Assembly (NCBI GenBank): GCA_027486035.1
Contig: JAIXPX010000027.1
Location: 1-37,425 of the forward strand
Origin: Erythrobacteraceae bacterium
Lineage (GTDB): Bacteria; Pseudomonadota; Alphaproteobacteria; Sphingomonadales; Sphingomonadaceae
DNA length: 37,425 bases
Reading direction: 5' to 3'
A model generated the notes under the pieces. The model did not search any database and was not told the DNA's origin. It saw only the letters and a program-made list of their open reading frames with translations. Positions 1 to 37,425 of the stretch are shown here, piece after piece. Within the stretch, counting starts at the first letter, position 1. Each line of letters opens with the position of its first letter. The position numbers and the translations under genes were made by a program.

Positions 1-530
1 TCCTTCTGCATGGTGAGGTAGGGGTGGTCCCAATCGCCCATGATGCCGAGGCGCTTCAGCTGCCCGCGTTGCACGTCGACCCAATGCTGCGCATAGGCGC
101 GGCACTCGTCGCGGAAGGCCTTGACCGCCGCCTCGTCACGGCCCGCACCGGTGAGGACGGGCTTGGCCTTCTTTTCCTTGCGGTACTGCTCCTCGACCTT
201 CCATTCGATGGGGAGGCCGTGGCAGTCCCAGCCCGGCACGTAAGGCGCATCGCGGCCCAGCAGGTTCTGGGTGCGGCAGACCATGTCCTTGAGGATGTGG
301 TTGAGCGCATGGCCCACATGGATGTCGCCATTGGCATAGGGTGGGCCATCGTGGAGGATGAACTTCTCGCGGCCCTTCCGCGCCTTGCGCAGCGCGTCAT
401 AGAGGCCAATCGCTTCCCAGCGCGCGGCAATGCCCGGCTCCTTCTGGGGGAGGCCGGCCTTCATGGGGAAATCGGTCTTCGGCAGGAAGACGGTGTCCCG
501 GTAATCGCGCTGCGTGCTGTCGTCGCTCAT
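1..530 (-). CDS. ileS: Isoleucyl-tRNA synthetase, N-terminal part (cut by window edge)
   Basis: Class I aminoacyl-tRNA synthetase that charges tRNA-Ile in the cytoplasm. Only the first 176 codons are in the window; the gene runs off the left end. The protein starts [20 protein letters not shown] and contains the segment [20 protein letters not shown], whose HMGH is the ATP-binding HIGH motif of the class, followed by [11 protein letters not shown], a signature of the Ile/Val/Leu enzymes. The start is the ATG at 530, the first Met before the conserved [11 protein letters not shown] segment. It is the last gene seen in the gpmA-purE-purK-folA-ribF-ileS series, 146 nt after the ribF stop. That gap is largely a palindromic repeat element, so ileS may be read through from ribF or have its own promoter. 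Confidence 0.95.
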
Positions 531-596
531 GGTGCGCGGGGCGTTAGGACAATTGCGCGCCCCAATAAAGGGTTTGCGCGAAGCACGCCCCATTCT

Positions 597-687
597 CGTC
601 ATCCTGAACTTGTTTCAGGATCCATTCTTCGGCTTCGAGCGGCGGTGAATGGGGCGAAATGGACCCTGAAGCAAGTTCAGGATGACG
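597..687. repeat. Palindromic repeat element A (REP/BIME-like)
   Basis: Two 28-nt arms in inverted orientation, 597-624 and 660-687, match at 26 of 28 positions. Each arm starts from the outside with CGTCATCCTGAACTTG and is itself a hairpin: TCCTGAA pairs with TTCAGGA around the loop CTTGT in the left arm. The right arm overlaps the last codons of ribF and supplies its TGA (677-679). Related elements lie at 17287-17368, 31479-31569 and 31614-31701. There is no T-tract, so it is not a classical intrinsic terminator. Calling it REP/BIME-like is inference from form, dispersal and extragenic position. Confidence 0.85.
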
Positions 688-1614
688 GGGGAGAGAGCAG
701 CCGCCGCGCCTCGGCGCAATCCCTGTCCATCTGTTCGATGAGCGCCTCGAGGCCGTCGAACTTCGCCTCGCCGCGCAGGTAGTGATGGAAGGCGATCTCG
801 ATCTCCTGGCCATAGAGGTCACCGGAGAAATCGAAGAAAAAAGGCTCGAGCAGCTCCTTGGGCGGCTCGAACTGCGGGCGAATGCCGATGTTGGCGGCGC
901 CTTGCAGCACTTCGCCGGTGGCAAGGATGCGGCCCGTCACGGCGTAGATGCCGTATTTGGGGCGCAGGTAGTTCTCGACCCCGAGGTTGGCGGTAGGATA
1001 GCCGATCGTGCGCCCGCGCTTGTCGCCGTGCTCGACGATGCCCCTGATGGCGAAGGGCCGGGTGAGCAGGCGCGCGGCCTCCTGCGGATCGCCGTCGCGC
1101 AGCGCCTGCCGGATGCGGCTGGAGGAGACCACCTCGCCGCCCGCCTCAACGGCCTCGACCACCCGCGATTGCAAGCCCAGCTCGCCGCCCAGCGTGCGCA
1201 GCAGGTCGACGTTCCCCTTGGCCCCCTTGCCGAAGGTGAAGTCGCCCCCCGTCACCACCCCGTGCGCGCCGAAGCGCTCGATCAGGATGGCCTCAATGAA
1301 GTCCTCCGCGCTGGTCCCGGCGAGGGCGGCGTCGAAGTGGAACACCAGCATCGCGGTCGCCCCGGCCGCCAGATAAAGCTCCTGCCGCTGTTCGAGCGTC
1401 GTCAGCTTGAAGGGCGCGAGATCGGGCTTGAAGAAGCTGACGGGGTGCGGATCGAAGGTGGCAATGATCGAGGGGCGGCCCTCGGCGTGGGCCCAGGCGA
1501 TCGCTTCGCCCGCCACGGCCTGGTGCCCCCGGTGGAACCCGTCGAAATTGCCGAGCGCGATGACGGCGCCGCGCAGCGCCTCGGGAACGGGATCGCGGTG
1601 ATCGAGCCAGCGCA

Positions 1615-1615
<1 letters not shown>
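677..1615 (-). CDS. ribF: Bifunctional riboflavin kinase / FAD synthetase
   Basis: Converts riboflavin to FMN and FMN to FAD. The 312-residue protein starts MRWLDHRDPVPEALRGAVIA and has the N-terminal adenylyltransferase motif NFDGFHRGH near residue 22, then the flavokinase domain with the family signature GRTIGYPTANL and the C-terminal FFFDFSGDLYGQEIEI. The length is normal for RibF. The ATG at 1613-1615 shares one base with the folA TGA (TGATG), so translation is probably coupled. A longer upstream reading of this frame runs through folA and is not protein-like. The last residues (PPSS) and the stop codon are encoded by repeat element A, so the 3' end of the gene has apparently been overwritten by the repeat. 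Confidence 0.95.
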
Positions 1616-3178
<1,563 letters not shown>

Positions 3179-3179
<1 letters not shown>

Positions 3180-3670
3180 CAGTCGTGCGGTACCTCGCCC
3201 ACACCCGCGCTGTTGGCCGCGCGCCAATCCTGGAGGCGGTCGGACAGATCCTCGTCGCCGAGCGCGAGGATGGCCGCAGCGAGCAGCCCCGCGTTCTTTG
3301 CCCCCGCCTCGCCGATCGCCAGCGTGCCGACGGGAATGCCGCCCGGCATCTGCACGATCGAGAGCAGGCTATCCATGCCCGACAGCGCCTTCGACTGCAC
3401 CGGCACGCCGAGCACCGGCAGGTGCGTCATGCTGGCGATCATGCCGGGGAGATGCGCCGCGCCGCCCGCGCCTGCAATGATGACGCTGAACCCCTCGCCC
3501 TCGGCGCCCTTGGCGAAGGCCACCATCCGGTCCGGTGTGCGGTGCGCCGAAACGATCCGCGCCTCGTAGGGCACTTCCAGCTCGCCCAGCACCTCGGCGG
3601 CGGCCTTCATGGTCGGCCAGTCCGACTGGCTGCCCATCACGATCGCGACCTTGCCCCTGGTCATCTCCAT
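3179..3670 (-). CDS. purE: N5-carboxyaminoimidazole ribonucleotide mutase
   Basis: Class I PurE, which moves the carboxyl group of N5-CAIR to give CAIR. The protein (about 163 residues) starts [20 protein letters not shown] and has the signature motifs [16 protein letters not shown] and [13 protein letters not shown], the last forming the CO2/CAIR pocket. Start choice: ATG codons lie at 3673, 3670 and 3664. The Shine-Dalgarno-like AAGGA ends 6 nt before the 3670 codon, which favours it; the 3673 codon would give a 4-nt ATGA overlap with gpmA. The difference is one residue. PurK follows directly with a TGATG overlap. Confidence 0.95.
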
Positions 3671-4356
3671 CATGCGTCCTTCAGGTAATACCGCTCGCCC
3701 GTCGGCGCACCGCCTTCGAACGCATAGATGATCGGCTGGCCGGTGGGAATCTCGAGCTCGGCGATGTCCGCATCCGAGATGCCCGACAGGTGCTTGACCA
3801 GCGCGCGCAGCGAATTGCCGTGGGCGGCGATGATCACCGTTTCGCCCTCGACCAGCTTGGGCAGGATGGCGCTCTCCCAATAGGGCAGCACCCGCTCGAT
3901 GGTGAGCTTGAGGCTTTCGGTGTCCGGAATGGCGATCCCGGCATAGCGCGGGTCGCTGGCGAGATCGAAGGCGCTTCCCGCTTCCAGCACCGGGGGCGGA
4001 ATGTCGAAGCTGCGGCGCCAGATCTTGACCTGATCGTCGCCGTGCCTTGCCGCGGTCTCGGCCTTGTCGAGCCCGGTGAGGCCGCCATAGTGCCGCTCGT
4101 TCAGGCGCCAGTCCTTGACCTCGGGGATCCACAGGCGCCCCGCCGCCTCCAGCGCGAGGTGCAGGGTCTTGATCGCGCGGGTCTGGAGCGAGGTGAAGGC
4201 GTAGGTCGGCAGCACGCCCTTGTCGCGCAGCAGGTGCCCCGCAGCCGCGGCCTCGGCCACGCCCTTGTCGGTCAGATCGACATCCCACCAGCCGGTGAAG
4301 CGGTTTTCGAGGTTCCACTGGCTCTGGCCGTGGCGGACGAGGATGAGCTTGGGCAT
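3670..4356 (-). CDS. gpmA: 2,3-bisphosphoglycerate-dependent phosphoglycerate mutase
   Basis: Glycolytic and gluconeogenic enzyme interconverting 3- and 2-phosphoglycerate. The 228-residue protein begins [15 protein letters not shown]; His9 in the RHG motif is the phospho-acceptor of the family. It continues with [29 protein letters not shown] (catalytic Glu region) and [17 protein letters not shown] (second catalytic His). This is the full length for the dPGM family. It is the first gene of the purE-purK-folA-ribF series and its stop overlaps the purE start region. An extended -10 promoter candidate lies about 45 nt upstream. Confidence 0.96.
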
Positions 4357-4398
4357 TCTGACTCCGTCTTGCCGCGCCGCGGGCGGCCCGGTCCACTC

Positions 4399-4407
4399 AC
4401 TATATCA
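4399..4407 (-). promoter_or_regulatory. Candidate extended -10 promoter of the gpmA operon
   Basis: Read on the minus strand the site is TGATATAGT, an extended -10 (TG-N-TATAGT). It is followed by a short leader of about 40 nt before the gpmA ATG at 4356. The -35 region is weak, which is usual for extended -10 promoters. A GANTC site (GACTC, 4360-4364) lies in the leader. Pattern only. Confidence 0.45.
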
Positions 4408-4419
4408 GAGCGCGCGTCG

Positions 4420-4581
4420 TTAGCCCTCGGCGGGCGAATTGGGAAGGGGCTCCTTCCCGCACGAATCGCCGCAGGTGCCTGCAACCGCCCGCGCTTGCGC
4501 TTTCCTGCGCCGCAGGTTCTCGCGCAGCTTGGCTGCGAGGCGCTCTTCACGTGACATTTTCTTGCGGGCATCTTCATTCAT
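4420..4581 (-). CDS. Conserved-type small basic protein, 53 aa, unknown function
   Basis: A 53-residue reading frame starting MNEDARKKMSREERLAAKLR and ending in a Pro/Ser-rich tail. The first 35 residues are highly charged (Arg/Lys/Glu) and strongly helical, with a run RENLRRRKAQAR; two Cys residues sit in GTCGDSCGK. Proteins of this look (SxEERLAAKLRENLRRRK) recur as short hypotheticals in sphingomonads, as far as I recall. The start ATG at 4579-4581 is the first that leaves out sequence overlapping the tRNA gene. A -10-like GCTATATC lies about 20 nt upstream on the minus strand. It is upstream of gpmA and on the same strand, but gpmA has its own promoter candidate. Function unknown; charge suggests nucleic-acid binding, which is speculation. 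Confidence 0.65.
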   Translation of the reverse strand: MNEDARKKMSREERLAAKLRENLRRRKAQARAVAGTCGDSCGKEPLPNSPAEG

Positions 4582-4624
4582 GCGAAACGCCCTTAAGATA
4601 TAGCGCCCCGTCATCAAGCCCCGC

Positions 4625-4653
4625 TTGACATTGCCCCGAGGCGCGACAATAGG
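4625..4653 (+). promoter_or_regulatory. Promoter of tRNA-Thr
   Basis: A perfect -35 hexamer TTGACA (4625-4630) is followed after 16-17 nt by CAATAG/AATAGG as -10. The predicted start near 4660 would leave a short 5' leader before the tRNA at 4671. Confidence 0.6.
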
Positions 4654-4670
4654 GCGCGCCTGTTTCCGGA

Positions 4671-4745
4671 GCTGCTGTAGCTCAGTGGTAGAGCGCACCC
4701 TTGGTAAGGGTGAGGTCGGGAGTTCAATCCTCCCCAGCAGCACCA
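4671..4745 (+). tRNA. tRNA-Thr (anticodon GGT)
   Basis: Cloverleaf found by eye. The acceptor stem GCTGCTG (4671-4677) pairs with CAGCAGC (4735-4741), the discriminator base is A4742 and CCA is encoded at 4743-4745. The D arm contains GCTCAGTGGTAGAGC. The anticodon stem CACCC/GGGTG encloses the loop TTGGTAA (4701-4707), giving anticodon GGT (4703-4705), which reads ACC and ACU (Thr). The T arm GTCGGGAGTTCAATCCTCCC has the standard GTTCAATCC loop. Short reading frames that cross this locus are artefacts. Confidence 0.97.
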
Positions 4746-5034
4746 TTCTCCCCCTTGCGTGGCGAGAATGTATTTCTTCTGATTTCGTCGAGGTGTCCGC
4801 ACCGCTGTCCCCGGTGCTCCTCCCCATTCGTCGCCGCCGCGTGCTTGACGCGGACGTTGGCTGACCCTCGCGCCAGGCGGGAAGAAGGAAGGCCCGGCCC
4901 CGTGTCACGCACGGGACGACGGATGGTGTGCGGCAAACAAAGACTCCCGCAACCCCGTCAAAATTGACGATACGCCCCGCACCCTCCCTCCGCTATCCCC
5001 GCAGACCTGCACTATTTAGCCGGGGAGAGGCGCT

Positions 5035-5799
5035 ATGGATCTGGGATTGAAGGGCAAGAAGGTCATCATGAACGGCGGGGCGCACGGCCTTGGCCTGCAA
5101 TCGCTGAAGCTGTTCGCGGCCGAGGGCGCGGACGTCGCCTTCTTCAGCCGCAAGGAAGACAAGATCGCTGCCGCCGTCGCCGAGATCGATGCCGCCGGCC
5201 CGGGCAAGGTCTTTGCCGAAGTGTTCGACATGGCTTCCGGCACCGAGGCCTATCAGGCGTGGCTTGAAAAGGCGGTCAAGGAACTGGGCGGCTGCGACAT
5301 CTTCGTCCACACCGCTTCTGCCTCGGGCACGGGCGGGGCTGGCGACTGGCAGGCATGCCTCGACATGGACCTGAAGGGCGCGGCCTTCGCGGTCGAGACC
5401 CTGACGCCCTATCTCGAAGCCTCGGGCACTGGCTCGATCGTGATGCTCTCCTCGACCGCCGCGCTCGAAACCTTCATCGCCCCCAACCCCTTCAACGCGA
5501 TAAAGGCCGCGCTGATCACCTATGCCTCGCAATTGAGCCAGGCCTATGCCGCCAAGGGCATCCGCGTGAACACCGTCAGCCCGGGCGCGATCTACTACAA
5601 GGGCGGAAACTGGGAGATCATCGAGGAGCACATGAAGCCGCTCTACGATGCGACCCTCGCCAAGATGCCGATGGGCCGCTTCGGCGAGCCGGTCGAGGTC
5701 GCCAAGGCGATCGTCTTCGTGGCGAGCCCGGCGGTGCCCTACATGACCGGCGCGAACATCGTGGTGGACGGCGGCTTCACCCAGCGCGTCCAGTTCTAA
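5035..5799 (+). CDS. Short-chain dehydrogenase/reductase-like protein with Tyr-to-Phe active site
   Basis: Rossmann-fold SDR-family protein of 254 residues, first gene of a five-gene operon. The cofactor loop is NGGAHGLG (residues 13-20) in place of the usual TGxxxGxG, the NNAG motif is replaced by HTASASG (92-98), the serine region is MLSSTAA (Ser139/140), and the catalytic YxxxK is FNAIK, with Phe153 and Lys157. The C-terminal NTVSPGAIYY and MTGANIVVDGGF are typical of the family. The missing Tyr means either a different chemistry or a non-oxidoreductase role; a simple NAD(P)H-dependent reductase cannot be assumed. A strong Shine-Dalgarno GGGGAGAGG precedes the ATG. The 289 nt between the tRNA and this gene hold no gene I can support, only a GANTC site (4942-4946) and the short inverted repeat GTCAA-AA-TTGAC (4957-4968). 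Confidence 0.85.
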   Translation: MDLGLKGKKVIMNGGAHGLGLQSLKLFAAEGADVAFFSRKEDKIAAAVAEIDAAGPGKVFAEVFDMASGTEAYQAWLEKAVKELGGCDIFVHTASASGTGGAGDWQACLDMDLKGAAFAVETLTPYLEASGTGSIVMLSSTAALETFIAPNPFNAIKAALITYASQLSQAYAAKGIRVNTVSPGAIYYKGGNWEIIEEHMKPLYDATLAKMPMGRFGEPVEVAKAIVFVASPAVPYMTGANIVVDGGFTQRVQF

Positions 5800-5826
5800 G
5801 ACCCTCTCCCTAGAAGGCGAAACACC

Positions 5827-6795
5827 ATGTCCCAGATCGACCGCGACAAGCTGCTCGACATCTACACCCGCACGATGAAGGTGAACCGCACCGACGAGAA
5901 GTTCCGCGAGCTCCTGATGGGCGGCAAGGTCGCGGTGATGTATTACTGCGTGCGCGGGCAGGAACTGGTCTCGGCGGCGGCGATGGCGGCGCTCGAAAAG
6001 GAGGACTACGTCGTCTGCACCTACCGGGGCCAAGGCGAGCAGACCGCCAAGGGCATCCCGATGGAGAAGTGGTGGGGCGAATGCCTCGGCAAGGCGACCG
6101 GCACCTGCAAGGGCAAGGGCGGCACCATGCACATCACTGACCCCGAGACCGGGATCATGGTGACGACCGGCGTCGTCGGCTCGGGCCTTCCCATCGCCAA
6201 CGGTCTTGCCATGGCGAGCCAGAACAATGGCGACGGGCGCGTGACGCTGGTGAGCTTCGGGGACGGCGCGGCCAATATCGGCGGCTTTCACGAGGCGATG
6301 AACATGGCCCAGCTCTACAAGCTGCCGGTCGTCTTCCTGTGCCAGAACAACCGCTATGGCGAGCACACCGCCTATGCCGACCATACCGACAGCCCCAACA
6401 TCGCTTCGCGCGCCGCCGGCTACGGAATGCCGGGCGTGACGGTGGACGGCAATGATGTCCATCAGGTCTACCCGGCGGTGAAGGAAGCGGTCGACCGCGC
6501 CCGACGGGGCGAGGGGCCGACCCTTGTCGAGGCCATGTGCTACCGCATGATGGGCCACTTCTTCGGCGCCGACTTCAGCTACATGCCAGCGGAGCACATC
6601 GCCGAGATGAAGGCGGAGGACCCGCTGCCCAAGCTGCGCAAGGTGATGCTGGAGCACCAGTTCACCGAGGAGGAATTGGACGCCATCGTCGCCGACATCG
6701 ACGCCCAGATCAACGCGGCGGTCGAACACGCGCTCGCCGCGCCGCTGCCGGATACCGACGAAATCTACAAGGACGTGCTGGAGGAGACCGCCTGA
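5827..6795 (+). CDS. Thiamine-pyrophosphate dehydrogenase E1 component, alpha subunit
   Basis: Alpha subunit of an E1 of the acetoin / 2-oxoacid dehydrogenase type (AcoA or PdhA-like), 322 residues. The TPP-binding motif starts with GDG at 145-147 in FGDGAANIGGFHEA and ends with NN at 174-175 in CQNNRYGEH. GKGGTMH near residue 97 and GSGLPIANGLA near 118 are family hallmarks. With the beta subunit it would decarboxylate a 2-oxo acid (or cleave acetoin) and pass the acyl unit to a lipoyl group. Its gene follows the SDR by 27 nt, with an AGAAGG Shine-Dalgarno, and shares one base with the beta-subunit gene. The substrate cannot be read from sequence; automatic labels such as pyruvate or acetoin dehydrogenase would be guesses. 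Confidence 0.9.
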   Translation: MSQIDRDKLLDIYTRTMKVNRTDEKFRELLMGGKVAVMYYCVRGQELVSAAAMAALEKEDYVVCTYRGQGEQTAKGIPMEKWWGECLGKATGTCKGKGGTMHITDPETGIMVTTGVVGSGLPIANGLAMASQNNGDGRVTLVSFGDGAANIGGFHEAMNMAQLYKLPVVFLCQNNRYGEHTAYADHTDSPNIASRAAGYGMPGVTVDGNDVHQVYPAVKEAVDRARRGEGPTLVEAMCYRMMGHFFGADFSYMPAEHIAEMKAEDPLPKLRKVMLEHQFTEEELDAIVADIDAQINAAVEHALAAPLPDTDEIYKDVLEETA

Positions 6796-7781
6796 TGGCC
6801 CAGATCACCATGACCCAGGCGCTCAACCTCGCAATCGACGAGGCGATGGCCGAAGATCCGGGCGTGTTCTGCCTCGGCGAAGACGTTTCCGCCAAGCAGG
6901 GCGGCGGGGTGTTCAAGGTCACCGCTGGTCTGACCGAGAAATATGGCGAACACCGCATCCGCGCGACGCCCATCAGCGAGACCGCGATCATCGGCGCAGC
7001 GGTGGGCGCGGCGCTCGCCGGCCAGCGCCCGATCGCCGAGATCATGCTGATGAACTTCGTCGGCGTGTGCATGGACCAGATCGTCAACCACGCCGCCAAG
7101 CTGCGCTTCATGTCCGGCGGGCAGACCCCCTGCCCGATGGTGATCCGCACCACCACCGGCGTCGGTGTCGGCTTCGGCGGGCAGCACTCGGATATGCTCG
7201 AGGCATGGTTCGCCCACGTGGCCGGCATTCACGTGGTGACGCCCAGCAACCCCGCCGACGCGCGCGGGCTGATGCGGGCGAGCATCGACGCCAATGACCC
7301 GGTGATCTTCATCGAGAACATCCTGTGCTACGGCCTCAAGGCCGAAGACCCCGGCCCGGGCTACCGAGTCCCGCTCGGCAAGGCGGCGATCGCGCGCGAG
7401 GGGACCGATATCTCGATCATCACCTATGGCCGCACCGTGCTCGACGCGCTGGCGGTGGCCGATGACCTCGCCAAGGAGGGCATTTCGGTCGAGGTCGTCG
7501 ACCTCAGAACCATCGCTCCTTATGACGAAGCGACCGTGCTCGCATCGGTCCGCAAGACGGGCCGCGCGCTCACCCTGCACGAAGCTGTGCGCCCCTTCGG
7601 CACCGGGGCGGAAATCGCCGCCAACATCCAGGAAAAGTGCTGGGACGTGCTCAAGGGCCCGGTCCGGCGCGTCGGCGGCACCTTCTCCGCCGTGCCCTTC
7701 GCTTCGCATCTCGAACAGGCGTGGATCCCGAACAAGGGCCAGATCATCGAACAGATCAAAGCAAGCACGGGCAAGCTCTAG
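6795..7781 (+). CDS. Thiamine-pyrophosphate dehydrogenase E1 component, beta subunit
   Basis: Beta subunit (328 residues) pairing with the preceding alpha subunit. It starts MAQITMTQALNLAIDEAMAE and has the transketolase-like pyrimidine-binding region (CLGEDVSAKQGGGVFKVTAG, ATPISETAIIGAAVGAAL) and the C-terminal domain (VEVVDLRTIAPYD, TLHEAVRPFGTGAEIAA). The ATG at 6795 overlaps the alpha TGA by one base (TGATG); an upstream extension of the frame lies inside the alpha gene and is not real. The stop TAG is immediately followed by the ATG of the lipoyl-domain gene, so stoichiometric expression is likely. Confidence 0.92.
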   Translation: MAQITMTQALNLAIDEAMAEDPGVFCLGEDVSAKQGGGVFKVTAGLTEKYGEHRIRATPISETAIIGAAVGAALAGQRPIAEIMLMNFVGVCMDQIVNHAAKLRFMSGGQTPCPMVIRTTTGVGVGFGGQHSDMLEAWFAHVAGIHVVTPSNPADARGLMRASIDANDPVIFIENILCYGLKAEDPGPGYRVPLGKAAIAREGTDISIITYGRTVLDALAVADDLAKEGISVEVVDLRTIAPYDEATVLASVRKTGRALTLHEAVRPFGTGAEIAANIQEKCWDVLKGPVRRVGGTFSAVPFASHLEQAWIPNKGQIIEQIKASTGKL

Positions 7782-8015
7782 ATGGCATCCGAAATCCGCA
7801 TCCCCAAGCTCGGCATGAGCGCGGTCGAAATGACTCTCGTCGAATGGATGTTCGGCGATGGCGAGCGCGTCGAGAAGGGCGACATCATCTACACCGTCGA
7901 AACCGACAAGAGCACCACCGAGATCGAAGCCCAGGCCAGCGGGATCATCCATCCCACCGGCGAGGAAGGCGCGGTCTATAAAGTGGGCGATCTGATCGGC
8001 ACCATCGAAGAGTGA
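7782..8015 (+). CDS. Free-standing lipoyl-domain protein, 77 aa
   Basis: A single lipoyl/biotinyl carrier domain and nothing else: 77 residues starting MASEIRIPKLGMSAVEMTLV. Lys43 in ETDKSTTE is the predicted lipoylation site, and the C-terminal half has the expected GxVYKVGDLIGTIEE barrel strand. In ordinary 2-oxoacid dehydrogenases this domain is the N-terminus of E2 and is followed by a subunit-binding domain and an acyltransferase domain; both are absent here, and the reading frame ends in a clear TGA with no frameshifted remainder, since the next gene is unrelated. It abuts the E1 beta gene (0 nt) and overlaps the next gene by GTGA. It most likely accepts the acyl group from this E1 and hands it to an enzyme encoded elsewhere. 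Confidence 0.9.
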   Translation: MASEIRIPKLGMSAVEMTLVEWMFGDGERVEKGDIIYTVETDKSTTEIEAQASGIIHPTGEEGAVYKVGDLIGTIEE

Positions 8016-8398
8016 GCACGCCGCGCGAACTTCTGGCCAACGTCTACGCCACCGCCGGCACACGCGACTGGGCGGCGGTGGAGGCGCTGATCCACCCGGA
8101 CTTCGTGCTCTACGAGGCGAACTCGCTCCCTTTCGCGGGGGAGTGGCGGGGCAGGGACGCGCTCCAGCGCTGCGCCGCCGCGATGTACGGCACCTGGGCG
8201 AACACCGATCTGGAAATCCTCGACTGCACCGGGGGCGATACCCATGCGGTGATGGTGATCCGGCTGACGATGCACCCCAAGGACGGCAGCGAACCCTTCA
8301 CTCAGACGATTTGCGAGGCGGGAACCTTCGAGGACGGGCTGCTGAAAACCTTGCGCATCCACTACTTCGACGCGGCCGAGGTCGCCGCGCGGGCCTGA
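8012..8398 (+). CDS. NTF2/SnoaL-like domain protein
   Basis: Protein of 128 residues with the cone-shaped alpha+beta fold pattern of the SnoaL/NTF2 superfamily: an N-terminal helix (TPRELLANVYATAGTRDWAA), the LIHPDFVLYE strand with WRGRDALQR, and later strands LEILDCTGGDTHAVMVIRL and TLRIHYFD. Members are isomerases, hydrolases, dehydratases or plain ligand binders, so no reaction can be assigned. The start is GTG at 8012, which overlaps the lipoyl gene stop (GTGA). It is the last gene of the operon, and its tight coupling suggests a role in the same pathway. Confidence 0.8.
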   Translation: MSTPRELLANVYATAGTRDWAAVEALIHPDFVLYEANSLPFAGEWRGRDALQRCAAAMYGTWANTDLEILDCTGGDTHAVMVIRLTMHPKDGSEPFTQTICEAGTFEDGLLKTLRIHYFDAAEVAARA

Positions 8399-8438
8399 AG
8401 CGGTCGGCGTGGCTGGCGAAGCGCGGGCGCGCCGAAGG

Positions 8439-9461
8439 CTAGCGGGGCCGCTGGGCAAGGAGCCCTACGGCCATCGCGCCGACGAAGACAGCGCCCTCCA
8501 CGACCGCTGTCACCCCTTGCACAAAGGGTGTGAAGCCGCTCACGGCGAACAGCGATGCGAGCCGCGCAAGGCTCAACTGCGCGCCCGGAAGACCCTGATC
8601 GAGCGCATAGAGCGATCCGGCGAGGAGCGTTCCGCCTGACAGGTGGATCACTGCGCCCGCCAGCGCGCCGGAGAACAGGCCAAAGGACATCACCGGAAGG
8701 CGCGACCATCCGGCGAAGACCGCCCAGCCCGCGCAGCCGGTCGCAGTGCCGATCATCAGCCCCTCGAAGGGCCCCGTCACCTGCCGCAGGGCGAGGCCCG
8801 AGAGCAGCCCCACCCCCTCGCGTCCGAGAAGATTGCCGAGCGCGCCGACGCAAAGGCCCCCCAGCACCGCCCCGAGCACGATCCAAGGGTCGCCGTGACC
8901 GCGCCAGGCGAGCGCCCCGGCCATTCCTGCCCCGAGCCCGGCCCCGGCGAGCAGCCCGAGCGCGCCGACCAGCGCGGCGAGGATCAGGACCTGCCCGCCC
9001 CCGCCGGTCCCGGCGATGATCCCGTAAGCCAGCCCCGCCAGAGCGCCCGCGCCAAGCCCCGCCAGCGTCGCCATCCCCGCGATCTGCGATGCCGGCGCAC
9101 GGTCCGGGGCTACCGCGCCTGCGAAGCGAGCTGTCGCGGCCGGTGCAACCGCCGCGATGAAGCGGTAGCCGTGCTTGGGCACGGTCTGGATGAAGCGGGG
9201 GGAGGCGGCCTCGTCGCCAAGCGCCCGGCGCAGGGTGCGGATGCACTGGGTCAGCGCCTCGTCGGTGACCGGCACACCCTGCCACACCGCGCGCATGAAT
9301 TCGTCCTTGGACACCAGCTCGCCCGGCCGCAGGGCGAGCAGCGCCAGTGCATCGAAATAGCGGCTGCCGAGTTCGACCGGCACGCCGTCACGGCGCAGCT
9401 GCCGGTTGGCGCGGTCAAGCTCGAAGGCGGCAAAGCGCAAGCTGGCGGAAGCATCGTCCAT
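8439..9461 (-). CDS. Membrane-embedded winged-helix regulator (CadC/ToxR-like architecture)
   Basis: A 340-residue protein with an OmpR-type winged-helix DNA-binding domain at residues 10-103 (FAAFELDRANRQLRRDG, then ELVSKDEFMRAVW, TQCIRTLRRALGDEA and the wing FIQTVPKHGYRFIA). It is followed by a Gly/Ala-rich hydrophobic region from about 125 to the end, with roughly six or seven membrane spans. CadC/ToxR proteins have one span and a periplasmic sensor; here the sensor part is a polytopic membrane domain, which I do not recognise. No receiver domain is present. The ATG at 9461 starts just before the DNA-binding domain; a GTG at 9506 would add 15 residues. It is divergent from the small membrane protein at 9609, with a possible operator between. 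Confidence 0.8.
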   Translation of the reverse strand: MDDASASLRFAAFELDRANRQLRRDGVPVELGSRYFDALALLALRPGELVSKDEFMRAVWQGVPVTDEALTQCIRTLRRALGDEAASPRFIQTVPKHGYRFIAAVAPAATARFAGAVAPDRAPASQIAGMATLAGLGAGALAGLAYGIIAGTGGGGQVLILAALVGALGLLAGAGLGAGMAGALAWRGHGDPWIVLGAVLGGLCVGALGNLLGREGVGLLSGLALRQVTGPFEGLMIGTATGCAGWAVFAGWSRLPVMSFGLFSGALAGAVIHLSGGTLLAGSLYALDQGLPGAQLSLARLASLFAVSGFTPFVQGVTAVVEGAVFVGAMAVGLLAQRPR

Positions 9462-9521
9462 TGCCCCACCGGTGTGCGGCGATGCGCCCCCGCTGGCAAG
9501 CGGCACCGGCAGTTTTCAGCC

Positions 9522-9540
9522 ATTGCTCAGGAATTGCTCA
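9522..9540. promoter_or_regulatory. Tandem direct repeat ATTGCTCA, 11-bp period
   Basis: ATTGCTCA occurs at 9522-9529 and again at 9533-9540, one DNA turn apart, in the 147-nt gap between the divergent winged-helix regulator and the membrane protein gene. OmpR-type winged helices usually bind such tandem half-sites, so this is a plausible autoregulatory operator. A second tandem repeat, TTTCTCTG twice (9571-9586), lies closer to the plus-strand gene. Confidence 0.45.
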
Positions 9541-9608
9541 TGCCTTTCAGCGGCGATCCGGCGAGCTTCGTTTCTCTGTTTCTCTGGTAAACAGCGGAGA
9601 CGCCCAAG

Positions 9609-10160
9609 ATGACCGATAGGATCACATCCCGAACCCCCTTTCTCAACGGCTGGCGGATTGCCGGCTGGGGGAGTCTCGTCGCATTGCTGCTGCTGCCCGC
9701 GCTGGCGATGCAGTTCACCCGCGAGGTCGACTGGACCGCGAGCGACTTCGTCTTCGCCGCCATCCTGCTCGGCTTCCTTGGCGGCGTGGTCGAGCTTGCG
9801 GTGCGCTTTTCCCGCTCGGGCTCGGCGCGGGGCGGCTATCTGCTTGCCGGCTTCACCGCTTTCGTCACGCTGTGGTCGAATGCCGCCGTCGGCATTATCG
9901 GCGATGAGGACGCCGTGAACCAGTTCTTCTTCCTGATGGTGATTGCTGCCCTCGTCGCTGGGGCGGCGGCCCGCTTCCGGCCCGGCGCAATGCGCTGGAT
10001 CGCGCTTGCGCTCGCGCTGGGACAATACGCGGTCGGCATCGCCTCGCGGTTCATGATGCCGGGCCATGCGACCGAATGGGGCGTGCTCACCATCTTCGCG
10101 GTGCTGTGGTCTGCCAGCGGCGGGCTGTTCCACCGCGCGGCAAAGGCCCGGCATGGCTGA
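9609..10160 (+). CDS. Small integral membrane protein, unknown function
   Basis: A 183-residue protein with about five hydrophobic spans (GWGSLVALLLLPALAMQF, FVFAAILLGFLGGVVELA, YLLAGFTAFVTLW, FFFLMVIAALVAGAAA, WIALALALGQYAVGIA). I do not recognise a characterised family. An acidic loop IIGDEDAVNQ separates spans 3 and 4. The start has GGAGA 8 nt upstream. It is divergent from the membrane-embedded winged-helix regulator and is the obvious candidate target of, or partner for, that regulator. It converges with the DUF305-LVIVD gene, with a strong hairpin between. Confidence 0.75.
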   Translation: MTDRITSRTPFLNGWRIAGWGSLVALLLLPALAMQFTREVDWTASDFVFAAILLGFLGGVVELAVRFSRSGSARGGYLLAGFTAFVTLWSNAAVGIIGDEDAVNQFFFLMVIAALVAGAAARFRPGAMRWIALALALGQYAVGIASRFMMPGHATEWGVLTIFAVLWSASGGLFHRAAKARHG

Positions 10161-10165
10161 AGCGA

Positions 10166-10196
10166 TCGTCGCCCCGGGCGCGAACCGGGGCGACGA
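10166..10196. terminator. 12-bp perfect hairpin between convergent genes
   Basis: TCGTCGCCCCGG (10166-10177) pairs perfectly with CCGGGGCGACGA (10185-10196) across a 7-nt loop. It starts 6 nt after the stop of the membrane protein gene and lies 20 nt beyond the stop of the opposing gene. There is no T-tract on either strand, so it is a transcript-end hairpin or bidirectional terminator only by position. It shares the outer CGTC with the palindromic element family but is a single hairpin. Confidence 0.5.
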
Positions 10197-10216
10197 CATG
10201 GCCAGAGCGCGGGAGC

Positions 10217-12529
10217 CTACTTCTTCTTGCGGCTCGCCGCTGCGGCCTTGACGACGCCCGCATCCCAGGTGACGCGGGTCTGGGTCTGCGGGTTGAAGCG
10301 GTTGTCCTCGTACGTCGCGGCCTCGGCGGCCGCGATCTCGGCCTTCGTCAGGAAATCGCTCGGGCGAAGCTTGAAGACGTCGATCCCACGGCTGATCTCG
10401 GTGCCGTAGAGGTGGCCCTTGTACCAGTAGACCGACCAGTAGCCGCCCAGCACCATCTGCTTGGCGTCGATCGGCCCGCGATCAAAATAGGCGATTTCCT
10501 TCGGGTTGGCGCTGTCGGTGAAGTCCATCACCGAGATGCCGCCCTGATACCATGCCTGGGCAAAGAGGTCGCGGCCGGGCACGGGGATGATCGAGCCATT
10601 GTGCGCGACGCAGTTCTCCTTGTCGGTCTGGGCGGCGGGCATCTTGTAGTGGGCGCGGAAGACCAGCTTGCCATCGACGATGTCATAGATCGCGTTCGCC
10701 CCCCAGGTCTTGGGGTCGGAGGCCTTGCAGCGCGGCCGCCCGCCGCCGCCCCACTCGTCGGTGAAGATCACCTTGGTGCCGTCATTGTTGAAGGTCGCCG
10801 AGTGCCAATAGGCAAAGCCCGTGTCGGTGGCGACGTCGATGCGCTTGGGGTTCAGCGGATCGGCGATGTCGAACAGGATGCCGTTGCCCGAGCACGCGCC
10901 CGCCGCCAGCTTCAGCGCGGGGAAGACCGTGATGTCGTGGCACTGGTCGGTGCGCGAGGTGCTCTGGGTGCCGTCGCCGTGATCGCCGCCCTTCCACAGG
11001 CCGGCGATCTCGCCGGTTGTCTCGTCGGCGAAGACGCGGGGGCTCTTGACGATGCGCGCCTTGCCGGGGTCGGCGACGGGGATTTCGATCACGTCGATCG
11101 AGAACAGCGCGGTCCGGCTGTCGCCCGGGGTGCTGCCGATGCAGCCGGCCAGCTCCTTCTCGTCGCGGATGCCTGCGGTGCCCGAGTTGTAGACGATCAG
11201 GCGGCGGTCGTCCGCGCTCACCACCGAATGGGTGTGGCTACCACGGCAGGTCTGCACCTGGCCGACCTGGCGCGGGGCCGAGAGGTCGGAGATGTCGAAG
11301 ATGCGAAGGCCGCGGAAGCGCTCCGGGTTGACCTTGCCCGGCGCGCCCTCGAGCCCGCAGTCGGTCCGGCCGCGGGTCTGCTCGACGCTCATCACGAGGA
11401 GCTTGCCGACCACCGAGACGTCACCCTGCCCGCCGGGGCAGACCACCGAGCTCTTGAGCGTGGGCACGCCGTCGGGCCCAAGCTGGTAGATGTTGAAGCC
11501 GTGGTAGGAGCCCGCCACCATGATGTCGCCGAAGAAGGCGAGGTCGGTGTTGGCGAAATCGAGCAGCGGGGTGCGCTCGGCGAATTCGGTGAGGCTGTCC
11601 TCTTCCTCGCGCGCCGGCGTGGCGGCGGCAGCAGCGGGTGCCGCGGGGGCGGCTGCGGCGACGGCGGGGACGGCGGCAGTGTCGGCGGGCTTGGCCTCCT
11701 CGGATTTCTTCTCCTCCTTGCCCTTCTTGGGAGCGGCCGGCGGGCGCAGGTCGGCGGGGTTGGCGGGGTTGAAGAAGCCGGCGGGTTTCCTCAGGCTCGC
11801 GATCTTGGTGAGGTTCCAGATCGCCTCGCCCGCCTTGTCGAAGCCCGCCGCAAGGCCGACGCGCGGATCGCTCGAGAGGGCGGCGAGGAGCTTGTCCATG
11901 CGCTTGATCTCGCCCGACTGCTCGGAATCGACGTCGCTGACGAACTGGTAGAGCACCGGATCGGCTGCCGTGCCGTCCTCGCCGAGCAGCTCCTTCACCA
12001 TGTCGACCGCGCCCTCGTGGTGGGCGATCATCAGCGACAGGAACTTGCCGTCGAAATCGGCACCCTTGGCCGCCGCCAGCGCTTTCATGTCCTCCGGCGA
12101 GGCCATGCCCTTCATCATGTGGTGCAGATGTTCGCCGTGACCCGCCATCGCCGGGTCCTCGAGCGGCTCGCCGCGTTCGGCGAGCCAGGTCTTCATGAAG
12201 CCGATCTCGTCGGCCTGGCTCGCCTCGATGCGGCCGGCAGCCGCGATGATGTCGGCGTTGTTGGTGCGCTCCTTGACCAGCTTCGCCATGTCGAGCGCCT
12301 GCCCGTGGTGGACGATCATGTGCTGCATGAAGGCCACGTCGGCGGGGGTGTAGCGCGCCTCGGCAAGCTTGGTCGCCTGCTCGGCGGTGATCGTCTTGCC
12401 TGACTGTCCCGGCGCCCCGGGCTGGACGATCTGGACGCTCTGCGCATGGGCGATGCCCGAGGCGGAGATGAGCAGCGCGGCAGCAAGAGCGGCGCGCGGG
12501 GTGCGCGCGGCGCGGGCGGTAACGGTCAT
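10217..12529 (-). CDS. Secreted DUF305 / LVIVD-repeat fusion protein
   Basis: A 770-residue exported protein. A signal peptide (residues 1-29, ending SGIAHAQ) is followed by a DUF305 helical region with His clusters: FMQHMIVHHGQ (His70, 74, 75), HGEHLHHMM (131-137) and MIAHHEGAVDM (170-171). DUF305 proteins are often found with metal, especially copper, handling genes. A Lys/Glu/Ala/Pro linker (about 255-300) leads to a C-terminal region of LVIVD-type beta-propeller repeats (GLRIFDISDLSAPRQVGQV, GILFDIADPLNPKRIDVA, ISVMDFTDSANPKEIAYF). The tail is AAAASRKKK. The start ATG at 12529 has AAGGGGA 6 nt upstream; upstream codons do not look coding. It is alone on its strand. Substrate unknown: metal binding or cell-surface adhesion are both possible. 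Confidence 0.85.
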   Translation of the reverse strand: MTVTARAARTPRAALAAALLISASGIAHAQSVQIVQPGAPGQSGKTITAEQATKLAEARYTPADVAFMQHMIVHHGQALDMAKLVKERTNNADIIAAAGRIEASQADEIGFMKTWLAERGEPLEDPAMAGHGEHLHHMMKGMASPEDMKALAAAKGADFDGKFLSLMIAHHEGAVDMVKELLGEDGTAADPVLYQFVSDVDSEQSGEIKRMDKLLAALSSDPRVGLAAGFDKAGEAIWNLTKIASLRKPAGFFNPANPADLRPPAAPKKGKEEKKSEEAKPADTAAVPAVAAAAPAAPAAAAATPAREEEDSLTEFAERTPLLDFANTDLAFFGDIMVAGSYHGFNIYQLGPDGVPTLKSSVVCPGGQGDVSVVGKLLVMSVEQTRGRTDCGLEGAPGKVNPERFRGLRIFDISDLSAPRQVGQVQTCRGSHTHSVVSADDRRLIVYNSGTAGIRDEKELAGCIGSTPGDSRTALFSIDVIEIPVADPGKARIVKSPRVFADETTGEIAGLWKGGDHGDGTQSTSRTDQCHDITVFPALKLAAGACSGNGILFDIADPLNPKRIDVATDTGFAYWHSATFNNDGTKVIFTDEWGGGGRPRCKASDPKTWGANAIYDIVDGKLVFRAHYKMPAAQTDKENCVAHNGSIIPVPGRDLFAQAWYQGGISVMDFTDSANPKEIAYFDRGPIDAKQMVLGGYWSVYWYKGHLYGTEISRGIDVFKLRPSDFLTKAEIAAAEAATYEDNRFNPQTQTRVTWDAGVVKAAAASRKKK

Positions 12530-12693
12530 GGCAAGTCCCCTTGGATCGAAGTTGCCCGCCAGAGTGCCGCCGCGCACCCGCCAGTCAAGCCTGCCCGATC
12601 CGCCGCAAGAGCTCTTTCGACGAACCTCCAACCACGGCCTATCAGCCGCATGGGCCGCCCTGTCGCGGCAAGGGGGCGCTCATCGCGGCACAG

Positions 12694-12755
12694 ACTCCGT
12701 TTACCGCAAGCGGCGGACGGAGTGCTTGCAGCGGCGGAGCGGGTGTGGATAAGAT
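12694..12755 (+). promoter_or_regulatory. Promoter of the class A hydrolase gene with adjacent inverted repeat
   Basis: TTGCAG (12726-12731), 18-nt spacer, TAAGAT (12750-12755) gives a convincing sigma-70 promoter with a predicted start near 12762 and a 38-nt leader. Directly upstream, ACTCCGT (12694-12700) pairs with ACGGAGT (12717-12723), with an inner CCGC/GCGG pairing, ending two bases before the -35. This placement suits an upstream operator. The first arm overlaps a GANTC site (GACTC, 12693-12697). I see nothing else in the 270-nt divergent spacer. Confidence 0.5.
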
Positions 12756-12799
12756 TGGCGTTAAGCCCGCCGCAACCCTGTCGGAGTAGACTTGCGACC

Positions 12800-13831
12800 A
12801 TGGCATTTTCCCGCTTTTCCGCTGCCCTGACCGGTATCGCTGCCGCGCTTGCGGCGATCGCCGCTCCGGCCGGAGCGCGGGAGGATGATCTCCGCGCGAC
12901 GTTCGACAGCACCTTCGGCACCAAGGCCCGCGCCCCGAAGAGCTTCGATGCGGTCTATGCCTCGAGCTTCCAGCAGCGCATCGCCCAGCTCGCTGACCCC
13001 GCCCGGGGGCGGATCGGCGTTGCCGCGATCGATCTTGCTACCGGCGAGGAAGTGGCTGTGCTCGGCGACCAGCTCTTCCCGATGGCCTCGACCAGCAAGA
13101 TCGCGGTCGCGGCGACCTATCTCGAGATGGTCGAGAAGAAGAAATTCTCGCTGACGAGCGAATTTCCGCTGATGATGCCGGTTGCCTCGGCGCGGTTTTC
13201 CTCGCCCAAGGCGCCGGTGCGCGCCGGGCAGGTGATGCCGGCCATCGACCTGATCGAGATCATGATCACCCGCTCCTCGAACCCGGCGACCGACGCGCTC
13301 CTCGCCGCGGTCGGCGGGCCGGCGGTGGTCAACGACTTCATGCGCCGCAAGGGCATCAAGAACTTCTCGATCAACCGCGACATCGCCACGCTGGTGCGCG
13401 ATGATGGCGAGTTCAACCCGGCGAGCTATGTCGACAAGCGCGATGCGGCGACCCCGCGCGCGATGGTGCAACTGCTTGCAGGGCTCCACCGGGGCGAGTT
13501 CCTGTCCGACGAGAGCCGCCAGGTGCTTCTCGCGGCGATGAGCCGCACCGTCACCGGCAAGCGCCGCATCCCCGCCAATATCCCGCTCGAAGCGCGGGTC
13601 AGCCACAAGACCGGCACGCTCTCCAACACCTCGAGCGACGTCGGCCTGATCGAATGCCCCGACGGGCGCGTGATCGCGGTCGCGATCTACGTTACAGGGC
13701 AGGGCAGCAAGCAGGCGCGCGAGGAACGCATCGCCGCCATCGCGCGGGCGCTCTACGATGGCTTTGCGGTCCGCGCGCAATCCAATCCGGTCAAGAACTG
13801 GGCGAACGCGCCATACGGCAACGGGGGCTGA
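12800..13831 (+). CDS. Class A beta-lactamase-like serine hydrolase
   Basis: A 343-residue exported protein; the signal peptide is roughly residues 1-26 (AIAAPAGA). The class A motifs are STSK (Ser97, Lys100), SSN (159-161, in place of SDN) and KTG (270-272, in SHKTGTLS), with DKRDAATPRAM matching the region after the omega loop. The omega loop itself is about seven residues longer than in TEM-type enzymes and lacks the ExxxN spacing of Glu166/Asn170; Glu204 in DDGEFNP is the nearest candidate. It may therefore acylate but deacylate poorly, or act on something other than antibiotics. No LysR/AmpR-type regulator is next to it. The start is the ATG preceding the signal peptide; it has its own promoter. 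Confidence 0.82.
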   Translation: MAFSRFSAALTGIAAALAAIAAPAGAREDDLRATFDSTFGTKARAPKSFDAVYASSFQQRIAQLADPARGRIGVAAIDLATGEEVAVLGDQLFPMASTSKIAVAATYLEMVEKKKFSLTSEFPLMMPVASARFSSPKAPVRAGQVMPAIDLIEIMITRSSNPATDALLAAVGGPAVVNDFMRRKGIKNFSINRDIATLVRDDGEFNPASYVDKRDAATPRAMVQLLAGLHRGEFLSDESRQVLLAAMSRTVTGKRRIPANIPLEARVSHKTGTLSNTSSDVGLIECPDGRVIAVAIYVTGQGSKQAREERIAAIARALYDGFAVRAQSNPVKNWANAPYGNGG

Positions 13832-13875
13832 TCCCCTCGGTTCCAGTCACCATGCCTGACGGGAGGCAGCAAACA

Positions 13876-13899
13876 GGGCGGCACCGCGAGGCGCCGCCC
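13876..13899. terminator. Hairpin between convergent hydrolase and lipoprotein genes
   Basis: GGGCGGC (13876-13882) pairs with GCCGCCC (13893-13899) around a 10-nt loop, flanked by AAAC and GTTT that can extend the pairing. It lies 44 nt after the hydrolase stop and 29 nt beyond the lipoprotein stop, and there is no run of T. Likely a shared transcript end. Confidence 0.45.
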
Positions 13900-13928
13900 T
13901 TGGCGTTTGGGTGAGTGGGGCGCCGCGC

Positions 13929-14216
13929 CTATTCGGCGGCTTTCTCGGCCTCGTCGGCGATGCTGGCCGCATCATTGGCGATGTCATCGGTGGTCTTGAC
14001 GGCTTCATCGGCAGCCGCATCGGCGGCAGCCTCGATGCTGGCAGCCGTGCCCCCCGCAGTCGCCTCGACCTCTTCGCCGGCATTGTCGGTAGCGGTCTCG
14101 GCATCGGCGTTCATCGCCTCGACCGTCTCGTCGGCCTCGGTGTCACCGGCGTCGCTGCAAGCGGCAAGGGCGAGGGCCGAGCCCGCGACGGCGGCGGCGA
14201 GGAGGATCTTGCGCAT
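13929..14216 (-). CDS. Small Ala/Glu-rich lipoprotein, unknown function
   Basis: A 95-residue protein with a lipoprotein signal (MRKILLAAAVAGSALALAAC); Cys20 follows the lipobox LALAA. The mature part is highly acidic (ETVEAMNADAETATDNAGEE) and then an Ala-rich helix with repeating AADAAADEAVK and ANDAASIADEAEKAAE units, likely a helical rod. Such short acidic lipoproteins are common in sphingomonads, with no known function. AAGGGAT precedes the ATG. It is divergent from polA. Confidence 0.75.
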   Translation of the reverse strand: MRKILLAAAVAGSALALAACSDAGDTEADETVEAMNADAETATDNAGEEVEATAGGTAASIEAAADAAADEAVKTTDDIANDAASIADEAEKAAE

Positions 14217-14425
14217 GATATTTATCCCTTTGTCCTGCGTATGGGACCGGCACGGATCACGACCGGTTCTTGTCCGAAGCTAGGGATCGCACCTGCAAGC
14301 GACAAGGCGCTTGCGGCAGGACGCAGGGATTTCGCCGCATTTGCGCCACATTTTGCGCGCCCGCTTCTCCCCTGTCCTTGCGCCACCCCCCTACCCGCGC
14401 CGCAGCGCGCCTGCTAGCAGGCGGC

Positions 14426-17278
14426 ATGGCCGATAAGCAGCATCTCTACCTCGTCGACGGGTCGTCCTACATCTTCCGGGCCTATCACCGCCTGCCCCCG
14501 CTGACGAATCCCCAAGGCACGCCGGTCGGCGCGGTCTATGGCTACACCACGATGCTGTGGAAGCTCGCGGCCGATCTCGACGCGGCCGACGGCCCGACCC
14601 ACCTTGCCGTGATCCTCGACGCCAGCGGCGAGAGCTTCCGCAACGATATCTACGAGCACTACAAGGCCAACCGGCCCGAGCCGCCCGAAGACCTCAAGCC
14701 GCAGTTCCCGCTGATCCGCGACGCGACCCGCGCCTTCAGCCTGCCCTGCATCGAGGTGCCGGGGCTGGAGGCCGACGATCTCATCGCCACCTATGCCCGC
14801 CGCGCGCAGGAACGCGGCTGGGACGTCACCATCGTCAGTTCCGACAAGGACCTGATGCAACTGATCTCCGAAGTCGACACGCCGCACGGTCCGGCCCGCA
14901 TCGACATGCTCGACACGATGAAGAACCAGCGCATCTGGCTTCCCGAGGTCGAGGAGAAGTTCGGTGTCGGCCCCGAACTGGTGGGCGACGTGCTGGCGCT
15001 GATGGGCGATTCGGTCGACAACGTGCCCGGCATCTTCGGCATCGGCCCCAAGACCGCCAGCAAGCTGATCGCCGAGCATGGCTCGCTCACCGCCGCGCTC
15101 GACAGCGCGGAGAGCATGAAGCCCTCCAAGCTGCGCGACCGGCTGATCGAGGGGCGCGGCGATGCCGAGCTGTCCAAGGTTCTGGTGACGCTGAAGGAGG
15201 ATTGCGACCTTCCCCAGCCGCTCGAGGAGATGGTGCTTGGCCCGGTCCCGCCTGCGCCGCTTGCGCTGTTTCTCGAAACCCACGGCTTCACCTCGCTTCT
15301 GCGGCGGCTCGACGCTGGCCACGGCAGCCCCTCGCGCCCCACCGATCTCAACCCGCCCAAGCCCACCACTGCCAGCGCTGCCGCCTCAGCGGAGGGCGAA
15401 GGCAACCGCCAGCCGCTCCCCGATTTCGCGGCAGTCGATCACGCGGCCTATGAGACGGTGCAGACCATCGAGCGGCTCGAAGCCTGGATCGCCCGCGCCC
15501 GCGCGGCGCAAGTGGTGGCGGTCGATACCGAGACGACTTCGCTCGATGCGATGCAGGCCGAGCTCGTCGGCGTGAGCTTGGCGCTCGGGCCCAATGATGC
15601 CTGCTATATCCCGCTTGGCCACGGCGGGACGGACATGTTCGCCGAAAAGCCGCAGCAGGTGCCGATGGCCAATGCCATCGCCGCGCTGAAGCAGCTGCTG
15701 GAGGACGAAGCGGTCCTCAAGATCTTCCAGAACGGCAAGTATGACCTCAACGTCGTCGCCCGGCAGGGAATCGCGGTCAGCCCGATCGACGACACGATGG
15801 TGATCAGCTTCGATCTCGACGCCGGGCGCGGCGAGGACGGGATCGGGGGCGGACACGGGATGGACGAGCTTTCGCAGCGCCACCTCGGCCACACACCCAT
15901 CCCCTTCAAGGACCTGTGCGGCACCGGCAAGAAGGCGATCAGCTTTGCCGAAGTGCCCCTCGACCGTGCCACCGCCTACGCCGCCGAGGATGCCGACATC
16001 ACCTGGCGGCTGCACGCCCACCTGAAACCGCGCCTCGCGATCGAAGGCGGGAGCCGGGTCTACGAGCGGGTCGATCGTCCGCTGATCCCGGTGGTCGCCC
16101 GCATGGAGCGCGAAGGCATCAAGGTCGACCGCGCGCGGCTCGCCAAGCTGTCCGAGGAGTTCTCGCACGAGATCGCCCGGCTGGAAGGCGAGATTCACGC
16201 CGTCGCCGGGCAGGAGTTCACCGTCGGCAGCCCCAAGCAATTGGGCGAGATCCTGTTCGACAAGCTCGGCTACAAGGGCGGCAAGAAGGGCAAAACCGGG
16301 CAATATTCGACCGATGTATCGGTGCTGGAAAAGCTCGCGGCCGAGGGCGCGCCGATTGCGCGGTTGGTGCTGGAATGGCGGCAGCTCGCCAAATTGAAGT
16401 CGACCTACACCGACGCGCTTCAGGCGGCGATCAACCCGAATACGGGCCGGGTGCACACCAGCTACAGCCTTGTCGGCGCGCAGACCGGGCGATTGAGCTC
16501 GACCGATCCGAACCTCCAGAACATTCCCATCCGCACCGCCATCGGCCGCCAGATCCGCGAGGCCTTCGTGCCCGAACCCGGCAATGTGCTGCTCGCGGCG
16601 GACTATTCGCAGATCGAGCTGCGCCTTGCCGCGCACATGGCCGATGTCGCCAGCCTCAAAGAAGCCTTCGCCCACGGCGAGGACATCCACGCCCGCACCG
16701 CGCAGGAGATGTTCGGCGAGGTCACCCGCGACACCCGCGCACGGGCCAAGACGATCAACTTTGCGATCCTCTACGGCATCAGCCGCTGGGGCCTGGCCGC
16801 AAGGCTCGAGGTCGAGCCCGACGAGGCGCAGGCGATGATCGACACCTATTTCCAGCGCTTCCCCGGCATCCAGCGTTATATCCATGAAACGCTCGAGAGC
16901 GTCCGGGCGCGGGGCTATTCGGAGACCCTGTTCGGCCGCAAGACGTGGTTTCCGCGGATCAATTCGAAGAACCAGGCCGAGCGGCAGGGCAGCGAGCGCG
17001 CCGCGATCAACGCCCCCATCCAGGGCACCAGCGCCGACATTATCAAGCGCGCCATGGCGCGGATGCTCCCGGCGCTGGCGGCAGAGGGCCTCACCGACGT
17101 GCGGATGCTGCTCCAGGTCCACGACGAACTGGTGTTCGAACTGCCCGAGGGCCGGGTCGAGGCCGCCACGCCGATCATCCGGCAGGTGATGGCCGAAGCG
17201 GCGCTGCCCGCAGTGGCGCTGACCGTTCCGCTTGGCATCGAGATCGGCGCCGGCGCGAGCTGGGACGCGGCGCACTAG
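14426..17278 (+). CDS. polA: DNA polymerase I
   Basis: A 950-residue family A polymerase for Okazaki-fragment processing and repair. The N-terminal 5'-3' exonuclease domain (about 1-290) begins LYLVDGSSYIFRAYH and contains VPGLEADDLIATYARR, SSDKDLMQL and the helix-hairpin GDSVDNVPGIFGIGPKTA. The 3'-5' proofreading domain has intact acidic residues in VDTETTSLD (Asp367, Glu369), NGKYDLNV and YAAEDAD. Polymerase motif A is DYSQIELRLAAH (Asp726), motif B RAKTINFAILYGIS and motif C VHDEL (Asp900). All three activities look intact. The start ATG at 14426 directly precedes the conserved N-terminus; an upstream extension is not conserved. A palindromic element begins 8 nt after the stop. Confidence 0.97.
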   Translation: MADKQHLYLVDGSSYIFRAYHRLPPLTNPQGTPVGAVYGYTTMLWKLAADLDAADGPTHLAVILDASGESFRNDIYEHYKANRPEPPEDLKPQFPLIRDATRAFSLPCIEVPGLEADDLIATYARRAQERGWDVTIVSSDKDLMQLISEVDTPHGPARIDMLDTMKNQRIWLPEVEEKFGVGPELVGDVLALMGDSVDNVPGIFGIGPKTASKLIAEHGSLTAALDSAESMKPSKLRDRLIEGRGDAELSKVLVTLKEDCDLPQPLEEMVLGPVPPAPLALFLETHGFTSLLRRLDAGHGSPSRPTDLNPPKPTTASAAASAEGEGNRQPLPDFAAVDHAAYETVQTIERLEAWIARARAAQVVAVDTETTSLDAMQAELVGVSLALGPNDACYIPLGHGGTDMFAEKPQQVPMANAIAALKQLLEDEAVLKIFQNGKYDLNVVARQGIAVSPIDDTMVISFDLDAGRGEDGIGGGHGMDELSQRHLGHTPIPFKDLCGTGKKAISFAEVPLDRATAYAAEDADITWRLHAHLKPRLAIEGGSRVYERVDRPLIPVVARMEREGIKVDRARLAKLSEEFSHEIARLEGEIHAVAGQEFTVGSPKQLGEILFDKLGYKGGKKGKTGQYSTDVSVLEKLAAEGAPIARLVLEWRQLAKLKSTYTDALQAAINPNTGRVHTSYSLVGAQTGRLSSTDPNLQNIPIRTAIGRQIREAFVPEPGNVLLAADYSQIELRLAAHMADVASLKEAFAHGEDIHARTAQEMFGEVTRDTRARAKTINFAILYGISRWGLAARLEVEPDEAQAMIDTYFQRFPGIQRYIHETLESVRARGYSETLFGRKTWFPRINSKNQAERQGSERAAINAPIQGTSADIIKRAMARMLPALAAEGLTDVRMLLQVHDELVFELPEGRVEAATPIIRQVMAEAALPAVALTVPLGIEIGAGASWDAAH

Positions 17279-17286
17279 TTGCTTAT

Positions 17287-17368
17287 CGTCACCCCAGCGG
17301 AAGCTGGGGCCTAGGGCGGCAAGCACTTCACTATGAGGCCCTAGGTCCCAGCTTGCGCTGGGATGACG
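17287..17368. repeat. Palindromic repeat element B (REP/BIME-like)
   Basis: Arms 17287-17314 and 17341-17368 are inverted copies matching at 25 of 28 positions, with outer ends CGTC and inner ends CCTAG. Each arm folds on itself: CCCCAGC/GCTGGGG left, TCCCAGC/GCTGGGA right. Same architecture and arm length as elements A, C and D but a different stem sequence. It fills most of the space between convergent polA and the AAA ATPase gene. Confidence 0.85.
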
Positions 17369-17431
17369 GGTGATGGCCAATGTTTCACTTGGAAGCGAAG
17401 CTGTGCCGCAGGCACAAACATTGCGCGAACA

Positions 17432-19738
17432 TCAATCGTGCTTCTTCTCTCGCGTGGGGGTGAGCAATTCGGGCGAGAAGAACCCGATCGGCTGGACGGC
17501 AGCGGCGCGTTTCTTCAACTCGCCGCGCATCTGCCGGTACTCGGCTTCCATCTCTTCGGTGACGGTGGCGCGCGAATCTCTCAGAGCCGCCTCGAAGTCC
17601 TGCGCCTCCACCGCGCTCACCTCGCCGCCCACCCGGTGCAGCGCCGCAAGGCCCGCACGGCGGACGAGGTCTTCCAGATCGGCCCCGGTAAACCGCTCGG
17701 TGCGCGCCGCGAGGCTGGCCAGATCGAGCCCGTCGCCGAGGGGCATCTTCGCGGTGTGGATCCGCAAGATATGCTCGCGTCCCGCCGCATCGGGCGTGCC
17801 CACATAGACCAGCTCGTCGAAGCGGCCGGGACGCAGCAGGGCAGGGTCGACCAGCGTCGGCCGGTTGGTCGCTCCGATCACCACCACCGATTGCAGCTCT
17901 TCCAGCCCGTCCATCTCCGCCAGAATGGTGTTGACCACGCGGCCCGTGACCTGCGGTTCGCCCTGCCCGGAGCCGCGCGCGGGAACGAGGGAGTCGATCT
18001 CGTCGATGAAGACCACGCAGGGCGCAACCGCGCGGGCGCGGGCGAAGAGGCGGGCGATCTGCTGCTCGCTTTCGCCGTACCACTTGGACAGGAGGTCCGA
18101 GCTCTTCATCGAGATGAAGTTCGCCTCCGCCTCCTTGGCCACGGCCTTGGCGAGCAGGGTCTTGCCGGTGCCCGGCGGGCCGTAGAGCAGGAAGCCCTTG
18201 GCCGGGCGGATGCCCAGACGGCGAAAGGCGTCGGGGTTCTTGAGCGGAAGCTCGACACCCTCCTTGAGTTTCTCGGTCGCCTCGCCGGCGCCGCCGATGT
18301 CGGCCCAGCCCACGTTGGGCACCTGCACCATCACCTCGCGCATCGCGCTCGGCTGGACGCGCTTGAGCGCGCTGAGGAAATCATCGCGGCTGACGCACAG
18401 ATCCTCGAGCACCTCGGGCGGGATGGTGCGCTCGTCGAGATCGAGGCGCGGCATGATGCGGCGCACCGCCTCGATCGCGGCTTCACGGGCGAGGGCCGCA
18501 ATGTCCGCGCCGACAAAGCCGTGGGTGACGCGGGCGAGCTCGTCGAGATCGACCGCGCTCTCCAGCGGCATCCCGCGGGTGTGGATTGCGAGGATCTCGC
18601 GCCGCCCGCGCTGATCGGGCACGCCGATGACGATCTCGCGGTCGAAGCGGCCGGGGCGCCGGAGGGCCTCGTCGATGGCATCGGGGCGGTTGGTGGCGGC
18701 GATGACGACGACGTTGGCGCGTTTCTCCAGCCCGTCCATCAGGGTCAGGAGCTGGGCGACAAGGCGCTTCTCCGCCTCGCCCGGCACCTGGGTCCGCTTG
18801 GGCGCGATCGAATCGATCTCGTCGATGAAGATGATCGCAGGGCTTGCGCGGGCCGCCTCCTCGAACACCTCGCGCAGGCGCTTTTCGCTCTCGCCATAGC
18901 CCGAACCCATGATCTCGGGGCCGTTGATGATGAAGAATTCCGCATCGTTCTCGTTTGCCACGGCCTGGGCGAGGCGGGTCTTGCCGGTGCCCGGCGGGCC
19001 GTGGAGCAGCACGCCCTTGGGTGGCTCCACCCCGAGGCGGATGAACAGTTCCGGGTAGCGCAGCGGCAGCTCGACCATCTCGCGCAGGGCGCGGATCGTG
19101 TCTTCCATCCCGCCGACGTCGTCGTAGTTTACCACCGCCCGGCCATCGCGGGGCTCCTCGAACTCGGCGCGCAGCTCGACCTCGGTGTTCTCGTCGATAT
19201 GGACGATGCCCTTGGGGGTGGTCGAGGCAACGGTGAGCCTGATCTGGGTCAGGGCATAGGCTGGCGCGCGCAACAGCTGGCGAACATCGGCCGGCATGTT
19301 CTGGACGGGCTGCTGGCCCGTGGTCGCAACGACATCCCCGGCGACCAGCGGGCGGCGGAAGAAGTTGCGCTTCAACGCCTGCCCCGGCCCCTGGAGGCGC
19401 ATTTCGCGCTGGGCGGGGGCGAAGACCACCCGGGTCGCGGGACGCGATTCGCCACGGGCGATCTCGACATGCTCGCCCGAACCCGCTTCGGCATTGGCGC
19501 GCTGAAGCCCGTCGAGTCGCACCACGTCGAGCGCGTCGTCCTCGGGATAGGCCGCCATCGCGATCGCCGCGGTCGTGCGCTTGCCGCGCAGCTCGAGAAC
19601 GGCGCCTTCGGTGATGCCGAGCCGCTGGAAAGCGGTGCGCGGAATCCGCGCGATCCCGGCCCCCGACTCCTCCTGCCTCGCAGGCGCGACCTGAAGCCTT
19701 GCAGTGCGGGTGTGGATGTCGGTCTCGGCGTCGGCCAT
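17432..19738 (-). CDS. CDC48/p97-type double AAA+ ATPase
   Basis: A 768-residue ATPase with the layout of archaeal VAT and eukaryotic p97: an N-terminal substrate domain (about 1-190, double-psi barrel start LQVAPARQEESGAGIARIPR), then D1 and D2 AAA modules. Walker A GPPGTGKT is at 247-254 (D1) and 520-527 (D2); Walker B is IIFIDEID and VVFIDEID; sensor ATNRPDAIDEALRRPGRFD and ATNRPTLVDPALLRPGRFD carry the arginine fingers. Pore loops include SKWYGES in D2. Such proteins unfold or extract substrates. No protease or adaptor gene is adjacent, so the bacterial client is unknown. The protein ends TREKKHD rather than with the hydrophobic HbYX tail used to dock to proteasomes. The ATG at 19738 is the first in frame. 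Confidence 0.93.
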   Translation of the reverse strand: MADAETDIHTRTARLQVAPARQEESGAGIARIPRTAFQRLGITEGAVLELRGKRTTAAIAMAAYPEDDALDVVRLDGLQRANAEAGSGEHVEIARGESRPATRVVFAPAQREMRLQGPGQALKRNFFRRPLVAGDVVATTGQQPVQNMPADVRQLLRAPAYALTQIRLTVASTTPKGIVHIDENTEVELRAEFEEPRDGRAVVNYDDVGGMEDTIRALREMVELPLRYPELFIRLGVEPPKGVLLHGPPGTGKTRLAQAVANENDAEFFIINGPEIMGSGYGESEKRLREVFEEAARASPAIIFIDEIDSIAPKRTQVPGEAEKRLVAQLLTLMDGLEKRANVVVIAATNRPDAIDEALRRPGRFDREIVIGVPDQRGRREILAIHTRGMPLESAVDLDELARVTHGFVGADIAALAREAAIEAVRRIMPRLDLDERTIPPEVLEDLCVSRDDFLSALKRVQPSAMREVMVQVPNVGWADIGGAGEATEKLKEGVELPLKNPDAFRRLGIRPAKGFLLYGPPGTGKTLLAKAVAKEAEANFISMKSSDLLSKWYGESEQQIARLFARARAVAPCVVFIDEIDSLVPARGSGQGEPQVTGRVVNTILAEMDGLEELQSVVVIGATNRPTLVDPALLRPGRFDELVYVGTPDAAGREHILRIHTAKMPLGDGLDLASLAARTERFTGADLEDLVRRAGLAALHRVGGEVSAVEAQDFEAALRDSRATVTEEMEAEYRQMRGELKKRAAAVQPIGFFSPELLTPTREKKHD

Positions 19739-19770
19739 GGCGAACCCTGCTCAATCGATTGCGTCACCGA

Positions 19771-19799
19771 TAGCTAGGAATGCCCCTGATCGAATACAA
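19771..19799 (-). promoter_or_regulatory. Candidate promoter of the AAA ATPase gene
   Basis: On the minus strand TTGTAT (19794-19799), 17-nt spacer, TAGCTA (19771-19776). The leader to the ATG at 19738 would be about 26 nt. It lies between the sRNA terminator and the ATPase start, so the ATPase appears to have its own transcription unit. Confidence 0.4.
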
Positions 19800-19879
19800 T
19801 CAGCGGCCCGGTGTGCGGGGCACCGCATGCGCCGGACGCGAAGGGCCGGCCCGGTCTTCCGGAAAGGAGCACCGGCAAG

Positions 19880-19907
19880 AAAAAAGCCCGGCACGAAGGC
19901 CGGGCTT
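19880..19907 (-). terminator. Strong intrinsic terminator, minus strand
   Basis: AAGCCCGGC (19884-19892) pairs with GCCGGGCTT (19899-19907) around a 6-nt loop: nine perfect pairs, followed on the minus strand by TTTTTT (19885 down to 19880). This is the best Rho-independent terminator in the window. It lies upstream of the AAA ATPase gene, so it must end a short transcript starting to its right, within about 320 nt. Confidence 0.85.
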
Positions 19908-20052
19908 GAAAGTTTGGGAGAGGATGCCTGAAAGGCATTGCCCCATTGGCCCAACCTGCTTGATTGTGCAAGTGCGAATAAGCCGAATATGATGCAAAGA
20001 ACGCAACCTAATCCGAAAAGTGTTCGAATTTGTGCGGTTCTCTGCAAAAATC
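19880..20052 (-). ncRNA. Candidate orphan small RNA with intrinsic terminator
   Basis: Minus-strand transcript predicted from a promoter at 20060-20089 to a classical terminator at 19880-19907, about 170 nt. Before the terminator there is a small stem, ATGCCT/AGGCAT (19924-19938), then a single-stranded stretch reading CCTCTCCCAAACTTTC on the minus strand. A C-rich unpaired stretch flanked by hairpins is typical of alphaproteobacterial trans-acting sRNAs that pair with Shine-Dalgarno regions. No convincing protein fits: the only frame crossing it (19751-20059, minus) runs through the terminator. The neighbours read away from it on both sides. Existence is inferred from sequence signals only. 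Confidence 0.5.
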
Positions 20053-20059
20053 TGCCCAT

Positions 20060-20089
20060 TATGTAGGCAGGCGCCTAAAAAATCTGCAA
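20060..20089 (-). promoter_or_regulatory. Candidate promoter of the small RNA
   Basis: On the minus strand TTGCAG (20084-20089), 18-nt spacer, TACATA (20060-20065), continuing as TACATAAT. The predicted start is near 20052. The words TCTGCAAAA and ATCTGC repeat at 20041, 20050 and 20082 on the plus strand around this site and could be regulator half-sites. Confidence 0.4.
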
Positions 20090-20224
20090 AACCTGACCCA
20101 AGCAACGTTTGCACCGCAACATGAAAGCCGATTCGGCTTTGCGACTCTGGCGGAGGTGACAGGCGGGTCTCAACGCACTAATCACGCTTCGGATCCCGCA
20201 GAGGAAAACAGGCAGGAAGGCCCG

Positions 20225-20947
20225 ATGACCAAGCTCTATCCCGACGCTGCAAGTGCGCTCGCCGACGTGCTGCGCGATGATATGCTGATCGCCGCCGGGG
20301 GCTTTGGCCTTTGCGGCTTGCCGGAACGGCTGCTGGACGCGATCCGAGACAGCGGCGTCACCGGGCTTACCTTTGCCAGCAACAATGCCGGGATCGACAA
20401 CGAGGGGATCGGCAAGCTGTTGCGTACGCGGCAGGTCAGGAAGATGATCAGCTCCTATGTCGGCGAGAACAAGGAGTTCGAACGGCAATATCTGGCGGGC
20501 GAGCTGGAAGTCGAATTCTGTCCGCAAGGCACCCTCGCCGAACGGATGCGGGCCGGCGGCGCGGGGATCCCCGGCTTCTACACCCGCACCGGCGTCGGCA
20601 CCGAAGTCGCCAAGGGCAAGGAGCACAAGGATTTTCCCGGTCGTGACGGCGTGATGCAGACCTATATCCTCGAACAGGGGATCTTCGCCGACCTCGCCAT
20701 CGTCAAAGCGTGGAAGGCGGACGAGACCGGCAATCTTGTGTTCCGCAAGACCGCGCGCAACTTCAACCAGCCGGCGGCGACCTGCGGCAAGATCTGTGTC
20801 GCCGAGGTCGAGGAGGTGGTTCCCGCAGGCAGCCTCGATCCCGACCAGATCCACCTGCCCGGGGTCTTCGTGAATCGCATCGTTCTGGGCGCACCCTACG
20901 ACAAGAAGATCGAGTTCCGCACGGTGAGGGAGCGGGAGCCGGCCTGA
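20225..20947 (+). CDS. scoA: 3-oxoacid CoA-transferase, subunit A
   Basis: Subunit A (240 residues) of a family I CoA-transferase that moves CoA from succinyl-CoA to a 3-oxo acid such as acetoacetate. The CoA-transferase 1 signature GGFGLCGLPE is at residues 25-34; FASNNAGIDNEG, FCPQGTLAERMRAGGAGIPGF and GRDGVMQTYILE follow in the normal SCOT order. The start ATG at 20225 has AGGAAGG upstream; the frame upstream is intergenic. It is first in a five-gene operon in which each start overlaps or nearly touches the previous stop, but subunit B is not the next gene: a HAD-like gene intervenes. Acetoacetate is the likeliest substrate; 3-oxoadipate is possible. The leader (20101-20224) has a 7-bp hairpin AAAGCCG/CGGCTTT at 20124-20140. 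Confidence 0.93.
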   Translation: MTKLYPDAASALADVLRDDMLIAAGGFGLCGLPERLLDAIRDSGVTGLTFASNNAGIDNEGIGKLLRTRQVRKMISSYVGENKEFERQYLAGELEVEFCPQGTLAERMRAGGAGIPGFYTRTGVGTEVAKGKEHKDFPGRDGVMQTYILEQGIFADLAIVKAWKADETGNLVFRKTARNFNQPAATCGKICVAEVEEVVPAGSLDPDQIHLPGVFVNRIVLGAPYDKKIEFRTVREREPA

Positions 20948-21666
20948 TGCGAGGCAGTGTCGCGCTTTTGCCCCTGTTGGCGCTGGCGGCCACGGCTCTG
21001 CCCGGCCCCGTGCCAGCTTCGGCTCAGGCCTCTCCGGAGGCGGCGGAATCGCAGCCGCCTCCGCCGTCACCCGCGCCCGAGACAGCCACGGTATCCGGCT
21101 TTGCCCAGATGGTGCGCTATGGCCGCGCCGCTGCGCTGGCCCGCAATCCCCAGAGCGGTTCCATCTCGGCGATCCTCAGCGATCCTTTCGCTCTCGACGG
21201 CAGGCGTGCCCGCTTCCCGGCCGGACAGCAGCACATCATGCTGATCGACCTTGATCCGGCGGGCGGCACCCTTGTCCCGCCCGCCACGCCGGAGCGGCAG
21301 CAGGGCCTGATCCTCGGCTTTGCCGTGCTGCGCGAAGCAGGGATCGCGATTCGCTGGATCTCCGATCTTCCGGTCGAAGAAGCAGGACGGCTTCGCACAG
21401 CGCTTGAGCTATCCGGCCTCGATCCAAGCGATGAGGCCATCATCTCGCTGCGCCCCGAGAGCCAGGCGCGCAAGCAGGAGCACCGCGAAAATCTGGCCAA
21501 GACCGCCTGCATCACTGCCATCGGCGGCGACGAGCGCGCCGATTTCGACGAACGCTTCCGCTACCTCAAGAACCCCGCCGCCGACGCAGATCTCGATAAG
21601 GCGATCGGCGACGGCTGGTTCCTGATCGATCCCGTGTTTCCGGTCGATGGAGAGAAGACGAAATGA
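20947..21666 (+). CDS. Secreted HAD-like (acid phosphatase type) protein between the CoA-transferase subunits
   Basis: A 239-residue protein with a signal peptide ([20 protein letters not shown], probable cleavage after ASAQA) and a Pro-rich spacer. The rest resembles the acid phosphatase branch of the HAD superfamily: motif [12 protein letters not shown] (Asp101, Asp103), motif [10 protein letters not shown] (Ser139), motif III Lys176/Arg180 in [11 protein letters not shown], motif [16 protein letters not shown] (Asp195, Asp199). The PAGGT insert after the DxD makes motif I unusual, so activity is uncertain. Its ATG overlaps the scoA TGA (TGATG) and its stop overlaps the scoB ATG (ATGA), so it is translated as part of the CoA-transferase message although it should leave the cytoplasm. 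Family assignment is inferred by eye. Confidence 0.7.
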
Positions 21667-22316
21667 CCACCCCGATCCCCTCCGGCTGGACCCGCGACGA
21701 AATGGCCGCGCGCGCCGCGCGCGAATTGAAGGACGGTTACTACGTCAACCTCGGCATCGGCATCCCGACGCTGGTGGCGAACCACATCCCTGAAGGGATG
21801 CTGGTGACACTCCAGAGCGAGAACGGGATGCTCGGCATCGGGCCGTTTCCCTATGACGACGAGGTCGATCCCGACCTCATCAATGCGGGCAAGCAGACGA
21901 TCTCCGAACTGCCGCATTCCGCCTATTTCGATTCCGCGACGAGCTTCGCGATGATCCGCGGCGGCCATATCGACCTCACCGTGCTCGGCGCGATGGAGGT
22001 GGCCGAGAACGGCGACATCGCTAACTGGATGATCCCGGGCAAGATGATCAAGGGCATGGGCGGGGCGATGGACCTTGTCGCGGGGGTCAAGAAGATCATC
22101 GTCGTGATGGACCACACCGCCAAGGACGGAACGCCCAAGTTCATCCCTGAATGCACCCTGCCGCTGACCGGCGCGGGGGTGGTCGACATGATCATCACCA
22201 ACCTTGCCGTGTTCCAGCGGCCCGCGAAGGGCGAGCCGTTCCGCCTCATCGAGATGGCGCCGGGGGTGACTGCGGCCGATATCGCCGCGACGACCACCGC
22301 GCATTACAGCGTGTGA
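21663..22316 (+). CDS. scoB: 3-oxoacid CoA-transferase, subunit B
   Basis: Subunit B (217 residues), carrying the catalytic Glu53 in [13 protein letters not shown], the site that forms the glutamyl-CoA thioester in family I CoA-transferases. [27 protein letters not shown] and [10 protein letters not shown] are standard. Together with scoA it forms the complete enzyme, so both halves are present despite the gene between them. The ATG at 21663 overlaps the upstream stop by 4 nt; the stop overlaps the next start by 1 nt (TGATG). Confidence 0.94.
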
Positions 22317-23200
22317 TGCTGCGTGTTGCGGCGCTCGGCCTCTTCGCGCTTGCGGCGGTGATCGGCGGGATGTTCGCCTTCGTCTCCCCGCCGCGACTGC
22401 TGTCGCATTATGACCGGCTGGCGGGCGGGCACGATGGCTCACAACCGTTGGCGACCGGTGTGCCGTTCGGCAGCCACGGGCAGAGGCTCGACATCTGGGC
22501 GCCGAACGATGTGGCCGGGGCACCGTTGCCGGTGGTGATTTTCTGGTATGGCGGTGGCTGGGCCAAGGGTGATCGTGCGTCCTACGCCTTCGCGGGACGG
22601 GCCCTCGCCAAGGCAGGCTTCGTCGTCGTCATCCCCGATTACCGCAAGGTGCCGCAGGTGCGCTTCCCTGCCTTCCTCGAGGACGGGGCCGAGGCGGCGG
22701 CCTGGGTCGAGGGCAACATTGCGCAATATCGCGGCGATCCGGCACGGGTGGCCTTCATGGGGCATTCGGCGGGCGCCTATCAGGCGGTGATGCTCGCGCT
22801 CGACAGCAAGCGGCTGGCGGTAGAGGGGGTCGATTCCGGCTTCGTGAAGGCGGCGGTCGGCCTCTCCGGCCCCTACGACTTTCATCCCTTCACCTCCGAG
22901 CGCGCGATCGACGCTTTCTCGCGCTGGCCGCATCCGCAAGAGACGCAGCCGATCGCCTTCGCCCGCAAGGATGCGCCCCCGATGCTGCTCGTGACCTCGG
23001 ACGGCGACGAGACCGTCCGCCCGAAGAACGCCAACAATCTTGGTGCGAAGCTGCGGGCGATGGGCGCGCCGGTCGAAGTGAAGAACTTTGGCCCCCTCGA
23101 TCACGAGGAGATCGTGATGGCCCTCTCGGTCCCGTTCCGCGGCAAGGGTCCGGTCCTTGCCGACAGCGTGGCCTTCCTGCGCGAACATCTGGGAGAATGA
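22316..23200 (+). CDS. Alpha/beta hydrolase (BD-FAE / carboxylesterase-like)
   Basis: A 294-residue protein with an N-terminal hydrophobic segment (residues 1-24: signal anchor or signal peptide) followed by an alpha/beta hydrolase fold. The oxyanion motif is WYGGGWAKGD (HGGG-like with Tyr for His), the nucleophile elbow is GHSAG (Ser151), the acid is in TSDGDETV (Asp231) and the His is in LDHEE (His263). This resembles HSL-type or arylformamidase-like carboxylesterases. The start ATG at 22316 overlaps the scoB stop. Being coupled to CoA-transferase genes, it may act on an ester or thioester in the same pathway, but its likely membrane or periplasmic location argues for releasing a substrate outside the cytoplasm. 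Confidence 0.82.
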   Translation: MLRVAALGLFALAAVIGGMFAFVSPPRLLSHYDRLAGGHDGSQPLATGVPFGSHGQRLDIWAPNDVAGAPLPVVIFWYGGGWAKGDRASYAFAGRALAKAGFVVVIPDYRKVPQVRFPAFLEDGAEAAAWVEGNIAQYRGDPARVAFMGHSAGAYQAVMLALDSKRLAVEGVDSGFVKAAVGLSGPYDFHPFTSERAIDAFSRWPHPQETQPIAFARKDAPPMLLVTSDGDETVRPKNANNLGAKLRAMGAPVEVKNFGPLDHEEIVMALSVPFRGKGPVLADSVAFLREHLGE

Positions 23201-23202
23201 CC

Positions 23203-24366
23203 ATGTGGCTGGCAGCGCCCCGCAATCCCGATGCGCCGCTGGCCGGCCTCAAGGTGGTGGAGCTTGCCCGGGTGCTGGCTGGGCCCTTCTGCGGACAGAT
23301 CCTCGCCGATCTCGGTGCGGACGTGATCAAGGTCGAAAGCCCGGAAGGCGACGGGACCCGCCTGTGGGGGCCGCCGTGGGTGGAGCGCACCGACGCCGAG
23401 GGGCGTGTCCACCGCGAGGCCGCCTATTACCACGCCTGTAACCGGGGGAAGCGATCGATCATCGCCGACTTCGCTAAGGCTGATGATCTCGCTCGGGTGA
23501 AGGCTCTGTGCGGGGAAGCCGACGTCGTTATCGAGAACTTCAAGACCGGCTCCCTTGCGAAATTCGGGCTGGACTATGCGAGCCTGTCCGCTGCCAACCC
23601 GGGCCTTGTCTATTGCTCGATCACCGGCTTCGGGCAGACCGGGCCGAGAGCGCATGAGGCGGGCTATGATTTCGTCGCGCAGGGAATGAGCGGGCTTATG
23701 TCCCTGACCGGCGAACCAGTCGGGCACCCGGTCAAGATGGGCATCTCGATCAGCGATCTGGCCACCGGCGTCTGGGCTGCGAACGGCATTCAGGCGGCGC
23801 TGCTGATGCGGGAGCGGCCCGGGCCGAGGCAGGGGCGCGGCCAGCAGGTCGACATGGCGCTGCTCGATTGCTCGGTGGGCCTCCTCGCCAACCAGGCGAG
23901 CTACTTCTTCACCACCGGCCAGAACCCGCCCCGCATGGGCAATGCCCACGCGCAGGTCGCGCCCTATGGCGTCTTTGCTGTGAGCGATGGCCATGTGATC
24001 CTCGCGCCTGCCAATGACGGGCTGTTCCACAAGCTCATGGCCGTGCTGGGACGGAGCGCATTGGCCGAGGATCCGCGCTTCCGCACCAATGGCGCCCGCA
24101 CCGCCAACGCCAGAGCTCTCGACGCCGAGATCGCGGCGGCGACGGCGGGCTGGACCAAGCAGGGCCTGCTCGACGCCTGCCATGCCGCAGGGGTGCCGGC
24201 GGGGCCGATCAACCGGCTCGACGAGGTCTTCGCCGACCCGCAGGTCATCGCCCGGGGCCTCAGGATCGAGCTCGGCGGGATGGCGGGGGTGCGCAGCCCC
24301 TTCGTCTTTTCCGATGCGCAGCTCGCACTCGATCGGCCCTCGCCGATCCATGGGGAAGACGGCTAG
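23203..24366 (+). CDS. Family III CoA-transferase (CaiB/BaiF)
   Basis: A 387-residue CoA-transferase of the CaiB/BaiF family, which includes formyl-CoA transferase and alpha-methylacyl-CoA racemase. It has LAGLKVVELARVLAGPFCGQ, LGADVIKVESPEGDGTR, the catalytic Asp156 in AGYDFVAQGMSGLM, and GRGQQVDMALLD. Start choice: GGGAG (23191-23195) is 7 nt before the ATG at 23203 and almost touches the ATG at 23197, so 23203 is preferred; 23197 would add two residues and a 4-nt overlap with the hydrolase. Its TAG is interlocked with the stop of the opposing gene in CTAG (24363-24366). It is the last gene of the operon, which thus carries two unrelated CoA-transferase types. Confidence 0.92.
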   Translation: MWLAAPRNPDAPLAGLKVVELARVLAGPFCGQILADLGADVIKVESPEGDGTRLWGPPWVERTDAEGRVHREAAYYHACNRGKRSIIADFAKADDLARVKALCGEADVVIENFKTGSLAKFGLDYASLSAANPGLVYCSITGFGQTGPRAHEAGYDFVAQGMSGLMSLTGEPVGHPVKMGISISDLATGVWAANGIQAALLMRERPGPRQGRGQQVDMALLDCSVGLLANQASYFFTTGQNPPRMGNAHAQVAPYGVFAVSDGHVILAPANDGLFHKLMAVLGRSALAEDPRFRTNGARTANARALDAEIAAATAGWTKQGLLDACHAAGVPAGPINRLDEVFADPQVIARGLRIELGGMAGVRSPFVFSDAQLALDRPSPIHGEDG

Positions 24367-25562
24367 GCGAGCGCCCTTGCCCCGGCGCGCCACAGTCTCT
24401 CGGCCGGGCCCTGGCCGAACCGGGCCAACCACGCTGGCGACCACAGCAGCATCCCCGCGACCGGCACCAGCCCCAGAGCCAAGGCCTGCCAGCGGGTAAC
24501 CTGGCCGAACAGGCCGAGGCCCCAGCTGGCGAAGACGCCCGAGAGGACCACGCTGGTCATCAGGTAATTGCTGAGCGACAGTCGCCCCGTCGCTGCGAGC
24601 CGCCGGACCAGGCTATTGCCCGGTCTGAAGAAAGCCATCGCCAGCGCGGCGTAGCTCACCGCGAGGGCCATGTCGAAGGGAGCGGAGATCACCAGCGCCA
24701 CCGGCCCGACCAGCGCCGCCGGAAAGCCTGCGCTGACCAGCCAGGCCGCCAGCAGCAGCAGTCCCGGCAGGACCACCAGAGCGGCGAGTCCGGCGATCCG
24801 CTGGAGGCGGAAGGTGCGCCACTCGCCCCTCAGCATCCCGCCGCGCCACAGGCTCATGCCGAGCGTAATGGCGGCGAGGTTGAGCGGAAGGGCGGTGACC
24901 AGCGTGCCGAGCTGGCCGGGGATGCCGGCCGTCCGGCGCGCCACCCTTTCGCCCAGCCCTTCGCGGCCCTGTTCGAGCAGCGCGGCGATCGCGGCGGGAT
25001 CGTGGCCGAACTGGCGCTCGGCCCAGAGCAGCGCGTCGGAGCCCCAGTGTTTCACGTGAAACGCCACCAAAGGGGGGCCTAAAGCGGTCAGGCCGAGGGC
25101 TAGATGCATGCACAACAGGCCAAGGGCGATGCTGAACAGCCCCTGCGCGGACAGGCCCGCCAGAAACGGCACGAACAGCCCGGCCATGGCATAGGGGCGC
25201 AGCACGTCATTGCTGGCCAGCAGCACGGCGTGGACGAGGCCGATCGCGAACAGCACGATCATGCGCGCGTAATGCGCCCGCCACGCGGCATCGGCTGACC
25301 GTTCGATCAGGATCAGGCACCCCGCGCCGAACAGCATCGCAAAGAGCGTGCGGAACTTGTCCTCGATGAAGACGAAGCTCGCCAGCCACACCCAGTGATC
25401 GGCCGGCCCGGTGCTGCCATAGGCAAGCGGGTTGTAATAGGCCGGCCCGGGCAGGGCGAAGGCAAGGACGTTCATCCCCACAATGCCAAGCACCGCCACC
25501 CCGCGCAGCGCGTCGAGGGCGAGGACACGTTCCGTTGCGGGGGAGGAGGAGGGTGCCGTCAC
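24363..25562 (-). CDS. DUF418-family integral membrane protein
   Basis: A polytopic inner-membrane protein of about 399 residues (roughly ten spans) with the DUF418/YeiB-like layout: N-terminal ERVLALDALRGVAVLGIVGMN, DKFRTLFAMLFGAGC, and a C-terminal LAATGRLSLSNYLMTSVVLSG. Related acyltransferase-3-like families share the ALDALRG start; no substrate is known. It follows metK by about 20 nt and is probably cotranscribed. Start choice: AAGG lies 9 nt before a GTG at 25562, whereas the GTG at 25571 directly abuts it, so 25562 is preferred. The C-terminal stop overlaps the CaiB-type gene stop on the other strand. Confidence 0.88.
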   Translation of the reverse strand: MTAPSSSPATERVLALDALRGVAVLGIVGMNVLAFALPGPAYYNPLAYGSTGPADHWVWLASFVFIEDKFRTLFAMLFGAGCLILIERSADAAWRAHYARMIVLFAIGLVHAVLLASNDVLRPYAMAGLFVPFLAGLSAQGLFSIALGLLCMHLALGLTALGPPLVAFHVKHWGSDALLWAERQFGHDPAAIAALLEQGREGLGERVARRTAGIPGQLGTLVTALPLNLAAITLGMSLWRGGMLRGEWRTFRLQRIAGLAALVVLPGLLLLAAWLVSAGFPAALVGPVALVISAPFDMALAVSYAALAMAFFRPGNSLVRRLAATGRLSLSNYLMTSVVLSGVFASWGLGLFGQVTRWQALALGLVPVAGMLLWSPAWLARFGQGPAERLWRAGARALA

Positions 25563-25584
25563 GGACAGCACCCTTACCCGAAAA

Positions 25585-26796
25585 TCAGCCGAGCGCAGCC
25601 TTCAGATCATCGACCAGATCGAGGCGCTCCCACGGGAAGAAGTCGCCTTCCGCGGTGCGGCCGAAATGGCCATAGGCGGCGGTCGGCTGGTAGATCGGCT
25701 TGTTGAGGCCAAGGTGCGTGCGGATCGAACGCGGGGTCAGGCCGCCCAATTTGGCGATGCCGAGGATCGCCTGCTCGATCGCATCGTCGCCGACCGTGCC
25801 GGTCTCGTGGGTGTCGACATAGAGCGACAGCGGCTTCGACACGCCGATCGCATAGGCGATCTGGATGGTGCAGCGCGTGGCGAGGCCCGCCGCCACCACG
25901 TTCTTGGCGAGGTAGCGGGTGATATAGGCCGCCGAACGGTCAACCTTGGTCGGGTCCTTGCCGCTGAACGCGCCGCCGCCATGCGGGGCCGCGCCGCCAT
26001 AGGTGTCGACGATGATCTTGCGGCCCGTGAGGCCCGCGTCGCCGTCCGGCCCACCGATCTCGAAACTGCCGGTGGGGTTGATGAAATACTCGGTCTCGCG
26101 CAGCAGCACCGGCGGGATCACCTCGGCGACGACCTTCTTCACATAGGCCTCAAGCTCGGCCTGCCTGACCGGATCGCTCTCGTCATAGCCGGCCTTGTGC
26201 TGGGTCGAGACGACCACGGCGGTCGCGGCGACCGGCAGCGAGCCTTCATAACGCAGAGTCACCTGGCTCTTGGCGTCGGGCTCGAGGAAAGGCGCCGCGC
26301 CCGAGTGGCGGTCGGCGGCCATGCGCTCGAGGATCTTGTGGCTGTAGTAGAGCGTCGCCGGCATGAGGTCGGGGGTCTCGTCGGTGGCATAGCCGAACAT
26401 GATGCCCTGGTCGCCCGCCCCCTCATCCTTGTTCTCGCCCGCGTCCACCCCTTGTGCGATGTGCGCCGACTGGCCGTGGAGGCGGTTGAGAAACACGAAC
26501 TTCTCCCAGTGGAAGCCGTCCTGCTCGTAGCCGATGCGCTTCACCGTGGCGCGCACTGTCGCTTCGATTTCCTCCTTCGCCCCCGGTGCCCACTCGCCGT
26601 TCTCGAACACGCCCTTGCAGCGGATCTCGCCCGCCAGCGCCACGAACTGGGTGGTGGTCAGGGTTTCGCAGGCGATGCGCGCCTCAGGGTCCTTCGACAG
26701 GAACAGGTCGACGATCGCATCCGAAATCTGGTCGGCGACCTTGTCGGGGTGCCCTTCGGAAACGCTTTCGGAAGTGAACAGGTAGTTGGTGCGCAT
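25585..26796 (-). CDS. metK: S-adenosylmethionine synthetase
   Basis: Makes S-adenosylmethionine from methionine and ATP. The 403-residue protein starts [25 protein letters not shown] is the ATP/methionine-binding signature. [12 protein letters not shown] and [16 protein letters not shown] are the two PROSITE-type signatures of the family. Full length. The spacer to lnt (99 nt) carries an inverted-repeat cluster that looks like a methionine/SAH-responsive operator. No SAM riboswitch is evident. The DUF418 gene follows closely. Confidence 0.97.
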
Positions 26797-26844
26797 GGAT
26801 ACCCCGGGGGCTGAAAGTGCGTTCGTGCGCAGAGATCGAGGCGA

Positions 26845-26872
26845 CCTTATAGAGATATAAGGAAACCTTTAT
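26845..26872. promoter_or_regulatory. Operator-like triple half-site upstream of metK
   Basis: CCTTATA (26845-26851), GAGA, TATAAGG (26856-26862) is a perfect 7-bp inverted repeat. After AAA it is followed by CCTTTAT (26866-26872), which pairs again with the middle half-site. AT-rich ATAAAG/CTTTAT palindromes upstream of metK and ahcY are known for SahR-type ArsR-family regulators in Proteobacteria (from memory); the match here is by resemblance only. The site lies 49-76 nt before the metK ATG, so it could overlap the promoter: TATAAG on the minus strand could serve as -10. Confidence 0.5.
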
Positions 26873-26895
26873 GTCCTGGGCTGTCCCGCTCCGCC

Positions 26896-28503
26896 CTAGC
26901 CGCGCGCGCGGGTGAGCGCAAGCACTCTCGGCAGGGCGAGGCCAAGCCCAAACAGCAGCGCTGCCCATGCGAGCGTGAGGCCGTGGCCGAGACGGGCGAA
27001 GAGGGTGGGCGCATCCGCTTCGGGCACGAAGCCCACCACCGCATCCGCCTTGCCGGTGGCGATGGCTGCACGCACCACACCGCGCGGATCGATCACCGCG
27101 CTGATCCCGGTGGTGGTCGAGCGGATCACCGGCAAGCCCTCCTCGATCGCGCGCATCCGTGCCTGCCCGACGAATTGCGGCGAGCCCCAGCTGCCGAACC
27201 ACCCGTCGTTGGAGGGGTTGAAGATGAAGTCGGGGCGGGTTGCCGGGTCCACCACCTCGCCCGAGAAGACGATCTCGTAGCAGATCTGCACCCCGACCTT
27301 GCCGTGTTCCCCCAGATCGAGCGTGCGCGGGCCGGGGCCGGGGATATAGTCGATGCTCCCTGCCACCAGCCGCGAAAGGCCGAGCGGCTCGAGCAAGGGG
27401 CGCATCGGCAGATATTCGCCATAGGGCACGAGGTGCGCCTTGTCGTAGCCCGCGACGATCCGCCCGGCGCCGTCGAGGCCCATCACCGAATTGCGGGCGC
27501 TGACGGCGGCAGGCGCGCCGGCGGCGTTCCTGCCGATGTTGAGATTGACGACGCCCGCCAGCAGCGTGGATCGCGGCCCGATCACTGCCCCGACGCGGCG
27601 GCGCGCGAAGGCAGGGTCGCCCGCAGCGGTCATCCGGTCGTAGTAGAACGCGGGATAGCCGTCCTCGAGATAGTCGGGCAGGGCGCTTTCGGGCCACAGC
27701 ACGATCCGCGAACGGTCCCGCTCCGGCGCGGTGAGACGGGCGAGGCGGGCGAACTGCTCCTCGAACTTGCTCGCGTCGTTGAGCTCGGCCTGCGGGAGGT
27801 AGGGCTGGACGAGGGTGTAACGGAGATTCGAATCTGCCGTCGGCTGGGCGTGCGGCACATTCATGACGAAGGCGATGTAGGCCGTCGGCAGGACCACGCC
27901 GGCCCAATTGCGCCGCAGCGCGCTGTCGAGCACAAGCGCGGCGATCAGCACGGTCAGGCCGGAGAAGGCGTAGGTCCCCATCCAAGGGAGGAACATCATC
28001 AAACCGGGCCGCTCCCAGCCCCCCAGCAGCATCAGCCCGACCGGTGGCCAAGGATAGCCGGTGAACACCCAGCCCCGCAGCCACTCGGTGACGATCCACG
28101 CGCTCGCCAGCACCAGCCCGAAGGCCCAGAGTGGTCGCTTTCGGGCAATGAGGTGCGCCGCGAGCGCAGCGAGGGCCGGATACCAGGCGAGATAGAGGCA
28201 CAAGAGCGGCACTGCCGCCCAGCCCAATGCCTCGGGCATCTTCGCCTGATGGGTGAAGGCGGTCGCGATCCAGTTGTTGGCGAGGGTCAGGTGCGCCCAG
28301 CCGAACAGCCAGCCGCGCGCGGTCGCGCTGCGCCAGGTCGGGGCGGTGTGGATCAGCCAGACGAATCCGGCGAGGCCGCCAAGGCCCAGAGGCCACAGGT
28401 GCAGCGGCGGATAGGCGCAGGCGGCGATCAGCCCCAGCCCGAAGGCCGCCAGTCCGGGGCAGCGCTGCACCAGCGCCGCGAGCGCAGCCAGCCGCCCGGT
28501 CAT
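26896..28503 (-). CDS. lnt: Apolipoprotein N-acyltransferase
   Basis: Inner-membrane enzyme that adds the third acyl chain to lipoproteins. The 535-residue protein has about six N-terminal spans (1-225) and a nitrilase-like periplasmic domain with the catalytic triad Glu272 (LWPESALP), Lys355 (YDKAHLVPYGEYLP) and Cys408 (QICYEIVF), then FNPSNDGWFG and a last membrane span near the C-terminus. It starts 6 nt after the DUF4167 gene stop, so the two are cotranscribed. All catalytic residues are intact. The window contains at least one lipoprotein substrate candidate, at 13929-14216. Confidence 0.97.
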   Translation of the reverse strand: MTGRLAALAALVQRCPGLAAFGLGLIAACAYPPLHLWPLGLGGLAGFVWLIHTAPTWRSATARGWLFGWAHLTLANNWIATAFTHQAKMPEALGWAAVPLLCLYLAWYPALAALAAHLIARKRPLWAFGLVLASAWIVTEWLRGWVFTGYPWPPVGLMLLGGWERPGLMMFLPWMGTYAFSGLTVLIAALVLDSALRRNWAGVVLPTAYIAFVMNVPHAQPTADSNLRYTLVQPYLPQAELNDASKFEEQFARLARLTAPERDRSRIVLWPESALPDYLEDGYPAFYYDRMTAAGDPAFARRRVGAVIGPRSTLLAGVVNLNIGRNAAGAPAAVSARNSVMGLDGAGRIVAGYDKAHLVPYGEYLPMRPLLEPLGLSRLVAGSIDYIPGPGPRTLDLGEHGKVGVQICYEIVFSGEVVDPATRPDFIFNPSNDGWFGSWGSPQFVGQARMRAIEEGLPVIRSTTTGISAVIDPRGVVRAAIATGKADAVVGFVPEADAPTLFARLGHGLTLAWAALLFGLGLALPRVLALTRARG

Positions 28504-28509
28504 GACCGC

Positions 28510-29274
28510 TTACTCGACGGCTTCGAGCGCGCCGCTTTCACCGCCCGTGTCATCGCCGCGAATCGAGGGCGGGAGAATCGAACTGTCGATGCCGCGCTGC
28601 TCGCTGTCTTCGGCGCTCTTGCGGGGCTTGCGACCGCGTGCGGGCTTGTCGCCACGCTCGGCGCGGCTGGCCCCTTCGCGGTTGCTCTCGCGATTGCCGT
28701 CGCGCTCGCCGCGCCGTTCGTCGCGATTCCCGTCGGCACGGTTGCCGTCGCGCTCCTTGCGCTGGCGGCGCGGACCGCGCTGGCGGTTGTCGTCGCGCCC
28801 ATTGTCGCGCCCGCTTTCCCGGTCGTCCTGGCGTTCGTCGTTGAGGAAGCTCTCGCCTTCCTGCCCCGGCTCGCCTTCGAGCACCTCGGCAGCGCCGGCA
28901 TTGTCGGACTGTTCGTAGACCGAGCGGGCCGGCGTGTCGCTGCGGCGGCCGAAATCGAAATCGTCCTCGAAGTCATCCGCAGAATCGCGTTCGTCATGGC
29001 GGCGGCTGCCGCCATTGCCGCCGCGCTGTTCGTCCTGGCGCGCCTTGTTGTCGGCGATCACCCGGAAATAGTGATCGGCGAACTGGAGGTAGTACTCCAT
29101 CTGCACGCGGTCGCCGTTGTGCTGGGCGTCCTGGGCAAGCTTCTTGTACTTGTCGAGCATTTGCGGGGCATTGCCGCGCGCCCGGCTGTCGATCCGGTTG
29201 AGCTGGCTGCCGTTGCCGCCCTGATTGCGGTTGCCGCGACCGCGACGACGGTTGTTCCGGTTGTTGTTATTCAA
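28510..29274 (-). CDS. DUF4167 protein with RNA-binding-like basic/acidic tail
   Basis: A 254-residue protein starting MNNNNRNNRRRGRGNRNQGG, an Asn/Arg/Gly-rich stretch, followed by the conserved DUF4167 core (about 25-80: RIDSRARGNAPQMLDKYKKL, GDRVQMEYYLQFADHYFRVI). The remainder is low-complexity, rich in Asp, Arg, Glu and Gly (RGPRRQRKERDGNRADGNRD and similar). The start codon appears to be TTG at 29274, since no ATG or GTG fits before the Asn run; AAGGA lies about 10 nt upstream. DUF4167 next to prmC/prfA is a recurring alphaproteobacterial arrangement as I recall it. Disordered charged tails and the RGR N-terminus suggest RNA or ribosome contact; this is inference. Confidence 0.85.
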   Translation of the reverse strand: MNNNNRNNRRRGRGNRNQGGNGSQLNRIDSRARGNAPQMLDKYKKLAQDAQHNGDRVQMEYYLQFADHYFRVIADNKARQDEQRGGNGGSRRHDERDSADDFEDDFDFGRRSDTPARSVYEQSDNAGAAEVLEGEPGQEGESFLNDERQDDRESGRDNGRDDNRQRGPRRQRKERDGNRADGNRDERRGERDGNRESNREGASRAERGDKPARGRKPRKSAEDSEQRGIDSSILPPSIRGDDTGGESGALEAVE

Positions 29275-29545
29275 GGAAAACGTTCCTTATCAGCGACCTT
29301 TCGCGATAACACTTTGCCCGCGCGGTCAACAGACCCCTTGCCCTTCGTCACGCATGGTCCCGGCGATGGCCTTGCCAAAGCTTGCCGCGCGCTCCGCGCT
29401 GCCGCAGTCGGGGACGTGCCCTGACGGCCGTATCAGCTAAGTTTAGGAGCTTGGCCCAGCGATTTGCGCCCTTCGCAATCCGTCTGGCCTGACAATGACG
29501 TAGCGATGCGAAATGGGTTTGCCAAGCCTTTGCCGCGCTTTTCTC
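29275..29545. other. Intergenic region prmC-DUF4167, no gene seen
   Basis: 271 nt between the prmC stop and the DUF4167 start. I find no reading frame, RNA gene or clear terminator. A weak minus-strand promoter pattern (TTGGCA, 17 nt, TACGTC) reads toward DUF4167. The length suggests DUF4167-lnt has its own promoter rather than sharing the prfA message. Confidence 0.4.
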
Positions 29546-30397
29546 TTATCGCAGGACCAAGGCGCGTGGGCGGCCGGCAAGATCACGGCGCAGCTCCGAT
29601 GTGAAGCCGGCTGAATGAGCGAGGTCAGAGACCGCCCCGGCCTGATTCGCGCCGATCTCGAGGATGGCGAGGGCGCCTTCGTTCATCAGCGCGCGAAGCT
29701 GGGGGATGAGGACGCGGTAATCGTCCAGCCCCTCCGGCCCGGCGAAGAGGGCGGAGTGGGGCTCATAATCGCGGACCTGGGGGTCGAGCACCGCGTCTGC
29801 CTCGACATAGGGCGGGTTGCACAGAATGAGGTCGAAGGTGCCGAGACGCTTGCTCCAGCCGCCTTTCGTCCAGTCAGCCGTGATCAGCCTTACCCTGTGG
29901 CCAAGCCCAAGATGCGAGGCATTCGCGTCGGCAACGCCGAGCGCGGCCGATGACTTGTCGATCCCGACGCCCGTTGCCTGCCAGCGTGCGCCCACGACCT
30001 TGGCTCTGGCCTCGGCTTCGGCCAGGAAGGTCAGCAGCAGCGCCCCCGAGCCGGTTCCGAGATCGAGCACGCTCCCGGCATCGGGTTTGATTTCGAGGGC
30101 TGCCTCAATGATCGCCCCGCTGTCGGCACGCGGTATCAGCGTGTCGACTGTCACACGAAAATCGCGACCGTAGAATTCCTGAACCCCGACAATATAGGCC
30201 AATGGCTCACACGCGGCGCGCCGTTCGATACTTTCGAAGAATCGCTTTGGCGTGGTATGGCCCATGGTGCGCAGCAGGAGGTCCGATCGGCTGATCCCGA
30301 AAGCATGCGCCATCAGCAATTCGGCATCCAGCCGCGCGGTGTCGCTGGTGGCGGCAAGGCGCTCGGCGGCTGCCCGGATGGCTTCGGCGACGGTCAT
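29546..30397 (-). CDS. prmC: Peptide chain release factor N5-glutamine methyltransferase
   Basis: Methylates the Gln of the GGQ motif in release factors using SAM. The 283-residue protein has an N-terminal helical domain, ARLDAELLMAHAFGISR, then the Rossmann methyltransferase with LDLGTGSGALLLTFL (SAM site), GIDKSSAALGVADAN and the catalytic NPPY at 194-197. YIVGVQEFYGRDFRV and VLIPRADS (RP/PR loop) are typical. The start ATG at 30397 shares a base with the prfA TAA (TAATG), so enzyme and substrate are coupled in translation. Confidence 0.96.
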   Translation of the reverse strand: MTVAEAIRAAAERLAATSDTARLDAELLMAHAFGISRSDLLLRTMGHTTPKRFFESIERRAACEPLAYIVGVQEFYGRDFRVTVDTLIPRADSGAIIEAALEIKPDAGSVLDLGTGSGALLLTFLAEAEARAKVVGARWQATGVGIDKSSAALGVADANASHLGLGHRVRLITADWTKGGWSKRLGTFDLILCNPPYVEADAVLDPQVRDYEPHSALFAGPEGLDDYRVLIPQLRALMNEGALAILEIGANQAGAVSDLAHSAGFTSELRRDLAGRPRALVLR

Positions 30398-31464
30398 TAT
30401 TCCGAAAGCGCCGCCAGCCGCTTGCCCTCGTCCTCGGCGATCAGGGCATCGACCAACTCGGCCAGCCCCGGCCCGGCGAGCACCTCTTCCAGCTTGTGCA
30501 GGGTCAGCCCGATGCGGTGATCGGTGACGCGGCCCTGGGGGAAGTTGTAGGTGCGGATGCGCTCGGAACGGTCGCCGCTGCCGACCATCGCCTTGCGCGC
30601 CTCGGCCTCGGCGCCCTGGGTGGCCTCGCGCTGGGCATCGTAGAGCCGCGTGCGCAGCACCTGCATCGCCTTTTCGCGGTTCTTGTGCTGGCTGCGCCCG
30701 TCCTGACAGGTGACGACCGTGCCCGTCGGCAGGTGGGTGATCCGCACCGCCGAATCGGTGGTGTTGACGTGCTGGCCCCCAGCGCCGGACGCGCGATAGA
30801 CGTCGATCTTGAGGTCCTTGTCCTCGATCTGCACGTCCACTTCATCGGGCTCGGCCAGCACCGCGACGGTGGCCGCCGAGGTGTGGATGCGCCCGCCGCT
30901 TTCGGTGACAGGCACGCGCTGGACGCGGTGGACGCCGCTTTCGAACTTCAGCTTCCTGAACACGCCCGTGCCGGTGACGTTGGCGATCACTTCCTTGAAG
31001 CCGCCGATGTCGCTCGCGTTGATGCTGACCGGCTCGACCTTCCAGCCCTGCTCGGCGGCATAGCGTTCGTACATGCGGTAGAGATCGGCGGCGAACAGCG
31101 CCGCCTCGTCGCCCCCGGTGCCGGCGCGGATTTCGAGCATCGCGGGCTTGGCGTCGGCGGAGTCGCGGGGCAACAGCGCGATGGCGAGGCGGCGTTCGAG
31201 ATCGGGGAGCGTGGCCTTGATCTGCGCCAGCTCTTCCTCGGCCATCGCCTTCATCTCGGGGTCGGCGAGCATCTCGGTGAGCCCCGCCATCTCCTCGCGC
31301 GCGGATTTTACCTCGGCGGCGATTTTCGCCACCGGCTCCAGCTCGGCATAATCGCGGGAGGCGCGCACGAAAGCCTCGCCCTCCAGCGTTCCGCTCGCCA
31401 TGCGCGCTTCCAGCTCCGCAAAGCGGTGCGCGATCTGGTCAAGGCGTTCGGGGGGAATTTGCAT
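30397..31464 (-). CDS. prfA: Peptide chain release factor 1
   Basis: RF1, which reads UAA and UAG. The 355-residue protein has the N-terminal helical domain ([17 protein letters not shown]), [20 protein letters not shown] containing the PVT codon-recognition tripeptide of RF1, and the catalytic GGQ at 229-231 in [15 protein letters not shown]. The ATG at 31464 matches the conserved start, but there is no evident Shine-Dalgarno: the 14 nt before it read AGTAAGAAACCCCC on the coding strand, and just beyond is the end of palindromic element C. prmC follows with a 1-nt overlap. Confidence 0.96.
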
Positions 31465-31478
31465 GGGGGTTTCTTACT

Positions 31479-31569
31479 CGTCATGCTGAACTTGTTTCAG
31501 CATTCATTTCGCAACTTCGGGCTGCGGTTGGTGCGGCACGATGGACCCTGAAACAAGCTCAGGGTGACG
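31479..31569. repeat. Palindromic repeat element C (REP/BIME-like)
   Basis: Arms 31479-31506 and 31542-31569, inverted, 22 of 28 positions alike, outer ends CGTCA. The left arm folds as ATGCTGAA/TTCAGCAT around CTTGT; the right arm as ACCCTGA/TCAGGGT. The sequence differences between arms keep each stem paired. The sequence is closely related to element A. It ends 14 nt before the prfA start, in its leader or promoter region. Confidence 0.85.
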
Positions 31570-31613
31570 AGGTGGGCTAAGAGAGCGCGAAGGTCATCGG
31601 TTCAGGCTTCTTC

Positions 31614-31701
31614 CGTCTTCCCGGACTTGATCCGGGATCCCGCTACTAAATGCCCCGCCGCGAGAAGAAAAGCGGGGCCCCGGGTCAAGCCCGGGGTGAC
31701 G
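31614..31701. repeat. Palindromic repeat element D (REP/BIME-like)
   Basis: Arms 31614-31641 and 31674-31701, inverted, outer ends CGTC. Stems are TCCCGGA/TCCGGGA around CTTGA in the left arm and CCCCGGG/CCCGGGG around TCAAG in the right arm. It begins 8 nt after the hisS stop and sits 44 nt from element C, forming a tandem pair that fills most of the 245-nt hisS-prfA spacer. Confidence 0.85.
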
Positions 31702-31709
31702 ATGGGGGA

Positions 31710-32969
31710 CTAGTTGATTGCGTAAGCCCAGGCCGTCTTGATTGCGTCGTCCAGAACTTCGTCTGTCACCGTACTTCTAATCCCTCGGCTCGGCTCGCCA
31801 GCTTCGTCGGAAACCGAGACAATGTAGGCAGGGTTCATCTTGGCAGCTTTGTCGAACCGCTTCTTGACCGAACCAGTCGAGACGACCTCGACCGAATATC
31901 GATTGTTTCTAAGGTGCCGCGCCATCGAGATGGCCACTTCACTGTGAGGTTCAGCTTCGACGGCAATCGCCACGTCGAGACGCTCCTCCTCCCGCGCCCC
32001 CACCAACATAGCCAGCCGCTCGATCCCCGCGGCCCAGCCCACCGCAGGCGTCGGGGCACCCCCCAGAGACTCCATCAGCCCGTCATAGCGCCCTCCGCCC
32101 AGCACCGTGCTCTGCGAGCCCAGCGCGGCGGCCGAGGCGCTGCCTTCGTCGGGTATGAACTCGAAGGCGGTATGGCGGTAATAGTCGAGCCCGCGAACGA
32201 GGCTCTCGGCGCGCACCCACTTCACCCCCGCCGCGTCGAGCCCCGAAGTCACCGCCGCGAAGAAGGCGCTCGCCTCCTCCGACAGAAACGCATCAATCTT
32301 CGGCGCATCGGCGAGGAACGGCTTGTCGCGCGGGTCTTTCGAATCGAGGATCCGCAGCGGGTTCTTCTCAAGCCGCTCCTGCGATTCTTCGGAGAGGTCG
32401 CCCGCAACCGCGCGGAAGTAGTCCACCAAAGCCGCCCGCCACGCCTCGCGGCTCGCGCCATCGCCCAGCGTGTTGAGGTGCAGGGTCACGTCGTGGATGC
32501 CCAGCTCCTTCAGCAGCTGGTCCGCCATTGCCAGCAGCTCCACATCGGCCTGCGGCTCGGCAGCGCCGATCACCTCGGCATCGATCTGGTGGAACTGGCG
32601 GTAGCGGCCCTTCTGCGGGCGTTCGTAGCGGAACAGCGGCCCGTGGGTCGCCACTTTCAGCGGCGCATATTGCTGCCAGCCATCCGTCAGGAAGGCGCGC
32701 GCGATCCCGGCGGTGAATTCGGGGCGCAGGGTCAGGCTCTCCCCGCCGCGGTCGTCGAAGGAATACATCTCCTTCGACACCACATCGGTCGTCTCGCCGA
32801 GGCTGCGCGCGAACACCTCGGTCTTCTCGAACACCGGCATCTCCACCCGGCGGAAGCGGTAGAGGCGGCGGACGCGCTCGAAGGTCTCGACCACGAAGGC
32901 GAAAGCTTCGGCCTCGGCGCCGAAGATGTCCTGGGTGCCGCGAACGGGCTGGGGCGTTTTCTTGCTCAT
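31710..32969 (-). CDS. hisS: Histidyl-tRNA synthetase
   Basis: Class II synthetase for tRNA-His, 419 residues, starting [20 protein letters not shown] (RGTQDI is the family start). Motif 1 lies around [20 protein letters not shown], motif 2 is [20 protein letters not shown], the histidine-specific loop is [16 protein letters not shown], and motif 3 is [12 protein letters not shown]. The C-terminal anticodon-binding domain ends KTAWAYAIN. The ATG at 32969 precedes the conserved N-terminus; the upstream extension of the frame runs into ppa. It is divergent from ppa with a 106-nt spacer, and the two palindromic elements lie downstream. Confidence 0.96.
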
Positions 32970-33075
32970 ACAGGCCGCGCGATTAGGCCTACGCAGCCCC
33001 TTTCGCAATCCTGCGGCACGGATTAAAGGCCCGCGCGTTACCTCTCGCAATCGCACACAACACAAGAGAAAAGCC

Positions 33076-33609
33076 ATGCGCATCGACAAGATCCCCACCG
33101 GGGTGAACCCGCCCGACGATCTCAACGTGATCATCGAAGTGCCGACCGGTGGCGAGCCGGTGAAGTATGAATTCGACAAGGAAAGCGGTGCGCTGTTCGT
33201 CGACCGCATCCTCCACACGCCGATGCGCTATCCGGCGAATTACGGCTTCGTGCCCCATACCCTCTCCCCCGACGGCGACCCGCTCGATGCGCTGGTGATC
33301 TCGCGTTCGCCCTTCATCCCGGGCTGCGTCGTGCGCGCGCGCCCGATCGGGGTGCTGAACCTGGAGGACGAGCAGGGCGGCGACGAGAAGCTGATCTGCG
33401 TGCCGGTGAACGAGACCTTCCCGTACTATGCCGACGTGATCGAGACGAGCGACCTGCCCTCGATCATCTTCCAGCAGATCGAGCACTTCTTCACGCACTA
33501 CAAGGATCTCGAAGCCGAGAAGTGGGTGCGCGTGGGCAAGTGGGGCAATGCCGCCGAAGCGCGCAAGATCACCATCGAGGCGATCGAGCGGTATCAGGCA
33601 GGGAAGTAG
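33076..33609 (+). CDS. ppa: Inorganic pyrophosphatase (family I)
   Basis: Hydrolyses pyrophosphate to two phosphates, pulling biosynthetic reactions such as aminoacylation forward. The 177-residue protein starts [20 protein letters not shown] and has the family I signature DGDPLDALV near residue 65, plus EIPTGG-like [15 protein letters not shown] and [13 protein letters not shown]. The metal-binding Asp residues appear intact. The start ATG at 33076 lies in the proper context; sequence upstream belongs to the divergent hisS promoter. A GC-rich cluster of hairpins follows the stop. Confidence 0.97.
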
Positions 33610-33622
33610 GGTTTCCTGATTG

Positions 33623-33816
33623 CGGGCCCGCCTCCGCGGGCCCGTCCTCGGTGCTGTTCCCGTGGCTTGCGCCACGGGGCACCTGCGGCTCGCGCGTGTG
33701 CGCTCGCGGCCCTGCGGGCCGAACCAGTCCCGTCATGAGCGGTATGCGCTGAGATCGGTCGCGCTAGCGACCGCAAGCCCGAACGGGCGCCCGCAGCGAT
33801 GCGGCCTTCAGGCCGC
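33623..33816. repeat. Cluster of six GC-rich hairpins after ppa
   Basis: Perfect short stems follow one another between convergent genes: CGGGCCCG/CGGGCCCG (33623-33644), CCCGTGGC/GCCACGGG (33659-33678), CGGCCC/GGGCCG (33707-33721), CGGTCGC/GCGACCG (33756-33773), GCCCG/CGGGC (33777-33788) and GCGGCC/GGCCGC (33801-33816). There are no long T-tracts. The first probably ends ppa transcripts; the rest are unexplained. No reading frame here looks protein-like. It may be a second type of palindromic repeat element. Confidence 0.6.
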
Positions 33817-33855
33817 GTGAGCGAGGATTTCGCGCGCCGGATGGCGTGCGGAACT

Positions 33856-33876
33856 CAAAAACCCGCGGATGCGGGT
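33856..33876 (-). terminator. Intrinsic terminator of the small membrane protein gene
   Basis: On the minus strand ACCCGC, ATCC, GCGGGT is followed by TTTT and then GAG. The 6-bp stem (33861-33866 and 33871-33876) lies 7 nt after the stop codon at 33884, a typical position. Confidence 0.65.
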
Positions 33877-33883
33877 GCGAAAC

Positions 33884-34255
33884 TCAGAAAATGCTCAGCA
33901 GCGCCTTGAAAACCAGCGTCAGGGTGATCGGCAGGCCGATCGCCAGCGACCACAGCAGCGCCGTGTCGCGGCGGAAGGCGGGGGCCAACGCGAGGTCGGC
34001 AGCGCTGGCGTCGTCGAGATCGGCCCAGCGCTTCTCAAACCAGCGGCACACCGGGATGATGCCGCCCACCAGCACGATCAGCGCCAGATAGGGCAGGGCG
34101 CTCGACGTGCCTTCGGAGAGCGCCTTGATCGTGAAGAAGATCTGGAGCGCGGTGTAGACCAGCAGGCCATAGGCGACATGATCGCTCATCTGCTTGCGCC
34201 AGTCGCGTGCGCGGACGGTCGAAAGCGCCGCAGCGTGCTTGTCTGTCTTCACCAT
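33884..34255 (-). CDS. Small inner-membrane protein, unknown function
   Basis: A 123-residue protein starting MVKTDKHAAALSTVRARDWR, with three hydrophobic segments: HVAYGLLVYTALQIFFTI, LPYLALIVLVGGIIPVC and ALLWSLAIGLPITLTLVFKA. A charged stretch (RWFEKRWADLDDASAADL) lies between spans 2 and 3. I recognise no characterised family. The ATG at 34255 has GGGGAG 8 nt upstream; earlier starts extend into the spacer. It is divergent from lptB and has its own terminator, so it is a single-gene unit. Confidence 0.75.
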   Translation of the reverse strand: MVKTDKHAAALSTVRARDWRKQMSDHVAYGLLVYTALQIFFTIKALSEGTSSALPYLALIVLVGGIIPVCRWFEKRWADLDDASAADLALAPAFRRDTALLWSLAIGLPITLTLVFKALLSIF

Positions 34256-34496
34256 TCGTGCCGCTCCCCAACGGACGTTCATGCTGGCGACACTATCGCA
34301 AAGCGAAGTTGAAGTTGCAAGAAGCTCTGTTTGTCCGACGCTTTGTTGCGCGGCGCGCAAGTATGCGCAGCAAGCCGTTCACAATGCAGGCCTGATGCTG
34401 GGGGCCAAGCCTGGGGCTGCGGGACTAAGCAAAAATCCTGCCAAACGCGGCTGCACCCTTTCCTGCCCGGCCAAGGGTGCTAAAGAGTCGGACGAC

Positions 34497-35276
34497 ATGA
34501 CCACCGCCACTCTCCCAGATCCGGCCGCCGTCTCCGGGGCCAGCGCACCGCTCGGCAGCGGGCTCGAGGTGATCTCGATCGCCAAGAGCTATGACAAGCG
34601 GGCGGTGCTGACCGATATCTCGCTGAGCGTGGCGAAGGGTGAGGTGCTCGGCCTGCTCGGGCCTAACGGCGCCGGCAAGACGACCTGCTTCTATTCGATC
34701 ATGGGCCTCGTGAAGCCGGATTCGGGCCGCATCCTGATGGACGGCGAGGATGTGACCAAGCTGCCCATGTACCGCCGTGCGATCCTCGGGCTGGGTTATC
34801 TGCCCCAGGAAACCAGCATCTTCCGCGGCATGACGGTGGAACAGAACATCGCCTGCGTGCTGGAACTGGTGGAGCCCGACAAGCACGTCCGCGCTTCCGA
34901 ACTGGAGCGGCTGCTCGACGAATTCGGCCTCACCCGCCTGCGCGAATCGCCCGCGATGGCGCTGTCGGGCGGTGAGCGGCGGCGTTGCGAGATCGCCCGT
35001 GCGCTGGCGGCCAAGCCCTCGATCATGCTGCTGGATGAACCCTTCGCAGGGATCGACCCGCTCTCGATCAGCGATATCCGCGATCTGGTAAAGGACCTGA
35101 AGCAGCGCGGGATCGGGGTGCTGATCACCGACCATAACGTGCGCGAGACGCTCGACATCGTGGACCGCGCCTGCATCATCTACGGCGGTCAGGTGCTGTT
35201 TGCCGGGAGCCCGCAGGAGCTGGTTGCCGACGAGAACGTGAGGCGGCTCTATCTCGGCGAGAGCTTCACGCTTTAG
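34497..35276 (+). CDS. lptB: LPS export ABC transporter ATP-binding protein
   Basis: The ATPase of the LptBFG complex that drives lipopolysaccharide from the inner membrane to the outer membrane. The 259-residue protein has Walker A GPNGAGKTT (Lys61), a Q-loop in YLPQETSIFRGMTVEQNI (typical of LptB), the signature ALSGGERRRCEIARAL, and Walker B IMLLDEPFAGIDPLS followed by the switch His in ITDHNVRET. The N-terminal 20 residues are a variable extension. The lptA/lptC genes that often precede it are not here. rpoN begins 9 nt after the stop, the common lptB-rpoN pairing. The 241-nt spacer upstream contains TTGCGC-GGC-GCGCAA (34346-34360) and a GANTC site (34485-34489). Confidence 0.95.
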   Translation: MTTATLPDPAAVSGASAPLGSGLEVISIAKSYDKRAVLTDISLSVAKGEVLGLLGPNGAGKTTCFYSIMGLVKPDSGRILMDGEDVTKLPMYRRAILGLGYLPQETSIFRGMTVEQNIACVLELVEPDKHVRASELERLLDEFGLTRLRESPAMALSGGERRRCEIARALAAKPSIMLLDEPFAGIDPLSISDIRDLVKDLKQRGIGVLITDHNVRETLDIVDRACIIYGGQVLFAGSPQELVADENVRRLYLGESFTL

Positions 35277-35285
35277 CGTTCCGCC

Positions 35286-36800
35286 ATGGCGCTCGGCCCA
35301 CGCCTTGACCTCAGGCAATCGCAATCGCTGGTGATGACGCCGCAATTGCAGCAGGCGATCAAGCTGCTGGCGGCCTCCAACCTCGAGATCGAGACCTTCA
35401 TTGCCGAGGCGCTGGAGGCCAATCCGCTGCTCGACACCGGCGGGCCTGCCGAACCCGGCGAGCCCGAGCGGATCGAACTCGCTGCGCCTGCGGGCGAGGA
35501 GGCGACCGCCGACCAGCTCATGCTGGCAGGCGGGGGCGAAGGCGATGCGCCGCTCGACCTGTCCTCCGTGGACCGCGACTGGGACACCGGGGACGGAGAG
35601 GCGCGCAATGCCCGCGATGCCGAGTGGGGCGCGGCAGCGGGCGGCGGCGCAGGCGATTTCGACGACATGCCCGACTGGGAACAGCTGCGGGCGGCCGAAG
35701 TCACGCTGGCCGAGCATCTCGAAGGCCAGATCGGCCCGCTCACCGACGATCCGCGCACCGCCTTCATCGCGCGCCACATCATCGGCTTGCTCGACGAGGC
35801 GGGCTATCTTCCGGCGACGCTCGAGGAGGTGGCCGGGGATCTCGGGGTGGAGCTGTTCGAGGCCGAGGCGGCGCTGATGCTGGTGCAGTCGCTCGATCCC
35901 TCGGGCGTGGGGGCGCGCAATCTTGCCGAATGCATCGCCATTCAGGCGCGCGAGGCGGACCGATACGACCCCTGCATGGCCGCGCTGATCGCCAACCTCG
36001 ACCTTGTCGCACGCGGCGAGGTCGAGCGGCTGAAGCGCCTGTGCCGGGTCGACGACGAGGATTTCGCCGACATGCTGCGCGAGCTGCGCGGCTACAATCC
36101 GCGCCCGGGCCTTGCCTTCGCGGCTTCCGAGGCGGGGACAGTGGTGCCCGATATCCTGGTCAGCGCCAATGCGGGCGGGGGTTGGGACATCGCCCTCAAC
36201 GAGGAGACCCTGCCCAAGCTGATCGTAAACCGCGGCTATTTCCTGGAACTGAACGCAGGCGCGACCAACAGGGAATCGCAGGGCTGGCTCAAGGAAAAGC
36301 TCGCCGACGCCCACTGGCTGATCCGCGCGCTCGACCAGCGGCAGAAGACCATCCTCAAGACTGCTGCCGAGATCGTGAAGCAGCAGGACGGGTTCTTCCG
36401 CCGCGGCGTTTCCGAGCTGCGCCCGCTCACCCTGCGCGAGGTTGCCGAGCAGATCGGGATGCACGAGAGCACGGTCAGCCGCGTGACCAGCAACAAGTAT
36501 CTCGCCTGCGCGCGCGGAACCTTCGAGCTGAAATACTTCTTCACCAGCGGCGTCGGCCGGATCGGGGATAGCGGCGAGGGCGAGGGCGGTGCCTCCAGCG
36601 CGGCGATCAAGGCGCGGATCAGGGCGCTGATCGATGCCGAGACGGCCAAGAACATCCTTTCCGACCAGCAGCTCGCCGAAATGCTCCAGAAAGAGGGCTT
36701 CGATCTCGCCCGGCGCACGGTGGCGAAATATCGCGAGGCCATTGGTCTGGGTTCGAGCGCGGAGCGCAGGCGGGCGAAGAAACTCGCCAGCGTCTCCTAG
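35286..36800 (+). CDS. rpoN: RNA polymerase sigma-54 factor
   Basis: Alternative sigma factor that needs AAA+ activators and recognises -24/-12 promoters. The 504-residue protein starts MALGPRLDLRQSQSLVMTPQLQQAIKLL (region I, Gln-rich, activator-responsive), has an acidic/Gly-rich variable region II (about 50-125), the core-binding domain, the helix-turn-helix LTLREVAEQIGMHESTVSRV and the RpoN box ARRTVAKYRE (475-484). It is complete. The usual downstream hpf and ptsN genes are absent; ctrA follows instead after 200 nt. A stem GCAGGTG/CACCTGC (36822-36846), or the alternative GGTGT/ACACC, lies just after the stop but lacks a T-tract. Confidence 0.96.
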   Translation: MALGPRLDLRQSQSLVMTPQLQQAIKLLAASNLEIETFIAEALEANPLLDTGGPAEPGEPERIELAAPAGEEATADQLMLAGGGEGDAPLDLSSVDRDWDTGDGEARNARDAEWGAAAGGGAGDFDDMPDWEQLRAAEVTLAEHLEGQIGPLTDDPRTAFIARHIIGLLDEAGYLPATLEEVAGDLGVELFEAEAALMLVQSLDPSGVGARNLAECIAIQAREADRYDPCMAALIANLDLVARGEVERLKRLCRVDDEDFADMLRELRGYNPRPGLAFAASEAGTVVPDILVSANAGGGWDIALNEETLPKLIVNRGYFLELNAGATNRESQGWLKEKLADAHWLIRALDQRQKTILKTAAEIVKQQDGFFRRGVSELRPLTLREVAEQIGMHESTVSRVTSNKYLACARGTFELKYFFTSGVGRIGDSGEGEGGASSAAIKARIRALIDAETAKNILSDQQLAEMLQKEGFDLARRTVAKYREAIGLGSSAERRRAKKLASVS

Positions 36801-36868
36801 GCAGCGTCCTCGGGAAATGGCGCAGGTGTAAACACCCGGCACCTGCAAAAGCGCGCCCTGCGGGGTGT

Positions 36869-36946
36869 GACTCTAATGGCTCACCGGGAAAGCTTAACGG
36901 CGGAAACCACTTATTAACCTTTTTTGGTGAGAAGTTGCGTGGTTAA
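36869..36946 (+). promoter_or_regulatory. ctrA upstream control region with GANTC and TTAA sites
   Basis: The 200-nt rpoN-ctrA spacer holds a single GANTC site (GACTC, 36869-36873), the target of the CcrM methylase in alphaproteobacteria, and three TTAA half-sites (36894-36897, 36914-36917, 36943-36946) in TTAACGG, TTAACC and GGTTAAC contexts. In Caulobacter ctrA is controlled by GANTC methylation and by CtrA itself at TTAA-N7-TTAA sites; the spacing here does not give a canonical full site. Regulation by both is inferred. Confidence 0.5.
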
Positions 36947-37000
36947 CAGGCGGCAACCTCTCCTAAGTGGGGGTTACAAAGCGTATCACAGGGGACAGAA

Positions 37001-37425
37001 ATGCGCGTTCTGCTGATCGAAGACGAACCGACGACCGCCAAGGCGATCGAGCTGATGCTCACCACCGAAGGCTTCAATGTCTATTCGACCGACCTCGGTG
37101 AGGAAGGCCTCGATCTGGGCAAGCTGTATGATTACGATATCATCCTGCTCGATCTGAACCTGCCCGACATGCATGGTTACGACGTTCTCAAGAAGCTGCG
37201 CGTCGCCAAGGTGCAGACCCCGGTGCTGATCCTTTCGGGCATCAGCGAAATGGATTCGAAAATCCGCAGCTTCGGCTTCGGGGCTGACGATTACGTGACC
37301 AAGCCCTTCCACCGCGAAGAACTGGTCGCCCGCATCTATGCCGTGGTGCGCCGCTCGAAGGGCCATTCGCAGTCGGTCATCCGCACCGGCAAGCTCGCCG
37401 TGAACCTCGACGCCAAGACGGTCGA
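37001..37425 (+). CDS. ctrA: Cell-cycle response regulator CtrA, N-terminal part (cut by window edge)
   Basis: OmpR-family master regulator of the alphaproteobacterial cell cycle and motility. 141 codons are in the window. The receiver domain begins [20 protein letters not shown]; the phospho-acceptor is Asp51 in [17 protein letters not shown], and the conserved Lys101 is in [13 protein letters not shown]. The sequence [20 protein letters not shown] leads into the winged-helix DNA-binding domain, cut off at the right end. GGGGA lies 5 nt before the ATG. The almost word-for-word CtrA-like receiver makes the identification firm. In Sphingomonadales CtrA is often non-essential and controls flagella and gene-transfer functions (established for relatives). 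Confidence 0.95.

What the first reader, a model, noticed from the sequence alone, without database searches (positions are those of the whole stretch)
5035..8398. Dehydrogenase operon with E1 subunits and a lone lipoyl carrier but no E2 or E3
Five tightly coupled genes encode an atypical SDR, E1 alpha, E1 beta, a 77-residue protein that is only a lipoyl domain, and an NTF2/SnoaL-like protein. In known 2-oxoacid and acetoin dehydrogenases the lipoyl domain is part of E2. Here it is a separate small carrier with no acyltransferase domain, ending cleanly and overlapping the next gene by GTGA. The acyl group loaded by E1 must go to an enzyme in trans or to a non-E2 acceptor, possibly one in the operon. 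This could be a distinct carrier-protein form of oxidative decarboxylation.
Basis: partly seen in the sequence, partly recalled or inferred. Interest (0 to 1): 0.72.

Follow-up and report, generated by a model that had tools for sequence, protein, structure and literature searches.

The report
Free lipoyl carrier beside orphan E1
In this bacterium and dozens of its relatives, the two E1 genes of a dehydrogenase are followed by a gene for a tiny free-standing lipoyl protein instead of a complete E2 enzyme, so the acyl group it is predicted to pick up is likely passed on by an E2 core made elsewhere in the genome.

Summary
Five tightly packed genes (5035-8398) encode an altered SDR, E1-alpha, E1-beta, a 77-residue lipoyl-only protein and an NTF2/SnoaL protein; the operon has no E2 or E3. 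It is no recent accident: E1-alpha, E1-beta and the free lipoyl protein occur together in 56 of 56 loci of the closest clade, and the lipoyl lysine is the same in 230 of 230 aligned relatives. The E1-beta belongs to a family apart from PDH, BCKDH and acetoin-dehydrogenase E1-beta (support 99/98). Elsewhere in that family the E2 is split: 40 of 81 E1-beta genes in 80 named loci have a free lipoyl gene plus a separate E2 core without lipoyl domain in the same locus. The window's clade lacks such a core near the operon; its own genome (89.9% complete) shows three E2 cores, all in lipoyl-bearing multidomain ORFs. In sister loci the bare core groups with PDH E2 (99/90). Best reading, inferred: a split-E2 system whose free carrier is served in trans, most likely by the housekeeping PDH E2 core. 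A non-E2 acceptor is not excluded. The substrate is unknown.

The parts
5035..5799 (+). SDR-fold protein, 254 aa, with Phe153 (codon 5491-5493) for the catalytic Tyr and Asp112 for the usual Asn
   Evidence: PF13561/PF00106; Phe in 119 of 121 aligned relatives and in 19 of 19 locus homologues; present in 53 of 56 closest-clade loci, the 3 misses having less than 1 kb of sequence upstream of E1-beta
5827..6795 (+). ThDP-dependent E1 alpha subunit, 322 aa; His244 (codon 6556-6558) aligns with the loop His of human PDH E1-alpha
   Evidence: PF00676 2.1e-75; PDB alignment to 1ni4_A; present in 56 of 56 loci
6795..7781 (+). E1 beta subunit, 328 aa; His131 (codon 7185-7187) at the place of the conserved E1-beta His
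   Evidence: PF02779/PF02780; PDB alignment and alignment with PDH, BCKDH and AcoB E1-beta; own clade apart from these in the tree
7782..8015 (+). free lipoyl carrier protein (LIP), 77 aa, lipoyl domain only; predicted lipoyl-lysine Lys43 (codon 7908-7910)
   Evidence: PF00364; K43 in 230 of 230 aligned relatives; 469 relatives of similar, stand-alone length; AlphaFold2 model and Foldseek
8012..8398 (+). NTF2/SnoaL-like protein, 128 aa, start overlapping the LIP stop (GTGA)
   Evidence: PF12680 5.5e-12; present in 52 of 56 closest-clade loci

Best explanation
The operon encodes what is likely one half of a split dehydrogenase complex: an E1 pair and a free lipoyl protein (LIP) that is predicted to be loaded with an acyl group by E1 and would then likely hand it to CoA at the catalytic core of an E2 made elsewhere in the genome, most likely the pyruvate dehydrogenase E2. 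Steps shown by sequence or calls: the five genes, the lipoyl-only protein with an invariant lysine, conservation as a unit, the separate E1 family, the separate E2 core gene in many relatives, the lack of a dedicated core near the operon in the window's clade, and the presence in the genome of LipB, two E3 genes and three housekeeping E2s. Steps inferred: (1) LipB (and LipA, not searched) lipoylates Lys43; (2) E1 with ThDP cleaves a C-C bond next to a carbonyl of an unknown substrate and reductively acylates the lipoyl group; (3) the free carrier diffuses to an E2 core, where the acyl group passes to CoA; (4) a housekeeping E3 reoxidises the dihydrolipoyl carrier with NAD+; (5) the SDR-fold and NTF2 proteins prepare or process the substrate, together with a Rieske oxygenase, a second SDR, a VOC protein and a LuxR regulator that in relatives sit next to the operon and in this genome sit on another contig. 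The choice of the PDH core rests on the sister loci, whose bare core groups with PDH E2.
For: E1a-E1b-LIP in 56 of 56 closest-clade loci. LIP in 40 of 60 other same-genus genomes at 79% or more. K43 in 230 of 230 (near-copies included, rows chosen by similarity to LIP). E1-beta family of 43 rows against 9 rows of PDH, BCKDH, AcoB and other E1-beta, 99/98 (larger quick tree of 144 rows: a 129-row family, SH-aLRT 99). Separate core genes: 249, 250 and 275 aa proteins with PF00198 only, directly after LIP in Diaphorobacter and two Paraburkholderia; 40 of 81 E1-beta genes in 80 named loci have free LIP plus a bare core in the locus, 25 free LIP without a core, 14 no lipoyl gene (one of them with a bare core), and 2 (both in L193) are flagged with a complete E2. 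Core tree: 46 bare cores form one clade (100/99), 42 of them with DHRVING where the canonical motif is DHRxxDG; the five bare cores of the window's sister loci (L086, L218, L226, L228, L229) instead group with Sphingomonadales PDH-type E2 (99/90). Own genome: three PF00198 cores in frames of 426, 461 and 693 aa, each with a lipoyl match; LipB over cut-off; two lipoamide dehydrogenases over cut-off. Companion genes: Rieske 32 and VOC 32 of 56 loci beside the operon; in this genome they sit on contig C43 with a 79% Rieske orthologue.
Against: No docking or transfer evidence; no complex was modelled. If the PDH core serves the carrier, it is unclear why five sister loci keep a dedicated PDH-derived core. 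The branch joining the window's clade with those sisters has support 91/94 only, under the usual bar, and two sister rows (L087, L116) have LIP and no core. 'PDH' for the C50 E2 is by elimination (C28 carries a BCKDH-like pair, C9 an OGDH-like E1). The genome is 89.9% complete, so a dedicated transferase could be missing from the assembly; of the 68 E1-beta-bearing genomes 14 have more than three cores, 7 of these a bare one, and not every row was listed. An acyltransferase of another fold (AcoC has an alpha/beta-hydrolase) would not be seen with PF00198. The altered SDR residues are unexplained.
Confidence: 0.5

Rival explanations
1. The acyl group goes to a non-E2 acceptor: the free lipoyl protein works like an acyl carrier protein and an enzyme of the operon or of its companion cluster (the altered SDR, the NTF2 protein, a GST-like neighbour) takes the acyl group directly.
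For: No dedicated E2 core near the operon in the window's clade. The SDR is the most constant companion (53 of 56) and has lost the catalytic Tyr and the usual Asn, so it may not be a plain dehydrogenase. A GST-like gene sits between SDR and E1-alpha in five loci (L081-L085). ACP as acceptor behind an E1 and a lipoyl protein is reported for glycolicacyl systems (passages of PMC6335953).
Against: Relatives of the same E1 family use a PF00198 core. NTF2 is missing from 4 of 56 loci and the GST match is found in 7 of 56. No ACP gene was noticed in the operon. No known SDR or NTF2 protein takes acyl groups from lipoamide (recalled, not searched).
Confidence: 0.2
2. A dedicated acyltransferase exists but was not seen, either in the missing tenth of the assembly or as a protein of another fold, such as the alpha/beta-hydrolase half of an AcoC-type E2.
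For: Genome 89.9% complete. The lipoyl protein's best NCBIfam match is the AcoC model PRK14875, whose remainder is an alpha/beta-hydrolase (1.9e-16, below its cut-off; fold recalled). Fused-E1 relatives have an alpha/beta-hydrolase gene in the same cluster (L094, L099, L100, L101).
Against: 54 of 68 E1-beta-bearing genomes, nearly all at least 90% complete, show exactly three PF00198 cores. No alpha/beta-hydrolase gene was recognised among the conserved neighbours annotated in the closest clade, though only one representative per neighbour cluster was scanned.
Confidence: 0.15
3. E1 and LIP carry out oxidation without transfer to CoA: the acyl-lipoyl bond is hydrolysed or the carrier only shuttles electrons to E3.
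For: Free lipoyl proteins with redox or sulfur roles exist (LbpA, passages of PMC6067878). Two E3 genes are present.
Against: Retained E1 active-site His residues and the linked E2 cores in relatives point to acyl transfer.
Confidence: 0.1
4. The operon is a remnant: the E2 core was lost and the rest is decaying.
For: The dedicated core found in sister loci is absent here.
Against: All five frames are intact; LIP is 79-100% identical over 40 same-genus genomes and K43 never varies; spacing and overlaps are tight; the five-gene unit is kept even where the neighbouring cluster has moved away. One locus (L106) does show E1-beta in two pieces.
Confidence: 0.05

Closest known systems
Canonical 2-oxoacid dehydrogenase complexes (PDH, BCKDH, OGDH)
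   Same: Alpha2beta2-type E1 with the same domains and conserved His residues; lipoyl domain fold and ETDK motif; E2 core of the same Pfam family in relatives.
   Different: The lipoyl domain is its own protein without linker, subunit-binding or catalytic domain; the core is a separate gene (relatives) or absent from the locus (window); E1-beta lies outside their clade.
Acetoin dehydrogenase AcoA/AcoB/AcoC
   Same: Similar gene order E1-alpha, E1-beta, lipoyl; LIP's best NCBIfam match is AcoC PRK14875 (below cut-off); E1-beta shares a GVCxDQI stretch with two of the AcoC-linked E1-beta (L235 GVCFDQI; L234 GCCLDQI).
   Different: AcoC is one chain; the three AcoC-linked E1-beta (L234-L236) group with the canonical set, not with this family.
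Actinobacterial OdhA with AceF (hybrid PDH/ODH)
   Same: The acyl group is carried by a lipoyl group provided in trans (passages of PMC10415282).
   Different: There the donor lipoyl domain is part of a full E2p; E1 and succinyltransferase are fused in OdhA. Here the lipoyl domain is free.
QncN/QncL/QncM and SclQ1-4 glycolicacyl systems
   Same: Dedicated E1-like ThDP proteins with a lipoyl protein outside central metabolism (passages of PMC6335953).
   Different: There lipoyl and acyltransferase domains share a chain and the acceptor is an ACP; no ACP is seen here.
Free lipoyl proteins GcvH and LbpA
   Same: Stand-alone lipoyl carriers (passages of PMC6067878).
   Different: Those resemble GcvH; LIP matches only the E2-type PF00364/PF13533 models and is linked to E1 genes.
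E1-alpha/E1-beta/small lipoyl gene next to a TRAP transporter, Thermus thermophilus plasmid pAA2-2b
   Same: E1-alpha, E1-beta and an 82-aa biotin/lipoyl protein with no E2 annotated next to them.
   Different: Its E1-beta falls with the canonical set in the quick tree, on a long branch: probably an independent case.

Membership tests
Canonical 2-oxoacid dehydrogenase complex | Heterodimeric ThDP E1 with catalytic His residues | tested here: met
   Pfam; E1-alpha His244 and E1-beta His131 aligned with PDH/BCKDH structures and sequences
Canonical 2-oxoacid dehydrogenase complex | E2 with lipoyl, subunit-binding and catalytic domains in one chain, encoded with its E1 | tested here: not met
   LIP has only PF00364/PF13533 matches; no lipoyl-bearing E2 belongs to the operon; no bare core in the fetched flanks of 56 loci
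Canonical 2-oxoacid dehydrogenase complex | E1-beta groups with PDH/BCKDH E1-beta | tested here: not met
   Separate clade, 99/98
Canonical 2-oxoacid dehydrogenase complex | Lipoylated lysine | not testable with these tools
   K43 invariant and LipB present, but lipoylation needs mass spectrometry
Acetoin dehydrogenase | AcoC-type E2 (PRK14875/NF011457) | tested here: not met
   LIP matches the first 78 positions of 372 at 60 bits against a cut-off of 307; own genome best NF011457 E-value 1.3e-24, not over cut-off
Acetoin dehydrogenase | E1-beta groups with AcoC-linked E1-beta | tested here: not met
   L234-L236 fall with the canonical rows
Acetoin dehydrogenase | Activity on acetoin | not testable with these tools
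   needs an assay
Split-E2 E1 family (defined in this report) | E1-beta inside the family clade | tested here: met
Split-E2 E1 family (defined in this report) | Free lipoyl-only protein encoded beside E1 | tested here: met
Split-E2 E1 family (defined in this report) | Separate lipoyl-less E2 core gene in the locus | tested here: not met
   absent here and from the closest clade; present with 40 of 81 E1-beta genes of the 80 named loci. Not universal in the family, so used as a trait and not as a bar
GcvH/LbpA free lipoyl proteins | Glycine-cleavage H type domain | tested here: not met
   Pfam scan of LIP lists PF00364 and PF13533 only

The most novel reading that the evidence does not exclude
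Bacteria run a modular, carrier-protein version of the 2-oxoacid dehydrogenase reaction: the lipoyl domain is a free acyl carrier, used like an ACP, which collects acyl groups from a dedicated E1 in a catabolic pathway (for example by cleaving a ring at an alpha-hydroxyketone made by the Rieske oxygenase) and delivers them to whichever acyltransferase is at hand: a bare dedicated core, a PDH-derived core, the housekeeping PDH itself, or a non-CoA acceptor.
Probability: 0.35. Interest if true: 0.78.

Novelty: new variant of a known kind. Interest (0 to 1): 0.6.

Why it matters
The swinging arm tethered to the E2 core is the textbook explanation of why 2-oxoacid dehydrogenases are giant complexes. 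Here is a widespread E1 family (129 E1-beta rows in one tree) in which the arm is a separate 76-77 residue protein, often with a separate core, and a clade that has given up the dedicated core. If the inference holds, substrate channelling by tethering is optional, and free lipoyl proteins now annotated as 'lipoyl domain-containing protein' or as E2 are acyl carriers of unexplored catabolic pathways. It gives a testable system: one small carrier, one E1, and three candidate cores in one genome.

Tried and rejected
Recent deletion or decay: rejected on conservation, apart from one locus, L106, with E1-beta in two pieces. Acetoin dehydrogenase: rejected as membership on the tree and on AcoC; split AcoC-like hydrolases were suspected in one genus (L237-L243) but no lipoyl or E1 gene lies beside them. 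GcvH-type carrier: no such Pfam match. Literature on a split E1/lipoyl/core system: searches (PubMed Central papers under CC0, CC BY and CC BY-SA only) listed no paper describing it; most subscription papers are not held, so this is weak. Bile-acid and tomatine papers on Sphingobium were looked at by passages only (PMC8399759, PMC12175502, PMC10653915): none of them mentions lipoyl proteins, so the substrate stays open. PMC3543383 (passages) describes acetoin genes and a GcvH-like LarG, not this. Promoter and terminator scan: no promoter-like site; three terminator-like sites, all on the minus strand, against 2.3 expected. SDR model m14ef31f1be57 (pLDDT 84.3) was made but not searched further. 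The first gene-calling scripts were wrong (frame error in the training set, empty locus) and were mended; the self-trained caller also mis-called the window and the own-genome locus L308, corrected by tblastn and another codon table. Known wrong tags in my tables: L043 tagged LIP is the own BCKDH cut at the locus end (relabelled); L080 and L193 tagged FULL lie beside another complete complex; L325 tagged bare lies in a 436-aa frame and is taken as a full PDH-type E2. The named loci were drawn by similarity to E1-beta chosen from loci with lipoyl neighbours, so 40 of 81 is not a population frequency.

Full report
What is there. Window 5035-8398 holds five genes on the + strand with 27, -1, 0 and -4 bases between them: an SDR-fold protein, E1-alpha, E1-beta, a 77-residue lipoyl-only protein (LIP) and an NTF2/SnoaL protein, each with clear Pfam matches. 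LIP is a complete lipoyl domain and nothing else: PF00364 covers residues 4-75 of 77, and its predicted fold matches lipoyl domains of E2. Both E1 subunits keep the His residues of the PDH-type active site (E1-alpha His244, E1-beta His131). The SDR has Phe153 for the catalytic Tyr in 119 of 121 aligned relatives and Asp112 at the place of the usual Asn in 120 of 121, while Ser140 and Lys157 are kept in all 121.

The genome. The window is contig C40 of a 2.55 Mb, 52-contig assembly estimated 89.9% complete. It has three PF00198 E2 cores, on C9, C50 and C28, in frames of 426, 693 and 461 aa, each of which also carries a lipoyl match; LipB; and two lipoamide dehydrogenases over the curated cut-off, on C50 and C9. 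I read C50 as PDH, C28 as BCKDH and C9 as OGDH E2, by neighbours and elimination. LipA was not searched. No lipoyl-less E2 core was found.

Conservation. Among 100 genomes searched with LIP (own genome, 60 others of the genus, 39 of other families of the order), 40 of the 60 have it at 79% identity or more and two more show a short piece. I then looked at 56 loci of the closest E1-beta clade: 40 fetched, and the window. E1-alpha, E1-beta and LIP are present in 56 of 56, the SDR in 53 (the other three have less than 1 kb upstream of E1-beta), NTF2 in 52, Rieske oxygenase and VOC protein each in 32, LuxR in 30, a second SDR in 27, NmrA in 22. An E2-core match occurs in one of 56, L080, and that is a lipoyl-bearing E2 of another complex 9 kb away. 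In the window's genome the companion Rieske (79% identity), second SDR, VOC, LuxR and TIM-barrel genes lie together on contig C43. Lys43 of LIP is the same in 230 of 230 aligned sequences (110 from loci and window, 120 database proteins; near-copies included). So LIP is neither a fresh truncation nor decaying.

The family. In the order-wide search, 68 of 396 genomes have an E1-beta match at E 1e-95 or better. In plasmids and in the species genomes with names (80 loci chosen by similarity to an E1-beta alignment), the same E1 pair recurs in Paraburkholderia, Trinickia, Variovorax, Pseudomonas, Azospirillum, Nitrospirillum, Solimonas, Sphingobium, Sphingomonas, Novosphingobium and others. Of 81 E1-beta genes in those 80 loci, 40 have a stand-alone lipoyl gene and a bare E2 core in the locus, 25 a stand-alone lipoyl gene without core, 14 no lipoyl gene in the held sequence (one of these with a bare core; several loci are short), and 2, both in L193, are flagged with a complete E2: one of them is that complete complex's own E1-beta, the other its neighbour. 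The cores of Diaphorobacter and two Paraburkholderia are 249-275 aa with PF00198 only. This is a split E2: arm and catalytic core as separate genes.

Trees. In a careful tree of 52 E1-beta rows the family (43 rows) is separated from 9 rows of PDH, BCKDH, AcoC-linked and other E1-beta with support 99/98; a quick tree of 144 rows gives a 129-row family (SH-aLRT 99). Inside the family, one branch (21 rows, 99/95) holds the rows with the common bare core; the other (17 rows, 91/94, just under the usual bar) holds the window's clade (10 rows, 100/100), five sister rows with a bare core and two sister rows with LIP only. In the core tree (83 rows) the common bare cores form one clade of 46 (100/99), 42 of them with DHRVING where canonical cores have DHRxxDG; three of the 46 keep the Asp and one lacks the motif. 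The five sister cores are not in that clade: they group with Sphingomonadales PDH-type E2, including the window genome's own C50 E2 (99/90). So within the window's own branch the only dedicated transferases seen are of PDH E2 descent.

How it most likely works. Shown: the gene content, the conservation, the separate family, the split core in relatives, and the absence of a dedicated core near the operon in the window's clade. Inferred: LIP is lipoylated; E1 loads it; the acyl group passes in trans to an E2 core, most likely that of PDH; E3 is shared. That a lipoyl group can be supplied in trans is reported for actinobacterial OdhA (passages of PMC10415282). The substrate is unknown. The companion genes (Rieske oxygenase, SDRs, VOC, FAD_binding_2 protein, acyl-CoA dehydrogenases and CoA ligases in various relatives) suggest catabolism of a polycyclic or alicyclic compound, which is an inference from annotation.

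Against this. The PDH assignment is by relatedness only. Seven of 68 E1-beta-bearing genomes carry a bare core somewhere, so dedicated cores do matter in this order; 54 of 68 have exactly three cores, but the listing was cut, so not every frame was checked (G278, for one, shows frames of 233 and 248 aa). A transferase of another fold would be invisible to PF00198. A tenth of the genome is missing. The altered SDR has no explanation here, and a non-E2 acceptor is not excluded.

Verdict. Observation confirmed, interpretation partly supported. It is a new variant of a known kind: a 2-oxoacid-dehydrogenase-like system with a free lipoyl carrier and split or borrowed E2 core. Ten searches of a held open-access library listed no description of it, which is weak evidence of novelty since most subscription papers are not held.

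Noticed in passing
L094:9244-11471, L099:8131-10382, L100:8020-10299, L101, L098, L102: A second form in Sphingomonadales: a fused E1-alpha/beta of about 660-690 aa followed by its own stand-alone lipoyl gene; in L094, L099, L100 and L101 it is clustered with a TonB receptor, an alpha/beta-hydrolase, an amidohydrolase and an AMP ligase. The hydrolase could be the transferase half of a split AcoC-like E2.
   Followed up: partly
L254:2533-4720 (Thermus thermophilus plasmid pAA2-2b): E1-alpha, E1-beta and an 82-aa biotin/lipoyl protein followed by a TRAP transporter, with no E2 annotated beside them; E1-beta falls with the canonical set on a long branch, so probably an independent E1 plus free lipoyl case.
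   Followed up: partly
bare E2 cores, e.g. L118:12236-12985, L119:12249-13001, L123:10283-11110: Lipoyl-less E2 cores of the family carry DHRVING for the canonical DHRxxDG: Asp replaced by Asn in 42 of the 46 rows of that clade, His kept.
   Followed up: partly
window 5035-5799: SDR with Phe for the catalytic Tyr and Asp for the usual Asn, kept across the clade: probably not a classical dehydrogenase. What it does is unknown.
   Followed up: partly
L169, L180, L185, L190, L192, L195, L198, L202, L210, L220, L223, L225, L230: Thirteen family E1-beta loci with no lipoyl gene and no core in the held sequence, several from Acidocella; the lipoyl protein may lie elsewhere, as it does about 6 kb away in Sphingobium RAC03 and about 19 kb away in Sphingobium TomTYG46.
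   Followed up: no
L255:4488-7431 (Clostridioides difficile plasmid): E1-alpha, E1-beta, E2 and lpdA; the listed lipoyl match lies on lpdA and my lipoyl model found none in the E2 frame, so the arm seems to sit on E3 there.
   Followed up: no
window 20225-24366: A run of + strand genes that begins with what looks like a CoA-transferase subunit, by eye from the translation; no family scan was made.
   Followed up: no
window 12800-13831: Exported protein with an STSK stretch that looks, by eye, like a class A beta-lactamase or penicillin-binding relative; not tested.
   Followed up: no
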